Positions 1-58,474 of a DNA stretch of 58,474 bases are shown here, piece after piece (the first letter of the stretch is position 1; every line of letters starts with the position of its first letter). The position numbers were made by a program, and so were the translations under genes. This stretch comes from Myxococcales bacterium (GTDB taxonomy: Bacteria > Myxococcota > Myxococcia > Myxococcales > JAJYLH01): assembly GCA_021787845.1 (NCBI GenBank), contig JAJYLH010000035.1, positions 1-58,474 on the forward strand, in the 5' to 3' direction. Under the pieces are notes generated by a model, which saw only the letters and a program-made list of their open reading frames with translations, was not told where the DNA came from and searched no databases.

Positions 1-597
1 GGCCTGCTTGCGCAACTCGACGAGCGTCTGCTCCCGGCGGAACGAGGCCGCACCGGCGCTCGCGCGAACGCGGGTCCCGTCCTGCGCCACGCGAGACAGA
101 TCGCACAGGCCCGCCTTCAAGAGCACCACGACGACGTCGGTGATGAGCTTTGAAAACAGCTCTCTGCTGTGGCGGCGGAAGTTGCTCAAGTGGCGCTGCC
201 GCACCGCAACGCCGCCGCAGATCCAACGGTACGCGGCGCTCGACTCGCACAGCCGCGCGATTTCGTGCGAGCTGCCCTCGCCCTCGGAAGTCGCGTAGAT
301 CCAGAGGCTCAAGGTGATGCGCGGATCGATGGCGAACGCCCCCGCGTTGCTGCCGCGCGAGTCGATGCGCGCGTACAGCTCGGACAGGTCGAGGCGGCCG
401 GTGATCTCCCAGATGTCTCGCGCGCGGTGCGTCACCGGAAGCAACTCGTCCAGCGTCCTGCTGATCAACTCGCGCTGATCGCGCTGCACTCGCTTGATTC
501 GTACCTGGTTCCTGGCGTCTTCCCGCAGGTCCGCGCCTGGTCTCACGCGCTTCTGCTCCGTCGTCGCGAGCAGGTCTGGCTGAGGCAAGCTCCACAT
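1..597 (-). CDS. IS1182-family transposase, N-terminal part (cut by window edge)
   Basis: Reading the minus strand from an ATG at 597 gives 199 codons that stay open to the window edge, so the C-terminal part is missing. The residues fit the N-terminal region of IS1182-type DDE transposases: an ELLP...HRARDIWEI start, then DPRITLSLWIYATSEG, RLCESSAAYRWICGGV, and VAQDGTRVRASAGAASF near the cut. The protein would cut and paste the insertion sequence. Upstream on the same strand there is a TTGACA box (629-634) that could be part of its promoter, in a patch visibly richer in A+T than its surroundings. The family is clear from the motifs. Whether the element is intact cannot be seen, because the catalytic half lies outside the window. 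Confidence 0.85.
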   Translation of the reverse strand, partial: MWSLPQPDLLATTEQKRVRPGADLREDARNQVRIKRVQRDQRELISRTLDELLPVTHRARDIWEITGRLDLSELYARIDSRGSNAGAFAIDPRITLSLWIYATSEGEGSSHEIARLCESSAAYRWICGGVAVRQRHLSNFRRHSRELFSKLITDVVVVLLKAGLCDLSRVAQDGTRVRASAGAASFRREQTLVELRKQA

Positions 598-644
598 CGG
601 CGCCCTCACTAATATGCTGATAGCTACCTGTCAAGACCTTCTGT

Positions 645-660
645 TGGCATAGCTCTTGCC
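645..660 (+). promoter_or_regulatory. sigma-54-like -24/-12 promoter candidate
   Basis: The sequence TGGCAT-AGCTC-TTGC has the GG and GC dinucleotides exactly ten bases apart, as sigma-54 holoenzyme requires. It points rightwards, with an expected start near 670. The first good downstream gene is modA, about 300 bases away. It also sits next to the end of the IS1182-like element and is itself partly palindromic, so it could instead belong to that terminus. No activator site was identified. Confidence 0.3.
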
Positions 661-705
661 GCAGTGCTTCCCGATACTCTCACGTCATGTATGGTGGATT
701 CGTGC

Positions 706-852
706 TCAGGCTCTCAGCCCCAGGGTCCCCCTTCCCTGCCGCCGGCCGCGGTGCCGAACGGGAGCGGTGCCGGTCTGCGACCGCGCCAGCGCGTCCTCGA
801 TGCGCTCCAGCCTTTCGCTCAGGCGATCGTTCGCTCGATCCGCGTCCGCCAT
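706..852 (-). CDS. small hypothetical protein (48 aa), possibly truncated
   Basis: A short minus-strand frame starts with ATG at 852, behind a good ribosome-binding sequence (GGGAGGGG about seven bases upstream). The first 25 residues (NDRLSERLERIEDALARS region) have a charged heptad pattern like a short coiled coil. The second half is rich in Arg and Gly and looks non-specific. It is divergent from modA and ends about 100 bases from the IS1182 transposase start. It could be a real small protein, or the 5' remnant of a longer gene cut when the insertion sequence arrived. No family is recognised. Confidence 0.3.
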   Translation of the reverse strand: MADADRANDRLSERLERIEDALARSQTGTAPVRHRGRRQGRGTLGLRA

Positions 853-962
853 CGAAGACCCCTCCCGCGCATTCGGCCATCGAACCGCCCGGATGACAAG
901 GTCGTTTCCGCTCGCGCGGATTTCGTTTCGGCGCCCCGGTGGACGCGATAGCTTCGCTCCCG

Positions 963-1703
963 ATGCATCGCCGACTGCTCCTTCTCTGGACCCTGCCCTG
1001 GATCGCAGGCGCCTGCCACCATCCGAGACCGATGACGGTGTTCGCCGCCGCGAGCCTCGTCGACGTTCTGCCACGCGTCGCCGCTGCGTGGCAGCGGGCG
1101 GGCGGGGGGCAGGTGCGGTTCAGCTTCGACGCCTCCTCGCGGCTGGAGGCGGAGATCCAAGCGGGCGCGCCCGCCGACGTCTTCGTCTCCGCCGACGAGG
1201 CCTGGATGGACACCTTGCAGGCGGCCGGGGGGATCCGCAATGGTTCCCGTTTCGACCTCGTCGGCAACTCGCTGGTCCTGGTCGCGCCCAAGGCGGGAGC
1301 GCTCTCGCTTGGCGACCTGACCTCGCCGCGGGTCCGGCGCGTCGCCGTCGCGGGCGAGAACGTGCCCGCCGGCCGGTACGCCCGCGCGAGCCTCCACGCG
1401 CTCCACCTCGCCGCCGTCGCCGGGAAGCTCGTCAACGCGGTCAACGTTCGTGAAGCGCTGGCTCTCGCGGCGAAGGGCGAAGTGGACGCCGCCTTCGTCT
1501 ACGAGAGCGACGCGCAGTCGGAGCCGGCGGTGCGGGTGGTCGCCCGATTGCCCGAGTCGTCGCACCCGGCCATCCGCTATCCGGCAGCGCTGACGCGGAG
1601 CGCCTTGCCAGCAGCCGCCGCCTTCCTGGAGTTCTGCCGGAGCCCGGCAGCGCAGAAGCTCTTCGTGGCGGCGGGCTTCACCACGCTCCCGCGCGGGCGC
1701 TGA
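963..1703 (+). CDS. modA: molybdate ABC transporter substrate-binding protein ModA
   Basis: Periplasmic molybdate/tungstate-binding protein of a ModABC importer. The chosen ATG at 963 gives a short basic start, a hydrophobic segment, and a lipobox ending IAGAC (Cys18), so it is probably a lipoprotein. A GTG at 939 in the same frame would add eight residues before this signal and is less likely. ModA family features follow: FAAASLVDVLPRVA just after the signal, then the PADVFVSADEAWMD stretch, and a typical length of about 246 residues. The stop overlaps the TGAGG that serves as ribosome-binding site of the next gene, so modA, modB and modC form one operon. Confidence 0.92.
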   Translation: MHRRLLLLWTLPWIAGACHHPRPMTVFAAASLVDVLPRVAAAWQRAGGGQVRFSFDASSRLEAEIQAGAPADVFVSADEAWMDTLQAAGGIRNGSRFDLVGNSLVLVAPKAGALSLGDLTSPRVRRVAVAGENVPAGRYARASLHALHLAAVAGKLVNAVNVREALALAAKGEVDAAFVYESDAQSEPAVRVVARLPESSHPAIRYPAALTRSALPAAAAFLEFCRSPAAQKLFVAAGFTTLPRGR

Positions 1704-1711
1704 GGCGACTG

Positions 1712-2410
1712 GTGTTCCTGCCCGACCCCTATCTCGCGATCAAGCTGTCGCTCATCGTCGGCGGCTGGTGCGTCCTCGTCGGCGCGCCGATCGCGATTCT
1801 TCTCGGTTGGCTGCTCGCGCGGGGGAGCTTCCGGTTCAAGCCGGTGGTCAGCTCGGTCCTGCTCGTCCCGCTGGTGCTCCCGCCGGTCGTCACCGGGCTG
1901 CTCCTCTTGGACCTCTTCGGACGCTCGAGCCCTGTCGGGCGCGCGCTCGCGGCGCTCGGCGTCCGCGTTCCGTTCACGCTCGCCGGCGCGGTGGTGGCGG
2001 CGCTCGTGATGGGGCTGCCGCTCTTCGTCCTCTCCGCGCGCTCGGCCTTCGAGGCGGTCGACCCGCGCTTCGACGAGCTCGCCCGGTCGCTGGGGATGCG
2101 GCCGTGGCGGGCGTTCTTCAAGGTGACGCTTCCCCTGGCGCTCCCCGGCATCGGTGCCGGAGCCCTGTTGGCCTTCGCCCGGGCGCTGGGCGAGTTCGGC
2201 GCGACCGCGGTCCTCTCCGGCAACCTCGAAGGACGGACCCGGACCATCGCGATGGCGGTGTACACCCTGCTCGACGCCTCCCACGGCGGGCGCGAGGTGC
2301 GGGTCCTGGTCGTCTCGTCGCTCCTGATTTCGCTGGTCGCGCTGGCCGGGTTCGAGGCGCTGGTGCGCTGGCAACATCGCCGGCTGGAGTTTGCGCGCGA
2401 TGCCGGCTGA
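1712..2410 (+). CDS. modB: molybdate ABC transporter permease ModB
   Basis: Inner-membrane permease of the molybdate importer, 232 residues, starting at GTG eight bases after modA ends. The protein is almost entirely hydrophobic helices. It carries the EAA-type cytoplasmic loop that docks on the ATPase: ELARSLGMRPWRAFFKVTLP, followed by LALPGIGAGALLAFARALGE and a GEFGATAVLSGN stretch typical of ModB/CysTW permeases. Its end overlaps the likely modC start by 11 bases, pointing to translational coupling. Confidence 0.93.
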   Translation: MFLPDPYLAIKLSLIVGGWCVLVGAPIAILLGWLLARGSFRFKPVVSSVLLVPLVLPPVVTGLLLLDLFGRSSPVGRALAALGVRVPFTLAGAVVAALVMGLPLFVLSARSAFEAVDPRFDELARSLGMRPWRAFFKVTLPLALPGIGAGALLAFARALGEFGATAVLSGNLEGRTRTIAMAVYTLLDASHGGREVRVLVVSSLLISLVALAGFEALVRWQHRRLEFARDAG

Positions 2411-3194
2411 GGTCCGGCGCGTGCCGGTGCCTGGCGGCGGTGCCCTAGAGCATGACCGCCGCGGCTCTCTACCTGCCCAGCCGGGGAGCGCCGATGCCGG
2501 CGCTGGGTTTGACCGGTCTTGCCCGGCTTCCGAGCCGATGGGCGGCGCTGCCGGTGTCAGCCCGCGCCCGCCTCGCTGGCGCCTCGCGGTCAGCGTCGGC
2601 AAGCTCCCGGAGATCGCGCTCGAATCCGACGCGCCAGGGCTGGCGATTCGCGGTCCGTCCGGGGTGGGCAAGACCACCCTCTTGAGGATCATCGCCGGCG
2701 TCGAGCGGCGGGCGCGCGGAACGATCGCGTATGCTGGAACCCCCTGGCTCGCCAGCGACCGAGGCGTCTTCGTCCCCGCGTGGGAGCGACGCACGGGCTG
2801 GTCGCCGCAAGACGCGCTGCTCCTACCGCACCTCGACGTGCGCTCGAACCTCCTTTCCGCCGCGCGCGCGCACGCGCAGGAGCTGGACGCCGTCGCCGCA
2901 GGGCTCGAGATCGCCCACCTGCTCGAGCGCCGGCCGCGGCATCTCTCCGGAGGAGAGCGGCACCGGGTCGCCTTGGGAAGAGCGCTCCTGGCCGACGCGC
3001 AGGTGCTGCTGTTGGACGAGCCGTTCGCGGCGCTCGACGACGCCTTGCGCCGACGGGTGCTGACGTTCATCGCCGGTCAAATCGAAGCCCGCCCGCGCGC
3101 GCTGGTGCTGGTCAGCCACGACGCGCGGGATGCTCACGCGCTCGCGCAGGAGGCGTGGAACCTGTCGTCGCAAGGGCTGCACCGGGAACGCTGA
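2400..3194 (+). CDS. modC: molybdate ABC transporter ATPase ModC (no TOBE domain)
   Basis: ATP-binding subunit of the molybdate importer. Visible motifs are Walker A GPSGVGKT (about residues 85-92), signature LSGGERHR, Walker B QVLLLDEPFAAL, and the H-loop in LVLVSHDARD. The ATG at 2400 overlaps the end of modB. The first 55 or so residues from it look unlike the family, so the true start may be the ATG at 2538, which lacks an obvious ribosome-binding site. The protein ends shortly after the H-loop and lacks the C-terminal molybdate-binding TOBE domain usual in ModC. About 380 bases without a convincing gene follow. Confidence 0.88.
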   Translation: MPAEVRRVPVPGGGALEHDRRGSLPAQPGSADAGAGFDRSCPASEPMGGAAGVSPRPPRWRLAVSVGKLPEIALESDAPGLAIRGPSGVGKTTLLRIIAGVERRARGTIAYAGTPWLASDRGVFVPAWERRTGWSPQDALLLPHLDVRSNLLSAARAHAQELDAVAAGLEIAHLLERRPRHLSGGERHRVALGRALLADAQVLLLDEPFAALDDALRRRVLTFIAGQIEARPRALVLVSHDARDAHALAQEAWNLSSQGLHRER

Positions 3195-3577
3195 CGGCGC
3201 GACTCTTCTTCGCCCCTGGCGAAAGCGCGTTCGCGACCACACCTTCGCTGCCGGCCGAGGTCCGAGGGGCACGCTGGCACCGCGTCGGGGTGCGCTCGTG
3301 CTCGGCCGGTGGCGCTCGGACGGAGCGGGCGCGAGGAGCCTGGGGTGCCGCTCGGCGGAAGCGGTCACGCTCGCGGCGCGGGCCTTGGGGACGAGCGGTT
3401 GGACGACCGCGAAATTTTCTTGTTTTTTCCTTGCCCCCACTGGGCGAGGTGCTCTACAACGCCTGCCACTTCGGACGGCCGCGCTCGGTCGGCGGCTTCG
3501 TCCGGACACCCCAACCCACGGGCGCGAGGCGAAGGGCCAGGCCTCACGACCGCGTCGACCGAAAGGACGTTCCGGCG
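3195..3577 (+). other. intergenic region with T-rich patch
   Basis: No convincing gene is seen in these 383 bases. Around 3412-3431 there is an A+T-rich patch (AAATTTTCTTGTTTTTTCC) that is exceptional in this GC-rich sequence. It may hold the promoter of the DUF507 gene or the end of the modABC transcript. No clear hairpin precedes the T run. Short stretches in two other frames faintly resemble a ModC C-terminal domain, but not well enough to claim a frameshift. Confidence 0.4.
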
Positions 3578-4096
3578 ATGAAGCTCTATCCGAAGGCGAT
3601 TCCAGCCATCGCGCGCGATGCCATCGCGACCTTGATGGCTGACGGCGACATCGAGGTGGAGACCTTGCGCATCGCCGACGCCGAGCAGGACATGGCGGCG
3701 GTGATGAAGGAGTACCTCGCCGCCGAGGAGCGGGTGAACCAGGCGACGAGGGAGGCGCTGGAGCGCCGGGGCTACGACCACTCCAAGTTCAACCAGGTCA
3801 AGCGCGAGATGGCCGACGTGCGCGGCTTCAAGATGGGCGACGACGGCATCGACTACATGATCAACCAGATGCTGGAGTTCTTGCTCATCTCCCGCAACAT
3901 CGAGGAGGTCTACGGCGAGGACCCGCCGATGCGGAAGAAGATCTTCGCGGCCTTCAAGAAGCACCTGGACGTCGACGAGGACATCGACCGCGAGGCGCGC
4001 AGCCGCTTGAAGCACCTCGCTGAAGGCACCCAGGCCTGGGAAATCGAGTACCAGCGCGCGGTCGAAGCCATCCGCCGCAACCGCGGCCTGCTGTAG
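3578..4096 (+). CDS. DUF507 family protein
   Basis: 172-residue protein starting MKLYPKAIPAIARDAIATLM, the recognisable opening of the DUF507 family, which is common in deltaproteobacteria and of unknown function. It is soluble, highly charged and almost all helical, with a central GFKMGDDGIDYMINQMLEF region and a basic C terminus (EAIRRNRGLL). A purine-rich GAAAGGA sequence lies about twelve bases before the ATG. The gene is alone, with a T-rich upstream region, and converges on the MCE gene, from which a palindromic sequence separates it. Family assignment is confident; the role is not known. Confidence 0.9.
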   Translation: MKLYPKAIPAIARDAIATLMADGDIEVETLRIADAEQDMAAVMKEYLAAEERVNQATREALERRGYDHSKFNQVKREMADVRGFKMGDDGIDYMINQMLEFLLISRNIEEVYGEDPPMRKKIFAAFKKHLDVDEDIDREARSRLKHLAEGTQAWEIEYQRAVEAIRRNRGLL

Positions 4097-4162
4097 CGCT
4101 GCCGCTGTAGGCCACCGCTCCCGCCAGGCGACGAACGTCGCGTCTGCACCCGCCGCGTCCCC

Positions 4163-4203
4163 AGTCCGATCGGACCGATCGGTCGGATCGGACCGATCGG
4201 ACT
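4163..4203. terminator. palindromic CCGATCGG repeat, possible two-way terminator
   Basis: Between the convergent DUF507 and MCE genes lies a 41-base run built from GATCGG and CCGATC units. Its outer 11 bases (AGTCCGATCGG and CCGATCGGACT) are perfect inverted repeats, so it can form a strong hairpin on both strands. No run of T follows, so it is not a classic intrinsic terminator. Fragments of the same motif recur near 6752, 20155 and 33440-33480. Confidence 0.45.
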
Positions 4204-4251
4204 TCTGGCACGGCCGAGAAGTTGCCCGCGTCGCTGCCGCCTGAGCGCTCG

Positions 4252-5844
4252 TCAGGGCTTGGGCACGCCGGTCACCGTCAGGATGCTCTTCAAGTCCTGG
4301 TCGGTGAACTCGATGCCGCCGGTCGCGAAGAAGTCGCGTCCGGCGATGGGGCTGCCGTCGAGGACGTCCTGGTGGTTGAGCACGTCGTCGACGCCGAAGC
4401 CCAGGTAGAAGTATTTCCAGAACCGCGCCAGGCCGGTGATGCGCAAGCGCGGGAAGCGCGTCGCCGGGTTCGCCCAGTCGAACGCGTCGACCGACACCTT
4501 CAGGTGGTCGTGAAAGCCGAAGAGGTCGACGCCGCCGCCGCCCGTCGACTCGATGAGCCCCACCCGCAACGCCGCGAACCCGAACCGCCGGGCGATGTAC
4601 GCCGAGAACTTGTAGTTGTCGGTCGTCACCACCTGCTGCTGACTCTTGACCTCCGTCGGCCCCGGCGGAATCGAGTCGATGGTCTCATAGGAAACCGTCC
4701 CCCGCGGCTCGCTGCTGATGCCGATGCCGTACCACTTGTCCGGCGAGGGCTCGAGCTTGACCTCGACCAGGCCCTTGCCTTCCGGCCCCACCGGCATCCC
4801 GCCGAGGAGTCCCGGCGTCCAATGGACCTCCTCGCGCAGGCTGACCACCGTCTTCAGCCGGGACAGCGGTGAAACCAGCCCGTTCACGTCGGAGAGCGTC
4901 GAGTCGATCTTCTTCGCGATGCTGTCGTCGCGCACGAGCTTCCCGAGGGTCCCCTCCCCCTTGTCGACGCGGTCGACGACGTCCTTCGCGTCGCTGACCG
5001 TGCCTTGGGTGGTGTCGATCATCTTCTTTGCGCTCGCCAGGGTCTTCTGGAGCTGGTCGAGCGTCTGCCGCACGCTCGCCACCGAGTTCTGCAGGTCCCC
5101 CTGCCCCGACCCGACGATCTTGTCGAGCGTGTACATGAGCCTGTTCGCGCGGTCGGTGAAGCTCCGGACGTTGAAGAGAATCTCTTGAATATTTCCCTCT
5201 TCGCCGCGGGTCAAATGGCGAATGTCGCCGGTCAGGCCCTGCGCGTCAGCGAGCAACGAGTTCAGCCGGCCGCCGGCGCTGGTGATGGTCTCGTTGAGCC
5301 CGTTGGCGACCTCGGTCATCGACTTGATGATTTGCTTGATGCTCCCGATCTGGTCGCTCGTGATCAGGTTCTTCAAGCTGTCGGTGATTTCCTGGATGTT
5401 GCGGGTGACCTTCCCCAGGGCGGCGAAGACGTCCTCGACCCCGGGCTGGCTCGTGACGGTGGCGATATCGCCGCCCGGCGGTATCCGCGGGGCGGAAGGG
5501 GTGCCGGGGAACACGTCGAGCAGGAAGTCCCCGAGGAGGCTCGCGCTCCGCTTGGTGATGCGCGCGTCCTGGCGCAGGATGACGCCGTTCTTGATGCGCA
5601 AGAACACCCGCGCCCGCGCGTCGGGGGTCAGCTCGATGTGGTCGACGACGCCGACCTCGATGCCGGCGATCTGCACTCGGCTCTTGGCGCCCAGGCCGCT
5701 CGCGTCGGTGAAGGTGGCGGTCACCTCGTAGGAGTTGGAGCTCGAGTACTTGCGGTGGGAGAGAAACGAGAGCAGCACGAAGAACGCGGCGATGCCGGCG
5801 ATGACGACGAGCCCGACGCGGAAGGGAGTGAAGGCCCGGTTCAT
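4252..5844 (-). CDS. MCE/MlaD family protein with beta-rich C-terminal domain
   Basis: 530-residue envelope protein of the MCE family, which moves lipids between membranes. One membrane helix (about residues 10-28) anchors it in the inner membrane. The MCE domain follows (about 35-125; VTATFTDASGLGAKSRVQIAG, then VGVVDHIELTP). Next comes a long helical region (about 145-330) with repeated TSL/DRV heptads, as in needle-forming MCE proteins. The last 190 residues alternate polar and apolar residues with many aromatics (DKWYGIGIS, FWKYFYLGFGVDDVLN, DFFATGGIEF), suggesting beta strands. It overlaps the ATPase gene by four bases (ATGA) and is the last gene of that unit. No MlaE-type permease is next to it. 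Confidence 0.85.
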   Translation of the reverse strand: MNRAFTPFRVGLVVIAGIAAFFVLLSFLSHRKYSSSNSYEVTATFTDASGLGAKSRVQIAGIEVGVVDHIELTPDARARVFLRIKNGVILRQDARITKRSASLLGDFLLDVFPGTPSAPRIPPGGDIATVTSQPGVEDVFAALGKVTRNIQEITDSLKNLITSDQIGSIKQIIKSMTEVANGLNETITSAGGRLNSLLADAQGLTGDIRHLTRGEEGNIQEILFNVRSFTDRANRLMYTLDKIVGSGQGDLQNSVASVRQTLDQLQKTLASAKKMIDTTQGTVSDAKDVVDRVDKGEGTLGKLVRDDSIAKKIDSTLSDVNGLVSPLSRLKTVVSLREEVHWTPGLLGGMPVGPEGKGLVEVKLEPSPDKWYGIGISSEPRGTVSYETIDSIPPGPTEVKSQQQVVTTDNYKFSAYIARRFGFAALRVGLIESTGGGGVDLFGFHDHLKVSVDAFDWANPATRFPRLRITGLARFWKYFYLGFGVDDVLNHQDVLDGSPIAGRDFFATGGIEFTDQDLKSILTVTGVPKP

Positions 5845-6644
5845 GCGCCCTTCTCGAGCCAGGGGAGGAGGAACTCGCGGACCTTCGGATGCTCGCTGCG
5901 GCGGAACACCGACGGCCGGTCGTGCGCGACGATCCGCCCACCGGAGAGAAACGCGATCTGGTCGGCGATCTTGAAGGCGCTGCCGACGTCATGGCTGATG
6001 ACGACGCTCGTCACCCCGAGCTCGCGTTTGGCGTCGAGGATCATCTCGTTCACGTTCTCGGTGGTGATGGGGTCCAAGCCGGTGGTCGGCTCGTCGTAGA
6101 GGACGATCTGCGGCTCGAGCACCACCGCCCGCGCGAGCCCGACGCGCTTGCGCATGCCCCCCGAGAGCTCTGCCGGCATCCTCGCCTCGATGCCCGGCAG
6201 TCCGACGAGCGCGAGCTTCTGCGCCACCCGCTCGAAGATGTCCCCGCGCTTGAGCCTCGTGTGCTCCTTCAGGGGAAACGCGACGTTCTCGCCGACGGTC
6301 ATCGAGTCGAACAGCGCCGAGCTCTGGAAGACCATTCCGAACTTGTGGCGCACCTGGTCGAGCGCACGGCCGGTCAGGGGGACGATGTCCTCGCCGTCGA
6401 TCAGGACCTCGCCCTCGTCCGGCTTCAGGAGCCCGATCATGTGCTTCATCAGCACGCTCTTTCCAGAACCGCTCCCGCCGAGGATGACCGTTGTCGTTCC
6501 CCTCGGCACCGCGAGGTCGATTCCCTGGAGCACCGCGTGGCTGCCGAAGCTCTTCTTCAGGCCGCGAATCGCGATCGCCGGCGCGAAGGCCGGAACCTGT
6601 TCCTGGGAATCCGCCGCCGCGGAAGCGGGCGCCACCTTATCCAC
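5841..6644 (-). CDS. MlaF-like ABC ATPase of an MCE lipid transporter
   Basis: ATPase that would power the MCE system. It has Walker A GGSGSGKS (about residues 56-63 from this start), Q-loop VFQSSALFDSMTV, signature LSGGMRKRVGLARA, and Walker B IVLYDEPTTGLDP. The SGGMRKRVGLARA signature with the EPTTGLDP Walker B is typical of MlaF/Ttg2A. The start is uncertain: the frame is open to a TTG at 6725, but the GTG at 6644 (VDKVAPAS) gives a length close to family members. Neither has a strong ribosome-binding site. Its stop overlaps the MCE start (ATGA). Confidence 0.88.
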   Translation of the reverse strand: MDKVAPASAAADSQEQVPAFAPAIAIRGLKKSFGSHAVLQGIDLAVPRGTTTVILGGSGSGKSVLMKHMIGLLKPDEGEVLIDGEDIVPLTGRALDQVRHKFGMVFQSSALFDSMTVGENVAFPLKEHTRLKRGDIFERVAQKLALVGLPGIEARMPAELSGGMRKRVGLARAVVLEPQIVLYDEPTTGLDPITTENVNEMILDAKRELGVTSVVISHDVGSAFKIADQIAFLSGGRIVAHDRPSVFRRSEHPKVREFLLPWLEKGA

Positions 6645-6833
6645 AGCACCGGAGCGTCGCCCCAAGTCGGGCCCGACGCAAGGAATCGGACGGGCCTGAG
6701 CGCTCGGCCGAACGGTGGGCGCCAAACTCGAGGTCGCGCGCCCGAGGCGAGAAGTCCGATCGGTCTGACGGTAGCCGTCGAACCGGTTTCGCCGGCGAGG
6801 CCGAAATCGCGCCGGGCCTCGACGGACGCCGCC

Positions 6834-8156
6834 CTAGCGCGCGCCCTTGCCCGTCAGCACCGTGCGCGCCGTGTGCGCGAGGACCAGCAACACCAGGAAC
6901 GGCGAGCGATGCTGGATGTAGTAGAGGTCGTACTCCAGCTTCGCCTTCGCGTCCTCCACCGTCGCGCCGTACGGGTACGAAATCTGCGCCCAGCCGGTGA
7001 CGCCCGGCTTCACCGCTTCCCTCAGGCCGTACAGCGGCAGCTCCGCCCTGAGCTTCTTTACGAAGTACGGCCGCTCCGGCCGCGGCCCGACCAGGCTCAT
7101 GTCACCCTTGAGCACCGAGAAGAGCTGCGGCAGCTCGTCCAGCCGCGTGCGCCGGAGCACGCGCCCGACGCGGGTCACTCGACCGTCCCCCGCCGCCGCC
7201 CACACCGGCGCCCCACCCTTCTCAGCGTCCTCGCGCATGCTGCGCAGCTTCACCAGCCGGAAGACCCGCCCGCGCCGCCCCACGCGATCCTGGCGATAGA
7301 ATACCGGTCCCGGCGAGTCGAGCTTGACCGCCAGCATGGCGAGAATGAGGGCGGGAGCGGCGAAGAGGAGGAGCAGCGCAGCCGTGGCCAGGTCGATCGC
7401 CCGCTGCACCGCGTCGAACGCCCGCGGCGCGAAGAAGCCCTCCCCGTACACCAGCTCGCTCGGCGCCAGGAGCTCCGGCGGCAGCCGCCGGGCGAACCGC
7501 GCCGCGAACCCCGCCGCGCTCACCACCTCGATGCCCGCCGCCCGCGCCCGGCAGAGCGGCTCCTCCGGAAGAGGCCCGGGCGTCGCCACCACGATGAGGT
7601 CCGCCTCCATCCGCCCGCTCAAGAGGTCGAGCTCGCCGCTCCTGCCAAGTAGGATCGGTAACGGAGAGGGACCGGCGTCGGTCGAGGTCTCGTCGGGCAC
7701 GAACCCCACCACCGCGCAGTCCGCGCTCGATTCCCGCACGAGCTGGGCGACCGCCCGCGCCTTTGCGCCGGTGCCGAGGACCAGGGCCCGCCGGGGACGG
7801 CTGAGCGCGAGCCCCCGGAGGAGCAGCGCGACGAGCAACGCGAGCGCGATGGCGACGAGGAAGATGCCCGGCTCGCCGACGCCCCACTTCCACCAGGCAC
7901 CGGTCGCGAGGAGCGTCCCCGCCCCGGCGCCGAAGAGCCACCGCCGCACGGGAAAGTCCTCGCGCGGCTGGTAGAGGTCGGAAAGGTAGAGGCCGACCTG
8001 GATCCCGAGCACGCACGCCACCGCCGTCCAGAGCGCCTTCGCTCCGCCGAGCCCGCCCGACGCGGTCGCCGCGAGAAAGAGCACTCCGGCCGCGGCCTGC
8101 TCCGCGAAGAAGAGCTTCACCCGGCTTCCAAGCACGTAGTGGCCGAAGACCCGCAC
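6834..8156 (-). CDS. polyprenyl-phosphate sugar-1-phosphate transferase (priming glycosyltransferase)
   Basis: 440-residue integral membrane enzyme that starts polysaccharide repeat synthesis by moving a sugar-1-phosphate to undecaprenyl phosphate. Four N-terminal hydrophobic segments and a nucleotide-fold-like middle (RRALVLGTGAKARAV) precede the catalytic region. That region has SPGPVFYRQDRVGRRGR, KLRSM, RRTRLDELPQL and LKGDMSLVGPRPE, the signature of the bacterial sugar transferase family (WbaP/EpsZ type). GTG at 8156 starts only a few bases after the kinase stop. It is the last gene of the export operon. The sugar cannot be told from sequence. Confidence 0.92.
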   Translation of the reverse strand: MRVFGHYVLGSRVKLFFAEQAAAGVLFLAATASGGLGGAKALWTAVACVLGIQVGLYLSDLYQPREDFPVRRWLFGAGAGTLLATGAWWKWGVGEPGIFLVAIALALLVALLLRGLALSRPRRALVLGTGAKARAVAQLVRESSADCAVVGFVPDETSTDAGPSPLPILLGRSGELDLLSGRMEADLIVVATPGPLPEEPLCRARAAGIEVVSAAGFAARFARRLPPELLAPSELVYGEGFFAPRAFDAVQRAIDLATAALLLLFAAPALILAMLAVKLDSPGPVFYRQDRVGRRGRVFRLVKLRSMREDAEKGGAPVWAAAGDGRVTRVGRVLRRTRLDELPQLFSVLKGDMSLVGPRPERPYFVKKLRAELPLYGLREAVKPGVTGWAQISYPYGATVEDAKAKLEYDLYYIQHRSPFLVLLVLAHTARTVLTGKGAR

Positions 8157-8160
8157 CGCG

Positions 8161-8967
8161 TCACCGCCCCGGGGGCAGCGCCCGTCGCGCGGCGCGAAGC
8201 TGCGGCGCTTCCAACCCGGCCGCGCCGTTCAGGACCGCGCCGAGGACCCGCGCCCCCTCCAGCTCCTCCAGCGAGTCGCGGGCCAGTTGCGCTTCTGTCT
8301 GGCCGGAGCGCACCACCAGGACGACACCGGAGCACTGGGCCGCGATGAGCCGCGCGTCGACGCAGGCGAGCGGCGGCAGATCGATCACCGTCTCCGCGAA
8401 CTCGCCCCGCACCTGCGCGAGAAACCGAGCGAAGCGCGGGCTCGTGAACCGGCGCGCCGGCTCCGCTTCCGGCCGCCCGCCGCCGATGAGCGCGACGTGC
8501 GCGTTCGGGTGCTCATAGACCACCGCTTCCAGGTCGGCGCGGTTCGCGAGGACGTCGGAAAGGCCCACCTCGCCGTCGACCCCGAAGAGGCGATGGAGCG
8601 CGGGCGCGCGCAGGTCCGCGTCGACGAGCGCCACCGGCCGTCCGGTCTCCCGGGCGGCGACGAGCGCCAGGTTCGCGGCGACGGTGGAGCGGCCCTCGCC
8701 GCGGGCCGCCGACGCCACCGCGAGCACTCCGAGAGGGGAGCCGCCGACCGACCGTCGCAGGGCGTAGTAGAGGCCGCGAAACGCCTCCGCCGCCGCCCCC
8801 GCCGGCTGGTGCAGCGCCACCAGGCTCTCGTGCGCCTTCGGCGCCGGCGCTCGGCTCTGCCGGTCGATGCGCTCGGCGATCACCACTGCCTGGCGCGCCG
8901 TCTCGTGCCGTTCGTCGTCGAGCTGCATCGAGTCGTCCCCCGAGACCCGCTCTGCGCGGATCGCCAT
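8161..8967 (-). CDS. BY-kinase-like ATPase (CpsD/CapB type), atypical Walker A, no Tyr tail
   Basis: 268-residue cytoplasmic protein related to bacterial tyrosine kinases that cycle phosphorylation to control Wzz/Wzc-type polysaccharide export. The fold is recognisable: Walker A region SAARGEGRSTVAANLA, Walker A' VALVDADLRAPALH (about 112-125), and Walker B ETVIDLPPL (about 192-200). The Walker A lysine expected after GEG is Arg93. The usual C-terminal tyrosine cluster is absent; the tail ends RAARRALPPGR. It follows the Wzz gene closely, with a ribosome-binding GAGGG. It may regulate without kinase activity, or use Arg for nucleotide binding. Confidence 0.85.
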   Translation of the reverse strand: MAIRAERVSGDDSMQLDDERHETARQAVVIAERIDRQSRAPAPKAHESLVALHQPAGAAAEAFRGLYYALRRSVGGSPLGVLAVASAARGEGRSTVAANLALVAARETGRPVALVDADLRAPALHRLFGVDGEVGLSDVLANRADLEAVVYEHPNAHVALIGGGRPEAEPARRFTSPRFARFLAQVRGEFAETVIDLPPLACVDARLIAAQCSGVVLVVRSGQTEAQLARDSLEELEGARVLGAVLNGAAGLEAPQLRAARRALPPGR

Positions 8968-8970
8968 CGC

Positions 8971-10341
8971 CTACCCTCGCTCCCTGAGGTTCGGCACCAC
9001 CGAGAGGAGCGGCACGTCCAAGGACGCGCGCGCCTGCGCCGGCGTGCGCAGCGACCGGTCGTTGGACTCGAGCCACACCCCGGTGCCGACCGCGAGCCCG
9101 AGCGCGAGCGCGAGCACCACCCACAACAGCCGCGGCCGGTCGGGCGCCATCGGCTCGGTCGGCGCGCTCGGCGGATCGATCACGTCCGTCGCCGCGAGCG
9201 CCGACTCTTTCTCCAGCCCCAGCGCCACCTCGGCCTCGATTTTCCGGGAAGCGAGCGAGTCGTACTTCTTGCGCAAGAGGTCCCGGTCCCGGTCGAGCTC
9301 CGCCAGCGCACCCGCCCACTTCGCCGACGCCGCCGCTCGCCCGCGCGCCGCCCGGATGTCCGCCCGGAGCCCCTCGACCTCGCGCCGTGCCCGCCACGCC
9401 TCCCGCGCGAGCGCCCTTCTCTCCCGCACCGCTCCCGTGGCCTTCACGGCCGCCGCCCGCCGCGCGGCCTGGATACCGGCCACCTCCCTGGTCAGCCGGA
9501 TGGTGTCCGGGTACTGCGCCGAATAGATCGCCTTCGCGTGGATGAGCTGCTTCTCCAGGTCGTCCTGGATGGTGGCGAGCCGCTCGAGCTCCGGGTTGGT
9601 CGGGTTCGCCGGCAACAGCGCCCGCTGCTGTTCCACCGCGTGGAGCCAGTTCTCCGCGTTGTCGAGCTGTTTGGTCGCGCGGTCCGCCTCCTCCAGGTTC
9701 GCCTCGACCTGTTCGGGCAGCTCCCCGTCGTGCGCGAGCCGGAAGGCCCGCACCTTCCTGTCTTGCGCGTCGAGCGCGGCGGCGACCTTCCCCAGCTCGT
9801 CGTTCAAGAGGTCGCGCACCCGGGTCGCCTGGCCGATTCGGTCTTGCGCGTTCGCCTCGGCGAAGCCGTGCGCGACGGCCGAGACCACCGGCGCCGCCTT
9901 CGACGGATCCCCGGTGCGGTACGCCAGGTCGATAGCGCTGTCGCCATCCGGCTTCACTCCCAGGTGGCGCTCGAGCTCCTCCGCGGCGGCAGCGATGCCG
10001 TACCGCGAGACCGTTTTCGGATAGAGGTCGAACGTCTTGACCGCGCTCTCCAGGTTCGGCGTGCTCAAGAGCGCCTCTTTCGCGATCCGCAGCCGGTCCT
10101 CGAGGAGCGTCGTCACCGCTGGCCGGATCAGATCGGCGTGCGGCCGGTACGGCTCGACAATGATCGTCGCCTCCGCCTGGTACTGGCTCGGCAGGAGGAA
10201 GACCACCGCCACACCCACCACGAGAGCGCCAGCGCCGACCAGGAGCGCTGGACGTGCCCGGCGGCGCGCGGCCTGGACGAGCTCGCCCACCGTGTAGCCG
10301 CGCTCTTCCGGCACCTCGTGGATTCTTCCCGCGCTCTTCAC
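8971..10341 (-). CDS. Wzz/GumC-type polysaccharide chain-length/co-polymerase protein
   Basis: 456-residue inner-membrane protein with the Wzz layout. There is an N-terminal helix (LVGAGALVVGVAVVFLL) right after TVGELVQAARRRARP, a periplasmic Wzz domain beginning YQAEATIIVEPYRP, a long coiled-coil region (about 165-390), and a second membrane helix (LLWVVLALALGLAVG) before a short tail with SLDVPLLSVVPNL. The kinase domain is a separate downstream gene, so this is the split arrangement. The GTG start at 10341 overlaps the stop of the beta-barrel gene (GTGA). It should control polymer length and link polymerisation to the outer-membrane exporter. Confidence 0.9.
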   Translation of the reverse strand: MKSAGRIHEVPEERGYTVGELVQAARRRARPALLVGAGALVVGVAVVFLLPSQYQAEATIIVEPYRPHADLIRPAVTTLLEDRLRIAKEALLSTPNLESAVKTFDLYPKTVSRYGIAAAAEELERHLGVKPDGDSAIDLAYRTGDPSKAAPVVSAVAHGFAEANAQDRIGQATRVRDLLNDELGKVAAALDAQDRKVRAFRLAHDGELPEQVEANLEEADRATKQLDNAENWLHAVEQQRALLPANPTNPELERLATIQDDLEKQLIHAKAIYSAQYPDTIRLTREVAGIQAARRAAAVKATGAVRERRALAREAWRARREVEGLRADIRAARGRAAASAKWAGALAELDRDRDLLRKKYDSLASRKIEAEVALGLEKESALAATDVIDPPSAPTEPMAPDRPRLLWVVLALALGLAVGTGVWLESNDRSLRTPAQARASLDVPLLSVVPNLRERG

Positions 10342-11447
10342 GGCCGCCCCCCGGTCCAATCGAGATTGACGTACGCCGCGTCCCGCGCCAGCGCCGCCTC
10401 GCCGGCGACCGGCAGCCGCTCGAACCTGAGCGCGGTCACCCCCAGCCACACCCCCGCGAAGAGCCGCCGGAACGCGCCGCCTTCGAGGCCGTAGCCGGGC
10501 ACCCAGGTCGTGTCCCGCGGCGACGGATGGCTCCGGTAGTAGCCGACCCGCGCTCTGAGCTCCCAGTCGCGGTCGCCGTAGCGCCCGACCGCCTCCACCA
10601 GCTCGCCCGCGAGCACGCCGCCCCGCCCCGAGGGAACGGTCAGGTCGTGCGCCGCGTCCAGCTCGAGCCCCGAGAAGCGCCAAGCTTTCCAGAAGCGCAG
10701 CCGGGCGACGCCGAGCCAGAGCATCCCTTGCGCGTCGCCATAGGCGAGGGGACCCGCCGACGCTTCGACGAAGGTGCGGCGGGCGAGCCGCCAGCGCACC
10801 CCCGCGAGCACGTCCAGCGTCCGCGCGAGGAGGCCGGCCGAGGTGAAGAACAGCCGCCCCTCGGCCGCGGGAACGAGGGCGACGGCGCGGGTGAGCTGGT
10901 AGCTGGGCGTGAGCGCGAGCCCTGCCGCCTCCCCGCCAGGCTCGGTCGATTGATCGATGAACTCGACGCCCTCGAGCTCGACCCGGGTGTCGAGGGTCCA
11001 GCGACGGGAAAGCAAGCTCTCGACGCCCGCGCGCGAGCGAAAACCGAGGGTGCGGCCGCGGCCGGCGAGGAGCCCCACCTGCGCGAGCGCGAGCGGGTCG
11101 TCGGCTGCGCGCAGCCGGCCGTTCGCGTAGAGCCGGATCCGCCGGCCGAGACGGTCGGAGGCGCCAAGCTTCGCCTCGCCGAGGAGCACGCCTTTCTGTC
11201 GCACGTAGAAGCCCAAGCCGGTCGCCCTCAGGTTCGCGCTCACGCGCCAGAGCCGGTCGAACGCCACCCAGTCGAGCTGCGCGGTGGTCTCGCCGACGCC
11301 GTCGCCGCCCTTGTTGTCGAACAGCACGTCGTCGTCGAGCCCGGCCCCGACCGACACGCCGGGCGTGAGCCGGAGCTGCGGTGCCGCGAGGGCCGGCGCC
11401 GCGACCAGCGCGGGGAGCAGAACCGCAATCGCCGAGCGCCGTCGCAC
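10338..11447 (-). CDS. outer-membrane beta-barrel protein of polysaccharide export
   Basis: 369-residue protein with a clear signal peptide (cleavage near ALAAPQ). The rest is a continuous series of short alternating strands, e.g. RIRLYANGRLRAADD, RWTLDTRVELEGVEF and DWELRARVGYYRS, as expected for a monomeric barrel of about 16-18 strands. It sits between the exporter lipoprotein and the Wzz gene. In Myxococcus xanthus, short exporter proteins without their own outer-membrane helix are accompanied by such barrels (WzpX/S/B type), so this is probably the pore-forming partner. The assignment rests on layout and strand pattern, not on a specific motif. Confidence 0.75.
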   Translation of the reverse strand: MRRRSAIAVLLPALVAAPALAAPQLRLTPGVSVGAGLDDDVLFDNKGGDGVGETTAQLDWVAFDRLWRVSANLRATGLGFYVRQKGVLLGEAKLGASDRLGRRIRLYANGRLRAADDPLALAQVGLLAGRGRTLGFRSRAGVESLLSRRWTLDTRVELEGVEFIDQSTEPGGEAAGLALTPSYQLTRAVALVPAAEGRLFFTSAGLLARTLDVLAGVRWRLARRTFVEASAGPLAYGDAQGMLWLGVARLRFWKAWRFSGLELDAAHDLTVPSGRGGVLAGELVEAVGRYGDRDWELRARVGYYRSHPSPRDTTWVPGYGLEGGAFRRLFAGVWLGVTALRFERLPVAGEAALARDAAYVNLDWTGGRP

Positions 11448-11459
11448 GCCGCCACCGCC

Positions 11460-12137
11460 CTACCGCACCACCACGGTGTCGCCCGGCTCGAGGTCCACCC
11501 GGTCGTGACCGCTCTCGAGATCCTTGAGCGCTAGCGTGTAGCGTTTGCCCGAGTCGGCCCGCAGCAGGGTGACGTCGTCACGGGCGGAGAACTCGCCGAG
11601 GCCGCCCGCGGTGGCGATCGCCTGGAGCACGTCGACCTGGGTCGCGAGCGGATAGACGCCCGGCTTCTGCACCTCGCCGACGACGTAGAAGCGCGAGCTG
11701 TTGACCTGGCGGACGATGACGCTGACCACCCGCGGGTCCTGGATGTAGGCGCGCAGCCGCTCGACGATGCGCGCGCGCAGTTCGTCGGGGGTGAGCCCCG
11801 CGGCGGTGATCTCGCCCACGATCGGCAGAGAGATGCGCCCATCGGGCCGGACCGGCACCGTGCGGGAGAGGTCGGGGTTCTTGTAGACGGCGACCTCGAC
11901 GACGTCCGCGCGGCCGAGCCGGTATGGCAGGGCGAGAGGGGAACCCGCGTGGACCAGTTGGGCGTGAGCGCATCCGGTTACAGAAAGCGCTAGCGCTAAG
12001 CATGCCGGGCCGACGAACAGCCGGGAAAGAACAACGCGTCCCGGTGACGGAGTCCAGCACCGCTGACCCTGGGCCCTTCGACTTCGCTCAGGATGAATTT
12101 CGTCGAAGGGCGAGCGGCCCAGCGCGCTCCCGCCCAT
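11460..12137 (-). CDS. short polysaccharide export (OPX/Wza-like) lipoprotein
   Basis: Export protein with a Poly_export domain (YRLGRADVVEVAVYKNP through DGRISLPIVGEI) and an SLBB-like domain (FYVVGEVQKPGVYPLATQVD). A signal segment FVGPACLALALSVTGC ends in a lipobox, so the mature lipoprotein is only about 170 residues. It lacks the extra SLBB domain and C-terminal helix of full-length Wza. The start is uncertain: no ATG, GTG or TTG lies close to the signal segment. The nearest in-frame ATG (12137) lies inside a dispersed palindromic repeat, which would add about 35 odd residues. It is first in the five-gene export operon. Confidence 0.82.
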   Translation of the reverse strand: MGGSALGRSPFDEIHPERSRRAQGQRCWTPSPGRVVLSRLFVGPACLALALSVTGCAHAQLVHAGSPLALPYRLGRADVVEVAVYKNPDLSRTVPVRPDGRISLPIVGEITAAGLTPDELRARIVERLRAYIQDPRVVSVIVRQVNSSRFYVVGEVQKPGVYPLATQVDVLQAIATAGGLGEFSARDDVTLLRADSGKRYTLALKDLESGHDRVDLEPGDTVVVR

Positions 12138-12164
12138 CCTTCGACGGTGCCCAGGATGAGCGGG
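12073..12164. repeat. dispersed palindromic repeat (CTTCGAC...CTCAGGATGA type)
   Basis: Two adjacent hairpins. GCCCTTCGAC (12073-12082) pairs perfectly with GTCGAAGGGC (12102-12111). CCCGCCCATCC (12129-12139) pairs with GGATGAGCGGG (12154-12164) with one mismatch. The same building blocks (CATCCT-TCGAC, CAGGATGA, GAGCGG) occur at 28676-28775 and 41916-42090, so this is a family of mobile or amplified small repeats. The copy overlaps the 5' end of the exporter gene. Confidence 0.65.
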
Positions 12165-12448
12165 AACGACGCGACGATGCGAACAGATGCCCGTTGCTTC
12201 CTGTCGGGACCCAAGCTTCTCGAGGTGCGCGCGCTCCATCGTTCCCCCCGAACGGAAGATCGCCGGCGCCCGCAGGCCGCCGGGCGAGCCCTCCGGTTTG
12301 AAGTGGATGGCGACGAAGGGCGCCGGCGGCAAGTCTCGAGACCGTCGATTCCACGGTCGAGGAACGGGCTTCGCCAACCGCGGAAGAGCTTGGTCCGCCG
12401 ATGGCGCGCTTGACAGGACCGCCCTACCTGAATGCGCGGGGGGAGGCG
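12138..12448 (+). other. intergenic region upstream of the export operon
   Basis: About 310 bases between the divergent export operon and a small membrane-protein gene. The left end carries the second hairpin of the dispersed repeat. The rest shows no recognisable gene. A TTGACA at 12413 points rightwards but has no good -10 partner at the right distance. Promoters for both flanking units must lie here, but none could be fixed by eye. Confidence 0.4.
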
Positions 12449-12679
12449 ATGTGGCCGATGGCGTTGCGACTGCTGGTGGTGTTTTCGTTCTGGGGGGCCG
12501 TGCTCGCGGGGGCCATCGCGGCCGGCGCTCCGACCAAGACGGCGGAGCTCACGGCGGCGGGGCTCGCCGGGGTCACGCTGACGCTCATGAGCTTGCGCAA
12601 GCCGAAACCGCGCGAGGCGACGGGCGATGAGGCGGCGGTCGCGTCCGCCACGCCCCGGGAACGCCGGTCGGTGTCGTAG
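12449..12679 (+). CDS. small two-helix membrane protein (hypothetical)
   Basis: About 76 residues with two hydrophobic segments (LLVVFSFWGAVLAGAIAAG and TAAGLAGVTLTLM) and a polar, charged tail (KPKPREATGDEA). A strong GGGGGAGG sequence lies just upstream. It is two bases from the ATG at 12449 and eleven from an ATG at 12458, so translation may begin at either. The hairpin-like topology fits an inner-membrane protein. No family is recognised. It is followed after 37 bases by another small gene in the same direction. Confidence 0.5.
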   Translation: MWPMALRLLVVFSFWGAVLAGAIAAGAPTKTAELTAAGLAGVTLTLMSLRKPKPREATGDEAAVASATPRERRSVS

Positions 12680-12716
12680 GGAGACGATCGGCGGGACGGC
12701 GCGCTAGACTCGTCGG

Positions 12717-12914
12717 ATGCCGAAACCCACTTCCCGCGGCGGCGCGCCCATCATCGAGACGGTGGGCGTCACCGTTGCCGTAGGTCAGGTGCGGCGCACC
12801 AAGCCGCCACCGCACCCGTACGGCTCCCCGGCGATGGACCTGAAGAAGGAACAAGCCGAAGAGGAGCGCCGCCGGCAAGCAGAGGCCGGAGAATCGCCGG
12901 AGGCCGGAAGCTAG
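12717..12914 (+). CDS. small hypothetical protein (65 aa)
   Basis: Short frame starting MPKPTSRGGAPIIETVGVT. It has a basic, proline-rich middle (RRTKPPPHPYG) and a very charged, probably helical end (DLKKEQAEEERRRQAEAG). There is no signal peptide or membrane segment. The ATG lacks a good ribosome-binding site, though a TAGACT sequence 13 bases upstream could be a -10 box for a near-leaderless message. Its charged tail and tandem position with the preceding small gene make it plausible, but it could be a chance frame in GC-rich DNA. Confidence 0.35.
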   Translation: MPKPTSRGGAPIIETVGVTVAVGQVRRTKPPPHPYGSPAMDLKKEQAEEERRRQAEAGESPEAGS

Positions 12915-13057
12915 GCGGGACGGCCGCCATCGGTCGCTCCGGATTGTCCTTGCCAAATTGTCCGGCTTGGCGCCTCCCGGCGTCTGCGCGTGCCAGCGTG
13001 GCAATCGCCCGGCCGCGCGCCTTCGCCCAAAAGCTTGCGTTCGGGCCGGAACAGCGT

Positions 13058-13073
13058 TGGCATCGCGCTTGCT
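13058..13073 (+). promoter_or_regulatory. sigma-54-like promoter upstream of the FN3/beta-barrel gene
   Basis: TGGCAT-CGCGC-TTGCT closely matches the sigma-54 consensus (TGGCAY-N5-TTGCW), with GG and GC ten bases apart. The expected transcript start is near 13083, about 35 bases before the ATG at 13117. This is well placed for the FN3/beta-barrel gene. If real, the gene needs an enhancer-binding activator; no enhancer site was identified. Confidence 0.55.
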
Positions 13074-13116
13074 CGGCCAGGCCCTCCGGCCACCGCCCTT
13101 GGAGACCACGCCGCCC

Positions 13117-14793
13117 ATGTTCCGCTCGCATTCGCGCTATTTCGGCCTCTCGCTGTTGCTCGTCCTCCTCCTTCCCCGGCCATCCAGCGCGCAGCAGGTG
13201 GGGTTCACGCCGGCGCTCGTCGACACGAAGTTCGCCTCCCTGTCGAAGGACGACTGCACCCAGAACCCGCAGGACACGACCAACTTCGCCTTCACCTGGA
13301 GCTACACGCCGACCTGCGTCGGTGGCGAGGAGGAGGTGTTCCTCTCGACCTCGTCCTCCTGCGCCGACACGACCACCGGCACCCCTCCCGTAGCTCTGAT
13401 CCTCCGCGGCAAGGCGGTACCGACCTCGTCGGGCGGCACCGTCACCGGAAAGTACCCGACCGACGGCTCGAACGAGACGTTGGACGCGCAGATGCTGTTC
13501 TCGCTCGCCGCCGGAACGCCGACGACGAGCCCCGACGCCAGCGTCTGCACCGCCAAGGAGGTCAGCGCCACCGTCTACCTCTGCGTCGAGGTCTTCCCGC
13601 CGGCCGGGTGCCTGGTGAGCACCGCGTCCTTCGGGCAGGTCCCGATTACGGTCGACTCGACGCCGCCGCCCGCGCCGACCTTGACCCAGGTCAGCCCGCT
13701 CGACTCGGCGCTCCTCGTGAGCTGGACGATGCCCTCCGACCTGGGCGGCGCGAGCCACTACCAGGTGAACGCCACCGCCAACGGCAAGACCACCACCAGC
13801 ACCATCGACGGAGCGAGCACCACCAGCGCCAAGATCCAGGGCCTGACGAACGGCACCACCTACTCGGTGACCGTGCAGAGCCTCGACGACGCCGGCACCC
13901 AGACCTCGTTCAACAACGTCAGCGCCGACTCCAACGAGCTGAGCGGTACGCCGCAGGAGGCCATCGACTTCTACACCCGCTACCGGTCGGATGGAGGGCA
14001 AGAGAAGGGCGGCTGCGCTTCCGCGCCCATGTCGCTCCTGGCGCTCCTCATCGCGGGCCTGCTCTTGTGGAAGAAGCGTACGCGCCTGGCCGTGCTGGTG
14101 CTCTGCCTCGCGCTGCCGGCGCTCGGGCGCGCGCAGGATTTCGCGGCGCCGCCGACCTTTCACAGCCCCCAGAGCTTCACCGTCGCCCTCCGGCTGGGCC
14201 CCTACTCTCCGAGCATCGACTCGGAGCCGGCGCTCAAGGGCAAGACGCCGTACAAGGACATCTTCGGAACCCAGACGCCGCTGATGTGGCGCGTCGGCCT
14301 CGACTACGACGTGTTCAAGAAGTTCGGGCGGTTGTCGGTCGGCCTCTCCCTCGGCTTCTGGCAGGCGCTGGGCAAGGGCCGCTCGAAGTCGACCGATCAA
14401 CCGACCGGCGACACGATTCTCCTGAACCTCTGGCCCCTGACGCCGTCGGTCGCCTATCGCTTCGACGTCCCCTGGGTGCGCTACGGCGTCCCGCTCGTGC
14501 CCTTCGCGCGTTTCGGGTACGGGTTCACCAAGTGGTCGAGCAGCAAGAACGGCCAGACCTCGACGTTCGGCGGCGACTCCGCGAGCGGCTGGGCGCGCGG
14601 CATCGAGTACGCGGTCGGCGTCGAGTTGGTCCTGGACGCCTTCGACCCGCAGCAGGCGGTGGAGCTGGACCAGGACTCCGGCATCAACTCGACGCGGCTC
14701 TTCTTCGACTTCGAGGGGATGAGCTGGCGAGGAGCGGGAGGGCTGCGGCTCGACGGCACCAGCTTCGGGGGAGGGCTGGCGCTCGCCTTCTAG
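13117..14793 (+). CDS. FN3 protein with MYXO-CTERM-like anchor fused in frame to an outer-membrane beta-barrel
   Basis: 558 residues, starting at an ATG 12 bases after a GGAG. A signal peptide (LSLLLVLLLPRPSSAQQ) leads to a Cys-containing domain (about 28-180) and an FN3-like domain (about 184-279). Then comes EKGGCASAP, a short helix SLLALLIAGLLLW and a basic KKRTR, which is the Cys-helix-basic layout of MYXO-CTERM anchors. Instead of a stop, the frame continues into a second signal-like segment (LAVLVLCLALPALGRAQ) and about 215 residues of strand-rich sequence (RVGLDYDVFKKFGRLSVGLS, YRFDVPWVRYG) ending in GGGLALAF, like a barrel's last strand. The two halves resemble proteins that I recall as adjacent separate genes in Myxococcus. 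This could be a true polyprotein, or a lost stop or start. Confidence 0.75.
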   Translation: MFRSHSRYFGLSLLLVLLLPRPSSAQQVGFTPALVDTKFASLSKDDCTQNPQDTTNFAFTWSYTPTCVGGEEEVFLSTSSSCADTTTGTPPVALILRGKAVPTSSGGTVTGKYPTDGSNETLDAQMLFSLAAGTPTTSPDASVCTAKEVSATVYLCVEVFPPAGCLVSTASFGQVPITVDSTPPPAPTLTQVSPLDSALLVSWTMPSDLGGASHYQVNATANGKTTTSTIDGASTTSAKIQGLTNGTTYSVTVQSLDDAGTQTSFNNVSADSNELSGTPQEAIDFYTRYRSDGGQEKGGCASAPMSLLALLIAGLLLWKKRTRLAVLVLCLALPALGRAQDFAAPPTFHSPQSFTVALRLGPYSPSIDSEPALKGKTPYKDIFGTQTPLMWRVGLDYDVFKKFGRLSVGLSLGFWQALGKGRSKSTDQPTGDTILLNLWPLTPSVAYRFDVPWVRYGVPLVPFARFGYGFTKWSSSKNGQTSTFGGDSASGWARGIEYAVGVELVLDAFDPQQAVELDQDSGINSTRLFFDFEGMSWRGAGGLRLDGTSFGGGLALAF

Positions 14794-14978
14794 TTTTCCG
14801 GTATCGCGCCTCGCGCCCCGGGCGGTCGGCCGGCGGTCGGCGCTCGCCCTTCGAGCCGACTCCAGTCCTTTTCGCCGGTTGCGGGGGGGCGCGCGCGCCC
14901 CAAACGTTTGCGTCGGGAAGCGAGGGCGCGGTCGGCATCGTTTCCGGGTGGGTTCGTTCGGCCGCGAGGGGGAAAGCG

Positions 14979-15458
14979 ATGCGCGTCGAAGCCGGACGAA
15001 TCGTTTCGATCGAGTACTCGGTGGCGCTGGCGAACGGCGAGGTGATCGAGGCGACCGAGCAGAACGCGCCCGTCCAGTACCTCCACGGCGCCGGGATGCT
15101 CCTGCCGGCGCTGGAAGCGGCGCTCGACGACCTCGAGGAGGGCTGTCGCAAGCGCTTCGTCCTCCCCGCCCGCGACGCGTACGGCGAGCGCGACGAGTCG
15201 AACGTCCTCACCCTGCCGCGCACGATTTTCCCGGCGCAGGTCGACCTCTCGGTGGGGTCGAGGCTGGCCGCGCGCACGAGCGGCGGGGACACCTACCCGT
15301 TGACCGTGCGGGAGGTCTTTTCGGACCGGGTGCGGGTGGACCTGAACCATCCGCTCGCCGGGAAAGCGTTGCACTTCGACGTCACCGTCCGGGCGGTGCG
15401 CGCCGCCGGGACCGACGAGGTCTTCGTCGGGCGGCCGCGCCAGATCGAGGTGGTGTAG
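14979..15458 (+). CDS. FKBP-type peptidyl-prolyl isomerase, SlyD-like
   Basis: 159-residue soluble isomerase and chaperone that turns X-Pro bonds. Starts at an ATG behind GGGGGAAAG. SlyD family features are IVSIEYSVALANGEVIEAT, the GAGMLLPALEAALDDLEEG core and VLPARDAYGERDE. An inserted flap domain follows (VDLSVGSRLAARTSGGDTYP through VREVFSDRVRVDLNHPLAGK), and then the returning strand LHFDVTVRAVR. It lacks a His/Cys-rich metal-binding tail. No signal peptide, so cytoplasmic. It stands alone and converges on the YceI gene. Confidence 0.88.
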   Translation: MRVEAGRIVSIEYSVALANGEVIEATEQNAPVQYLHGAGMLLPALEAALDDLEEGCRKRFVLPARDAYGERDESNVLTLPRTIFPAQVDLSVGSRLAARTSGGDTYPLTVREVFSDRVRVDLNHPLAGKALHFDVTVRAVRAAGTDEVFVGRPRQIEVV

Positions 15459-15501
15459 CGGTCCCGGGGGGCGGTTCGGCTATCTCCCCCGCGGCAGCGC
15501 T

Positions 15502-16017
15502 TCAGGCTACCGGGAGGACGAGCCGCGCCACCACCTCGCGCCGGACCTTCAGGGCGCCGAGCATCGCGGTGAAGGGGCGGACGCCGAACGCGGGTTGATC
15601 GATCGCGAGCTCGCCTTCGAGGCGACCGTCCGAAAGGTGCCAGCGGCCGGACAGCTCCCGGGCGCGGCCGTGGAGGTCGAGGGTGCCGGTGAACGTCCCC
15701 GCCGGATCGATCGAACGCGTTTCGAAGAGGATTTCGGGGTAGCGGCTGGCCTCCAGCACCTCCTCACGGGTCGAGCGCTCGATCTTGCGCACGTCGGCGG
15801 CGCTGAACGCGTCCGGGAGCGGCCGGCCGTCGCGCATCGCGGTCTCGACGACGAGCGAGGCGGCGTCGCAGCGCACCTTAAGACGGCTCTTGTCCTCCGA
15901 GAGCTCCGCCGAGAAGCGGGTGGCCCGCAGGAGCAGGTCGTGCCCGACCGCGCTCAGCACTCCCTCGCGAAAGGCGAGCACGTGCAGCGTGGCGCTCTCG
16001 GCGGAAAAGGCGGTCAT
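15502..16017 (-). CDS. YceI-like protein without signal peptide
   Basis: 171-residue YceI/lipocalin-like protein. The family pattern is seen in VLAFREGVLSAVGHDLLLRA, the middle RSTREEVLEASRYPEILFET, TGTLDLHGRARELSG and the final VRREVVARLVLPVA. YceI proteins bind isoprenoid-type lipids in a beta-barrel. Unlike most, this one has no signal peptide from the ATG at 16017 and should be cytoplasmic. That start overlaps the stop of the upstream gene (ATGA), which supports it over longer in-frame starts. Confidence 0.82.
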   Translation of the reverse strand: MTAFSAESATLHVLAFREGVLSAVGHDLLLRATRFSAELSEDKSRLKVRCDAASLVVETAMRDGRPLPDAFSAADVRKIERSTREEVLEASRYPEILFETRSIDPAGTFTGTLDLHGRARELSGRWHLSDGRLEGELAIDQPAFGVRPFTAMLGALKVRREVVARLVLPVA

Positions 16018-16502
16018 CTCTTCTCCAGCGGCAGGTCGCCGTTCACGGTCACCAGGTGCGCTCCTGCTGGGTATTCGACGACGAACGCGCCCAGCGCCGC
16101 GTGAGCGGCGGGAAGGCAGCGCGCCCATTCCCGGCCGGCTTTGACCTTGAGATAGAATACGCCATCGGCGTCGAGCGCGACCGCACCTGGCGAAAGGTCG
16201 AGCGGCTCCTCGGTGTCGTCGTCCAGGACCAGGTGGCAGGAGCGCAGCCGCTCACCGTCGGCGTCGGTCCGCGCGAGGCGCACGCGGTAGAGCACGTCGG
16301 CCACCGCGAGGTAGGCCCAGGTCGGGCCGAACGAGACGATCGGCCGCCCGTCCCGCGCGCGGCCGAGCCCGCGGCGAAGCGCGCGGTCGACCCGCGGATG
16401 CTCGACGGCCGTCCCCTGATGGCGAAAGCGCCCGTCGCGGTCGAGGGAAAGCCCGCTCGCCTCGCGCAGCCGCTCGATCTCCTCGGGGGTGAGGCCCGGC
16501 AT
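16014..16502 (-). CDS. DUF1285-like protein
   Basis: 162-residue soluble protein. The pattern GRFRHQGTAVEHPRVDRAL, then a TWAYLAVADVLYRVR strand pair, a LVLDDDTEEPLDLS turn and GVFYLKVKAGREWARCLPAA resembles the DUF1285 family, whose role is unknown. It is probably translated with the YceI gene, since the two overlap by four bases. The match is from memory of family layout and is moderate. Upstream, 329 bases with repeat elements separate it from the divergent thiolase gene. Confidence 0.6.
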   Translation of the reverse strand: MPGLTPEEIERLREASGLSLDRDGRFRHQGTAVEHPRVDRALRRGLGRARDGRPIVSFGPTWAYLAVADVLYRVRLARTDADGERLRSCHLVLDDDTEEPLDLSPGAVALDADGVFYLKVKAGREWARCLPAAHAALGAFVVEYPAGAHLVTVNGDLPLEKR

Positions 16503-16831
16503 GGTCCCGAGGAGGATAGAACGGGTTCGCGGGCCACGGCAGCGGAGCCGGACCCAGACCGTGTCCGGGTCAGGCGCTTGGCCACGTTGGGCCGGGCTTC
16601 ATCCAACGACTCATGCCTTTCCGGTTCACACACGACGCGAGCCGTCGCTGGAGCCGGACACGGCAGCGTCCGGGTCGGGCGCCGCACCGCGCCAAGTCGG
16701 ACATCGACCTGTCCGGCTCCAGGTGTGTCGACGGGACACGCTGCAACGAATCGCAGGGCGCGGCCAGCCGCGGGAAGACCTCGCCGTGTTAAGGTCGGGC
16801 GCCCTCGGGGGCCTCGAGGAGACGCAACGCG
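16503..16831. other. divergent intergenic region with repeat A
   Basis: 329 bases between the DUF1285-like gene and the thiolase gene. It holds a left-half copy of repeat A (16544-16575), a full copy (16650-16720), and an unassigned stretch. A GAGGAG ribosome-binding sequence precedes the thiolase ATG. No convincing promoter hexamers were fixed. Confidence 0.5.
16650..16720. repeat. repeat A, full copy (MITE-like palindrome)
   Basis: 71 bases bounded by perfect 11-base inverted repeats, GGAGCCGGACA and TGTCCGGCTCC, with internal CGTCCGGGT and GTCGGACATCGACC segments. A second full copy lies at 51856-51924, and partial copies at 16544-16575, 51646-51711 and 51985-52008. All copies seen are intergenic. 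Confidence 0.8.
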
Positions 16832-17995
16832 ATGCCCGAAGCCGTGATCGTCGACGTGGTTCGCACCGCCCGCGGCAAGCGAAACGGCGCCCTCGCGGGA
16901 GTCCACCCGGTCGACCTCGCGGCGGTGCCGCTCCTGGCCCTCGCCCGGCGCACCGGCCTCGACCCGAAGGAGGTCGAGGACGTCATCTTCGGCTGCGTCA
17001 CCCAGACCGGCGAGCAGGGGTACAACATCGCCCGCGGCGCCGTCCTCGCCGGCGGCTGGCCGATCGAGGTCTCGGGCACGACCGTCAACCGCTTCTGCGG
17101 CTCCGCGCTGCAGGCGGTGAACTTCGCGGCGCACGCGGTCCAGTCCGGCGCGATGGAGATCGTCGTCGGCGGCGGGGTCGAGCACATGACCCGGGTGCCG
17201 ATGGGCTCCGACGGCCAAGGCGGCGAAGGCCCCCGGTCGCCCGCGCTCAAGGAACGGTTCCCGAACCTGGTCAACCAGGGCCTGTCCGCCGAGCTGGTGG
17301 CGGAAAAGTGGAACTTGAGCCGCGCCCAGCTCGACCAGTTCGCTCTGCGAAGCCAGAAGCTCGCCGCCCAGGCCATCGCGGAAGGCCGGTTCGAGAAGGA
17401 AATCGTTCCGGTCGAGGTGACGAGGCCCGATGGCACCCGCCAGACCTTCGCCCGCGACGAGCACCCGCGCCCCGACGTCACGATCGAGAAGCTCTCGGGT
17501 CTGAAACCGGTCTTCAAGGAGGGCGGCGTCATCCACGCCGGCAACTCCTCCGGCATCGTCGACGGCTCGGTCGCGGTGCTCGTGATGTCCAAGGCGCGGG
17601 CGCGCTCGCTCCGGCTCAAGCCGCGGGCGAAGATCGTCTCGACCGCGGTCGCCGGCGCGGACCCGGTGATCATGCTGACGGGACCCATCCCCGCGAGCCA
17701 GAAGGCGCTAAGGAAGGCCGACCTGACCCCGGCCGACCTCGACCTCGTGGAAATCAACGAGGCGTTCGCGCCGGTGCCGATCGCGGTGGCGAAGGAGCTG
17801 GAGCTTCCGCTCGAGAAGGTCAACGTCAACGGCGGCGCCATTGCCCTGGGGCACCCCCTCGGAGCGACGGGAGCGGTGCTGCTCGCCACGGTGCTCAACG
17901 AGCTGGAGCGGCAGGACAAGCGGCGGGCGCTCATCACGCTGTGCACCGGGTACGGCATGGGCGTCACGACCATCATCGACCGGAAGATCGACTAG
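16832..17995 (+). CDS. acetyl-CoA acyltransferase (thiolase)
   Basis: 387-residue thiolase that joins or cleaves acyl-CoA and acetyl-CoA in fatty-acid degradation or acetoacetyl-CoA synthesis. It has the nucleophile Cys89 in NRFCGSALQAVN, the GGVEHMTRVPMG loop, NEAFAPVPIAV, the His in GGAIALGHPLGATG, and the C-terminal active Cys in LCTGYGMGVTTI. ATG at 16832 has GAGGAG upstream. Full family length. It stands alone rather than beside a FadB-type partner. The close match to FadA/AtoB does not decide chain-length preference. Confidence 0.93.
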   Translation: MPEAVIVDVVRTARGKRNGALAGVHPVDLAAVPLLALARRTGLDPKEVEDVIFGCVTQTGEQGYNIARGAVLAGGWPIEVSGTTVNRFCGSALQAVNFAAHAVQSGAMEIVVGGGVEHMTRVPMGSDGQGGEGPRSPALKERFPNLVNQGLSAELVAEKWNLSRAQLDQFALRSQKLAAQAIAEGRFEKEIVPVEVTRPDGTRQTFARDEHPRPDVTIEKLSGLKPVFKEGGVIHAGNSSGIVDGSVAVLVMSKARARSLRLKPRAKIVSTAVAGADPVIMLTGPIPASQKALRKADLTPADLDLVEINEAFAPVPIAVAKELELPLEKVNVNGGAIALGHPLGATGAVLLATVLNELERQDKRRALITLCTGYGMGVTTIIDRKID

Positions 17996-18056
17996 ACCCG
18001 CCGGGCGCGGTCGGACGTTCCCACCGGAGGGGCTCGTTCGTTCGAGGAGTGGCCAA

Positions 18057-19841
18057 GTGAAGCGAGGGTTGCCCCATTCGCGCCTGACCGTCCGGCGCGG
18101 GCTCGTCGTGGCGGTGGCGTTGAGCTTGTTCATCCCAGCGGCAGCGCTGCCGCTCCCCCACCTGCACCTGCCGCAGCCTCGACACCACACGCGGCGGCGA
18201 AAGCGCAAGGTCGAGCGGGTGCAGAAGGGGCCCGAGGCGAACGCCAAGTACCGGGCGAAAGCGGCGCAGCTTCTCGGCGAGAAGAAGTACACCCAGGCGT
18301 TCCACCAGTTCGACGAGGCGCTCCTCGCCCTGCCGGACGACGTGCAGACGCTGGAAGACTACGGACGCGCGCTCTACCACGCGCACCGGTACCAGGACGC
18401 GGCGGCGAAGTTCCAGCGCATCACCCAGGTGGCGCAGAACCAGCCGGTCGCCTTCTACAACCTCGGCTACGCGCTGGTGAAGACCCGCGATTTCGCCGGC
18501 GCCGAGGCGGCCTACCGTCAATACCTGTCGATGCAGCCGAACGACCCGGACGCGATCTACGGCCTCGCCGAGTGCCTCAAGGCGGAGGGCAAAGACCAGG
18601 ACGCCGCCGCGGAGTACCGGCTCTACGTGAAAACGGAGAACCGGCCCGGCCATGCGAAATGGGTCGCCGAGGCCAAGGCGAAGGCCGCGAGCCTGGCGGC
18701 CGCGTCGGGCGCGCTCGCGAGCGCTGCCGCGCCAGCCGAGACCGCTCCCGCCAACCCGGCGATATCGGCTCCCGCGCCAGCCGCGACCACTCCCCCTCCG
18801 AGCCCGGCCGCGAGCGCGCCCGCCGTCGCCGTGACCGCCCCCGCGCCAGCCGCGACCGCCCCGGTCTCGGCTCCAGCGCCGGCAACCGCTCCTTCGCCGA
18901 CCACGGCGGCGAGCACGCCCGCGGTCACCGTGACCGCTCCGGCTCCCGCCACCACCGCGCCTGCGCCGGCCTCGAACGGCGGCGGCCTGCTCGCCGGCGC
19001 CGGCTCGACGACGAGCGGCAGCGCTCCCGCTAGCACGGAGGGTGCGGCGTCGGGTCCGGACGCTTACGCCCAGCGCGACCCCGAGGCCGCGATCGCGAAG
19101 ATCCGCGAGGGCGACGGCTACTTCACCCAGAAGCGCTACCGGGAGGCGTTGTTCGCCTACCAGGACGCCGCGAACCTGGACGATCAGTCCGCGGCCGCCG
19201 TCGTCCGGGTGGGCCTCGCGTACGCCAAGCTCAACTACTTCGACAAGGCCATCGCCGAATGGAAGCAGGCGCTCGTGCTCGACCCCAACGACCGCTACGC
19301 GCCGGGGTACATCGCGGAGGCGCAGAAACACTTGCAGGAGAACCCGGCGACGGCTCCGTCGGACCAGCCGCAACCGGTCGGCGTCGGCTCGGGGGTGGCC
19401 CTGGCGACCGACGGCTCTTCACCGCAGCCCTCCCCCTCACCGGCAGCGAACCAGGTCAGCGACGCCGACCGCCAGGCGGCGCGCGACGCGTATAGCCGGG
19501 CGGTGAAGGACATGTACCAGGCGCAGTTCGCGAACGCGATTTCCGAGCTCTCGCTGTCGATTCAGAAGGACCCGACTTTCGTCAGCGCCTGGGTCGCGCG
19601 GGGCGGCGCCTATTTCGGGGCGGGCAGCTATCGGCGGGCGGAAAGTGACTACAAGAAGTCCCTCGAGCTGTCGCCGGACCTCGCGACGCCGCTGTACGGC
19701 CTCGGACGCGCCTACGACAAGCTCGGCGAGCGAGCGAAGGCGTGCGAGTACTACCGCCGCTACGGCCGCTCGACGGGAAGCGACGCCCGTCCTGCCCTCC
19801 AGAAGCAATCGCTGGATCTCGCCGCGTCGTTGTGCGGCTAG
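18057..19841 (+). CDS. large secreted TPR-repeat protein with Ala/Pro-rich linker
   Basis: 594 residues, starting at GTG behind a well-spaced GAGGAG. A hydrophobic N-terminal segment (GLVVAVALSLFIPAAALPLP) acts as signal or anchor, followed by a basic RRRKRKVERVQKG patch. TPR repeats span about 60-190 (AFHQFDEALLALPDDVQTL; AFYNLGYALVKTRDFAGAEA), about 330-410 and about 480-590 (YFGAGSYRRAESDYKKSLEL). Between the first two blocks is a 130-residue linker made largely of Ala, Pro, Thr and Ser. It is probably a periplasmic scaffold for protein-protein contacts. The partner is unknown, and no operon neighbour helps. Confidence 0.8.
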   Translation: MKRGLPHSRLTVRRGLVVAVALSLFIPAAALPLPHLHLPQPRHHTRRRKRKVERVQKGPEANAKYRAKAAQLLGEKKYTQAFHQFDEALLALPDDVQTLEDYGRALYHAHRYQDAAAKFQRITQVAQNQPVAFYNLGYALVKTRDFAGAEAAYRQYLSMQPNDPDAIYGLAECLKAEGKDQDAAAEYRLYVKTENRPGHAKWVAEAKAKAASLAAASGALASAAAPAETAPANPAISAPAPAATTPPPSPAASAPAVAVTAPAPAATAPVSAPAPATAPSPTTAASTPAVTVTAPAPATTAPAPASNGGGLLAGAGSTTSGSAPASTEGAASGPDAYAQRDPEAAIAKIREGDGYFTQKRYREALFAYQDAANLDDQSAAAVVRVGLAYAKLNYFDKAIAEWKQALVLDPNDRYAPGYIAEAQKHLQENPATAPSDQPQPVGVGSGVALATDGSSPQPSPSPAANQVSDADRQAARDAYSRAVKDMYQAQFANAISELSLSIQKDPTFVSAWVARGGAYFGAGSYRRAESDYKKSLELSPDLATPLYGLGRAYDKLGERAKACEYYRRYGRSTGSDARPALQKQSLDLAASLCG

Positions 19842-20218
19842 GCGCCCAACCGCGCGGCTTCCGCTCCCCTTCGCTCGACGCCCATGGTTTCCAGGCTCTT
19901 CATTGAAAACGAGGACAGCCTGGGCACGCAAGTACCGGCAGTATCCAAGGCGGGGAGCGACGGGAGTCGGGCACGGGAGTGCCCGGATAGAGCAGCGCCT
20001 TCGCGCCGTACCCGACGGGTCGCAGCGCATTTCGCGCCGTGCTGCATCCGGGCACTTCCGTGCCTGGCTTCATTCGCTTCCCCGGATTCGACGAAGAGCC
20101 GGTTTCTGGCCACTCCCTCTACGGGCATCGCGTCTTCGCCTGTTCGCGCGCTCGGACCGATCGTTCAGCCGCGATCGCGGCAGGGGTGCTTCTGGGGGCC
20201 GGCAGGGCTAGCCCTTGG
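19842..20218. other. intergenic region with GGGCAC palindromes
   Basis: 377 bases between the convergent TPR gene and a small membrane-protein gene. Most of the middle is occupied by palindromic repeat material (19919-20068). Nothing else recognisable was seen. A T-poor, GC-rich composition rules out an obvious intrinsic terminator. Confidence 0.5.
19966..20068. repeat. palindromic repeat with GGGCAC/GTGCCC arms
   Basis: Two inverted arms, each itself a small hairpin (GGGCACGGGAGTGCCC and GGGCACTTCCGTGCC), lie about 103 bases apart end to end. The arms continue pairing imperfectly inward (AGCAGCGCCTTCGCGCCG against CGCATTTCGCGCCGTGCTG). A related fragment is at 19919-19947. The unit resembles repeat A in layout but differs in sequence. 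Confidence 0.55.
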
Positions 20219-20491
20219 TCAGCGGCGCGCGATGAAGACGTGGACGACGAAATAGACGGCGACGGCCGCCATCGCCACCCAGAAGAGCACGTCGAGCGCA
20301 CGCCGGATGCCCGCCGGGGGCGACGCCGGCTTGGACCCGGCGCCCACCAGCTTCTGGGTGCCGCGACGCATTCCGGTCAACAGGCCGCCGACCCGACCCT
20401 CCTCCTCCGGCCGCTGCTCTTGCGCCCGGTGGTCCGCCTGCCGCTTCTTGCGCGCTCGCCGACCCAGCTTCTTGGTGTCTCGCCTCGCCAT
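20219..20491 (-). CDS. small tail-anchored membrane protein (hypothetical)
   Basis: 90 residues from the ATG at 20491. The N-terminal half is strongly basic (MARRDTKKLGRRARKKRQ) and the middle polar. The C terminus is one membrane helix (DVLFWVAMAAVAVYFVVHVF) ending in ARR. This suggests a tail-anchored inner-membrane protein with a cytoplasmic basic domain that might bind nucleic acid or acidic lipids. The ribosome-binding site is weak. It lies downstream of the Fis-like gene, about 130 bases away, on the same strand. No family is recognised. Confidence 0.55.
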   Translation of the reverse strand: MARRDTKKLGRRARKKRQADHRAQEQRPEEEGRVGGLLTGMRRGTQKLVGAGSKPASPPAGIRRALDVLFWVAMAAVAVYFVVHVFIARR

Positions 20492-20624
20492 GGGCGCGAA
20501 GCTACCCGGAAAGTCGGAAGTCCGCAGCACCAAAGCGCGGTCGGCAGGCCGCTCGACTGCGCACACGGATACCGGACGTCCAGCCCACGCCCGACCGCGT
20601 TCCTTGGATCCACCCGGCCTTGCG

Positions 20625-20957
20625 TCACGAGCGATCGGTCTTGGCCACCTTCGGCGTCCTCGTACCCCGGCGGCGCCGCCGCCGCTCGGGAGCGCTCTCG
20701 AGCCCACAAGCCCGGAGCTTCACCCGCAAGCTGTTGCGGTGCAGCCCCAGGATCTGCGCGGCGCGCTTCTTCTCGCCCTTCGTGTGCGCGAGCACCGTCT
20801 CGAGAAGGCTCTTCTCCAGCTCGCGCATCACCACCGGATAGAGCCCCTCGACCCGCGAGCCCTCGAGCTCGACGAGCAGCCGTTGGATGCGCCGGCCGAC
20901 GAGCGTGCCCAGGCTCTCTTCGTCCACGGGTGGCGAAAACGCGACCGTCGGTTTCAC
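20625..20957 (-). CDS. stand-alone Fis-type helix-turn-helix protein
   Basis: 110-residue DNA-binding protein. The C-terminal part matches the Fis/NtrC output domain: RELEKSLLETVLAHTKGEKK, then RAAQILGLHRNSLRVKLRAC (helix-turn-helix about residues 62-84). No receiver or AAA+ domain is attached, so it is not itself a sigma-54 activator. It is followed by a basic tail (ERRRRRRGTRTPK). The GTG at 20957 is chosen because TGGAG lies five to six bases upstream. Such small proteins can act as nucleoid-type or accessory regulators. Targets are unknown. Confidence 0.8.
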   Translation of the reverse strand: MKPTVAFSPPVDEESLGTLVGRRIQRLLVELEGSRVEGLYPVVMRELEKSLLETVLAHTKGEKKRAAQILGLHRNSLRVKLRACGLESAPERRRRRRGTRTPKVAKTDRS

Positions 20958-21036
20958 GCGAGCTCCAGCAGCGCGACAGCACGGCAACCGGCAGCGCTGC
21001 CATCTTATGGGAACGCTTCAGCCTAGCACCGTGGCG

Positions 21037-22383
21037 CTACGGGCAGTGGGCGACCATCTCGAACTGTCCCGCGGCCGCGAGGGGCTGGCCGTCCAGCGAC
21101 TCGGCACCGGTGCCGACCGCCAGCAGGTAGTGGTGCCCGTCGGTCAGCGCGGCCACCGGCGCCAGCGTCGCCGCCAGGCCGTCCGCCGACATCGTCGCGG
21201 TGGACTGGACCGGCTTCGCGCGGCTCGGGTCGTAACCCCCGGCGGTCAGGTCGGCGAACGACAGCGCCGCGATCGTCGACGCCTCGTCCATCGGCACCGA
21301 GAAGCGAACGGTGGTCGCGGCGTCGCAGGCGATGGTGCCCTCGAAATCCGGCACCGTCGCGACGGTCGGCGTGTCGCAGGCGGGCACCACCTGAATCGTG
21401 AAGAGCTGCGCCCCGTCGTCGAACGGCTTGTCCCCCAAGGTGTCCTGGAGCGCTCCCGTCGAGTAGACGGCGTAGCTCTTGCCGGGCAGCAGCGGATCCC
21501 CCGGGGTGATCTCGATCAGCCGGGCAGCGGCGTTCCAGGAGACCGTGAGATCCGGCACCCCGTCGATGGCGATCGGCGAAGCGGTGAGCGATGCCGGGTC
21601 GACGTCGAATCCGGAGGCGAGCCGGAGAGCGACAGGGCTGTCGCAGGGCGCGTAGGCCGGCACGGGCGGCGACACCGGGACGACCGCCCAGTCGGCGCCG
21701 GGCGCGCGCGTCTGAAACGACCAGATGACGTCGGTGCCCAGCGCGTTCCCCGCCCGATCGCGCACGCTCGCGAGGACCGTGCCGACGTAGGTGCGCCCGG
21801 GATAGAGCGGCTTCTTCGGCGTCAGGGTCACCAGGTACTGGCTCGGGTCGTAGCTGACCGTCGCCTCGACGCCCGCGAGGCTCACCGACTCGGGCGTGAT
21901 CGACGCCTCGTCCATCGGCTCCGAGAACTGCACGGTCGCCTTGGCGAGCGTCGGGATGCCGTCGCCCATCGGCTGGTGCGAGACCACGACCGGCGGCGTC
22001 GTGTCGATGCAGGCGAAATCCCACTCGATAGGCTCGCCGAGGCGGGTGCCGGCCGTCGTCGCCAGGCTCGCGCCCAAGACCGCGACGTAGATTCGGGCCG
22101 ACACGAACGGCTCGGTCGGCCGGAAGAAAATCGCGCGCCCGGCCGGGTCGTACGAGGTCACGCCGGGCGCGTTCTCCACGAAGAACGTGGTCGAACCGAC
22201 CGACTTCGGGTTGAGCACCTGGGCGAACTCGGCTTGGAGACCAGAATCGCAGCCGAGGACCTTGAGCGAGAGCAGCGCCGGCGGACTCTCCGGACCTGGC
22301 GCCAACGGCGTCGATGGCGACCCGCACGCGGCGACGAAACCCGCGACCGGCACGGCCCACCACCGACGCAACCAGCCTCTCAC
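21037..22383 (-). CDS. lipoprotein with bacterial Ig-like (Big_5/SbsA) domains
   Basis: 448-residue envelope lipoprotein from a GTG at 22383 with GGAGAA upstream. A basic start (RGWLRRWW) and the segment AVPVAGFVAAC give the lipobox. Three Ig-like domains follow. The clearest is TPPVVVSHQPMGDGIPTLAK, VQFSEPMDEASITPESVSL, YLVTLTPKKPLYPGRTYVG and VRDRAGNALG, typical of Big_5 folds. A later one repeats VRFSVPMDEASTIAALSF. Several Cys residues could form disulfides. It is probably surface or periplasmic; the binding partner is unknown. Confidence 0.82.
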   Translation of the reverse strand: MRGWLRRWWAVPVAGFVAACGSPSTPLAPGPESPPALLSLKVLGCDSGLQAEFAQVLNPKSVGSTTFFVENAPGVTSYDPAGRAIFFRPTEPFVSARIYVAVLGASLATTAGTRLGEPIEWDFACIDTTPPVVVSHQPMGDGIPTLAKATVQFSEPMDEASITPESVSLAGVEATVSYDPSQYLVTLTPKKPLYPGRTYVGTVLASVRDRAGNALGTDVIWSFQTRAPGADWAVVPVSPPVPAYAPCDSPVALRLASGFDVDPASLTASPIAIDGVPDLTVSWNAAARLIEITPGDPLLPGKSYAVYSTGALQDTLGDKPFDDGAQLFTIQVVPACDTPTVATVPDFEGTIACDAATTVRFSVPMDEASTIAALSFADLTAGGYDPSRAKPVQSTATMSADGLAATLAPVAALTDGHHYLLAVGTGAESLDGQPLAAAGQFEMVAHCP

Positions 22384-22810
22384 GCCCGTGATTCTCCGCT
22401 CCGGCAGGCCCCGCAGGCAAGCGGTCAGAACGCGACACGCGTCAGCTCGGTCGCTGGCGTTCGTGCCGAGGCGTCCGCCGCCTCCCGGCGTCCGTCGTTT
22501 TCGCACGGCCGCGATGGCCGGTTCCCCCCTTCCGCCGACACCAACGCCTGGGCGCGCCGCCACTGCGCCGGCGTTGCTGCCCAAGGAGGCGTCGACGCGC
22601 GCCGCGTCTTCGCGCATCCGGCGTCGGGCCCCGCCGGCTCGCCGAAGGACCGGAGCTTGGTTTCTACGCGGGTACGCTCGTGGGAGCCGAACACCCCAGT
22701 GCCCAGGTACTCGTCCGGCGTGGAAGACGCCCGAGCACGGAGCACTCGTCTCCCGCGGCGTCGCCCAGACCGGCGGGGAACGATGCCAGGCGACTTGCCG
22801 CCGCCCGAGC
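22384..22810. other. unexplained region between two lipoprotein genes
   Basis: 427 bases that separate two minus-strand lipoprotein genes. A minus-strand frame runs through most of it and ends at 22425, encoding stretches such as DEYLGTGVFGSHERTRVE and KLRSFGEPAGPDAGC. Its composition is less biased than a typical shadow frame, but it has no plausible start or known family. No repeat of the classes seen elsewhere was recognised. Whether it holds a gene remnant or an RNA cannot be decided. Confidence 0.35.
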
Positions 22811-24709
22811 CTACCGCCGGCCGCCACGCCGACGAGGCTCCGCGTATCGTTGGATACCGGGAGCGGTAGCGGTTGGCGGCAGCGCTGCAAGAGCCTTCGC
22901 CGCCGCCGACGCGGCCGCCCGCACCTTCGGCGAGGCGCTGTTCTCCAGGCTCTCGACGAAGGGCAAGGTCCGCCGGTCGGCGAGCTCCTGCAGTCGCGCG
23001 ATGGCACGCTCGCGCGCCGCGCGCGAGGCGGCGATCGGCTTGGCCGCCGGGTCCATCCCGCAGGGGACGAACGACGCGTCCGCCTCCTTCTGCCGGTCTT
23101 CCAGCTCCCCGCGTTTCGATCGCAACTGTGCCAGCGCGTCTTGCGCGGCGGTCACCTCGGCGTCGAGGTCCTCTCGCGCCGCGGGCTCCGCGGTCGCCGC
23201 CAGCCCTCCGAGCGCCTGGACACCCTCCTGGGCCAGGTCGATGGCCGAACAGAGCTGGCGCAGCACGGTCACGTCGCCCACGCCGACCACCACGCCCGGA
23301 GCGGTACCGCTCGCGCTCTCGGCGGCAACGACATCGGTGGCCGGCGCCGGGAGGCAGCGGCCCAACCCGAAGGCGATGGCGCTCTTGGTGAGCTGTTGCG
23401 CCGCGCTGGTGCGCGCGAGGTCGCCCTTCCCGTCCGCGAGCGCGAGCACCCGCTCCCGCGCGGCGAGGTCGTCGGGGTCGTTGCGCAACACCGCCTGCCA
23501 CGCGGCCAGCGCCGCCTTCGCATGCCCTTCCGCCTCCCGCAGCGCCGCGACGCGCCGCCAGGGGCCAGCGGCGTAGGCCTGCGAGAGCGCCGCCGTCTCC
23601 TTCTCGCGCAAGACCTCGTTCCGGGTGGCGGGCGGCAGCGCTTCCGCCAAGCTCGCCACCGCGCGGACCGCGCCCAGCCGCACCGCCACGTAGCGGCTGT
23701 CCAGAGCCCCGAGGACCGCATCAGCGTCGTGCTTGTCGCCGACCTCCGCCAGCTCCTCGAGCGCCACGACCTGAGCGAGCGGGTCGCCGTGACCCAGCGC
23801 CGCCTGGAGCGCCTTTCGCGACGGCAGCCCAGATCCTGGTCGGGCCGCGGCCATCGCTTCGCGGACGCGACGCGACGGCGGGTCTGTCCTCATCGATCGC
23901 GCGAGCGCCCGCGCCGCAACCGACACCGGCGCCACCGCCGGGTCGCGATTGTCCGCGAGGCGCCAGAGCGCGTGCAGGTCGAGCGAGCGCTCGGCGCGCT
24001 CCAATTCCAGCCGCGCCACGAGAAGCCTCCAGACGGCCGGCGCGCCGGGAATCCGCGCGCGCGACTGAGCGCCCGAGAGATCGTCCGCCGCGCGAAGCTC
24101 CTCTTGCTCGAGCGCCTCTCGCCGCGCCTCCGCCTGCGCGAGATGCAGGCCCGACGGGTGCCGCGACAGGTACCGCTCCAAATCCCGCTCGCCACCCGAC
24201 TTCGCCTCCTTCCATGCGAGGTCGTCCTCGTGGCGCTGGAGCTCGGTGCGCAGCGCGTTGTCCGGGTAACGCACGAGGACGGCCCTGACCCTCTCCAAGT
24301 CGTCGGACCGTAGCGCTTCCCGGATATCCAGCTCGCCCAGCGCCTCGCGGGCCGCCGCGGCCTGGTCGCTACGCGAGAACTCGTCGAGGAAGTCGACCCA
24401 CGCCTGGCGGGTGCCCTGCCGCTTGGCCTGCTGGAACGCGAGCGTCGCGAGCAGCGAGCGCGCCACGGCCGCCTCCGGTCCGGACGGAAACTCCGCCAGG
24501 AACCGGCGATAGGCGAAGAGCGTGTTCGCCTCCTGCGCCCGCTTCAGGTCGACCTGCGCGAGCCGCTCCTCGAGCGGCGGGCGGTCTTCCGGGTCCGCCG
24601 CGGCGAGGCGAGCGCGCAGCGCCTGGTCCCGGTCGGCGGAGGCGGTCGGCAGGGGCGGCGCCGCCGTGCAGCCGAGCACGATCGCCAATCCGAACGAGCT
24701 CCATCGCAT
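22811..24709 (-). CDS. HEAT-repeat lipoprotein
   Basis: 632 residues from the ATG at 24709, which has GGAG upstream and gives a short signal with lipobox IVLGC. The first half is helical and TPR-like (FLAEFPSGPEAAVARSLLA; FLDEFSRSDQAAAAREALG). The middle holds HEAT/PBS-type repeats (AVLGALDSRYVAVRLGAVRA; VASLAEALP). The last third has a glycine-rich patch (APGVVVGVGDVTVL) followed by a coiled coil. It probably acts as a periplasmic scaffold. It lies downstream of the two transglutaminase-like genes on the same strand, with a 107-base gap. Confidence 0.7.
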   Translation of the reverse strand: MRWSSFGLAIVLGCTAAPPLPTASADRDQALRARLAAADPEDRPPLEERLAQVDLKRAQEANTLFAYRRFLAEFPSGPEAAVARSLLATLAFQQAKRQGTRQAWVDFLDEFSRSDQAAAAREALGELDIREALRSDDLERVRAVLVRYPDNALRTELQRHEDDLAWKEAKSGGERDLERYLSRHPSGLHLAQAEARREALEQEELRAADDLSGAQSRARIPGAPAVWRLLVARLELERAERSLDLHALWRLADNRDPAVAPVSVAARALARSMRTDPPSRRVREAMAAARPGSGLPSRKALQAALGHGDPLAQVVALEELAEVGDKHDADAVLGALDSRYVAVRLGAVRAVASLAEALPPATRNEVLREKETAALSQAYAAGPWRRVAALREAEGHAKAALAAWQAVLRNDPDDLAARERVLALADGKGDLARTSAAQQLTKSAIAFGLGRCLPAPATDVVAAESASGTAPGVVVGVGDVTVLRQLCSAIDLAQEGVQALGGLAATAEPAAREDLDAEVTAAQDALAQLRSKRGELEDRQKEADASFVPCGMDPAAKPIAASRAARERAIARLQELADRRTLPFVESLENSASPKVRAAASAAAKALAALPPTATAPGIQRYAEPRRRGGRR

Positions 24710-24816
24710 CGCGCGCGAGGGTACTCCGTTTCGTCGCCAGCGCCGGCAGGCACGGGGGGCGCCGGCGGTCCTCACGAGAGCCCTGGCGCCTACCGGTAGC
24801 CCTCCTGCTGCCATGC

Positions 24817-27800
24817 TCACTTCGCCAGCACGACCGGAATCTCGCGGGCCTGCGCGGCGTCGACGCCCGAGGCGAAGGCCTCGAACCCGGGATACTTCGC
24901 GGGGGAGATGCGGCCGCGCAGGATGCGCATCGACTCGTCGAGGACGAGCGCGGCGCCCTGTTTCTTCCACGCCGCGTCATACGAGCCGAAGGGCCCCTTG
25001 AGCGCGACCGGTTGGAGCACGGTCGCCACCGCGCCGGCAGGCAGCGCGATGCGCGCCCGCTCGTTCACCACGTCGGTCGACGACACCAAGAGCGGTGTCT
25101 TGCGTTCGGCGAGGGCCAGGAAGCGCGGGCCGAGCTGCTCGGGTCCGAAGGAGGACGGCAGCGCTACCGTACCGTCCGGCTGCAAGGCGAAGTGCGGAAC
25201 CCGGATGGTCGAGCGGGCGACGAGCGGCTGGGCGGGGTCGCCCGAGTCGTCGATGGCGAGCTTCTCGAGCACGACGCCGCGAAAGAGCGTGCCCAGGACC
25301 CGTTCCTGCATCTTCTTCACGTCGGCGAAGCTCGCGTTGGCGAGTTGGTGGCGCACCGCCGCCGCGTCGAAGCCGTACGCGGTCTGGGTCAGCACCCCCT
25401 CGAGGGTCCCGTCGGGAAGCAGCTTCGCCTCCAGGGAGGCGTCGGTCCGGTCGAGCGACGGATCGACCGTCGGGAGCTCCAGGTGCTCGATTTTCCCGCC
25501 GGGGTTCGGGAGCAGATAGGCGTCGCATCCCGAGAGCGCTGCCGGGATCCGGTCGAACGGCGCCTGCCTCAGCTCGAAGTCCATCCACGCCGGCGCCGAG
25601 CCGGGCGGGTCGATGCGCAGGAGCATGTCGGAATAGACGCCGAGCCGCGGGAAGCGGAAGTGGTACGGGTTGGCGGAGTAGGGCCGCGCCGCGACCAGGC
25701 GCGCGGGAATGCCCGCCGCGGTCAGCGCGGCCTGGAGGAGGAGGAGGCGGTTTCCCCGCCCGTCGGCGAGCACCTCGGTCGCGGTGCGCGAGAAGTCGTC
25801 GGACGACGAATCGCCGTGGACCTCGTCGCGCACCCGCTCGACGATGGCCTTCACCCGCGCGAGGGGTGGAAGCGCTTTCGTGCCCCGGACGAGCGCTTCG
25901 ATTTCGCCGGTCACCCGCGCCCGGAGGGGCAGGAAGTCGGCCAGCTCCAGGAACTCCGCCCGCACACCGGCACCGCTGCCGACCTCCACCCAGGGGAGCA
26001 CCTCGCCTTCGCTCACGCTCACCGGCTCGGGGAGGAACGGCGTCTTCTCGTGCCGGGTGTAGCTGAAGGTGAGCCAGTCGCCGTCGCCCTTCGGCGGGGA
26101 GACGTCCGCAATCCGCTGCGAGTCGACGCTCATCCCGGCCGATTTCGGCACCCGCACGAGGTAGGTGCTCTCGTAAAAGGGCGTCCCCGCTTCCTCGAAG
26201 AAGAACTGGCCGCCCTGCCAGCCCGGGACCGCCGGCGACCGGGGGCCGTCGGCGGTGACGAACTCGTACTCCGCGAAGTCGCCCGGCTCCAGGTCCGGAA
26301 GCGAGATCGATTTCTTTTCGCTGATCGCCTGCGCGTCGAGAATCCGCCCGTCCTGCTTGATGGTGCGCACCACCAGGGGAACGGCGTTGGGCGGCAGGTC
26401 GACCTCGCCGTAGCGCTCGATGCCGCGCTTGTCGAGCACCTGGACGATGGAGTGGGTCCGTTCGACGCGGCTGCCGTTCTTCGAGAGCTCCATCGCGTCC
26501 AGGTCGAGGACCTTCACCGCCGGCGCGTCGGCGTGGAAGCCCGACTTCAGGTAGGCGGCGATCACCTGCTGCCCGTCGCGGGCGGCCCACGGGAGCAGCG
26601 CGGTGTGGTGCGCAATGGCGATCTGCTGGGCGAGCTGCACGTCGGAGCCGTCGATGGCATAGGCCTGTTCCCGCAGCTTCTCCGCGCGCGCGGCACGACC
26701 CGACAGGTCCCAGATCTCCGCGTCCTTCAAGAGCGCGTCGGTCCGGCGGGGCCAGTAGCTTAGGAGCGGGGCGAGCGCTGCCGCCGCACCCTTGGGGTCC
26801 CCTCGCGCGAGGCGCAGGTCGGCGAGCCGCTCGCGCAACCCCACGCTCATCGGGTCCCGAGCGACGAGGAGTCTTAGCAGCGCTTCCGCCTTACTAAACC
26901 GCCCTCGCTGGCGATAGAAATCCGCCTCGACCGCCTCGCCCGCCGGGCAGCCCGCGAGCTGCGGCGTCAGCGCGTCGGCGATCTTCACCTCGTCGCCGGA
27001 CCGGGCGAGGGACGAACGCAGCTCGAGAGCGCTGCAGCGGCCCGGGTCGAGGAGCAGGGCCAGGTCCGAGAACTTCCGGGCCGACGCGCGGTCGCCGCGG
27101 GCGGAGGCGAGCAGGGCCTTGAGCATCGCCAGGCGCGGGCTCTTGTCGCCGAGCAGCTTCGCGAGAACCGACAGCCGCAGGGAGGCGTCGTCGAACCGCT
27201 TGTCCTCGCGCTCGCGGGTGAACTTCAAGAGTTGCGCCTGGGCCCAGTCCGGCTGGCGCTTCAAGATCGCGTCGAGATCCTGCGCCACGACCGCGAGCTT
27301 GTGGCCTTCGGGCAGATCAGGATCGCTCTCGGTCAGCTCGAGGTCCAAGCTGCGCACGGCCGCACTGTCGCCCGCCGTCTCGACGAGCTTCGGCATCGCC
27401 GATCGCGCCGCCTCGCCGTCGTCCGGCTCGAGCGCCAGCACCGCGAGCCACCGCGCCACCGGGTCGCGCGGGTCCCGACGGACGAGCGCGCGTGCCCGAC
27501 CGGACGCGCTCTCCGGAAGCGCTGCCGCTTGGGCCGTCGCCGCGGGCGAAGGCTCGCCCACGGTCGGGGCCTGGAAGGCGAGGCGCGCGGGAGCTCCGTC
27601 CGCGCGCGCGAGCTCGACCGCGACCGAGGAGCCCTCGACGCGGAAGAAGCGAACGCGCAGCCGATGGACGCCCTTCGGCAACTGAACCGCTCCCCAGGAG
27701 CGCCGCGGGGGACGGCGAGGCCAGGCGCTTCGTTCGACCACCAGGGCGCCGTCGAGGTAGAGCCGGGCTTGCTGCGCGCCGGAGAGCGAGACCAGGAACA

Positions 27801-28827
27801 CCCCGCTGACCGGCACGGTGACGTCGGAGAGCGCCTCGAACCCGTCACCGCGCCAGGGCTCGTTCGTCAGGTCGAGATTCCCGCTCGGCGTCGGCATCAC
27901 CCGCGGCTGGACGGGGCCGATGGGGCTCGGATAGGAGGCGGCGAGGGGCGCCTTCGGGTCGTCGAACGGCGAAGGCGCCGAGGCGTCGCGCAGGTGGAAG
28001 GCGCTCAGGGGACCGACGACGGTCCAGGTGGACGGCATCCCAAGCGCCGAGCGGGTCCGCGCGGCCGCGGTGTCGTCGTTGCGCCCGACGCGAATCGCGA
28101 GGAGGGCTTCCCGCGCGCGCACCGCCGCCGTGCCCGTGAGCCCCAGGGAAGCGCTGTCGAGTCCCGCGAGGGCCGCTTCGACCTGCCGGTCGAGCGCCGG
28201 GGAGAGATGGAGCAGATCGGGCAGCCGCGCCGCCGCGATTTCCGCTTCCAGGCTCGCTGGCGACCGCGCGAGGAGGTCGAGTGCCGCCCGCGCCCGGCCC
28301 GCGTCGTCCAAGGTCTCCTGCGCGAGGAACGTCTCTCCCAGCTCGGCGAGGGGCTGGCGCGGCTCCTTGACGAACGCCAGCTCGAGCCAGTGATTCGCCT
28401 GCTTGGCATTGCCGGTGACGAGCCAGGTGGCGACGCCCGCTCGCGCGAGCAGCTCGGCCGAGGCGCCTGGCGCGGACGCCGCCCGCTCGACGCCCGTCAG
28501 GTAGGCGGCGGGCCCGGGCTTCCCGGTGACCGGCGGCGCTCCCGTTCGGCAGGAGGCGTTCAGCAGAGCAAGCGCGAGCGCCGGCGCCGCCAGGAGCCGC
28601 GCCGTCCGCCGCGCGGGCCGACCGAAGCCGCTGGTCGCTCTCTCTGCTGTCCAAGACAGGTGCCGTGCCCAAGCGAAGAACCGCTCATTCCGAGCGGTCA
28701 TCCTGAGCGCCAGTCGAAGGATGAGGAACGAGCGGCTCTTCGCGTCGGTGCCCATCCCTCGACTGCGCTCGGGACGAGCGGAAGTCTCCGGCTCAGCGTG
28801 TCTTGGACAGCAGTGGTTCTCTCTCAT
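24817..28827 (-). CDS. giant DUF3857/transglutaminase-like lipoprotein, catalytic Cys missing
   Basis: 1336 residues from an ATG that overlaps the stop of the upstream gene (ATGA). A membrane segment RLLAAPALALALLNASC gives a lipobox. The next 550 residues mix helical repeats with a carbohydrate-binding-like module (GVFLVSLSGAQQARLYLDGA). A DUF3857 domain follows (RTHSIVQVLDKRGIERYGEV, FAEYEFVTADGP), then a transglutaminase-like core. There the expected GDCKDK is DGRGNRLLLLQAAL, so the nucleophile Cys is replaced and the domain is probably non-catalytic. The first 60 or so residues are encoded by a MITE-like repeat (28644-28813). It is a paralogue of the upstream gene. Confidence 0.82.
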   Translation of the reverse strand: MRENHCCPRHAEPETSARPERSRGMGTDAKSRSFLILRLALRMTARNERFFAWARHLSWTAERATSGFGRPARRTARLLAAPALALALLNASCRTGAPPVTGKPGPAAYLTGVERAASAPGASAELLARAGVATWLVTGNAKQANHWLELAFVKEPRQPLAELGETFLAQETLDDAGRARAALDLLARSPASLEAEIAAARLPDLLHLSPALDRQVEAALAGLDSASLGLTGTAAVRAREALLAIRVGRNDDTAAARTRSALGMPSTWTVVGPLSAFHLRDASAPSPFDDPKAPLAASYPSPIGPVQPRVMPTPSGNLDLTNEPWRGDGFEALSDVTVPVSGVFLVSLSGAQQARLYLDGALVVERSAWPRRPPRRSWGAVQLPKGVHRLRVRFFRVEGSSVAVELARADGAPARLAFQAPTVGEPSPAATAQAAALPESASGRARALVRRDPRDPVARWLAVLALEPDDGEAARSAMPKLVETAGDSAAVRSLDLELTESDPDLPEGHKLAVVAQDLDAILKRQPDWAQAQLLKFTREREDKRFDDASLRLSVLAKLLGDKSPRLAMLKALLASARGDRASARKFSDLALLLDPGRCSALELRSSLARSGDEVKIADALTPQLAGCPAGEAVEADFYRQRGRFSKAEALLRLLVARDPMSVGLRERLADLRLARGDPKGAAAALAPLLSYWPRRTDALLKDAEIWDLSGRAARAEKLREQAYAIDGSDVQLAQQIAIAHHTALLPWAARDGQQVIAAYLKSGFHADAPAVKVLDLDAMELSKNGSRVERTHSIVQVLDKRGIERYGEVDLPPNAVPLVVRTIKQDGRILDAQAISEKKSISLPDLEPGDFAEYEFVTADGPRSPAVPGWQGGQFFFEEAGTPFYESTYLVRVPKSAGMSVDSQRIADVSPPKGDGDWLTFSYTRHEKTPFLPEPVSVSEGEVLPWVEVGSGAGVRAEFLELADFLPLRARVTGEIEALVRGTKALPPLARVKAIVERVRDEVHGDSSSDDFSRTATEVLADGRGNRLLLLQAALTAAGIPARLVAARPYSANPYHFRFPRLGVYSDMLLRIDPPGSAPAWMDFELRQAPFDRIPAALSGCDAYLLPNPGGKIEHLELPTVDPSLDRTDASLEAKLLPDGTLEGVLTQTAYGFDAAAVRHQLANASFADVKKMQERVLGTLFRGVVLEKLAIDDSGDPAQPLVARSTIRVPHFALQPDGTVALPSSFGPEQLGPRFLALAERKTPLLVSSTDVVNERARIALPAGAVATVLQPVALKGPFGSYDAAWKKQGAALVLDESMRILRGRISPAKYPGFEAFASGVDAAQAREIPVVLAK
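28644..28813. mobile_element. MITE-like element with 15-base terminal inverted repeats
   Basis: 170 bases bounded by CTGCTGTCCAAGACA (28644-28658) and its perfect inverse TGTCTTGGACAGCAG (28799-28813). Inside are further inverted segments (ACCGCTCATTCCGAGCGG; CATCCT...AGTCGAAGGATGA; CATCCCTCGACTGCGCTCGGGA) related to repeats near 12073 and 41916. No transposase is encoded, so it would need one in trans. It lies wholly within the 5' end of the downstream giant gene and stays open in its frame. Confidence 0.7.
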
Positions 28828-31800
28828 CGCTTGGCCTGCGCCTGCGCGGCGAGCGGCTTGAGCCGCAAGCGGTGCGAAATCGTCCGGTCGAGGTCGCCGA
28901 GGAAGCTGCGGAACGCCTGGTACTGCGCCGGCGAGACCGAGGTCGCCGACAGCTCGGTGTAGCCGGTCACCTTGAGCCCCGCCGGGGTCACGCGGGTCTC
29001 GTAGAGGAAGCTGCCGAACAGGGTCTTCTCCGTCAGCACCGAAGGCTTGTCGGCAGCGCTCATGCCCTTCGGCAGCGCAATCGTATAGTCGAACTGGTTG
29101 CGCCAGGGCGTGCCGAGGTCGACCGGGAACTTGCGGGTGGAGAGCGTCGCGAACCGCTGGACGAAGTGCGACGGCTCGCCGAAGGGGCTGAAGACGAGGA
29201 CGTCGCCGCTCGGATGGCCGAGGGCCGGCACTCGTAGGACGTAGGAGGTGTCGACGGGCCGCTCGATGTCTTTGGGGTCGGTCAGCGTGAAGCTCACCGC
29301 CTCGACGCCCGGGTAGCTCTGCGAGAACCCCTGCTCGAACCGCTGCCGGCGGTCGTCCGGCGACTCGTAGTAGCGGCGGAACGCCTGGGCCCGCTGCCCG
29401 ACGATGTGGCTCGTGCCCGAAAGGCGCGCCGAGCCGTCCTGGGCGAGGGTGATGGTCGCGGTGGTGGTCGTCAGGTTGTCTTCCGGCCTCGAGAACGGCG
29501 TCGTGAAGAAGCGGCCGCCGGTCTTCGAGTCCGGGTCGACCACCAGCACCTGCGCGCCCTGGTCGACCTGGGGCAGCTCCGTCGAGCCGGAGAAGGCCGC
29601 GGTCCCGTCGAGGAACCGGTGCAACGCCGGCACGTAGAGGATGGCGTGGTTGAACACCGCGAGGCTCGCGGGCTCCTGCCCGATGCTGCCGAGGAAGTGC
29701 ATCCGGAGCAGCACCAGCTCGGAGCGGATGCCGAGGTGGTGGAGCATCGCGTACATCAGCGACGCCTTGTCCTTGCAGTCGCCGAAACCGCGCGCCAGGA
29801 TCTGGTCGACCTTGTACGGCTTGAACCCGTGGATGCCGAATTCGAGGCCGACGTAGCGCGTCTGGGTGACGACGAAGTCGTAGATCGCCCGGACCCGCCC
29901 GGCGACGTCGCGCGCGGGAATGCCTTGAACGGCGTCGTCGGCCGCCTTCGCCACTTCGGGCGTCACCTCGAGCTGGTCGTGCACGAGCCCCCACCAGAAC
30001 CGGGCGACCTGGTTCCAGTCCTGGAACGTCGAGACGTGCAGGTAGGCGGCGACGTCGGCCCAGCCGGGCATCTTCGGCTCCGGGTCGATCTTCGGAACGT
30101 CGCGAGCTTCCCAGCGCCACACCCGGGTTGCGTCAGCGCCGTCGGTCACCGTCCGGCGCACTCCGGCGAGGGCGGGCTCGTTCGTGTAGAACTTCCGGTC
30201 CTTCGGGGCGATGAGGACGTAGTCGACGTCGCGCCGGGCGTGCGAGCCGCGCAGGTACACGAGGTCGCCGAAGTAGTTCGCGTATTGGTTCTCCTGCGAC
30301 ACGTCGTCGAGCCGGTAGGTCCATTCGACCACGTCGCCGGGCGCCAGGTTCGGGAACCACACGTCGAGCTCGCGCCGGTCGAAGTACTCGCCCGCCCACG
30401 AGTCGGTCACCCGCCGGTCGTTCTCGTCCTTCGCGTCGATCACCGTGCCGTCGGGCTTGATGATGCGCGCGCGCAGGACCTTGATCTCCTGCTCGCCCGG
30501 CGTGTAGCCGACGGATTGGAAGCGCTCCTGGTCGACGCCGTGGTCGTCGACGACCCGCACGACCTGCTGCACGACGCGCGACGACAGCCCGTTCGGATAG
30601 ACGCGCACCACGGTGACGTTGGCGAGGACGACGGCGTCGTCGTCGGGTCCGGCCGGGCGGTCCTTCTCGGCCTGGGCGAGCTTCACCGGGTCCAGCAGGT
30701 ACGGCTGGGCATAGTCCTCGTCCCGAGGCTCCAGGGCGCGCACCAGCTCGCGCAGGGCCGGATTCTGCGGCCTGAGCGCGAGCGCCTTCGCGAAGTCGGC
30801 CTGGGCATGAGCGGTCCTGCCTACCTTGAGCTCGTGCCGGCCGCGCGCTTCGAACACTTGCGCGTCGTCCGGGGCGAGGGCGGCGAGCCGGTCGTAGACC
30901 TCGACCGCTCGGGCACCCTCTTCGTTCGCCGAATAGAGGTGCGCGAGCCTGAGCCCGGTGCCGATGGAGGTCGGGTGCAGACTGAGAGCGGTCCTGAGCT
31001 CCGACTCCGCTCCCGCCACGTTCCCCCGCTGCGCTTCCAGCGAGGCGATCGCCCGCCGCGCCTGCTCGTCGTCCCAGCGCAACGCGAGCTCGACCCGATA
31101 CCGGTCGATCGCCTCGGCGGTGCGCCCGAGCGACTCGTCGGCCCGCGCCGCGCCGAGGACCGCCCGCGGCGTCGTCGGAAACTCGCCCGCGAGCGTGGAC
31201 GCGAGGTGATTCGCTTGCCCGTCGAGCCCGAGCCCTTCGAGCGCCTCCTCGAGGGCCGACGCCGCCGGCGCATAGCCGGGATCGTCCTGCGCGGCTCGCA
31301 TCAGCTCGGCGCGCGCGCGCTGGGAAAATCCGAGCCGTTCGTCGTAGAGCCCGAGCCAGGTGCGGGCCGGCGCGAAGCGCGGGTCGGCCGCCAGCGCCTT
31401 CTCCAGCGCCTCCCGCTGCCGGTTCGGATCGTCCTGGATGAGACCGGCCAGCTCAAGCCACGCGCGCGCGTTCGTCCCCAAGAGCTCCGCCGCCTTTCGC
31501 TGCTCTCGGCGGGCGAGCTGGGACTTGGTGTCGAACGGCCGCCGCCCGACGAGCACCATCGCGTAGTCCGACCGGATCGCTCCGTCGTCCGGATGCGCCT
31601 CGACCAGCTTTTCGAGCTGCGCGGTCACGTCCGCGACGCGGGTCAGCTTCTCATCGGAAGCGGTGCGGCTCGGCGCCGAGATGGTGACCGGCTGCCCTGC
31701 CGCCGGGGCGGTCGCCTTCAGCCTGGGGAGAGGGCTGCCGTTCGGCTGCGTCACGCGCAGGAAGAACGAGGGCGTCTCGGCGAGGGTCGAGACCTTGAAG

Positions 31801-32573
31801 AGCACGACGTTCTCTCCCCGCTGGAGCGCGACCTCGACGGCGTGCTGGTCGAAGCGCGCCGGATGATCGTCCGGGTCGGTGAAGGCGAGCTCGCCGTTCA
31901 CCCAGAGCTTGGAGGCGCCGCTCGCCCCGAGGTGGAAGACCGCCTGCTGGACGGCGGCGCTGTCGAGCTGCGTCAGGAAGTAGGTGGTCGAGCTCGCGCG
32001 CGGGCGCACCACGTTGCCGACCGGCACGTGCCCGTCGAGGCCCAGCGGCGGCACCGGTCGCCAGGAGACCTGCCGGTCCTTGCCGGCGTAGCTCGCCCGC
32101 AGATCGATCGGCAGGCTCTCCGGCGGGTAGACCGCGTCCTGACCGTTGCCTCCGTCGTTGTCGAAGCCACCGACGAGCCAGCCCGCGTCGAGAAAGCCGA
32201 GCCGGGAAAGCTGCGCTCTCGCCTGCGGAACCCGACCGCGGTCGACGTCGACCTTGACGAGCGTCCACCGCGCGAGAGCGCGTACGTCCGGAAGCGCGCG
32301 CCGATTCCCGGCGAGGTCGCCCAGGGTGCTCGCGAGGGACGCGAGGTTCGGCAGCTCCGGCTCGATCTCCGCCAGCTCGTAGAGCGTCGCCGCCGCGCGG
32401 GGGCTGTCGACCTCGCCCGCGAGCCGTTGCTCGAGCTGGGCGAGCCGGCGCGTGAAGTAGTCGGTCGGCGGCTGGGGCGAAAGCGCTGCCGCCCCGGGCT
32501 CCTGGGCGCGCGACACCGTGCCCCAAAGCAGGAGCGCTGCCAGGATCGTGGGCCAACGAAGCGTTCGGGTCAC
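28824..32573 (-). CDS. giant DUF3857/transglutaminase-core periplasmic protein
   Basis: 1249 residues from a GTG at 32573 with an excellent GGAGGAG site. A signal peptide (ILAALLLWGTVSRAQ) exports it. TPR-like helical repeats fill about 60-680 (ARTWLGLYDERLGFSQRAR; RADESLGRTAEAIDRYR), including a carbohydrate-binding-like insert (GASKLWVNGELAF). Then come DUF3857 (VVRVVDDHGVDQERFQSVGY; GDVVEWTYRLDD) and a transglutaminase core with the canonical ARGFGDCKDKASLMYAML (Cys near 930), so catalysis is plausible. It should make or cut isopeptide-like bonds in the envelope; the substrate is unknown. It is followed by its Cys-lacking paralogue with a four-base overlap. Confidence 0.87.
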   Translation of the reverse strand: MTRTLRWPTILAALLLWGTVSRAQEPGAAALSPQPPTDYFTRRLAQLEQRLAGEVDSPRAAATLYELAEIEPELPNLASLASTLGDLAGNRRALPDVRALARWTLVKVDVDRGRVPQARAQLSRLGFLDAGWLVGGFDNDGGNGQDAVYPPESLPIDLRASYAGKDRQVSWRPVPPLGLDGHVPVGNVVRPRASSTTYFLTQLDSAAVQQAVFHLGASGASKLWVNGELAFTDPDDHPARFDQHAVEVALQRGENVVLFKVSTLAETPSFFLRVTQPNGSPLPRLKATAPAAGQPVTISAPSRTASDEKLTRVADVTAQLEKLVEAHPDDGAIRSDYAMVLVGRRPFDTKSQLARREQRKAAELLGTNARAWLELAGLIQDDPNRQREALEKALAADPRFAPARTWLGLYDERLGFSQRARAELMRAAQDDPGYAPAASALEEALEGLGLDGQANHLASTLAGEFPTTPRAVLGAARADESLGRTAEAIDRYRVELALRWDDEQARRAIASLEAQRGNVAGAESELRTALSLHPTSIGTGLRLAHLYSANEEGARAVEVYDRLAALAPDDAQVFEARGRHELKVGRTAHAQADFAKALALRPQNPALRELVRALEPRDEDYAQPYLLDPVKLAQAEKDRPAGPDDDAVVLANVTVVRVYPNGLSSRVVQQVVRVVDDHGVDQERFQSVGYTPGEQEIKVLRARIIKPDGTVIDAKDENDRRVTDSWAGEYFDRRELDVWFPNLAPGDVVEWTYRLDDVSQENQYANYFGDLVYLRGSHARRDVDYVLIAPKDRKFYTNEPALAGVRRTVTDGADATRVWRWEARDVPKIDPEPKMPGWADVAAYLHVSTFQDWNQVARFWWGLVHDQLEVTPEVAKAADDAVQGIPARDVAGRVRAIYDFVVTQTRYVGLEFGIHGFKPYKVDQILARGFGDCKDKASLMYAMLHHLGIRSELVLLRMHFLGSIGQEPASLAVFNHAILYVPALHRFLDGTAAFSGSTELPQVDQGAQVLVVDPDSKTGGRFFTTPFSRPEDNLTTTTATITLAQDGSARLSGTSHIVGQRAQAFRRYYESPDDRRQRFEQGFSQSYPGVEAVSFTLTDPKDIERPVDTSYVLRVPALGHPSGDVLVFSPFGEPSHFVQRFATLSTRKFPVDLGTPWRNQFDYTIALPKGMSAADKPSVLTEKTLFGSFLYETRVTPAGLKVTGYTELSATSVSPAQYQAFRSFLGDLDRTISHRLRLKPLAAQAQAKR

Positions 32574-32695
32574 GCCTGGTCTCCTCCTGCGACGTCGGCT
32601 TCGAGCCGTCACTCGAGCCCTGAGGGCCGGTGCTGCCGGCCACTCCGGGGCCGAGTGCGAACCCCGCCTGGTCGCTCTCCATTCCGCCAAGGCAT

Positions 32696-33388
32696 CTAGA
32701 CCGCGCGGGCGACCGACGCCACTTCGACCCGCCGCGCGCCCGCTCGTTTCAGGACCCGCGCGCACTCGGCCGCCGTCGCGCCGGTGGTCACCACGTCGTC
32801 GACCAGGAGCACCGCCCGGCCCTGGACCTGCCCGCGCACTCGGAAGGCGCCGGCGACGTTTCTCGCGCGCTCGTCCCGGCGCCGCCCGACCTGCCGGCCT
32901 GTCGCCCGAGTTCGCTCGAGCAGCGCGGGAGCGAACCGCCAGCCGCGCACGGCGGCGAGCTCGCGGGCGAGCAGGAGCGCCTGGTCATAGGTCCGGGAGC
33001 GCCGCCGCTTGGCGTGCAGCGGAACCGGCGCGACCACCTCGGGCACCGAAAGCTCGATCGCGGCCATCCGGTCGGCGAGCGGCCGCGCGAGCTCGGGGTG
33101 GTCCTCGTACTTGAAGCGGTGGAGAACGTCGGCGATGGCGGCGCCATAGAGGTAGACGGCGCGGGCGCGGTCGAACGGCGGTGGCTCCTCCTGGCAGGCG
33201 TGACACAGCTCGCGCTCGCCGGGGAGGCCGCAGAGCCGGCAGCCTTGGTCGATGGGGGTCAGGCTCTCGGCGCACGCGAAGCAGAGGGGCAGGAGCGCCG
33301 CCGGTCGCTCGCGGGGCTCCAGGAGACCTTGGCAGGCCGCGCAGCGTGGGGGAAAGAGGACGTCCAGAATCGCCAAGGCGAGGCCCAC
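32696..33388 (-). CDS. comF: ComF family phosphoribosyltransferase-like protein
   Basis: 230-residue protein of the ComF/GntX family linked to DNA uptake and handling in other bacteria. The N-terminal zinc-ribbon-like part has paired cysteines (PPRCAACQG, CFAC, CRLCG, CHAC). The middle shows FKYEDHPELARPLADRM and PVPLHAKRRRSRTYDQALLLA. The PRPP-binding loop is AVLLVDDVVTTGATAAEC. GTG start. It is upstream of the giant transglutaminase gene on the same strand but separated by about 120 bases. Its substrate is not known for the family. Confidence 0.9.
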   Translation of the reverse strand: MGLALAILDVLFPPRCAACQGLLEPRERPAALLPLCFACAESLTPIDQGCRLCGLPGERELCHACQEEPPPFDRARAVYLYGAAIADVLHRFKYEDHPELARPLADRMAAIELSVPEVVAPVPLHAKRRRSRTYDQALLLARELAAVRGWRFAPALLERTRATGRQVGRRRDERARNVAGAFRVRGQVQGRAVLLVDDVVTTGATAAECARVLKRAGARRVEVASVARAV

Positions 33389-33532
33389 GACGGCCGGACG
33401 CTAGCGCAAAAAGCGCCGAGAAGGCCTGCTCAATCCCAAGGCCCGCTCCGACCGCTCCGACCGCTCGGTCCGATCGGCGAGAATCGGGGCTCCGGCCGGC
33501 AGGGACGGCCGGCTCTTTCGGAGGTGCTCGCC

Positions 33533-34300
33533 ATGATCCTGGTCGAGAAGCAGGACGCCGTGTGGACGGTGGTCCTTTCGCGACCCGAGGTCCGAAACGC
33601 CATCGACCGAGAAACGGCCGGGGCGCTCGCGGATGCGTTTCGGGCCTTCGACGAGGACGCTGAGGCCAGGGTGGCGGTGCTCTGGGGCGAAGGCGGAACC
33701 TTCTCGGCCGGCGCGGACTTGAAGGCGCTCTGGACGGGGAAGGCGAACCGGGTCGAGCAGGACGGCGACGGCCCGCTCGGACCGACGCGGATGCTCCTGA
33801 CGAAGCCGGTGATCGCGGCGGTCAGCGGCCACGCGGTGGCGGGCGGGCTCGAGCTCGCGCTCTGGTGCGACCTGCGGGTGGTCGAGGAGAACGCGGTCCT
33901 CGGGGTCTTCTGCCGTCGGGCAGGGGTGCCGCTCATCGACGGCGGTACCGTTCGGCTTCCGCGGCTCATCGGGCTCTCGCGGGCGCTCGACCTCATCCTC
34001 ACCGGGCGGCCGGTGGGGGCGGCGGAAGCGCTGGCGATGGGCCTCGCGAACCGGGTGGTGCCCGTCGGGGAGAGCCGGAGCGCCGCCGAGGCCCTCGCGC
34101 GCGAGCTGTGCGCCTTGCCGCAGGAGTGCCTCCGGCAGGACCGGGCGAGCGCCGTCGAGAGCTGCGGGTTGCCGCTCGGGGAGGCACTCCAGAACGAGCT
34201 GGCGCACGGCATGCGGTCGCTCGCCTCTTCCGATCTGGTGGCCGGCGTCGGACAGTTCGTTTCGGGTGCGGGACGGCACGGGAGGCCGTTCGGCGGGTAG
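33533..34300 (+). CDS. crotonase / enoyl-CoA hydratase family protein
   Basis: 255 residues from an ATG behind GGAGGT. Crotonase features are FSAGADLKALW (oxyanion loop), VIAAVSGHAVAGGLELALWC (oxyanion hole and first conserved Glu), and GGTVRLPRLIGLSRALDLIL. Where classical hydratases carry the second catalytic Glu (in QPE), this protein has VFCRRAGVPLIDGG, so ordinary hydratase chemistry is doubtful. This variant occurs in a known crotonase subgroup. It is upstream of SpoVR with a 173-base gap. Confidence 0.88.
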   Translation: MILVEKQDAVWTVVLSRPEVRNAIDRETAGALADAFRAFDEDAEARVAVLWGEGGTFSAGADLKALWTGKANRVEQDGDGPLGPTRMLLTKPVIAAVSGHAVAGGLELALWCDLRVVEENAVLGVFCRRAGVPLIDGGTVRLPRLIGLSRALDLILTGRPVGAAEALAMGLANRVVPVGESRSAAEALARELCALPQECLRQDRASAVESCGLPLGEALQNELAHGMRSLASSDLVAGVGQFVSGAGRHGRPFGG

Positions 34301-34473
34301 GCTTCGACGACGAGCGCGAAGCGCGTGCGAACGACACGCTCGCGCGCCACAATGAGACGGACGGCCTTTGTGAAATCCGGGCCGCCGGACGTCTGTTGCA
34401 CGACGGGATCTCAGAACGCGAAGCCCGGCCACTCTTCGTAGAGGGCGTCCGGGCGACCAACAGAGGACACGAG

Positions 34474-35955
34474 ATGAGCGAGCTGCCGCCGCGGCTGTTC
34501 GACATGCGCAAGGAGATCGAGGCCTACGCCCGCGGTTTCGGGCTCGACTTCTGGGAAGTGATCTTCGAGGTGGTGACCTACGACGAGATGAACATGGTCG
34601 CGGCCTACGGCGGCTTTCCGAACCGCTATCCGCACTGGCGCTTCGGGATGGAGTACGACCAGCTCGCCAAGGGCTACGAGTACGGGCTGTCGAAGATCTA
34701 CGAGATGGTGATCAACAACGAGCCGTCGTACGCCTACCTGATGGAGAGCAACCCCGACGTCGACCAGAAGATCGTGATGGCCCACGTCTTCGGGCACGTC
34801 GACTTCTTCAAGAACAACTTCTCGTTCGCGCACACGAACCGCAAGATGATGGACGAGATGGCGAACCACGCGACGCGGGTGCGCCGCTACTACGACAAGT
34901 ACGGTGTCAATCAGGTCGAGGACTTCATCGACCGTTGCCTCTCCATCGAGAACCTGATCGACTACCAGTCGCCCTACATCAAGCGACCGCAGTCGGTCGA
35001 GCCGGTGGAGGACGTGCCCATCGAGGTGCGGGGGTTCAAGACCGATCGGGAGTACATGGCGGGCTACATCAACCCGCAGAGCTTCCTCGACGAGCAGCGC
35101 AAGAAGCTGGAAGCGGAGCGGGCGCAGAAGAAGAAGTTTCCCGAGCGGCCCCAGCGGGACGTGCTCCAATTCCTCATCAGCTACGCGCCGCTCGAGACGT
35201 GGGAAAGAGACATCCTCGCCGTCATCCGGGAAGAGGCATACTACTTCGCGCCGCAAGGCCAGACCAAGATCATGAACGAGGGCTGGGCGAGCTACTGGCA
35301 CTCGACCATCATGACGCAGCGCGCCCTCAAGGATTCCGAGATCATCGACTACGCCGACCACCACTCGGGGACCCTGGGCACCCGGCCGGGCGTGATCAAT
35401 CCCTACAAGCTCGGCATCGAGCTCTTCCGCGACATCGAAGATCGGTGGAACAAGGGGCGGTTCGGCAAGGCCTATGACGAGTGCGACGACCTCGTGGAGC
35501 GGCGCCGATGGAACACCGGCGCCGGCAAGGGCCGCGAGAAGATCTTCGAGGTGCGCCGCCACTACAACGACGTGACGTTCATCGACGAGTTCCTGACGCC
35601 GGAGTTCGCGGTCGACCAGCAGCTCTTCGTCTACGGGTACAACGACAAAGCGAACACCTGGGAAATCGTGGACCGCGAGTTCAAGGAGATCAAGGCCAAG
35701 CTCCTGACCCAGTTGACGAACTTCGGCCAACCGATCATCGAGGTGGCGGACGGCAACTGGGAGAACCGGGCCGAGCTCCTGCTCACGCATCGGCACGAGG
35801 GCGGGGACCTCAAGCTCGACCACGCGCGGGACACGCTGCAGAACCTCTATAGCGTCTGGCGCCGGCCGGTCAGCATCTACACCCGCATCGACGGCAAGGG
35901 CACCATCCTGCGGTTCGACGGCAAGGATCACTCGGAGAAGAAGGCGAACCTCTAG
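34474..35955 (+). CDS. spoVR: SpoVR family protein
   Basis: 493 residues from an ATG behind AGAGGACACGAG. The SpoVR/YcgB family is plain from YGLDFWEVIFEV-like GLDFWEVIFEVVTYDEMN, PNRYPHWRFGMEYDQLAKGY, INNEPSYAYLMESN, the His-rich MAHVFGHVDFFKNN and MNEGWASYWHSTIM, and DYADHHSGTLGTRPGVINPY. The family is tied to spore cortex formation in Bacillus and to stress survival or sporulation elsewhere, and works with the kinase PrkA/YeaG and the protein YeaH. Neither partner gene is next to it here. In a myxobacterium a role in development is plausible. Confidence 0.95.
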   Translation: MSELPPRLFDMRKEIEAYARGFGLDFWEVIFEVVTYDEMNMVAAYGGFPNRYPHWRFGMEYDQLAKGYEYGLSKIYEMVINNEPSYAYLMESNPDVDQKIVMAHVFGHVDFFKNNFSFAHTNRKMMDEMANHATRVRRYYDKYGVNQVEDFIDRCLSIENLIDYQSPYIKRPQSVEPVEDVPIEVRGFKTDREYMAGYINPQSFLDEQRKKLEAERAQKKKFPERPQRDVLQFLISYAPLETWERDILAVIREEAYYFAPQGQTKIMNEGWASYWHSTIMTQRALKDSEIIDYADHHSGTLGTRPGVINPYKLGIELFRDIEDRWNKGRFGKAYDECDDLVERRRWNTGAGKGREKIFEVRRHYNDVTFIDEFLTPEFAVDQQLFVYGYNDKANTWEIVDREFKEIKAKLLTQLTNFGQPIIEVADGNWENRAELLLTHRHEGGDLKLDHARDTLQNLYSVWRRPVSIYTRIDGKGTILRFDGKDHSEKKANL

Positions 35956-36062
35956 AGCCGGCTCCCGCTCTTCCGGCGCCGCCCGAGCCAGGAAGCGGCG
36001 GCGCTTGACCCGTGCGTTCTTCGCTTGGTATGGACAGTTCCCGCGTGCTCTCGGGAGACCCC

Positions 36063-36626
36063 ATGCGACCGCGTTTGCGCCTCGGATTCCTGCCCGCTCT
36101 GCTGATCGTCAGCATCCTCGGCCTTTCCCCCTCGAGCGCCCGGGCCGAATCCAAGGCCTGCCAGCACATCCGCGTCGGCGCGAAGGCCCCCCCGTTGGCC
36201 CTGCTCCTGCCGAGCGGGATGGACGTGCTCTCCCTTCGCGCGGCGCTCGCGAAGAAGCTGCCGGTCGTCCTCTCCTTCTGGGCCTGGCACTGCCACCCGT
36301 GCCTGCGCGAGCTGCCGATGCTCCAGAAGGTCGCCGGGGACCTGCGCGGGCACGCGACGTTCCTGCTCGTCCACGTCGGCCCCGAGAGCAAGATGCTCCC
36401 CAAGCTCGCGGCGCTGCACGTGACGCTCCCCTCGGCCGCCGACAGGAGCAGCACCAAGGCCGACGCCTACTGCGCGAAGACGCTGCCGCGAACCTTCGTC
36501 GTCGACCGGACCGGCACCATCCGCGACATCTTCACGAGCCTGACCGAGCCCAAGCTGCGCCACGCGCTCGCCCGGCTCGGCGCGGTCGTTCCGACGGACG
36601 CGAGGGCGAGCGCCTCCCGACATTAG
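36063..36626 (+). CDS. thioredoxin-like (TlpA/redoxin) exported protein
   Basis: 187 residues from an ATG with GGGAGA upstream. A signal peptide (FLPALLIVSILGLSPSSARAES) exports it. The thioredoxin fold follows: GAKAPPLALLLPSG, PVVLSFWAWHCHPCLRELP with a CHPC redox pair (Cys77, Cys80), and the cis-Pro-type PRTFVVDRTGTIRD. It should reduce or shuttle disulfides in the envelope, or serve a cytochrome c maturation-like task. It is preceded by SpoVR and followed by a 342-base gap, so it may be a single-gene unit. Confidence 0.87.
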   Translation: MRPRLRLGFLPALLIVSILGLSPSSARAESKACQHIRVGAKAPPLALLLPSGMDVLSLRAALAKKLPVVLSFWAWHCHPCLRELPMLQKVAGDLRGHATFLLVHVGPESKMLPKLAALHVTLPSAADRSSTKADAYCAKTLPRTFVVDRTGTIRDIFTSLTEPKLRHALARLGAVVPTDARASASRH

Positions 36627-36968
36627 CCCGATGCATCCAGCGCTCGGCGCGCCGAGCAGGACCGCTCTCCACCCACGCGCCCGACCGCCGGCCGCCGCGC
36701 CCCGCCCGAACCGACCGCTGGCGCTCGAGCTCGCCGGAATCGCTGCTCCCGATCGACACCGCTCACGCCATCCTGCGTGGGCCATCGCCCCGGCTGCGCC
36801 GAGACGCCGGCTCGAGTCCATGACTCGCGTCACGCCTTCCCCGCCATTCCGGCGCCATGTTCCCGCTCGTCCGGCTCCGCGAGGCGGGGGCTTGACGGCC
36901 TGTTGGAACCCGGCGTAGAAGGTCGCCTGAGGCGTCCCCTCAAACTCTAACCCAAGGAGAACGGCCCC
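36627..36968 (+). other. intergenic region before the LPP20-like operon
   Basis: 342 bases with no convincing gene; open frames here are Pro/Arg/His-rich and lack ribosome-binding sites. The right end holds a promoter candidate (36892-36921) and the ribosome-binding site of the next gene. Confidence 0.5.
36892..36921 (+). promoter_or_regulatory. sigma-70-like promoter for the lipoprotein operon
   Basis: TTGACG (36892-36897) and TAGAAG (36916-36921) are separated by 18 bases. An initiation site near 36928 would leave about 40 bases before the ATG at 36969. The hexamers fit a vegetative promoter with one or two mismatches each. Confidence 0.5.
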
Positions 36969-37571
36969 ATGACAGCGTCGAAGAAGCTCGTTTCCCTGCT
37001 CGTGTTCGTCACCGCGGCGGCCTGCGCTCACACGGCTGCGACCACGATGCCGGAGCCCGCCTGCGACACCGGCCCGGCGTGGACCTGCGCGAAGAGCGGC
37101 CCCTGCGAGGACATGGGCTTCGAGGCGCTCAAGGGCAAGCTGTGCGCCGTCGGCACCGCCGACCAGATCGGCTCGTACAACCTCGGCATCCAGACCGCCA
37201 CCACCCGGGCGCGCACCGAGATGGGCGCGGTCCTGAAGACCAAGGTCGACGGCTTCACCCGCGCGGTGCAGGACTCGATGTCCAAGAGCGGCGCCGGTGA
37301 GGACTCCATCCAGAAGATCGGTGACCTCGCCCAGCAGCTCACCGAGTCGACCCTCTACGGCGTCTCGGTGCCGGCCACCCACTTCGACCGCGCCCACGGC
37401 GTCTACTTCGCGATGGCGGTGCTCGACACCAACACCTTCATCAACGCCCTCAAGGGCCTGAAGGACGCGAAGGGCTTGAGCGACTCCGTCAAGGCGGAAA
37501 TCGACCAGCGCGCCAACGACATCACCAACGAGTGGCAGAGCGAGCGCGCCAAGGCGGACGCCGGCAAATGA
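36969..37571 (+). CDS. LPP20-like lipoprotein, first of three
   Basis: 200 residues, ATG preceded by AAGGAGAACGG, an excellent ribosome-binding site. The signal ends in VTAAAC (lipobox Cys19). The body resembles LPP20-type lipoproteins: GSYNLGIQTATTRARTEMG, then a helix GFTRAVQDSMSKSG, and VSVPATHFDRAHGVYFAMAV. The family's function is largely unknown. Its stop overlaps the next start (ATGATG), and the third gene overlaps the second in the same way, so all three should be made together and may form one complex. Confidence 0.75.
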   Translation: MTASKKLVSLLVFVTAAACAHTAATTMPEPACDTGPAWTCAKSGPCEDMGFEALKGKLCAVGTADQIGSYNLGIQTATTRARTEMGAVLKTKVDGFTRAVQDSMSKSGAGEDSIQKIGDLAQQLTESTLYGVSVPATHFDRAHGVYFAMAVLDTNTFINALKGLKDAKGLSDSVKAEIDQRANDITNEWQSERAKADAGK

Positions 37572-37936
37572 TGGCCCCGAGGGCGTGGCCGGTCTGGCTC
37601 GCCCTCTTGTTGCTCTGCGGATGCGCATCGTCCCGCCCCGCCCGGGTCGTCGGCCAGGGCTGGCAGGACGATGCCTTCCGGGTCGAGGTCAGCGGCCAGG
37701 CCGAGAGCGCGCGTCCGATGCTCGCCTGCGACGCAGCCCGGGCGTTCGCCGTCGAGGCCGGCAAGCGCGCCGCCGCGGACGCCTGGGCGGCGCGTTTGCG
37801 TCGGGAGGGGGTGACGGCGGTTTCGTACGTGCCGCCGCCGCGCATCCTCCGCGAAGAAGAGCACCAGGCCGGTAAGCGTTGCGTCGTCACCCTGGAAATA
37901 GAGACCGCCAAGTTCGGGGACGCGAAGACGAAATGA
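37568..37936 (+). CDS. small lipoprotein, second of three
   Basis: 122 residues. ATG at 37568 overlaps the previous stop; a second ATG follows immediately. The signal is short, with lipobox LLLLCGC (Cys19). The rest (WQDDAFRVEVSGQAESARPM; DAARAFAVEAGKRAAADAWA; CVVTLEIETAKFGD) has the helix-strand pattern of a small LPP20-like domain, with two further Cys. No firm family. The context between two LPP20-like lipoproteins suggests a shared role at the outer membrane. Confidence 0.75.
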   Translation: MMAPRAWPVWLALLLLCGCASSRPARVVGQGWQDDAFRVEVSGQAESARPMLACDAARAFAVEAGKRAAADAWAARLRREGVTAVSYVPPPRILREEEHQAGKRCVVTLEIETAKFGDAKTK

Positions 37937-39663
37937 GCGACACCGCTGCCCCTCCCCGGCTCACGTCGATGAACGGCGCCGGAGGGAGATCTTCTCAGCT
38001 CGGGACCGCTCGGTCGCGGCTTGCCTTCGGACGCCGGCCGGGCGGGTGGCCCACGGCCGCGCTGGCTGTCGCCCTCGCTGGCTCGGCCGCGTGTGCCGGC
38101 CAGCAGGCGGTGATTCGGACCACGCCGGCCATCATCGTCGAGTCGAGCGGCGCGACGAGCCAGACCGTGACCACCTCGTCCGCGCCGCCCGCCTCGCCGG
38201 ACGACCGGCAGGCGTTTCTGACGCAGGCCGCGAGCCGCTTCCCGGGTTCGCAGTACATCGTCGGCTACGGCACCGGCTCGACCGGAGACGACGCGGAGCG
38301 CCGGGCGGTCATCGACGCCGCCGCGCAGATTCGCAGCACGGTCAAAGGCAACATCTCGTCCATCGAAGAAGGCGTCTTCCTTTCCGGCCGGGGCGAGACC
38401 AGTACCCGCGTGCTCGACGCGGTCAGCCAGCAGGTGCAGTCGGACGCCGGCGCGTTCATCCGGCCGCAGCGGGAGCTGACGCACCCGAGCGCCGGCGTCT
38501 GGGAAGCGGTCGCGGTCGCCAAGCGGTCGGACCTGGACGAGAAGTACGTCGACGAGGCCCAGCCGCTGATCGACGAATTGACCGCGCTGTGGAACGCGAC
38601 GGTCGCGACCGGTGGCCGCGCGCGACCGGCGGTGACGACCGTGCGCAAGCTCATCGCGGTGCTGCCTTTGGACATCAGCAACGCCCAGGCGCATCTGACC
38701 AAGGCGGGCGAGGCCAACCTCGAAGACGCCCTGCGCGACGGCGCCTCGACCCAACTGACCGGCTGGACCGTGCTCAACGGCGCGACGACGATTCAGATCC
38801 TCGTCGACAACGGAATCGATCCGACCCAGTGCGGCCAGGGCTCTTCGCAGCTCGCCCAGGCGCGGCAGCTCGAGGTGAACAAGTTCGTCAGCGGCGTCGT
38901 GCAGTACGTCGACGGGAACCTCGCGGCGTCGATTCGTCTGGAGGACACCCGCAGCGGGCGCACGCTCGCGACCGCCGAGCTGGCGGGACCGACGGTGACC
39001 GCGCTCCGGCAACAATTCGCAACCCAGGCGGCGGATTTCTTTTCCAAGGCCGTGTTCGCGGGGTCGAGCGCGGCGCCGAAAGCGGCGACGGTCGCCGGCT
39101 GGCTCCAGGACGCGCGGGCGTCGTGCGAGGCGGGCGGATTGGAACGGCGGCTGGCGGTGCTGAACGAAGAGCGTTGGGCGGTCAGCCGCCGCACGATTTG
39201 GAACGACAAGCTGCGCGAGGAGGCGAGAGAGGCGACCGCGGCTCGGGAGAAGGAGCGGTCGGGCTTCACCGTTCACGTCGGCCGCGGCGACGGGTCGTTC
39301 GACGCGCGGCCGTTCGACCGGCTCGTCCAGGACCTGCACGATCACCACTGGACCGCGGACATCGCCGACTCTCCGCAGTGCGAGGACGGCGGGCAGGGGC
39401 TTGTCGTCGAGCCGACGACGCAGGCGAGCTGTGAAGACGCGATGACCGGCCTCTTCGTCTGCCGGGCCACGCTGACCATCTCCGCCAGGCCGTGTGGCGA
39501 CGCCAACGCCTTGTTCACCGTCCAGTCTCCCGAGGCCCGAGGCGCCGACGGCGATTCGCAGGACGGCGCCCGGTCCGCCGCGCTGCACAAGCTCGACGTT
39601 CAGGGCACCGTTCAGCGTGTCGAAGAGAGGCTGTGGTCCGCCGTCGGCGACGAGTGTCTGTAG
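37933..39663 (+). CDS. LPP20-domain lipoprotein, third of three
   Basis: 576 residues, ATG overlapping the previous stop (ATGA). The N-terminal 40 residues are polar, then WPTAALAVALAGSAAC gives a signal with a less typical lipobox (Cys54). The ATG at codon 13 could be the real start. An LPP20-like domain follows (SQYIVGYGTGSTGDDAERRA; ARAQIRST-like AAAQIRSTVKGNISSIEEG). Later parts include KLIAVLPLDISNAQ and CSGF-like strand-helix repeats (TTIQILVDNGIDPTQ; VSGVVQYVDGNLAASIRLED), resembling penicillin-binding-protein activator or curli-assembly folds. It is probably an outer-membrane lipoprotein of envelope assembly. Confidence 0.72.
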   Translation: MSDTAAPPRLTSMNGAGGRSSQLGTARSRLAFGRRPGGWPTAALAVALAGSAACAGQQAVIRTTPAIIVESSGATSQTVTTSSAPPASPDDRQAFLTQAASRFPGSQYIVGYGTGSTGDDAERRAVIDAAAQIRSTVKGNISSIEEGVFLSGRGETSTRVLDAVSQQVQSDAGAFIRPQRELTHPSAGVWEAVAVAKRSDLDEKYVDEAQPLIDELTALWNATVATGGRARPAVTTVRKLIAVLPLDISNAQAHLTKAGEANLEDALRDGASTQLTGWTVLNGATTIQILVDNGIDPTQCGQGSSQLAQARQLEVNKFVSGVVQYVDGNLAASIRLEDTRSGRTLATAELAGPTVTALRQQFATQAADFFSKAVFAGSSAAPKAATVAGWLQDARASCEAGGLERRLAVLNEERWAVSRRTIWNDKLREEAREATAAREKERSGFTVHVGRGDGSFDARPFDRLVQDLHDHHWTADIADSPQCEDGGQGLVVEPTTQASCEDAMTGLFVCRATLTISARPCGDANALFTVQSPEARGADGDSQDGARSAALHKLDVQGTVQRVEERLWSAVGDECL

Positions 39664-39745
39664 GTCCGGCGGAAGGCGCGGTCGATCAGACTTGCGGCGC
39701 TCGAGAGCCGCGAGAAGACCCCGAAGCCTCTCGGTTCGAGGCGCG

Positions 39746-40150
39746 CTATCCGGCCTCGGATCTCATCCGAAGCTGGCGCTGCACGGTATTGATCAGCACG
39801 TCGATGTCGAACGGCTTGGAAAGCCACGCGGCCGGACGGACCTCGGCGGCGCGCTTCCTCGCATCGTCGGCTGCCGTGAGCACGACGATGGGCGCCGCCT
39901 CGCCGTAACGCGCCCGAAACCGGCGCGCGAACTCCCAGCCGTCCATCACCGGCATCTTCAGGTCGAGCAACACCAGGTCCGGCGGGCCCGCGGCCGCCAC
40001 CGACGCCAGCCCTTCCGTCCCGTTCTTCGCGCACCGGACCTCGAAGTGCTCCATCTCCAGAACCATCGCCACCAGGTCGAGGAGGTCCGGGTCGTCGTCG
40101 AGGACGAGCACGCTCGCCACGCGGTCGAGGGCAGCAGCGGTGCCGCTCAT
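39746..40150 (-). CDS. response regulator (receiver domain only)
   Basis: 134 residues, essentially one receiver domain: SVLVLDDDPDLLDLVAMVLE, the phosphorylatable Asp63 in LVLLDLKMPVMDGWEF, IVVLTAADD, and Lys in AAWLSKPFDIDVL. There is no output domain, so it signals through a partner protein, as many myxobacterial CheY-like regulators do. Its ATG overlaps the stop of the histidine kinase gene (ATGA), so the two are cognate. Confidence 0.93.
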   Translation of the reverse strand: MSGTAAALDRVASVLVLDDDPDLLDLVAMVLEMEHFEVRCAKNGTEGLASVAAAGPPDLVLLDLKMPVMDGWEFARRFRARYGEAAPIVVLTAADDARKRAAEVRPAAWLSKPFDIDVLINTVQRQLRMRSEAG

Positions 40151-41634
40151 CGCTCGCCCCCGAGCGGCAAGCTGAACGAGAACACGCTCCCGATTCCCTC
40201 CCGGCTCTCGAACCACATCTCTCCGCCGTGTCGCCGCACGATCTCGCGCGCGAGGTAGAGGCCCACCCCCATTCCACCATAGTCGTTGGGCGTGTCGGTG
40301 TGCGCCCGGAAGAACCGTTCGAAAACCCGCGCCTGCTTGTCCGCGGGGATGCCGACCCCTTCGTCCTTCACCGACACCACCGCCTCGTCCCGCCGGGGGC
40401 CGCAGGTGACCTCGATCCGCCCGCCTTGCGGCGAGTAGCGAACCGCGTTGTCGATGAGCGCGCCCACCACCTTGCCGAGCCGGTCCCCATCGCCCTCCAC
40501 CACCACCGGCCGCGCCGACAGCTTGAGCTGGTGCCGCTCGAATGACCTCGCCATCTCCTGCGCGATGCGGTCGACCACCGCGTCCAGCTCCACCTTCTCG
40601 TGCTCGATGGTGACGTTCCCCAGGTGGAGCTGCGACAGGTCCAGCATGTCGCGCACGATGCGGTCGATGCGGTCCGCACCCCGGTCGATTTTCTCCAGCA
40701 TCCGCCGCGACGCCGCCTCCTCCGGCGAGCGGAGCAGAAGCTGCGCGTAGCCCTTCATGATCGCGACCGGCGTCTTCAGCTCGTGCGCGACCACCCGGAG
40801 GAACTGGTCCTTGAGCCGGTCGAACTCGACCATCTCCGTCACGTCCCGCATCACGCTCACCACCGAGGTGACGTTCCCTTCCTCGTCGCGGATGGGGGAC
40901 GCGCTCACGCTCAAGTAGTGGTCGTTGCCCTGCGCGTCCGCCACGGTCAGGTTGTCGCCCTCGGTCTGTTCGCCGCGGAAGGCGCGCGCGCTCGGCAGCT
41001 CGTCGAGGGCGTACGGCTGCCCGTTCGGGCGGTACGGCCGCACCTTCGCGAACATCTCCTCCAGCGTCGCTCCGAGCTCGGACGCCTGACTCCCGAACAG
41101 CTTCGCCGTCGCCAGGTTGGTCATCGTCACGCGCCCGGTCCGGTCGAAGACGATGAGCCCGGCGAGCTGGTGGTCGAGAATCGCCTGTAGCTCGGCCGCG
41201 TGCCGCTGCGCCTCGGCCCCGAGCCGAGCCTGTTCCTCGAACAGCCGCTGCTTCTCCGCCTCCAGCCATTTGCGCTCGCGGGCGTCATGCCCGGAGACCA
41301 GAATCGACAGCTTCCCCTCGAAGACGATCGGCAGCGCCAGCACGTCCACCGGCACCGCTGTCCCATCCCGGCGGAGGAACCGCTCCTCGACGAGCGGCGC
41401 CGGCTCCTGGTGGGTCAGCATCCTCTGGATGCGGGCGCGCACCCGCTCCCGGTCATCGGGATGCGTCAGGTCGATGACCGACACGCCGAGCAGCTCGGCA
41501 GCGGAACCGTAACCCAGCAGCCCTGCCACCGCCTGGTTGGCGAAGACCACTCGCCCCGCGCGGTGCACGACCACCGGATCGAGCGAACGCTCCATCCACG
41601 CGCGCAGCGCCGCCTCGGCCTCCTCGAAGGCCAT
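40147..41634 (-). CDS. PAS-PAS sensor histidine kinase, no membrane segment
   Basis: 495 residues from an ATG at 41634 with AGGGG upstream; an ATG 13 codons earlier (41673) is weaker. Two PAS domains (about 10-125, WMERSLDPVVVHRAGRVVF; about 150-270, ILDHQLAGLIVFDRTGRVTM) lead into HisKA with His284 in VVAHELKTPVAIMKGYAQ, and HATPase with N box ALIDNAVRYSPQGG, G1 KDEGVGIP and GGMGVGLYLAREI. There are no membrane helices, so it senses a cytoplasmic signal. It should phosphorylate the single-domain regulator encoded immediately downstream. Confidence 0.95.
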   Translation of the reverse strand: MAFEEAEAALRAWMERSLDPVVVHRAGRVVFANQAVAGLLGYGSAAELLGVSVIDLTHPDDRERVRARIQRMLTHQEPAPLVEERFLRRDGTAVPVDVLALPIVFEGKLSILVSGHDARERKWLEAEKQRLFEEQARLGAEAQRHAAELQAILDHQLAGLIVFDRTGRVTMTNLATAKLFGSQASELGATLEEMFAKVRPYRPNGQPYALDELPSARAFRGEQTEGDNLTVADAQGNDHYLSVSASPIRDEEGNVTSVVSVMRDVTEMVEFDRLKDQFLRVVAHELKTPVAIMKGYAQLLLRSPEEAASRRMLEKIDRGADRIDRIVRDMLDLSQLHLGNVTIEHEKVELDAVVDRIAQEMARSFERHQLKLSARPVVVEGDGDRLGKVVGALIDNAVRYSPQGGRIEVTCGPRRDEAVVSVKDEGVGIPADKQARVFERFFRAHTDTPNDYGGMGVGLYLAREIVRRHGGEMWFESREGIGSVFSFSLPLGGER

Positions 41635-42193
41635 CCGTTTCCCCTGAACCTCCGGATCGGCTCCGCCTTGCATCTCGTCTCGGATCCGTGCGGCCCCCGA
41701 ACCGAGCGCGGACCGGCTGCGCAGCGTTCCATTCGCTCGTTCGGTCGCGAGCCCGGCGCCGGCCTCGAGCTCGATTCTCGCCTTCCGAGGCGTCCGCCGC
41801 GAAAGGCCTGCGCCAGCACGAGAAAATCGCTGCCGAGCTCGGCAAAGTCAACCCGAGCGTCGCGACTGTTCGATGACGACCTGGGAGGGTGTGGCCAGGG
41901 GCAGGCGCAGAGCTAGGCCAGAACCGCTCATCCCGAGACGTCATGAGCCGATGGCTCAGCATGGGCGATGAAAAAGGGTCCGGGCGAAGTGCAGGACTTT
42001 CGCGGGGTTACGGGCCCTTTTTCATGGCAGCGTGGTCGAACAGCCGAGCGGTTCTGGCCGGAGCGGCGCATCCCTCGACGGGCTGACTCGGGATGAGCGG
42101 TAGGGTGCGCACCTGCCAACTTTTTCTTGGCCACACCCTCCAAGGCCACGACCAGCGCGGCGCGCTCGGGATGCCGCCCCTCGCCGCCCTGCC
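41635..42193. other. large intergenic region with nested inverted repeats
   Basis: About 560 bases between the histidine kinase start and the coiled-coil protein gene. The first 250 bases show no feature I can name. The rest is the nested inverted-repeat block at 41884-42141. A further repeat-like segment (CATCCCTCGACGGGCTGACTC, 42069-42089) lies inside the block, to the right of the middle repeat. Confidence 0.5.
41884..42141. mobile_element. three nested inverted repeats (MITE-like)
   Basis: Outer pair GGAGGGTGTGGCCA (41884-41897) and TGGCCACACCCTCC (42128-42141). Middle pair GGCCAGAACCGCTC (41916-41929) and GAGCGGTTCTGGCC (42046-42059). Inner pair ATGAAAAAGGG (41968-41978) and CCCTTTTTCAT (42015-42025). 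All three are perfect. The middle 144 bases share the AGAACCGCTCAT-CCGAG block with the element at 28644-28813. The structure could form one long cruciform or a strong RNA hairpin, and looks like one small element inserted in another. Confidence 0.65.
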
Positions 42194-43282
42194 CTACTCG
42201 CCCTTCGCTGCGGCATCGACCTCGCTCTTCACCCGGCGGACCGGCGGCACCGCCTCCGGCCCGTTCGCCGCCAGCGCCAGTCCTTCCTCCGCCTCGTCCG
42301 AGCTCTCCGCGACCGCTGCCGCCACCTCTTCCGCCGGCACCGCCGCCTCGGCCGGCGGCAGCGCTTCCGGCCCTCCCTCCGCCTTCGGCGCCGCCTCGGG
42401 CACGTAGTCCGCCTCGCCCGCGATCACGCCCTCGCCGCCGGTGTTCGCCGCCTCGCGCGCCCGCATCCCCGGCGCGAGCTGCGGCGGCCTCGGCTGCGGC
42501 GCCGGCTCCCGCTCCGGCAGCCCGAGGTTGTTCTCGAACGCCAGCTTCTCCAGCTCCACCACCCGCTTCTCGCTCCACACCAGCTTCTCGCGGAACAGGT
42601 CGAGCTCGCTCTTCGTCACCATGAACTGCCGCCTGGCGGTCGAGGTCTGGCCGCGCGCCCGCTTCGCCTCCTCCTCGGCCATCGACAGCTTGCGCCTGAG
42701 CTCCCGCGACTGGCCCTCGAGCGACTCCACCCGCGACTGGAGCTGGTCTTCGGAACGCACGGGCGCCGGCTGGACAGCGGAAGCGCTATCGGCTACCTGC
42801 GCCGGTGCCGATTCGCTCTGGGCTTTCTGCTGGGCAACCTGGGCGTTCCGGTACGCCTCCTCCAGCTTCTTCGAGCTCTCCTTGAGCCGCCCGAGCTCCT
42901 CCTGCATCCCGGTCGCCTCCCGCGTCAGCACGTCCAGCCGGGCGCGTTCGTCGTGGAGCTCCGCGCGGGCCCGGTCGAGGGCGTCCTGGAGGTCGCCCGT
43001 CGCCGTCGACTTCTGCTTCTTCTCCGCTTGCTTCTCGTGATGGGTCCGGCTGCGCAGGTCGCCGAGCTTCTGGCGCAGGTCGGACGCCTCGCTCTTCTTG
43101 CGCTCGAGCTCCTGGCGCACGGCGCCGAGCTCCTGCGTCGCCTGCTGCGCCGCCGCCGTCGCCTCCTCGAGCGCGTCGGTCCGGGAGTTGTCCTTCTTCT
43201 TGAGCGAGTCGTACTGGACGAAGAACGCCACCGCGACGATCGCTGCGATGGCGAAGAGGATGATGAAGAGAGTCGTGACCAT
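42194..43282 (-). CDS. membrane-anchored coiled-coil protein
   Basis: 362 residues from the ATG at 43282 (GGAG five bases upstream). One N-terminal membrane helix (LFIILFAIAAIVAVAFFV) is followed by about 230 residues of coiled coil (DALEEATAAAQQATQELGAV; RELRRKLSMAEEEAKRAR) and a low-complexity Ala/Glu/Pro C-terminal part. The long rod is probably cytoplasmic, because the helix is at the very start with basic residues after it. Role unknown. It may be a structural or polar scaffold; myxobacteria have many such proteins. Confidence 0.7.
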   Translation of the reverse strand: MVTTLFIILFAIAAIVAVAFFVQYDSLKKKDNSRTDALEEATAAAQQATQELGAVRQELERKKSEASDLRQKLGDLRSRTHHEKQAEKKQKSTATGDLQDALDRARAELHDERARLDVLTREATGMQEELGRLKESSKKLEEAYRNAQVAQQKAQSESAPAQVADSASAVQPAPVRSEDQLQSRVESLEGQSRELRRKLSMAEEEAKRARGQTSTARRQFMVTKSELDLFREKLVWSEKRVVELEKLAFENNLGLPEREPAPQPRPPQLAPGMRAREAANTGGEGVIAGEADYVPEAAPKAEGGPEALPPAEAAVPAEEVAAAVAESSDEAEEGLALAANGPEAVPPVRRVKSEVDAAAKGE

Positions 43283-43437
43283 TCCATCTCCATGGCGGGA
43301 TTCCCGCCCAAAAAGCCGGGCGCGCATCCGTGGCAGCCGGCGAGGGACGTGCGAAGCGACCGGCGAAAGACGCCGCCGCGAGAAAAGCGGAATAGCGTAT
43401 CCGAGGCGGGACGAGACGTAAAGAAATTCTCGAACGT

Positions 43438-44121
43438 TTAGAGCGTGTGAGCGAGCCCCTTCTTCTCCAGCGCCTGCTCGAGCGCGTTCGGATCGAAACC
43501 GACCATCAAGTCGCCCGCCACGTCGATGACCGGAATGCCCGTCGGCCTGAGCCCTGCTCTAGCGGCCTTGGCTTCCAGCTCCGCTTGTGCTCCCGGATCC
43601 TGGTCCACGTCCTTGTCGATGAACGGCACGCCATGCCGCTTGAGCCACGCCTTCGCCGCCTGGCAGGCGCCGCACCAGCTCGCGCCATACAGCGTGACGA
43701 GCGGCCTACCCGCCGCCTGGTCGCCCTCGGCCGCCTTCTCGGCCGCCTTTTTCGCGCCGCCGTGGACGTCGAACGAGTAGCGCGACACCGCACCGCACGG
43801 ATAGCGCCCGTCCGCGTCCGGATGGCGCACATCCGCTACATAGAGGTAATCCGCCGAGTGCAGCTCGTCGGGCGTCTTCGACAGGTCGCGCACCAGCACC
43901 TGCGCCCTGGACGCCTTCGGGATGCTCGTGATCGTCGTCGTGTCGTGGAACTTCCCGTAGGCGTCGATCCAGGTGAACACCAGGTCCTTGCGATCCTTCG
44001 TCACGACGATTTTCGCCGGAGGCGGGCCGAACGACGGCGCCTTCGCCCTCTTCGACGACCGCCCCGCCGTCTGATGGCAGGCGACCAACACGAGCATCGC
44101 GAGGACGAGCGCGCGCCGCAT
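43438..44121 (-). CDS. glutaredoxin-like lipoprotein
   Basis: 227 residues from the ATG at 44121, where GGAGG lies five bases upstream; a GTG two codons earlier overlaps that site. The signal ends LVLVAC (Cys15). After a polar stretch and a DUF4124-like segment (LVFTWIDAYGKFHDTTTI) comes a glutaredoxin-type domain. It has VTLYGASWCGACQAAKAWL with redox pair Cys150-Cys153, and GLRPTGIPVIDVAGDLMVGF with the cis-Pro. A membrane-anchored disulfide reductant in the envelope is likely. Confidence 0.82.
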   Translation of the reverse strand: MRRALVLAMLVLVACHQTAGRSSKRAKAPSFGPPPAKIVVTKDRKDLVFTWIDAYGKFHDTTTITSIPKASRAQVLVRDLSKTPDELHSADYLYVADVRHPDADGRYPCGAVSRYSFDVHGGAKKAAEKAAEGDQAAGRPLVTLYGASWCGACQAAKAWLKRHGVPFIDKDVDQDPGAQAELEAKAARAGLRPTGIPVIDVAGDLMVGFDPNALEQALEKKGLAHTL

Positions 44122-44152
44122 CGACACCTCCGAACGCGGCGAGTCTAGCCGT

Positions 44153-45409
44153 TCATCCCCGCGCGAGCCGGACGCCGGCGAAGATCGCGCGCAGGCGAGG
44201 CTCGTACCAGTTGCGAAAAGTCACGCGGGCGACGCGGCGCTGCGTCGCCCAGGACCCTCCACGCAGAACGCGATGGCGCCCGTCGAAGTACGGCGCCGAG
44301 TAGCCGTCGTCAGGATGGGGCCGAAAGCCGGGATACGGAGCGAAAGCGGTGCTGGTCCATTCCCAGACGTTGCCGAGGAAATCGCCTCCTTCGCCGACCG
44401 CGCGGGCCGCGCCGCACGCGAGTCCGAGACGAGGTTCCGCGTCGGGCGCGAGCCGCGCCGCGACTTCCCATTCCGCTTCCGACGGCAGCCGCGCGCCACG
44501 AAAGGTCGCGTACGCTTCCGCCTCGAACGCGCTCACGCCCTCGACCGGATGGCTGGGCGGCAGCGCCGTCTCCCCTCCCAACGCTTCGAGCCGGTAACCG
44601 GCAGCGGTCCCTTCCCACGTCGACGGATGCGCTGGCCTGGACCGTTCAAGCCAAGCGAGACCGTCATCGCTCCACAGCTCCGGTTTCGAATAGCCTCCCG
44701 CGTCGATGAACTCGAGCCAGTCGCGGTTCGTCGCCGGCTGCCAATCGATTTCGAACGCGGCGACCGCGACCTCATGTGGTTGTCTTTCGTTGTCGTAGAC
44801 GTCGGGCGCGTCGCTCCCGACGAGGAAGATCCCCGCCGAGACCCGGAGGGGCGCGCGTGGCACGGCGGGACCCGGCTCGGGCAACGGAAAGCCGGAGCGC
44901 TCCCGGGAATCCAGGGGACGCATCCGCAGGATGGCCGCCATCGTCTCGTCGTGCTGCTGCTCGTGCGCGAGCACCAGTCGATACGCGTCGAGCCCTCGCA
45001 AGAGCTCGTGTGACGGCCGGGATTCCGCGTCTCGCGCGAGATGATCCAGCACCCGCCGGCGGACCTCGGAAGCGTAGCCGAGTAGCGTCGCGCGATCCGG
45101 CAGGTCGCCGCGACGCGGCTTCTCGACCGCCCGCGGATCGAAGATCCGGTCGAACCGTTCGGAAATCGGCGCCTCCCCGTGGGTCGTCTCGAGGAGCCAT
45201 CGCGCCTCGAACATCGCGACGTGGCCGAGGTGCCAGCCGACGGGGCTGAAGTCCGGGTCGAAGAACGCGTGCAGCTCGTCGTCGGTCGTGCACGCGGCGA
45301 GCCGCAGCGTCAGCGCCCGAGTCTCCTTCAGCTCGTCGGCGAGCGCGACCGCTTCCGCCCGCCGTTCCGCCGGCGTGCCGTCAGGCGAGCGATGTCCTCC
45401 GGAGATCAT
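44153..45409 (-). CDS. egtB: EgtB-like iron(II)-dependent sulfoxide synthase
   Basis: 418 residues. The N-terminal DinB-like domain carries the histidine motif expected for iron: PVGWHLGHVAMFEARW (His60/63) and LAHEQQHDETM (His149, His153). The C-terminal FGE/sulfatase-modifying domain (about 195-418) has NRDWLEFIDAGGY, PVEGVSAFEAEAYATFRG, ARLPSEAEWEVAA, GNVWEWTSTAF and the final HRVLRGGSWATQ. EgtB joins hercynine and a cysteine thiol in ergothioneine synthesis. The gene starts inside the end of egtC (29-base overlap), which strongly supports the assignment. No histidine methyltransferase (EgtD) is in the window. Confidence 0.85.
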   Translation of the reverse strand: MISGGHRSPDGTPAERRAEAVALADELKETRALTLRLAACTTDDELHAFFDPDFSPVGWHLGHVAMFEARWLLETTHGEAPISERFDRIFDPRAVEKPRRGDLPDRATLLGYASEVRRRVLDHLARDAESRPSHELLRGLDAYRLVLAHEQQHDETMAAILRMRPLDSRERSGFPLPEPGPAVPRAPLRVSAGIFLVGSDAPDVYDNERQPHEVAVAAFEIDWQPATNRDWLEFIDAGGYSKPELWSDDGLAWLERSRPAHPSTWEGTAAGYRLEALGGETALPPSHPVEGVSAFEAEAYATFRGARLPSEAEWEVAARLAPDAEPRLGLACGAARAVGEGGDFLGNVWEWTSTAFAPYPGFRPHPDDGYSAPYFDGRHRVLRGGSWATQRRVARVTFRNWYEPRLRAIFAGVRLARG

Positions 45410-46175
45410 CGGTGGTCGCGACGATGAGCATCCGATCGTCGACCGGCAACCAGGCCGGATCCTCGGTCAACGGCTCCGACGCAATCACCGTGCCTCCTTC
45501 GTACCCAGCGGCACCGGTCGCGATGAACAGCGACGCTCCCGTCCCCTCGGTGGCGAACCGGGTCGCGACCAGCGCCTCTCCGTTCGTCACCAGCAGGTTC
45601 AGAATGGTCTGGCCACCGTGCTCCCGAGCCAGCGCGTCGCATTCGTGAATCGTCGCGCGCACCGCCGCCTCGACCGACTCCGTCGACTCGTCGCCCGCCA
45701 TCTCCTGCCAGATCGTCGCGAAGACGTGCTCGCTGTCGGTCCCGCCGATGATGAGCGCGTACGCCTCGTCGCTCAGCTCTTCGCGCATCGCTCGCATGAA
45801 CGCCTCGCGAAAGGGCGTCAGCGCCCCGTTGTGCGTCAGCGCGAGACGGCCGTGGACGAAGGGAGCGGTGCTGGCCGGCGCGACCGGCAGTCCCGGCGTC
45901 GCGCTGCGCACGGAAGCGATGAGGCACCGGGAGCGGACCCGGGGCGCGAGGCTCTGCAGGTTCTCGTCGCTCCAGGCGGGGGTGGAGACCCGATACCGCA
46001 CCGGCCGCGGGTCGCCGTCGTCCGGATACCAGGCCGCCCCGATGCCGTCGGCGTTCACCGTCGCCACCCGCATCAGCCTCGGCCGCGAGCTCTGCGCCAG
46101 AAGCGAGTGCGGCGGCGCGTGGGTCAACGCGGATAACGGCAGCGGTCTACCCACCCAGCCGGCAAGGCGGCACAT
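45381..46175 (-). CDS. egtC: EgtC-like class II glutamine amidohydrolase
   Basis: 264 residues with the N-terminal nucleophile Cys2 (MCRLAGWVGRPL), the NADGIGAAWYPDDGDPRPVR segment and the LALTHNGALTPFREAF motif of Ntn-type amidotransferases. GGTDSEHVFATIW follows. In actinobacteria EgtC removes the gamma-glutamyl group from the EgtB product. Here the two genes overlap. EgtB enzymes that use cysteine directly do not need EgtC, so its presence suggests a gamma-glutamylcysteine route. Four bases separate it from the acetyltransferase gene upstream. Confidence 0.87.
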   Translation of the reverse strand: MCRLAGWVGRPLPLSALTHAPPHSLLAQSSRPRLMRVATVNADGIGAAWYPDDGDPRPVRYRVSTPAWSDENLQSLAPRVRSRCLIASVRSATPGLPVAPASTAPFVHGRLALTHNGALTPFREAFMRAMREELSDEAYALIIGGTDSEHVFATIWQEMAGDESTESVEAAVRATIHECDALAREHGGQTILNLLVTNGEALVATRFATEGTGASLFIATGAAGYEGGTVIASEPLTEDPAWLPVDDRMLIVATTDDLRRTSLA

Positions 46176-46178
46176 CGT

Positions 46179-46706
46179 CTACAGCTCCTTTCGCATCGCG
46201 ACGTGGACGATGCCCGCCTCGTCGAACTCCGGTCCCACCCGCAGGTATCCCTGCCGGGCGTAGAAGCCCTCCGCGTGAAGCTGAGCATGCAAGCTCGCGC
46301 GCGTCAGGCCAGCGGCTTTCGCCTCGGCCTCCAGGAGGCGAATGATCGCTTCGCCGAAGCCCTGCCGCCGAGCAGCGGAGGCGACAGCCATCCGGCCGAC
46401 GCGCGCCTCGTCCCCCGGCAGCTCTGCCGCCAAGAGCCGAGCGAACGAGCCGTCGGAACGCGCCCGCACCACCCGGCCCGTCGCCACGACCTCGCCGTCC
46501 GCGTACGCAAGCGCGTGCGTCGCCACCTCGTCCGCGTCGTCGCGCTCGATCTCACGCGGCACGCCCTGCTCGTCGCAAAAGACGCGGACCCGAAGCGCCA
46601 GCGCCTGGCGAAAGTCCTCCTCCCCTGCCGCCCGCGCGACGGCGACCTTCGCCGGCGGCGAGCCTTGCCCCCAAGCCGCTTGCCTGGAACGCCCGAGAGA
46701 TTTCAC
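46179..46706 (-). CDS. GNAT family N-acetyltransferase
   Basis: 175 residues from the GTG at 46706, which overlaps the moaA stop (GTGA). GNAT features are ALRVRVFCDEQGVPREIERD, the VATGRVVRARSDGS strands, the acetyl-CoA loop VGRMAVASAARRQGFGEAII, and the C-terminal HAQLHAEGFYARQGYLRVGP and FDEAGIVHVAM. This resembles the ElaA/YjcF-type group. The acceptor is unknown. It is translated between moaA and egtC, apparently as one transcript. Confidence 0.9.
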   Translation of the reverse strand: MKSLGRSRQAAWGQGSPPAKVAVARAAGEEDFRQALALRVRVFCDEQGVPREIERDDADEVATHALAYADGEVVATGRVVRARSDGSFARLLAAELPGDEARVGRMAVASAARRQGFGEAIIRLLEAEAKAAGLTRASLHAQLHAEGFYARQGYLRVGPEFDEAGIVHVAMRKEL

Positions 46707-47734
46707 CCGCCGATACCCATCATCGGCAAGAGCCCGCGGCCGCCGTCCTCGACGAAACGATGGCCTTCCCACTTCACGAGCAGCGCCGCGCGAATCGCGC
46801 CCTCGAGCTCCCCGTCACCGGCGCCGCCCCGCAGGAGCGCTGCCAGAGGCGCCTCGCTCCGGCCGCCGAGGCAGGCCCTCAAATCGCCCGTCGCGGAGAT
46901 CCGAACGCGGTTGCAGCCCGCGCAGAAGCTCTCGGTCATCGCGCCGATGAACCCGATTTCGCCCGCCGGTCGCCCGCCGTCGGTCGCGCGATAGTAGGTG
47001 GCCGGTCCCGCGCCCGCGCGCACGCCCCCGCGCTCGCACGCGATGCCCGCGCGCTCGAGGCGGCGGCGCACCTCGACGCTCGGCACTGCTTCGCCTTCGC
47101 CGGCGAAGGGCATCCGTTCGATGAATCTCGGCACCGCTCCCAAGCTCCAGGAGCGCCGCGCCAGCGCGGCGAGCGCTTCCGGGGCGTCGTTCACCCCCGC
47201 CTGCACCACCGCGTTGACGCCGAGCCGAGCGAAACCGACTTTCGCCGCGGCCTCTAGCCCGCGCAGCACTCGCGTCAGGTCGCCTCGCTTCGTCACTTCG
47301 CGAAAGCGACCTTTGTCGAGCGTGTCGAGCGACACGTTCACGACCGAGACACCCGCGCGCTTCAACTCGGCCGCCATCGAGGCGAGGCGGTCGCCGTTGG
47401 TGGTCAGGCACACTTCCTCGACGCCGCTCATCGACGCGATGCCGCGCGCGATGTCGGGGAGGTCCCGGCGCAGGAGCGGTTCGCCGCCGGTCAGCCGCAC
47501 CCGGTCGACGCCTCTCGAGACGAAGACCGAGACGAGCCGCAGAATCTCGCCCACGGCGAGCAGCCGGCCCTTCCCCGCCCAGTTCGCGGGCGAGCAGTAC
47601 CCGCAGCGGAAATTGCACCGGTCGGTGACCGACAGCCGAAGGTAGCTGATGCGCCGCCCCTGGGCGTCGAAGAGCCGCCCCGCGCCCGACAGGGACCGCG
47701 GGACGCTCGACCCGGTCGCGATCGGCAGATGCAA
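46703..47734 (-). CDS. moaA: GTP 3',8-cyclase MoaA
   Basis: 343-residue radical-SAM enzyme that performs the first step of molybdenum cofactor synthesis. The N-terminal cluster is RLSVTDRCNFRCGYC. Other motifs are VRLTGGEPLLRRDLP and VVNVSLDTLDKGRFREVT. The C-terminal cluster is ESFCAGCNRVRISATGDLRACLG. The tail ends MMGIGG, the conserved double glycine needed for activity. ATG start. Other Moco genes are not adjacent, but modABC at the left of the window fits the same metal. Confidence 0.95.
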   Translation of the reverse strand: MHLPIATGSSVPRSLSGAGRLFDAQGRRISYLRLSVTDRCNFRCGYCSPANWAGKGRLLAVGEILRLVSVFVSRGVDRVRLTGGEPLLRRDLPDIARGIASMSGVEEVCLTTNGDRLASMAAELKRAGVSVVNVSLDTLDKGRFREVTKRGDLTRVLRGLEAAAKVGFARLGVNAVVQAGVNDAPEALAALARRSWSLGAVPRFIERMPFAGEGEAVPSVEVRRRLERAGIACERGGVRAGAGPATYYRATDGGRPAGEIGFIGAMTESFCAGCNRVRISATGDLRACLGGRSEAPLAALLRGGAGDGELEGAIRAALLVKWEGHRFVEDGGRGLLPMMGIGG

Positions 47735-47791
47735 GAGAACTCCTCCCGACCGCCAGCCGGCCTCACGGTGCGAACTCTCGCATCCTAACGC

Positions 47792-50404
47792 TCAGGCGGC
47801 GGCGTTCACGAGAAACGTCCGGATCTCGGCGGCGTGCGCCTCGACGGCCGCCTGGCTCCCCATCGCCGGCGCGAGCGCCCGCTGCCGCCCCTTCTCGCCG
47901 GCGCGCACGACCAGGCCCTGCGCCTCGAACAGAGCGAGAGCGTTCTCGACCAGCACCTTGGACCGGCTCTCCGACCGGCGCAGCCGCCCCGCCAGATACG
48001 CCGCCCGGGCGCGCTCCATCGTCCGCCGCACCAGGTCCTTGCTATCGACGGGACCGGACAGGAGAAGCGACAGCGCTTCCGCCACCATCACGTAGCCCTC
48101 GACGAAGTGGACGATGACGTCCGCGAAGAGCCGCAGCCGTTCGGCACCCGCGGCGGTGGATTCGAGTGCGCTCCCGCTCGCCTCGACGAGGCCCAGCTCG
48201 AGGAACCGGCGCACCCGCTCGTCGAAGAGGCGCTCGAACGCGCCGCTCGGGTAGACGAACTCCTTCTTGAACAGCCGCGACAGCTCGAGCGTCCGCGCCT
48301 CGATCGCCTGGCGCTCATGCGAAGGGCTGGTGAGGACCGCCGTCGCGAGGAGCGCCTCGGGCACGAAGAAGCAGAGCGTGGTGTTCTTCAAATAGTCGAG
48401 GCCGATCCGCGCTTCCTCCGGAACCTGGAAGATGGTCTCGCCGCCCGCGCTCACCTGGACGAGCTGTCCGTCCCGCTCCAGCGCGAGCCGCGCCTCGCGG
48501 AGGGGACCGCTGCCGAGCGGGTCGAGCGCTCCCGGTTCCTTCGTGAAGGTCGGCCGGCCGCCGTTCGCGACCGCCTGCTGGAGGAGGAACTCCATCCTGT
48601 CGACCAGCTCCGGTGCCGTCAGGCCGCGGCGGTCATGGGCGAGAAGAGCGGTCGCGAGAAGCGCGCTCGGCGAGACCGCCGTCGCCCGGTTGATGCCGTC
48701 GACGATCCGGAATCCGAGGGCGCGCACGAGCGACCGCCGTTCTTCCTCGGTGTGCCGCGTCCGGTCGAACCCGCGCTCCCGGGCGAGGCCCGCGAGCGAA
48801 ATCGGCGCGTCGAAACGGATGAAGACCCGCCCGTAGCGGCTCGTGAGCACCTTGGGCGTCTTGAGGAGCGCGCCCAGGTCCTCGGGCTTCTTCTCGTCCC
48901 CGCCGAGCTCGGCGGCATAGCTCCTGCCCTCGATGATGTGGGCGTAGCCGATCCAGCTCGGGACGAACGCGACGTCCGGCCGCACGCCGTCGATCCACGC
49001 ATCGACGTGCATCGCGAGCATCCCGAACCGAGGGAGGAGCACTTTTCCGGTGCGGCTGCGCCCGCCCTCGATGAAGAACTCCTGCGAGAAGCCGTCCTTC
49101 GAGAGCTTGCGGACGTAGGCCTTGAGCACCGCCGCGTAGATCGTGTCGCCCTTGAAGCTGCGCCGGATGAAGTAGGCGCCCGACGCCCGAAAGACCCGCC
49201 CGAGCGGCCAGAACGAGAGGTTGATGCCCGCCGCGATGTGGGGCGGGATGAGCCCGCGCAGGTAGAAGACGTAGCTCATCACCAGGTAGTCGATGTGCGA
49301 CTTGTGGCTCGGACAAACCAGAATCGGCATGGTCGAGAGGGTGCGCCGCACCTCTTCGAGGCCGCTGTCGTGGACCTCGATGCCGTCGTAGATGCGGTCG
49401 AAGACGAAGTCCAGGAGCCACTTCATCCAGTCGATCGCCCGGGGCGAGTAGCGCGCCGCGATTTCCTTCAGGTCGCGCTCCGCCTCGAGGTCGACCGAGC
49501 CGTCGGCTCGCCCGCGCGCGCGCGCGACCTCGGCGACGGTGGCGCGCAGGGCCCGGTCGCGCAGGGTCTCCTCGATGAGCCGCTCGGGGCTCTTGAGCGG
49601 CGGCCCGGTGACCACCCGCGTCTGCCGCGCGAGGTGCTGGTAGAGCGCGCCCCGGACCTTGCGCGCGATGGCTCGGTCGCCCTCGCCGGCGTGCTCTTCG
49701 AGGTAGGTCTTCAGGTTCAACGGCTCGTCGAGCTGGACGAAGGCGCGCTTGCGGTTCCAGAGAAAGGAGAAGAGGCTGCGCCAGAGGCCCGGCGCTTCCG
49801 GCTCCCCGAAGAGCACGTCGAAGAGGCTGCGCCGGACGTTGCGCGGCCGCCGCTCCCAGATCAGCAGCTCCGGCACCAGGAGAATCGGCCGCTCTTGCGC
49901 CCGCTGCGCCGCCACCAGCGCCGGGAACGGATCCTTGAGCGCCCGGCCGCTCGCCGCGAGCGACCCTGGCCGGCGCAAGAAAACGAGAGCGCTCTCCCCG
50001 AGACGCACCGCTTTGGCCGCGTCGTCGCCCCGCGGCGCCCGCGCGAACGGCCGCCCGGCGACAAGCCGCCCCCAAGGCCGCCACAGCTTCGCTCCGAGGC
50101 CCACCACGGCCTTCGGCAGAGGTGCCCCCAAGCGCAGCGCCAGGTGCTGGAAGAAGAGGAAGGTGACGAAGGCCGCCGAGCGGGCGACGTAGACCACGGT
50201 CCCTTCCTGAGCGTGGGCGGCGAGCCGGGCGGCCGCCTGGGCGGGGACCTGCACCGGTGCGAAGGCTCGGTTGAGCAGCCGCCGAAAGACACCGCCGTAG
50301 GCCGCCGACAGCCGCTCGGTAGCACCATCATCGCCCGGCGACGGCGCCCCCCGTGCTGGCGCGCGCATCGCCGCGGGTTCGGAAGGGGGTGCCGAAAGGT
50401 TCAT
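47792..50404 (-). CDS. plsB: glycerol-3-phosphate 1-O-acyltransferase PlsB
   Basis: 870-residue membrane-associated enzyme that makes lysophosphatidic acid, the first step of phospholipid synthesis. The acyltransferase block has motif I VCPSHKSHIDYLVMSY (H-x4-D), motif II near GAYFIRRSFKGDTIYAAV, motif III EFFIEGGRSRTGK, and motif IV VAFVPSWIGY. Typical PlsB length. The ATG at 50404 is used; a second ATG (MRAPARGAP) 19 codons in is possible, as ribosome-binding sites are weak for both. It diverges from the glycosyltransferase gene and lies upstream of moaA, 57 bases away. Confidence 0.93.
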   Translation of the reverse strand: MNLSAPPSEPAAMRAPARGAPSPGDDGATERLSAAYGGVFRRLLNRAFAPVQVPAQAAARLAAHAQEGTVVYVARSAAFVTFLFFQHLALRLGAPLPKAVVGLGAKLWRPWGRLVAGRPFARAPRGDDAAKAVRLGESALVFLRRPGSLAASGRALKDPFPALVAAQRAQERPILLVPELLIWERRPRNVRRSLFDVLFGEPEAPGLWRSLFSFLWNRKRAFVQLDEPLNLKTYLEEHAGEGDRAIARKVRGALYQHLARQTRVVTGPPLKSPERLIEETLRDRALRATVAEVARARGRADGSVDLEAERDLKEIAARYSPRAIDWMKWLLDFVFDRIYDGIEVHDSGLEEVRRTLSTMPILVCPSHKSHIDYLVMSYVFYLRGLIPPHIAAGINLSFWPLGRVFRASGAYFIRRSFKGDTIYAAVLKAYVRKLSKDGFSQEFFIEGGRSRTGKVLLPRFGMLAMHVDAWIDGVRPDVAFVPSWIGYAHIIEGRSYAAELGGDEKKPEDLGALLKTPKVLTSRYGRVFIRFDAPISLAGLARERGFDRTRHTEEERRSLVRALGFRIVDGINRATAVSPSALLATALLAHDRRGLTAPELVDRMEFLLQQAVANGGRPTFTKEPGALDPLGSGPLREARLALERDGQLVQVSAGGETIFQVPEEARIGLDYLKNTTLCFFVPEALLATAVLTSPSHERQAIEARTLELSRLFKKEFVYPSGAFERLFDERVRRFLELGLVEASGSALESTAAGAERLRLFADVIVHFVEGYVMVAEALSLLLSGPVDSKDLVRRTMERARAAYLAGRLRRSESRSKVLVENALALFEAQGLVVRAGEKGRQRALAPAMGSQAAVEAHAAEIRTFLVNAAA

Positions 50405-50559
50405 CGCGTCGGACGCTCTCGTTAGCCGCCCGCGGCACCCTTTGGCAAGCGCTTCGCGCCTCGGGGGTCGTTCTGCTGGCGCCCCTTTCGGCGGGGCGAC
50501 CACGAAGGCGCGTGGCCCCGTCGCCGGACGCGCCACATCGTTGGCATCCGGGGGGGGAC

Positions 50560-51633
50560 ATGGCCAGCCGCGCGCGCCTCGACCGCCGTCTGCACGTCGC
50601 CCTGGTGGCGCCACCGTTCGTGCGGGTGCCCCCGGAGGGGTACGGCGGCACCGAGCTGGTGGTGGCCGATCTGGCGGAAGCGCTCGTGTCGTTCGGGCAT
50701 CGGGTGACGCTGTTCGCGACGGGCGACTCGGCGGTCTCCGGCTGCGAGGTGCGGTGGCTCTTTCGCCGGCCGCTGTGGCCGCCGGAGCCGGTCGCCGAGT
50801 GGAACCACGCGGTCTTCGCCGCCCACGAGGCCGCCGAGGTCGGCGCGAGCGTCATCCACTCGAACGTGCCCGCGCTGGTGGCCCTCGCCGGCTCGACGGC
50901 GCCGATGGTCCACACCGTGCATCACCCCGCCGACCGCACGCTCTGGCGCCACTACCGGGCCCATCCATTCGTCCGCTACGTCGCCATCAGCGCCCGGCAG
51001 GCGGAGCTGTCGGAGGAGGCGTGGGTGCGGCCGCCGGCGGTGGTCCACCACGGGCTGAACGTCGACCGCTATCCGGCGGGAGAGGGCGAGGCGGGCGACG
51101 CGCTCTTCCTGGGACGGCTGGACGAGGTGAAGGCGCCGCATCTCGCGCTCATGGCGGCGCGCGAGGCGGGGCTTGGCCTGCGCATCGCCGGCCGCCCGCA
51201 CGAGGGAGACTACTTCGAACGGGTGCTCGGACCCGAGCTGCGGCGGGGCGGCGGGCAGCTCATCGGCGAGGTGGGCGGCGAGGCGAAGACGCGCGCGCTG
51301 GGAAGCGCTCGGGTGCTCTTGTTCACGAGCGTCTGGGAGGAGCCGTTCGGCCTCGCGGCGATCGAGGCGATGCTCTGCGGGACCCCGGTGGTGGCGCTCC
51401 GGCGGGGAGCGCTCGGGGAAACGGTGGAGCCCGGCACGACCGGCGTCCTCGTCGACCGGCCGGAAGATTTGCCGGCGGCGATTCGGCGGGCGCTGTCGCT
51501 GTCGCGCGCGAAGGTGCGCGAGCGAGCGCGGGAGCGCTTTTCGGCGGAGCGGATGGCGCTCGGGTACCTCGCCGCCTACCGCGAGGCGCTCGAGCTGGAT
51601 CGCTGGCCGGCGAGAGCGGAGCTTCAGGCATAG
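50560..51633 (+). CDS. GT4-type glycosyltransferase
   Basis: 357 residues from an ATG right after a G-rich site (GGGGGGGAC). GT-B fold features are VALVAPPFVRVPPEGYGGTE at the start, the HVVHH-like VHTVHHPADRTLWRHY, ALFLGRLDEVKAPHLAL, and the nucleotide-sugar site FTSVWEEPFGLAAIEAMLCG followed by TPVVALRRGALGE. It transfers a sugar from an activated donor, probably in cell-surface or lipid glycosylation. It is a single gene with a repeat-filled region downstream. Donor and acceptor cannot be told. Confidence 0.9.
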   Translation: MASRARLDRRLHVALVAPPFVRVPPEGYGGTELVVADLAEALVSFGHRVTLFATGDSAVSGCEVRWLFRRPLWPPEPVAEWNHAVFAAHEAAEVGASVIHSNVPALVALAGSTAPMVHTVHHPADRTLWRHYRAHPFVRYVAISARQAELSEEAWVRPPAVVHHGLNVDRYPAGEGEAGDALFLGRLDEVKAPHLALMAAREAGLGLRIAGRPHEGDYFERVLGPELRRGGGQLIGEVGGEAKTRALGSARVLLFTSVWEEPFGLAAIEAMLCGTPVVALRRGALGETVEPGTTGVLVDRPEDLPAAIRRALSLSRAKVRERARERFSAERMALGYLAAYREALELDRWPARAELQA

Positions 51634-51711
51634 ACGGCAGCCGTCGGAGCCGGCCACGCGAGCGTCCTTAGTCGGGCGCGACGTCGTCGGCAAACCCGGA
51701 CACCGATAAGC

Positions 51712-51984
51712 GGCTATCCGGATCGCTCAGGTCGAGGACCGGATCCGGCGCGCCGCTCCCCCTCCCCAACCCCTTCCCCGCAAAGGGCGCGGGAGAGGGG
51801 CCTTACGTGTGCTTTCGCGAAGGCAGTCTTTTCCTCCCTCTCCTTGGCATCACTTGGAGCCGGACACGCAAGTGTCCGGGTATGCCGCGGCCCGGAAGAC
51901 CCGGACACTGACCTGTCCGGCTCCATCCGTTCTTTGCGGGGGACGGTCGGGGAAGGGGCGCCGCAACCCGAACGAACCGGATAG
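51712..51984 (-). repeat. repeat B, copy interrupted by a repeat A
   Basis: Bases 51712-51843 read on the minus strand match 58131-58262 on the plus strand at 121 of 132 positions without gaps. The remaining arm (TTGCGGGGGACGGTCGGGG through GGATAGCC, about 51932-51984) continues after an inserted copy of repeat A at 51856-51924. The element is palindromic, G/C-run rich, and centred on a TTCGCGAA-type core. Confidence 0.75.
51856..51924. repeat. repeat A, full copy inside repeat B
   Basis: 69 bases with the same perfect 11-base ends as the copy at 16650-16720 (GGAGCCGGACA and TGTCCGGCTCC), plus inner CGCAAGTGTCCGGGT and CCCGGACACTGACC. It interrupts the left arm of a repeat B, so it arrived later. 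Confidence 0.8.
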
Positions 51985-52051
51985 CCGGACACCGATATTT
52001 CCGGCTCCAACATCGGGGCGAGTGCGTCGAACCGGGCGGGCGCGGATGCTC

Positions 52052-53614
52052 CTACTCGCCGAGACCGCCCAGGATCCCCTTGAGCGCCTCCCGGGTGCGT
52101 CCGAGCGTCTCTTCGTGTCCCAGCGCCTGGGCCTCGTGGCGGCTCGCGCGCTCCTCGGCGGCGGCGAGCTTCTCCTGGAGCGCTGCGAGGGTCGAGGCTG
52201 TCTGATCCGCCGCGAGCTTCCGCCCCTCGATCTCCGCCGCGAGCCGCTCGACCTCGGTGCTCGCCAGCTCGTGCTCGTCCTTTTCCCGCGCGAGGGCGCC
52301 CTGGAGCGCGTCGAGCTCAGCCGATTTCGCCGCCAGGCTCTCTTCCGCCCGCGCGAGCCGAGCCTGGGCGTCGCCCGCCGCCGCGAGCTCCTCCCGGGCG
52401 CGCGAAAGCTCCTTGGAAAGCCGCGCCGCCTGTTGAGAAAACGCCTTCGCCTTCTCGACGAGCGCCCGATACGCCGCCTCGCGCTTCTCGAGCTCGTCGC
52501 GGGCCTTCGCCGCCTCCTGGGTCCGCTCGCGTTCGCGTTCCCGCAGCTCCGCCAGCTCCAGGTCCTTCTCTTGGAGCTGCTCGCGCAAGAGGGCGACCTC
52601 CCGCCGTTGCGCGTCGTCGCGGGCCTCGTCGTCCTGCCGGTTGCCGCGCGGCGCCTCGCCTGTTGCGAACCGAGCCCTCGCCTCGACCGGACTCGCGTCG
52701 GCCGCCGTCTCCACCGCCGCTGCCAGCTCCTGCTCGGAAAAATCCTCGCTCTCCAGCGCGCCCGTCTCGTCGAAATCCGCCGGCCCGGCCGCGGCCTCCT
52801 CGGAATCGTTGCCCAGCGACGCTTCGTCGTAGCCGTAGCCCTCGCCGGCGGCCGTGCTCTCGCCCGGCGAAGGTCCGTACGACGCGTCGAACGCGGCGAG
52901 CTCCTCGGGGGTCGGCGGCACCTGAAAGAGATCGAGACCGCCCTCGTCCGCCAGCAGCGCCGCCTCTCCCAGCGGATCGACCGGCTCCTCGGACGCAGGC
53001 GCGGACCCGCCGAGCGAAGACACCGCCAGCTCCTCGGCCGCGTCGAAGACCGGCGGGTCGGCGGCGAGCATTTCCTCGTCGAGCGACGCCGTCTGAGCGA
53101 TCCCCGAGCCATCCGCGGTCGCGTCGGCTCCGAGCGGCTCGTCTCCCACGAGGGTGATCGGCTCCGCGCTGTCGTCGAGCGGCATCTCGAAGCCGAGCGG
53201 CTCGTCGGCCTCGGCCGCGAGCTCCTCCGCGCCCTCCTCCAGCCCCACGAGACCGCTCGCGAGCCGCAACAGCTCTTCCGGCCGGTAGGGCTTGAGCAAG
53301 TACTCGTCCGCGCGGATCCGCAGCTTCTTGTGCTTCTCGAAATCGTCCTGACCTGCGCTCCCGCTCGTCAGGATGACGGGAGTGCTCTTGAGCTCCTCGT
53401 CCCGCTTGAGCTTCGAGCACAGGGTCCAGCCGGTCGCCGGCGCCAGCTCGACGTTGACCACGATGAGGTCCGGCCGCTCGGAGCGCGCGCGGTCGTAGCC
53501 GGCGGTCGACGAACCGATGCCCTGGGCGTCGATGCCTCGCGCGGCGGCCGCTTGGGCGACCTGCTGGACCAGCGCCTCGTCGGCGTCGATGAGGAGAATC
53601 CGCTTGCGCGTCAT
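52052..53614 (-). CDS. frzS: FrzS-like protein: pseudo-receiver plus coiled coil
   Basis: 520 residues from an ATG with AGGA upstream. The N-terminal receiver-like domain (about 4-125) reads KRILLIDADEALVQQVAQAA, RPDLIVVNVELAPATGWTLC, STPVILTSGSAGQDDFEKHK and ADEYLLKPY. The position of the phosphorylated Asp is Asn54, so it cannot be phosphorylated normally. An acidic, low-complexity linker (about 130-330) and a long C-terminal coiled coil follow. This layout and the domain sequence closely resemble FrzS, the polar protein of Myxococcus type-IV-pilus motility. No other frz genes are nearby. Confidence 0.85.
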   Translation of the reverse strand: MTRKRILLIDADEALVQQVAQAAAARGIDAQGIGSSTAGYDRARSERPDLIVVNVELAPATGWTLCSKLKRDEELKSTPVILTSGSAGQDDFEKHKKLRIRADEYLLKPYRPEELLRLASGLVGLEEGAEELAAEADEPLGFEMPLDDSAEPITLVGDEPLGADATADGSGIAQTASLDEEMLAADPPVFDAAEELAVSSLGGSAPASEEPVDPLGEAALLADEGGLDLFQVPPTPEELAAFDASYGPSPGESTAAGEGYGYDEASLGNDSEEAAAGPADFDETGALESEDFSEQELAAAVETAADASPVEARARFATGEAPRGNRQDDEARDDAQRREVALLREQLQEKDLELAELRERERERTQEAAKARDELEKREAAYRALVEKAKAFSQQAARLSKELSRAREELAAAGDAQARLARAEESLAAKSAELDALQGALAREKDEHELASTEVERLAAEIEGRKLAADQTASTLAALQEKLAAAEERASRHEAQALGHEETLGRTREALKGILGGLGE

Positions 53615-53688
53615 GGAGCGTCCTGGGGGAGCAGCGGCCGCCGGTCCGTTTCGCCGAAAGGCAGGCCGGCCGCGGGATTTGCGTTTCG

Positions 53689-53718
53689 ACTCTAGGGGGA
53701 GCTCTGGTGGGCTGTCAA
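53689..53718 (-). promoter_or_regulatory. sigma-70-like promoter for the frzS-like gene
   Basis: On the minus strand, TTGACA (53713-53718) and TAGAGT (53689-53694) are 18 bases apart, close to the vegetative consensus. Transcription would begin near 53682, leaving about 70 bases of leader. The TTGACA is part of a perfect inverted repeat (53711-53744). Confidence 0.55.
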
Positions 53719-53744
53719 ACTTCCGGGACGCCTGGTTTGACAGC
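53711..53744. promoter_or_regulatory. operator-like inverted repeat in divergent promoter region
   Basis: GCTGTCAAAC (53711-53720) and GTTTGACAGC (53735-53744) are perfect 10-base inverted repeats 14 bases apart, between the frzS-like gene and the TPR lipoprotein gene. Each arm contains an outward-facing TTGACA. The centre-to-centre spacing of 24 bases could suit a regulator dimer or pair, or the arms may simply be two -35 boxes. Confidence 0.45.
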
Positions 53745-53772
53745 GATGGCCGCGCGAGGCGAAGGTAGGCAC

Positions 53773-54870
53773 GTGCCCTCCCACCGAACGGTCCTGGTCG
53801 CCTGTGTCCTCGCCGCCTGCGCGCACGCTCGAGCTCCCGTCCCCTCGCCGGCCGCCGCCGCGCCGTCCGGCAAGGTCTTGACCGACGACTCTCTCGGCTA
53901 TTCGCTCGAGCTTCCCCGAGACATCCCGTTCCGGCAGGTGACGGGCGAGAGCATCGCGGCGGTGAGCGAGAACGGAATCGTGGTCCGCGTGTTCCCGCTC
54001 TTCCTCGCGCGGAGCGCAACCGCGCCCGCCTGCTGGGAGCGCTTGCTCCAGGCGGGAGTGCTGCCGCCCCAGATGGTGTCGCCGCCGAAGGACGCGACCC
54101 GCCTTGGCGACGAGGCGCCGCGAGGGCTGCCCATCCGCGGCGGCGGCCGGCTCTACGTCAGCGTCTTTCCACGAGCCGACCGGTGCCTGGTGCTGGCGGT
54201 CGACTCGGTTCCGATCGGCAAGGTGTCCGACGGCGCCGTCGCCGAGGTCGCCGAGCTCGCGAGGCGCACCTTCCGCACGCGGAGCCCCGCGGCGCGGTTT
54301 AGGCCGAGCCTCTTGCTCGCCGCGGGTTGGCAGTTGCTCGAAGCGGGCGAGGACCTCTCCGCGCTCGCGCGGTTCGAGAAGGCGCTGAAGCTCGACCCGA
54401 GCCTGGAGAGGGCACATCTGGGCGCGGGGCTCGCGGCCTTCTACGCTGGAAAGGGGCACGAGAAGGAGGCGGTCGCCGAGCTGACGAAGGTGCTCCAAGC
54501 CCGCCGGCCGCCGGCGGGGCTCGGCCGCCTCTGGGAGGTCCGCGAGTACCGGGAAGCGCTGATGGACCTCGGGCTCGCGTACGCGTCGCTCAAGGAGTAC
54601 GGCCCTGCCGAAGACCGGCTGATGGAGGCCTCGGACCGCTATCCGCACGACGCGGTGGTCCAATACAACCTGGCCTGCGTCTTCGCGCTGTCCGGCCAGC
54701 CGAGCGACGCGCTGGACGAGCTCGAACGCGCGCTGACGCGGGATCCGTCGCTCGTGGCGCAGGCGCAGGAGGATCACGATCTCGCGAGCGTGCGCGCCTC
54801 GCCCCGGTTCCAGAAGGCGGTGGCCGCGGCGAAGCGCGCTTTGCCGAATGCGCCCGCAAAAGGCGATTGA
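53773..54870 (+). CDS. TPR lipoprotein
   Basis: 365 residues from a GTG with AAGG eight bases upstream; an ATG nine codons earlier (53746) is possible. A compact signal ends VLAAC (Cys16). The first 190 residues hold a strand-rich domain (DDSLGYSLELPRDIPFRQV; GGGRLYVSVFPRADRCLVLA). TPR repeats follow (FEKALKLDPSLERAHLGAGL; YNLACVFALSGQPSDALDEL). It is probably an outer-membrane-tethered scaffold. The crp-like gene begins 79 bases downstream in the same direction, so they may be co-transcribed. Confidence 0.78.
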   Translation: MPSHRTVLVACVLAACAHARAPVPSPAAAAPSGKVLTDDSLGYSLELPRDIPFRQVTGESIAAVSENGIVVRVFPLFLARSATAPACWERLLQAGVLPPQMVSPPKDATRLGDEAPRGLPIRGGGRLYVSVFPRADRCLVLAVDSVPIGKVSDGAVAEVAELARRTFRTRSPAARFRPSLLLAAGWQLLEAGEDLSALARFEKALKLDPSLERAHLGAGLAAFYAGKGHEKEAVAELTKVLQARRPPAGLGRLWEVREYREALMDLGLAYASLKEYGPAEDRLMEASDRYPHDAVVQYNLACVFALSGQPSDALDELERALTRDPSLVAQAQEDHDLASVRASPRFQKAVAAAKRALPNAPAKGD

Positions 54871-54948
54871 CCGGCGCCCGGCGCCCCGCTAGGTTTTTCT
54901 CGTCCTTCCGACGAACGAGGGCGCGAGCCGAGAGGCGGCGAGATTCCC

Positions 54949-55635
54949 ATGACGATCGACGAGAGCACGCGGTACCTGGAGAAGGTCGGCATCTTCCAGG
55001 ACCTGAGCCCGAACGACCTGCGCGAGCTGGCGGCGCGGATGCAGTCGCGCGGCTTCGCGGCCGGCGCGGTGATCGTGAGCGAGTCGGACCCGGGCGACTC
55101 GCTCTTCATCCTCACGAGCGGTCGGGTGAAGGTGGTCCTGCATGGCGAGACCGGCCGCGAGATCATCCTGTCGACGTTCCGCACGGGCGAGCTCTTCGGC
55201 GAGATGAGCCTCTTGGACCACCAGCCGCGCTCGGCGAGCGTCATCGCCATCGAGCCGACGCAGGCGCTGGTCCTCGAGCGCACCTCGTTCGAGCGTCACC
55301 TGCAAGCGCATCCCGACGCCGCGCTCGCGATTCTCGCGGAGATGAGCCGGCGGCTGCGCCAGGCCGACCGGGTGATCGGGAACCTCGCCCTGCTCGACGT
55401 CTACGGCCGGGTCGCGCGCCTCCTGAAGGACATGGCGGAAAAGGAGGGCGTCGAGACCGAGGACGGCGTGCTCATCCGCCAGCGGCCGACGCAGGCCGAC
55501 CTCGGCTCGATGATCGGCACGAGCCGGGAGACGGTCAGCCGCGCGCTCAACGATTTCGTCCGCCGCGGCCTCATCGTCATGACCGGGAAGCAGATTCTCT
55601 TGCGCCGCGCGTTCGACCTCGCGGTCGACGAATGA
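54949..55635 (+). CDS. Crp/Fnr family transcriptional regulator
   Basis: 228 residues. The cyclic-nucleotide-binding fold (about 10-120) shows IFQDLSPNDLRELAARM, GDSLFILTSGRVKVVLHGE, GELFGEMSLLDHQPRSASV and EPTQALVLERTSFERHL. The DNA-binding part has YGRVARLLKDMAEKEG and the helix-turn-helix TQADLGSMIGTSRETVSRAL followed by DFVRRGLIVMTGKQ. No Fnr-type cysteines are present, so a nucleotide ligand is more likely than an iron-sulphur cluster. Its stop overlaps the pgl start (ATGA), suggesting it controls or is co-regulated with the NADPH genes downstream. Confidence 0.93.
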   Translation: MTIDESTRYLEKVGIFQDLSPNDLRELAARMQSRGFAAGAVIVSESDPGDSLFILTSGRVKVVLHGETGREIILSTFRTGELFGEMSLLDHQPRSASVIAIEPTQALVLERTSFERHLQAHPDAALAILAEMSRRLRQADRVIGNLALLDVYGRVARLLKDMAEKEGVETEDGVLIRQRPTQADLGSMIGTSRETVSRALNDFVRRGLIVMTGKQILLRRAFDLAVDE

Positions 55636-56348
55636 GCGGTCGAGAGCCGAAGCCGATGACGCGTCGCCTCGTGGTGTCGAAGGAGCCCTTGGCCGAGGCG
55701 GCACGCTTGCTTTGCGAGGCGCTGGCGGCGGTCGATGCCGAACAGGGATTCGCGCGGCTCGCCATCGCGGGGGGCTCGGCGGCGAAGGTGATGGGCGAGC
55801 TGCCGCCCCTGTTGCCCGAGGGCGTCGGCATGCGGCTGCGCCTGACCTGGGTCGACGAGCGCTGCGTCGATGTCGACGACGCCGAATCGAACCGAGGCAC
55901 CGCCTACCGCCACGGCTGGCTCTCGTCGGACCGCGAGCTGTCCTGCGAGCTGCCGCTGTGGGAGGACGGCGACACGCCCGAGCTCGCGACGAGCCGGTTC
56001 GTCGAGCGCTTCGAGAAAAACTTCGCCGGGCGCCTGGACGTGACGCTTCTCGGCATCGGTCCCGACGGACACATCGCGTCGCTCTTTCCCGGCCATCCCG
56101 CGTGCCTGTCGACCGCGCCCATCGCGCACGTGCCGGACAGCCCCAAGCCGCCACCCGGGCGCATGACGTTGACCCTGCCGACGTTGCGGTCCGCACGCAC
56201 GCACGTCTTGTACGCCGTCGGAGAGCAGAAGCGCTCTGCTCTACTTCGAGTGATCTCGGGTGACGAAAGCGCCCTCGCCAACCAACTCGCCGGAGAGCTG
56301 GTGATCGTGACCGACCTCGCCCTGGAGGATCCATGCCTATCCGCTTGA
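55632..56348 (+). CDS. pgl: 6-phosphogluconolactonase
   Basis: 238-residue enzyme of the oxidative pentose phosphate pathway that hydrolyses 6-phosphogluconolactone. Family motifs are ARLAIAGGSAAKVMGELPPL, LTWVDERCVDVDDAESNRG, TLLGIGPDGHIASLFPGHPA and RMTLTLPTLRSARTHVLYA. Its ATG overlaps the regulator's stop by four bases. The next gene (gnd) performs the following step, 112 bases on. No glucose-6-phosphate dehydrogenase gene is in the window. Confidence 0.93.
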   Translation: MSGREPKPMTRRLVVSKEPLAEAARLLCEALAAVDAEQGFARLAIAGGSAAKVMGELPPLLPEGVGMRLRLTWVDERCVDVDDAESNRGTAYRHGWLSSDRELSCELPLWEDGDTPELATSRFVERFEKNFAGRLDVTLLGIGPDGHIASLFPGHPACLSTAPIAHVPDSPKPPPGRMTLTLPTLRSARTHVLYAVGEQKRSALLRVISGDESALANQLAGELVIVTDLALEDPCLSA

Positions 56349-56460
56349 CGCGCTTGCCCCGATGTTGGAGCCGGGCTGAGCGCGGAAACGGCGGGGGACG
56401 AGCCCCCGTCCTACAACGATCGACCGGCAAGCGTGTGAACGGACAGGCATGGGAGAAACG

Positions 56461-57873
56461 ATGAGCGACCTGCGGGACGTGGCGATTGTCGGGCTCGGAG
56501 TGATGGGCGCGAACCTCGCGCGCAACTTCGCCTCGCGCGGGCTTTCGGTCGCGGGCTACGACCTGCATCCGGAGGCCGGCGCGAAGCTCGCCGGCGAGCA
56601 CCCGGAAGCGAAGGCGTACGTCGCGACGAGCCTCGCCGACCTGGTCCAGCACCTGGAGCGACCGCGGCGAATCGTGCTGCTCGTCAACGCCGGCAGGCCG
56701 GTCGACGCGGTTCTCGACGGGCTCGACCCGCTCCTCGAGGAAGACGACATCGTCGTCGACGGGGGCAACAGCCACTTCACCGACACCGACCGGCGGCAAG
56801 CGCGGTCGAAGGCGCGGCCGTGGCGGTTCATGGGGATGGGCGTGTCGGGGGGGAGCGAAGGCGCCCTGCGCGGACCGGCGCTGATGCCCGGCGGCGACCG
56901 CGAGGCGTGGGAGCGGATGAAGCCCGCGCTCGAAGCCATCGCCGCCCGGTCGAAGAGCGGCGTCTGCGTCACCTACTGCGGGAGCGGCAGCGCCGGCCAC
57001 TTCGTCAAGATGGTCCACAACGGCATCGAGTACGGGGACATGCAGCTCATCGCCGAGGTGGCGATGCTCTTGCGCGAGGGGCTCTACCTGCCCCCGGCGG
57101 ACGTGAGCGACGTGTTCGCCGAGTGGAACCGCGGCGACCTCGAGAGCTACCTCGTCGAAATCACGGCCGACATCTTCCGCACGCCCGACCCGAAGAGACC
57201 GGGCGGCCTGCTGCTCGACGCGATCGAGGACGTCGCGGGACAGAAGGGCACCGGCCGCTGGACGGTGATGGAGGCGGCGGAAAAGGGCCTCCCGGTGCCG
57301 ACGATGGCGTGCGCGGTCGAAGCGCGGGGGATGAGCACGGCGAAGGCGCTCCGGCAGAAGGCGGCCGCTCTCTTCGAACCGCGGCGGTCGCCCCTCTTGG
57401 GGGTGAGCGCGCAGGACCTCGGCGATGCGCTCTACTCCTCCAAGGTGGCGAGCTACACGCAGGGCTTCGCGATGCTCTCCGCCGCGAGCGACGAGCACGG
57501 CTACGGCATCGACCTCGCCGAGGTCGCGCGGATCTGGACGGCGGGCTGCATCATCCGGGCGAAGCTCTTGGACCGTATCCGCGAGGCGTTCCGGAGCTCG
57601 CCGGCGCCGGAGCTGCTCGCGCTCGCGCCGGACTTCGTCGACGACCTGAAGGAGCGCCGCAAGGGCTGGCGCCGGGTGGTCTCCGCCGCGCTCGCCGCCG
57701 GCTACGCGATTCCCGGCCTCGCCACGAGCCTGACCTGGTTCGATACCCTCTGCGCGGCCCGCGGCACCGCGAGCCTCATCCAAGCCCAGCGCGACTACTT
57801 CGGCTCCCACACCTACGCCCGCGTCGAGGCGCCGGAGACCTTCGTCCACACCGACTGGCCGCATTTCGGGTAG
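56461..57873 (+). CDS. gnd: 6-phosphogluconate dehydrogenase (decarboxylating)
   Basis: 470 residues that oxidise and decarboxylate 6-phosphogluconate to ribulose-5-phosphate, giving NADPH. The Rossmann start is VAIVGLGVMGANLARNFASR. Substrate motifs are VDGGNSHFTDTDRR, MGMGVSGGSEGALRGPALMPGG, HFVKMVHNGIEYGDMQLIAE and KGTGRWTVMEAAEKG. The C terminus ends RDYFGSHTYARV. The length matches the long dimeric type. The ATG at 56461 is preferred because GGAG lies five bases upstream; an ATG at 56449 overlaps that site. It closes the crp-pgl-gnd unit. Confidence 0.95.
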   Translation: MSDLRDVAIVGLGVMGANLARNFASRGLSVAGYDLHPEAGAKLAGEHPEAKAYVATSLADLVQHLERPRRIVLLVNAGRPVDAVLDGLDPLLEEDDIVVDGGNSHFTDTDRRQARSKARPWRFMGMGVSGGSEGALRGPALMPGGDREAWERMKPALEAIAARSKSGVCVTYCGSGSAGHFVKMVHNGIEYGDMQLIAEVAMLLREGLYLPPADVSDVFAEWNRGDLESYLVEITADIFRTPDPKRPGGLLLDAIEDVAGQKGTGRWTVMEAAEKGLPVPTMACAVEARGMSTAKALRQKAAALFEPRRSPLLGVSAQDLGDALYSSKVASYTQGFAMLSAASDEHGYGIDLAEVARIWTAGCIIRAKLLDRIREAFRSSPAPELLALAPDFVDDLKERRKGWRRVVSAALAAGYAIPGLATSLTWFDTLCAARGTASLIQAQRDYFGSHTYARVEAPETFVHTDWPHFG

Positions 57874-57924
57874 CGCTCGCGCTCACACTTGGGGACCCTT
57901 AGTAGGCAGCCCCGGAAGTTCGCT

Positions 57925-57947
57925 AACGGAATCGACGGCTCCGTTTT
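57925..57947 (+). terminator. weak intrinsic terminator after gnd
   Basis: AACGGA and TCCGTT can pair around a nine-base loop and are followed by TTTT, about 50 bases after the gnd stop. The stem is short, so efficiency is uncertain. Confidence 0.35.
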
Positions 57948-57982
57948 CGCGACGCGCGACGGCTTGAGCCGCGTGGCGTCAG

Positions 57983-58073
57983 CCCGCGGTAGCCGCCAAG
58001 ACCGCGGGCTCCGGCACAGCTTCGCTTCGCCGAGCGAGGCGCCGACCCCCGCGGTAGCCAGCAAAACCGCGGG
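57983..58073. repeat. two CCCGCGGT/ACCGCGGG hairpin repeats
   Basis: CCCGCGGT pairs with ACCGCGGG at 57983-58008 and again at 58048-58073. Both have ten-base loops of near-identical sequence (AGCCGCCAAG, AGCCAGCAAA) and both are followed by CTCCGGCAC. The two copies are 65 bases apart. Confidence 0.65.
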
Positions 58074-58096
58074 CTCCGGCACGCGCTGCGACGGCG

Positions 58097-58262
58097 CCCC
58101 CCTCCCCGACCCTCCCCCGCCAAGAACGCGGGAGAGGGAGGAAAAGACTGCCTTCGCGAAGGCACACGCAAGGCCCCTCTCCCGCGCCCTTTGCGGGGGA
58201 GGGGTCGGGGAGGGGGAGCGTGGCGCCGGATCCGGTCGGCAACCTGAGCGAAGCGGATAGCC
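58097..58262 (+). repeat. repeat B, uninterrupted copy
   Basis: A palindromic element whose arms CCCCTCCCCGACC (58099-58111) and GGTCGGGGAGGGG (58203-58215) flank a core with TGCCTTCGCGAAGGCA. The segment 58131-58262 matches 51712-51843 in inverted orientation at about 92% without gaps. Confidence 0.75.
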
Positions 58263-58266
58263 TGTA

Positions 58267-58348
58267 ACGCGTCTTCCGAGCTCCCCACGCCTTGGAGAGT
58301 CCGAAAAACGCGTCTTCCGAGCTTCCCACGCCTTGGAGAGTCCGAAAA
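58267..58348. repeat. two 41-base tandem repeats
   Basis: The unit beginning ACGCGTCTTCCGAGCT and ending GAGAGTCCGAAAA occurs twice head to tail (58267-58307, 58308-58348) with one difference. It ends directly before the putative IS21 terminus. Confidence 0.75.
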
Positions 58349-58351
58349 ACG

Positions 58352-58474
58352 TGTAGACTCTCAAAACCTTTCCCCCCCTGAGCCGGGGATTTCTCAAAAC
58401 TTTCCCCCCCGGACTTCCAAAACTTTCCCCCCTTGCGTGACGCCGGGAAGCTGGTCCACGGGAGCGGTCATGGA
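58352..58474 (+). mobile_element. IS21-family-like left end with multiple terminal repeats (cut by window edge)
   Basis: From a TGT at 58352 there are three copies of a CAAAACTTTCCCCCC unit (58361-58378, 58394-58410, 58417-58432), spaced 33 and 23 bases. They are followed by a purine-rich GGGAGCGG and an ATG at 58470 that would start the first transposase gene (istA). IS21 elements characteristically carry several internal repeats at each end and begin with TG. The coding part is outside the window, so the family call rests on this layout alone. Confidence 0.5.

Follow-up and report, generated by a model that had tools for sequence, protein, structure and literature searches.

The window analysed here, a stretch of 58,474 nucleotides from a Myxococcales bacterium, carries on its plus strand, at 13117-14793, a gene in which an exported FN3 protein is followed without interruption by an outer-membrane beta-barrel. 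Polyproteins are rare in bacteria, and the locus raises the question of whether two envelope proteins are made here as one chain and then cut apart. We read the gene as an export polyprotein, at a probability of about two in three, in which one cut by signal peptidase I and another, probably by a myxosortase, would yield a surface pair in 1:1 ratio; the cleavages are what we infer from predicted sites.

One open frame from signal peptide to barrel

Translation of 13117-14793 (+) gives a single open frame of 558 amino acids, and hmmscan separates two family halves in it cleanly. The N half matches NF045522 (MXAN_2561 family) with 137.1 bits over residues 13-321 (profile positions 6-301 of 304), below the cut-off of 150 bits, and is on this profile match called a relative of the family and not a curated member; in keeping with the layout of that family, nearly the whole profile is covered and an MXAN_2562-type partner is fused on. 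The C half, with 166.3 bits over residues 354-558 (profile positions 2-208 of 208), exceeds the curated cut-off of 100 bits of NF040596 and belongs to the MXAN_2562 family of outer-membrane barrels. There is one FN3 domain (Pfam PF00041, residues 187-263, E 1.7e-9), and matches of the N half to phage-tail families were rejected, being due to this domain only.

An AlphaFold2 (AF2) model of the full chain, built on 17 fused homologues, consists of beta domains, two short helices and an eight-stranded barrel; the FN3 matches of the modelled N-half beta domains came from Foldseek. Modelled alone, the barrel has 8 strands and a pLDDT of 93.9, and VIA-align gives Z of 14-16 against OmpA, NspA and OmpW, which share the eight-stranded fold with only 11-16% sequence identity to the C half and have no fused exported partner. 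The junction reads GGC(300)ASAPMSLLALLIAGLLLWKKRTRLAVLVLCLALPALGRA(339)/QDF (slashes mark predicted cuts throughout), the mature barrel is predicted to start at Gln340, and the chain ends in ALAF before the stop TAG at 14791-14793. The features are as follows.

13117..13191 (+): N-terminal Sec signal peptide, residues 1-25, MFRSHSRYFGLSLLLVLLLPRPSSA/QQ, predicted cut SSA/QQ (sequence; signal-peptide PWM 16.0; ATG 13117 with Shine-Dalgarno -6.4 kcal/mol)
13192..14013 (+): exported N part related to the MXAN_2561 family, an N-terminal beta domain and one FN3 (13675-13905) (NF045522, PF00041, AF2, Foldseek)
14014..14016 (+): Cys300 (GGC), the invariant Cys of MYXO-CTERM type, predicted lipidation and myxosortase site (alignment; TIGR03901)
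14032..14070 (+): predicted first membrane helix, residues 306-318, MYXO-CTERM type, N-out/C-in (AF2, low confidence; PWM 1.8)
14071..14085 (+): predicted basic cytoplasmic turn KKRTR, residues 319-323, serving both as the end of the sorting signal and as the n-region of signal peptide 2 (sequence; Arg321 nearly invariant)
14086..14133 (+): predicted internal signal peptide 2, the second membrane helix and a GRA/QD site of signal-peptidase-I type after Ala339 (PWM 27.8; Ala339 nearly invariant)
14134..14793 (+): MXAN_2562-family 8-stranded outer-membrane beta-barrel, predicted mature start Gln340 (NF040596; AF2; VIA-align)

Every element named in a preliminary description of this DNA, namely the signal peptide, FN3 domain, Cys-helix-basic anchor, second signal-like segment and barrel end, is present in one polypeptide without a stop. 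The membrane hairpin that it proposed for the two hydrophobic segments is also predicted by AF2, as helices 306-318 and 324-336, in a region of low confidence.

The fusion recurs across Myxococcota

We searched 195 Myxococcota genomes for both families, extracted the loci and placed the two domains with profiles, which allowed 144 genomes to be classified, each counted once. The two domains are fused in 44 of these (45 genes, two of them in one genome) and split in 100; two loci, L159 and L161, were called fused by eye, their N domain being under the profile threshold. Fusion occurs in 18 of 30 families, 15 of them with fused genes only and 3 mixed, and the other 12 are split only. The preliminary description's statement that relatives in Myxococcus are separate adjacent genes proved right: MXAN_2561 and MXAN_2562, which resemble the gene studied here in both halves, gene order and domain layout, form two genes in each of the 58 Myxococcaceae-like genomes read (family f6), with an overlap of a few bases in nearly every case, whereas here they form one chain. 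All 21 genomes read in family f3 are split as well. The fusion is no peculiarity of this genome or departure from a norm, as the preliminary description had supposed, given its presence in 18 of 30 families, nor are the homologues uniformly split, as a search and count of both halves has established.

In a tree of the barrels, the fused or split state changes 9 times by parsimony; since the tree is unrooted, gain and loss of the fusion are not distinguished. Two genomes stand out as exceptions: G004 (L088), from a fused family, is split and has no usable start codon; G160 (L083) is fused within a split genus. Both may be recent switches or assembly indels. Another genome, G055 of family f4, holds two diverged fused copies (L129 and L130), one of them relocated, and it is this relocated copy that stands nearest in the tree to the gene at 13117-14793, with an SH-aLRT support of 99% and one long branch; the family search found only one copy in the source genome of the latter.

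The recurrence bears directly on the suspicion that a missed stop or an indel has joined two genes in this assembly. The assembly consists of 153 contigs at 98% completeness, and the two exceptional genomes resemble possible indels, but 44 of 144 genomes, in 18 of 30 families, have the same fusion with an open frame, and the reading frame is conserved across the junction. Neither chance nor a sequencing error such as a missed stop is therefore the cause, and for this gene we regard an artefact as having a negligible chance; for the fusion class as a whole, it is refuted by the 44 genomes. In family f2, ten fused genes come from separate MAGs, and nine matching full-length barrel loci were recovered in separately deposited MAG records.

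A predicted sorting signal and a predicted signal peptide at the junction

The MYXO-CTERM-like segment, GGCASAPMSLLALLIAGLLLWKKR, carries Cys300 and has the Cys-helix-basic pattern of MYXO-CTERM in the form GGC-helix-KKRTR. Scanned in isolation, it scores 17.8 bits with TIGR03901, under the cut-off of 20; a split relative of Myxococcaceae type (L007) likewise stays under it, with 19.2 bits. The tag lies at residues 300-323 of 558 and is thus internal and not C-terminal as in MYXO-CTERM. Cys300 is invariant in 17 of 17 aligned fused proteins of MYXO type, and Arg321 and Ala339 are nearly invariant in the alignment of the 17 fused homologues.

The second signal-like segment, RLAVLVLCLALPALGRA/QDF, has the parts of a signal-peptidase-I substrate: KKRTR as n-region, LAVLVLCLALPAL as h-region and the AxA-type site GRA/QD, with Gly at -3 and Ala at -1. 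We scored such segments with a PWM derived from 59 distinct signal peptides, all taken from split barrel proteins, and run with leave-one-out, using as control the C-terminal membrane helices of split MXAN_2561 proteins (95th percentile 9.5, maximum 11.7). The second helix of the 558-residue chain scores 27.8, the best site of the chain and above the control maximum, and the first scores 1.8, i.e. it contains no cleavable signal. Among the 45 fused genes, the second helix scores higher than the first in 42, and 43 of 46 rows are above the 99th percentile of barrel windows (G015 was read twice, hence 46 rows for 45 genes). The second helix is above the 95th percentile of the control in 32 of 45 fused genes; in the other 13 it is within it, and the case for signal peptidase is correspondingly weaker there. 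The two cleavages considered in the preliminary description are plausible, at the predicted sites Cys300 and after Ala339.

In four close f2 pairs, dN/dS is 0.16-0.32 at the junction, 0.21-0.57 for the N domain and 0.11-0.27 for the barrel; pairs at greater distance are saturated or give weaker values. Judged by these ratios, the junction is maintained as protein, in a single frame.

The topology would also permit an uncleaved bitopic protein, remaining in the inner membrane as an intact hairpin with two periplasmic domains or bridging the inner and outer membranes, and cleavage at the junction is predicted. We think this quite improbable, given that a signal-peptidase-type site lies right behind helix 2 in most fused homologues and that 100 split genomes have this barrel as a protein of its own. 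Furthermore, a barrel held on an inner-membrane linker of 10-20 residues can hardly reach the outer membrane.

The barrel and its ribosome-binding signal

Among 119 split loci (duplicates included), the barrel start lies at -4 relative to the end of the stop of the first gene in 101 and at -1 in 11, so that start and stop overlap in 112. The median Shine-Dalgarno energy at these split barrel starts is -9.5 kcal/mol, a value somewhat favoured by picking the starts partly by Shine-Dalgarno score. Under the identical rule of choice, the best candidate per gene at fused junctions has a median of -5.4. Taken individually, start codons at fused junctions have a median of -3.3 versus -2.8 elsewhere in the same genes, and 5.3% of them are at or below -8 versus 4.7% in the background; those reaching -8 are in L090, L091, L092, L093, L097 and L101, all from lineages with a CFI-box-type junction (see below). 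The junctions of L070, L074 and L089 contain zero ATG, GTG or TTG codons. These energies show that the ribosome-binding signal of the second gene has been lost in fused genes.

At the junction of 13117-14793 there are four in-frame candidates (ATG 14029, TTG 14065, GTG 14092 and GTG 14098), and these leave room for a nested gene, in which the barrel would be translated separately from an internal start and the long frame would be incidental or give a second product. Such a start at TTG 14065 would yield MWKKRTRLAVLVLCLALPALGRA, a good signal peptide, and the second gene of split relatives begins within a few bases of the junction. The four candidates, however, have Shine-Dalgarno energies of only -0.7 to -3.3 versus the split median of -9.5, start codons at fused junctions are at background level, and the three fused homologues without any junction start codon still have the barrel. 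We consider a nested gene unlikely. Because junction Shine-Dalgarno energies are at background level and three junctions have no start codon, the barrel of 13117-14793 is most likely made only within the long chain, and for L070, L074 and L089 there is a strong case, again from sequence, that it is made only in this way. The open frame, the missing junction Shine-Dalgarno and the conservation of frame together indicate a single translated chain, as expected of an export polyprotein.

A CFI-box takes the place of the MYXO-CTERM segment in deep lineages

In f11, f18 and other deep fused lineages, a CFI-box stands in place of the MYXO-CTERM segment, and the order is CFI-box, helix, basic residues, second signal-like helix and barrel. 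Two loci were scanned with NF041770 and scored 71 and 82 bits at a cut-off of 40 (L086 and L101); in other loci of f11, f12, f15, f17, f18 and f19 the CFI-box-CTERM was assigned by eye. The CFI-box occupies the MYXO-CTERM place and begins, with its own cysteine, at the same GG-C position as the MYXO-CTERM Cys, which suggests an equivalent role in sorting. Our literature search found no paper on CFI-box-CTERM, nor one on MXAN_2561/2562.

Proposed processing of the chain

In the proposed pathway, the chain would enter Sec via signal peptide 1 and its FN3 part would fold in the periplasm. Transfer would stop at helix 1, with the basic turn on the cytoplasmic side, and export, now of the barrel, would resume with helix 2. 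Signal peptidase I, which we take from general knowledge to be part of the machinery, would cut after Ala339 and free the barrel for insertion into the outer membrane. On the other side, Cys300 would be lipidated and cut by myxosortase, and the FN3 lipoprotein would be sorted to the cell surface, leaving behind a hairpin of about 39 residues. Surface protein and barrel partner would in this way be produced at strictly 1:1; where the genes are split, coupled translation across the stop-start overlap would give a ratio near 1:1.

For the second cut, the genome encodes elsewhere a myxosortase-family protein (best NCBIfam match MrtX, 150 bits, under the cut-off of 180) and has at least 7 other MYXO-CTERM matches. 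In M. xanthus, MrtX cuts the MYXO-CTERM of TraA in a Cys-dependent manner, and this cleavage also occurs in E. coli (PMC11980579). The polyprotein reading is weakened by scores that are all below cut-off (TIGR03901 17.8/20, NF045522 137/150, MrtX 150/180), by the low confidence of the AF2 hairpin and by the several deep fused lineages with a CFI-box instead of MYXO-CTERM. The scores slightly under cut-off and the lineages without MYXO-CTERM at the junction would also fit a chain cut by signal peptidase only, whose N product retains the helix and is no myxosortase substrate, or loses the helix to another protease. This variant has a small chance, about that of a nested gene or a little above: it has against it the Cys-helix-basic pattern with its invariant Cys, the myxosortase-family protein and other MYXO-CTERM matches of this genome, and the report that internal sorting tags function (PMC11980579).

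As a wider proposal, to which we give slightly less than even odds, a phylum-wide family of export polyproteins may use a single hairpin both to sort the upstream protein and to start export of the downstream barrel, with processing by myxosortase and signal peptidase I; lineages would switch between fusion and stop-start overlap as alternative ways of making one 1:1 surface complex, and the CFI-box would be a functional equivalent of a sorting signal. The occurrence of fused beside overlapping split versions offers a direct test of how equal dosage of two envelope proteins is ensured, and also of the idea that one hairpin in the membrane can double as sorting signal and signal peptide. Furthermore, the CFI-box becomes linked to protein sorting, and the poorly understood MXAN_2561/2562 pair to a surface complex of TraA/TraB type.

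Relation to known systems

Among bacterial polyproteins, that of fbcH of Bradyrhizobium, which encodes cytochromes b and c1, contains an internal signal sequence at which signal peptidase cuts; it belongs to a respiratory complex and, unlike the gene studied here, has neither a sorting signal nor an outer-membrane barrel. A precedent is MXAN_5598, in which an internal MYXO-CTERM is followed by a barrel in one ORF that has been proposed to be processed (PMC11980579). By description, it combines a surface protein, an internal MYXO-CTERM and an outer-membrane beta-barrel as 13117-14793 does, but it is a large adhesin with a barrel with OmpA domains and one atypical case in M. xanthus, whereas the present fusion is smaller and recurrent across the phylum. 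The principle thus has one published precedent, and what is new here is how widely it occurs, the fact that it alternates with overlapping genes, and the signal peptide embedded in the chain.

In TraA/TraB, the reading frame for the MYXO-CTERM receptor TraA overlaps the one for TraB, the barrel with which it pairs (PMC11980579), and the stoichiometry of the two is 1:1 (PMC12045341). The predicted product of 13117-14793 is similar by description, being a MYXO-CTERM surface protein with an outer-membrane barrel partner, but TraA/TraB have other domains, are encoded by two genes and include in TraB an OmpA domain that the barrel here does not have. By this analogy, the most likely role is that of a surface-exposed protein docked on its own outer-membrane barrel.

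Genomic context

In many sampled lineages the pair adjoins an Asd-like gene, so identified from its sequence, with uppS, cdsA, rseP and tsaB further along; this uppS-cdsA-rseP-tsaB-Asd-like neighbourhood is conserved at L184, L186, L192, L200, L201 and similar loci. The copy at 13117-14793 is flanked by polysaccharide export genes of the Wzz/Poly_export kind, on the minus strand, and by an FKBP gene. The two copies of G055 mirror this difference, one at the usual Asd-like locus and the other, which groups with the gene at 13117-14793, relocated. We also considered the conserved neighbours as a guide to function; none was gained for 13117-14793, as this copy sits elsewhere.

Two further features of the window were observed upstream of the gene. 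Between the genes for polysaccharide export and chain length, the minus strand at 10338-11447 encodes a 369-residue protein that has a signal peptide but matches nothing in Pfam; by its sequence it looks like an outer-membrane beta-barrel belonging to the exopolysaccharide cluster. At 12074-12160 there is a short dispersed repeat, TTCGACTTCGCTCAGGATGA with a degenerate inverted partner, whose 20-base core has 93 copies in the genome at up to 2 mismatches versus 0 for the reversed control and which, by this pattern, is a REP-like element.
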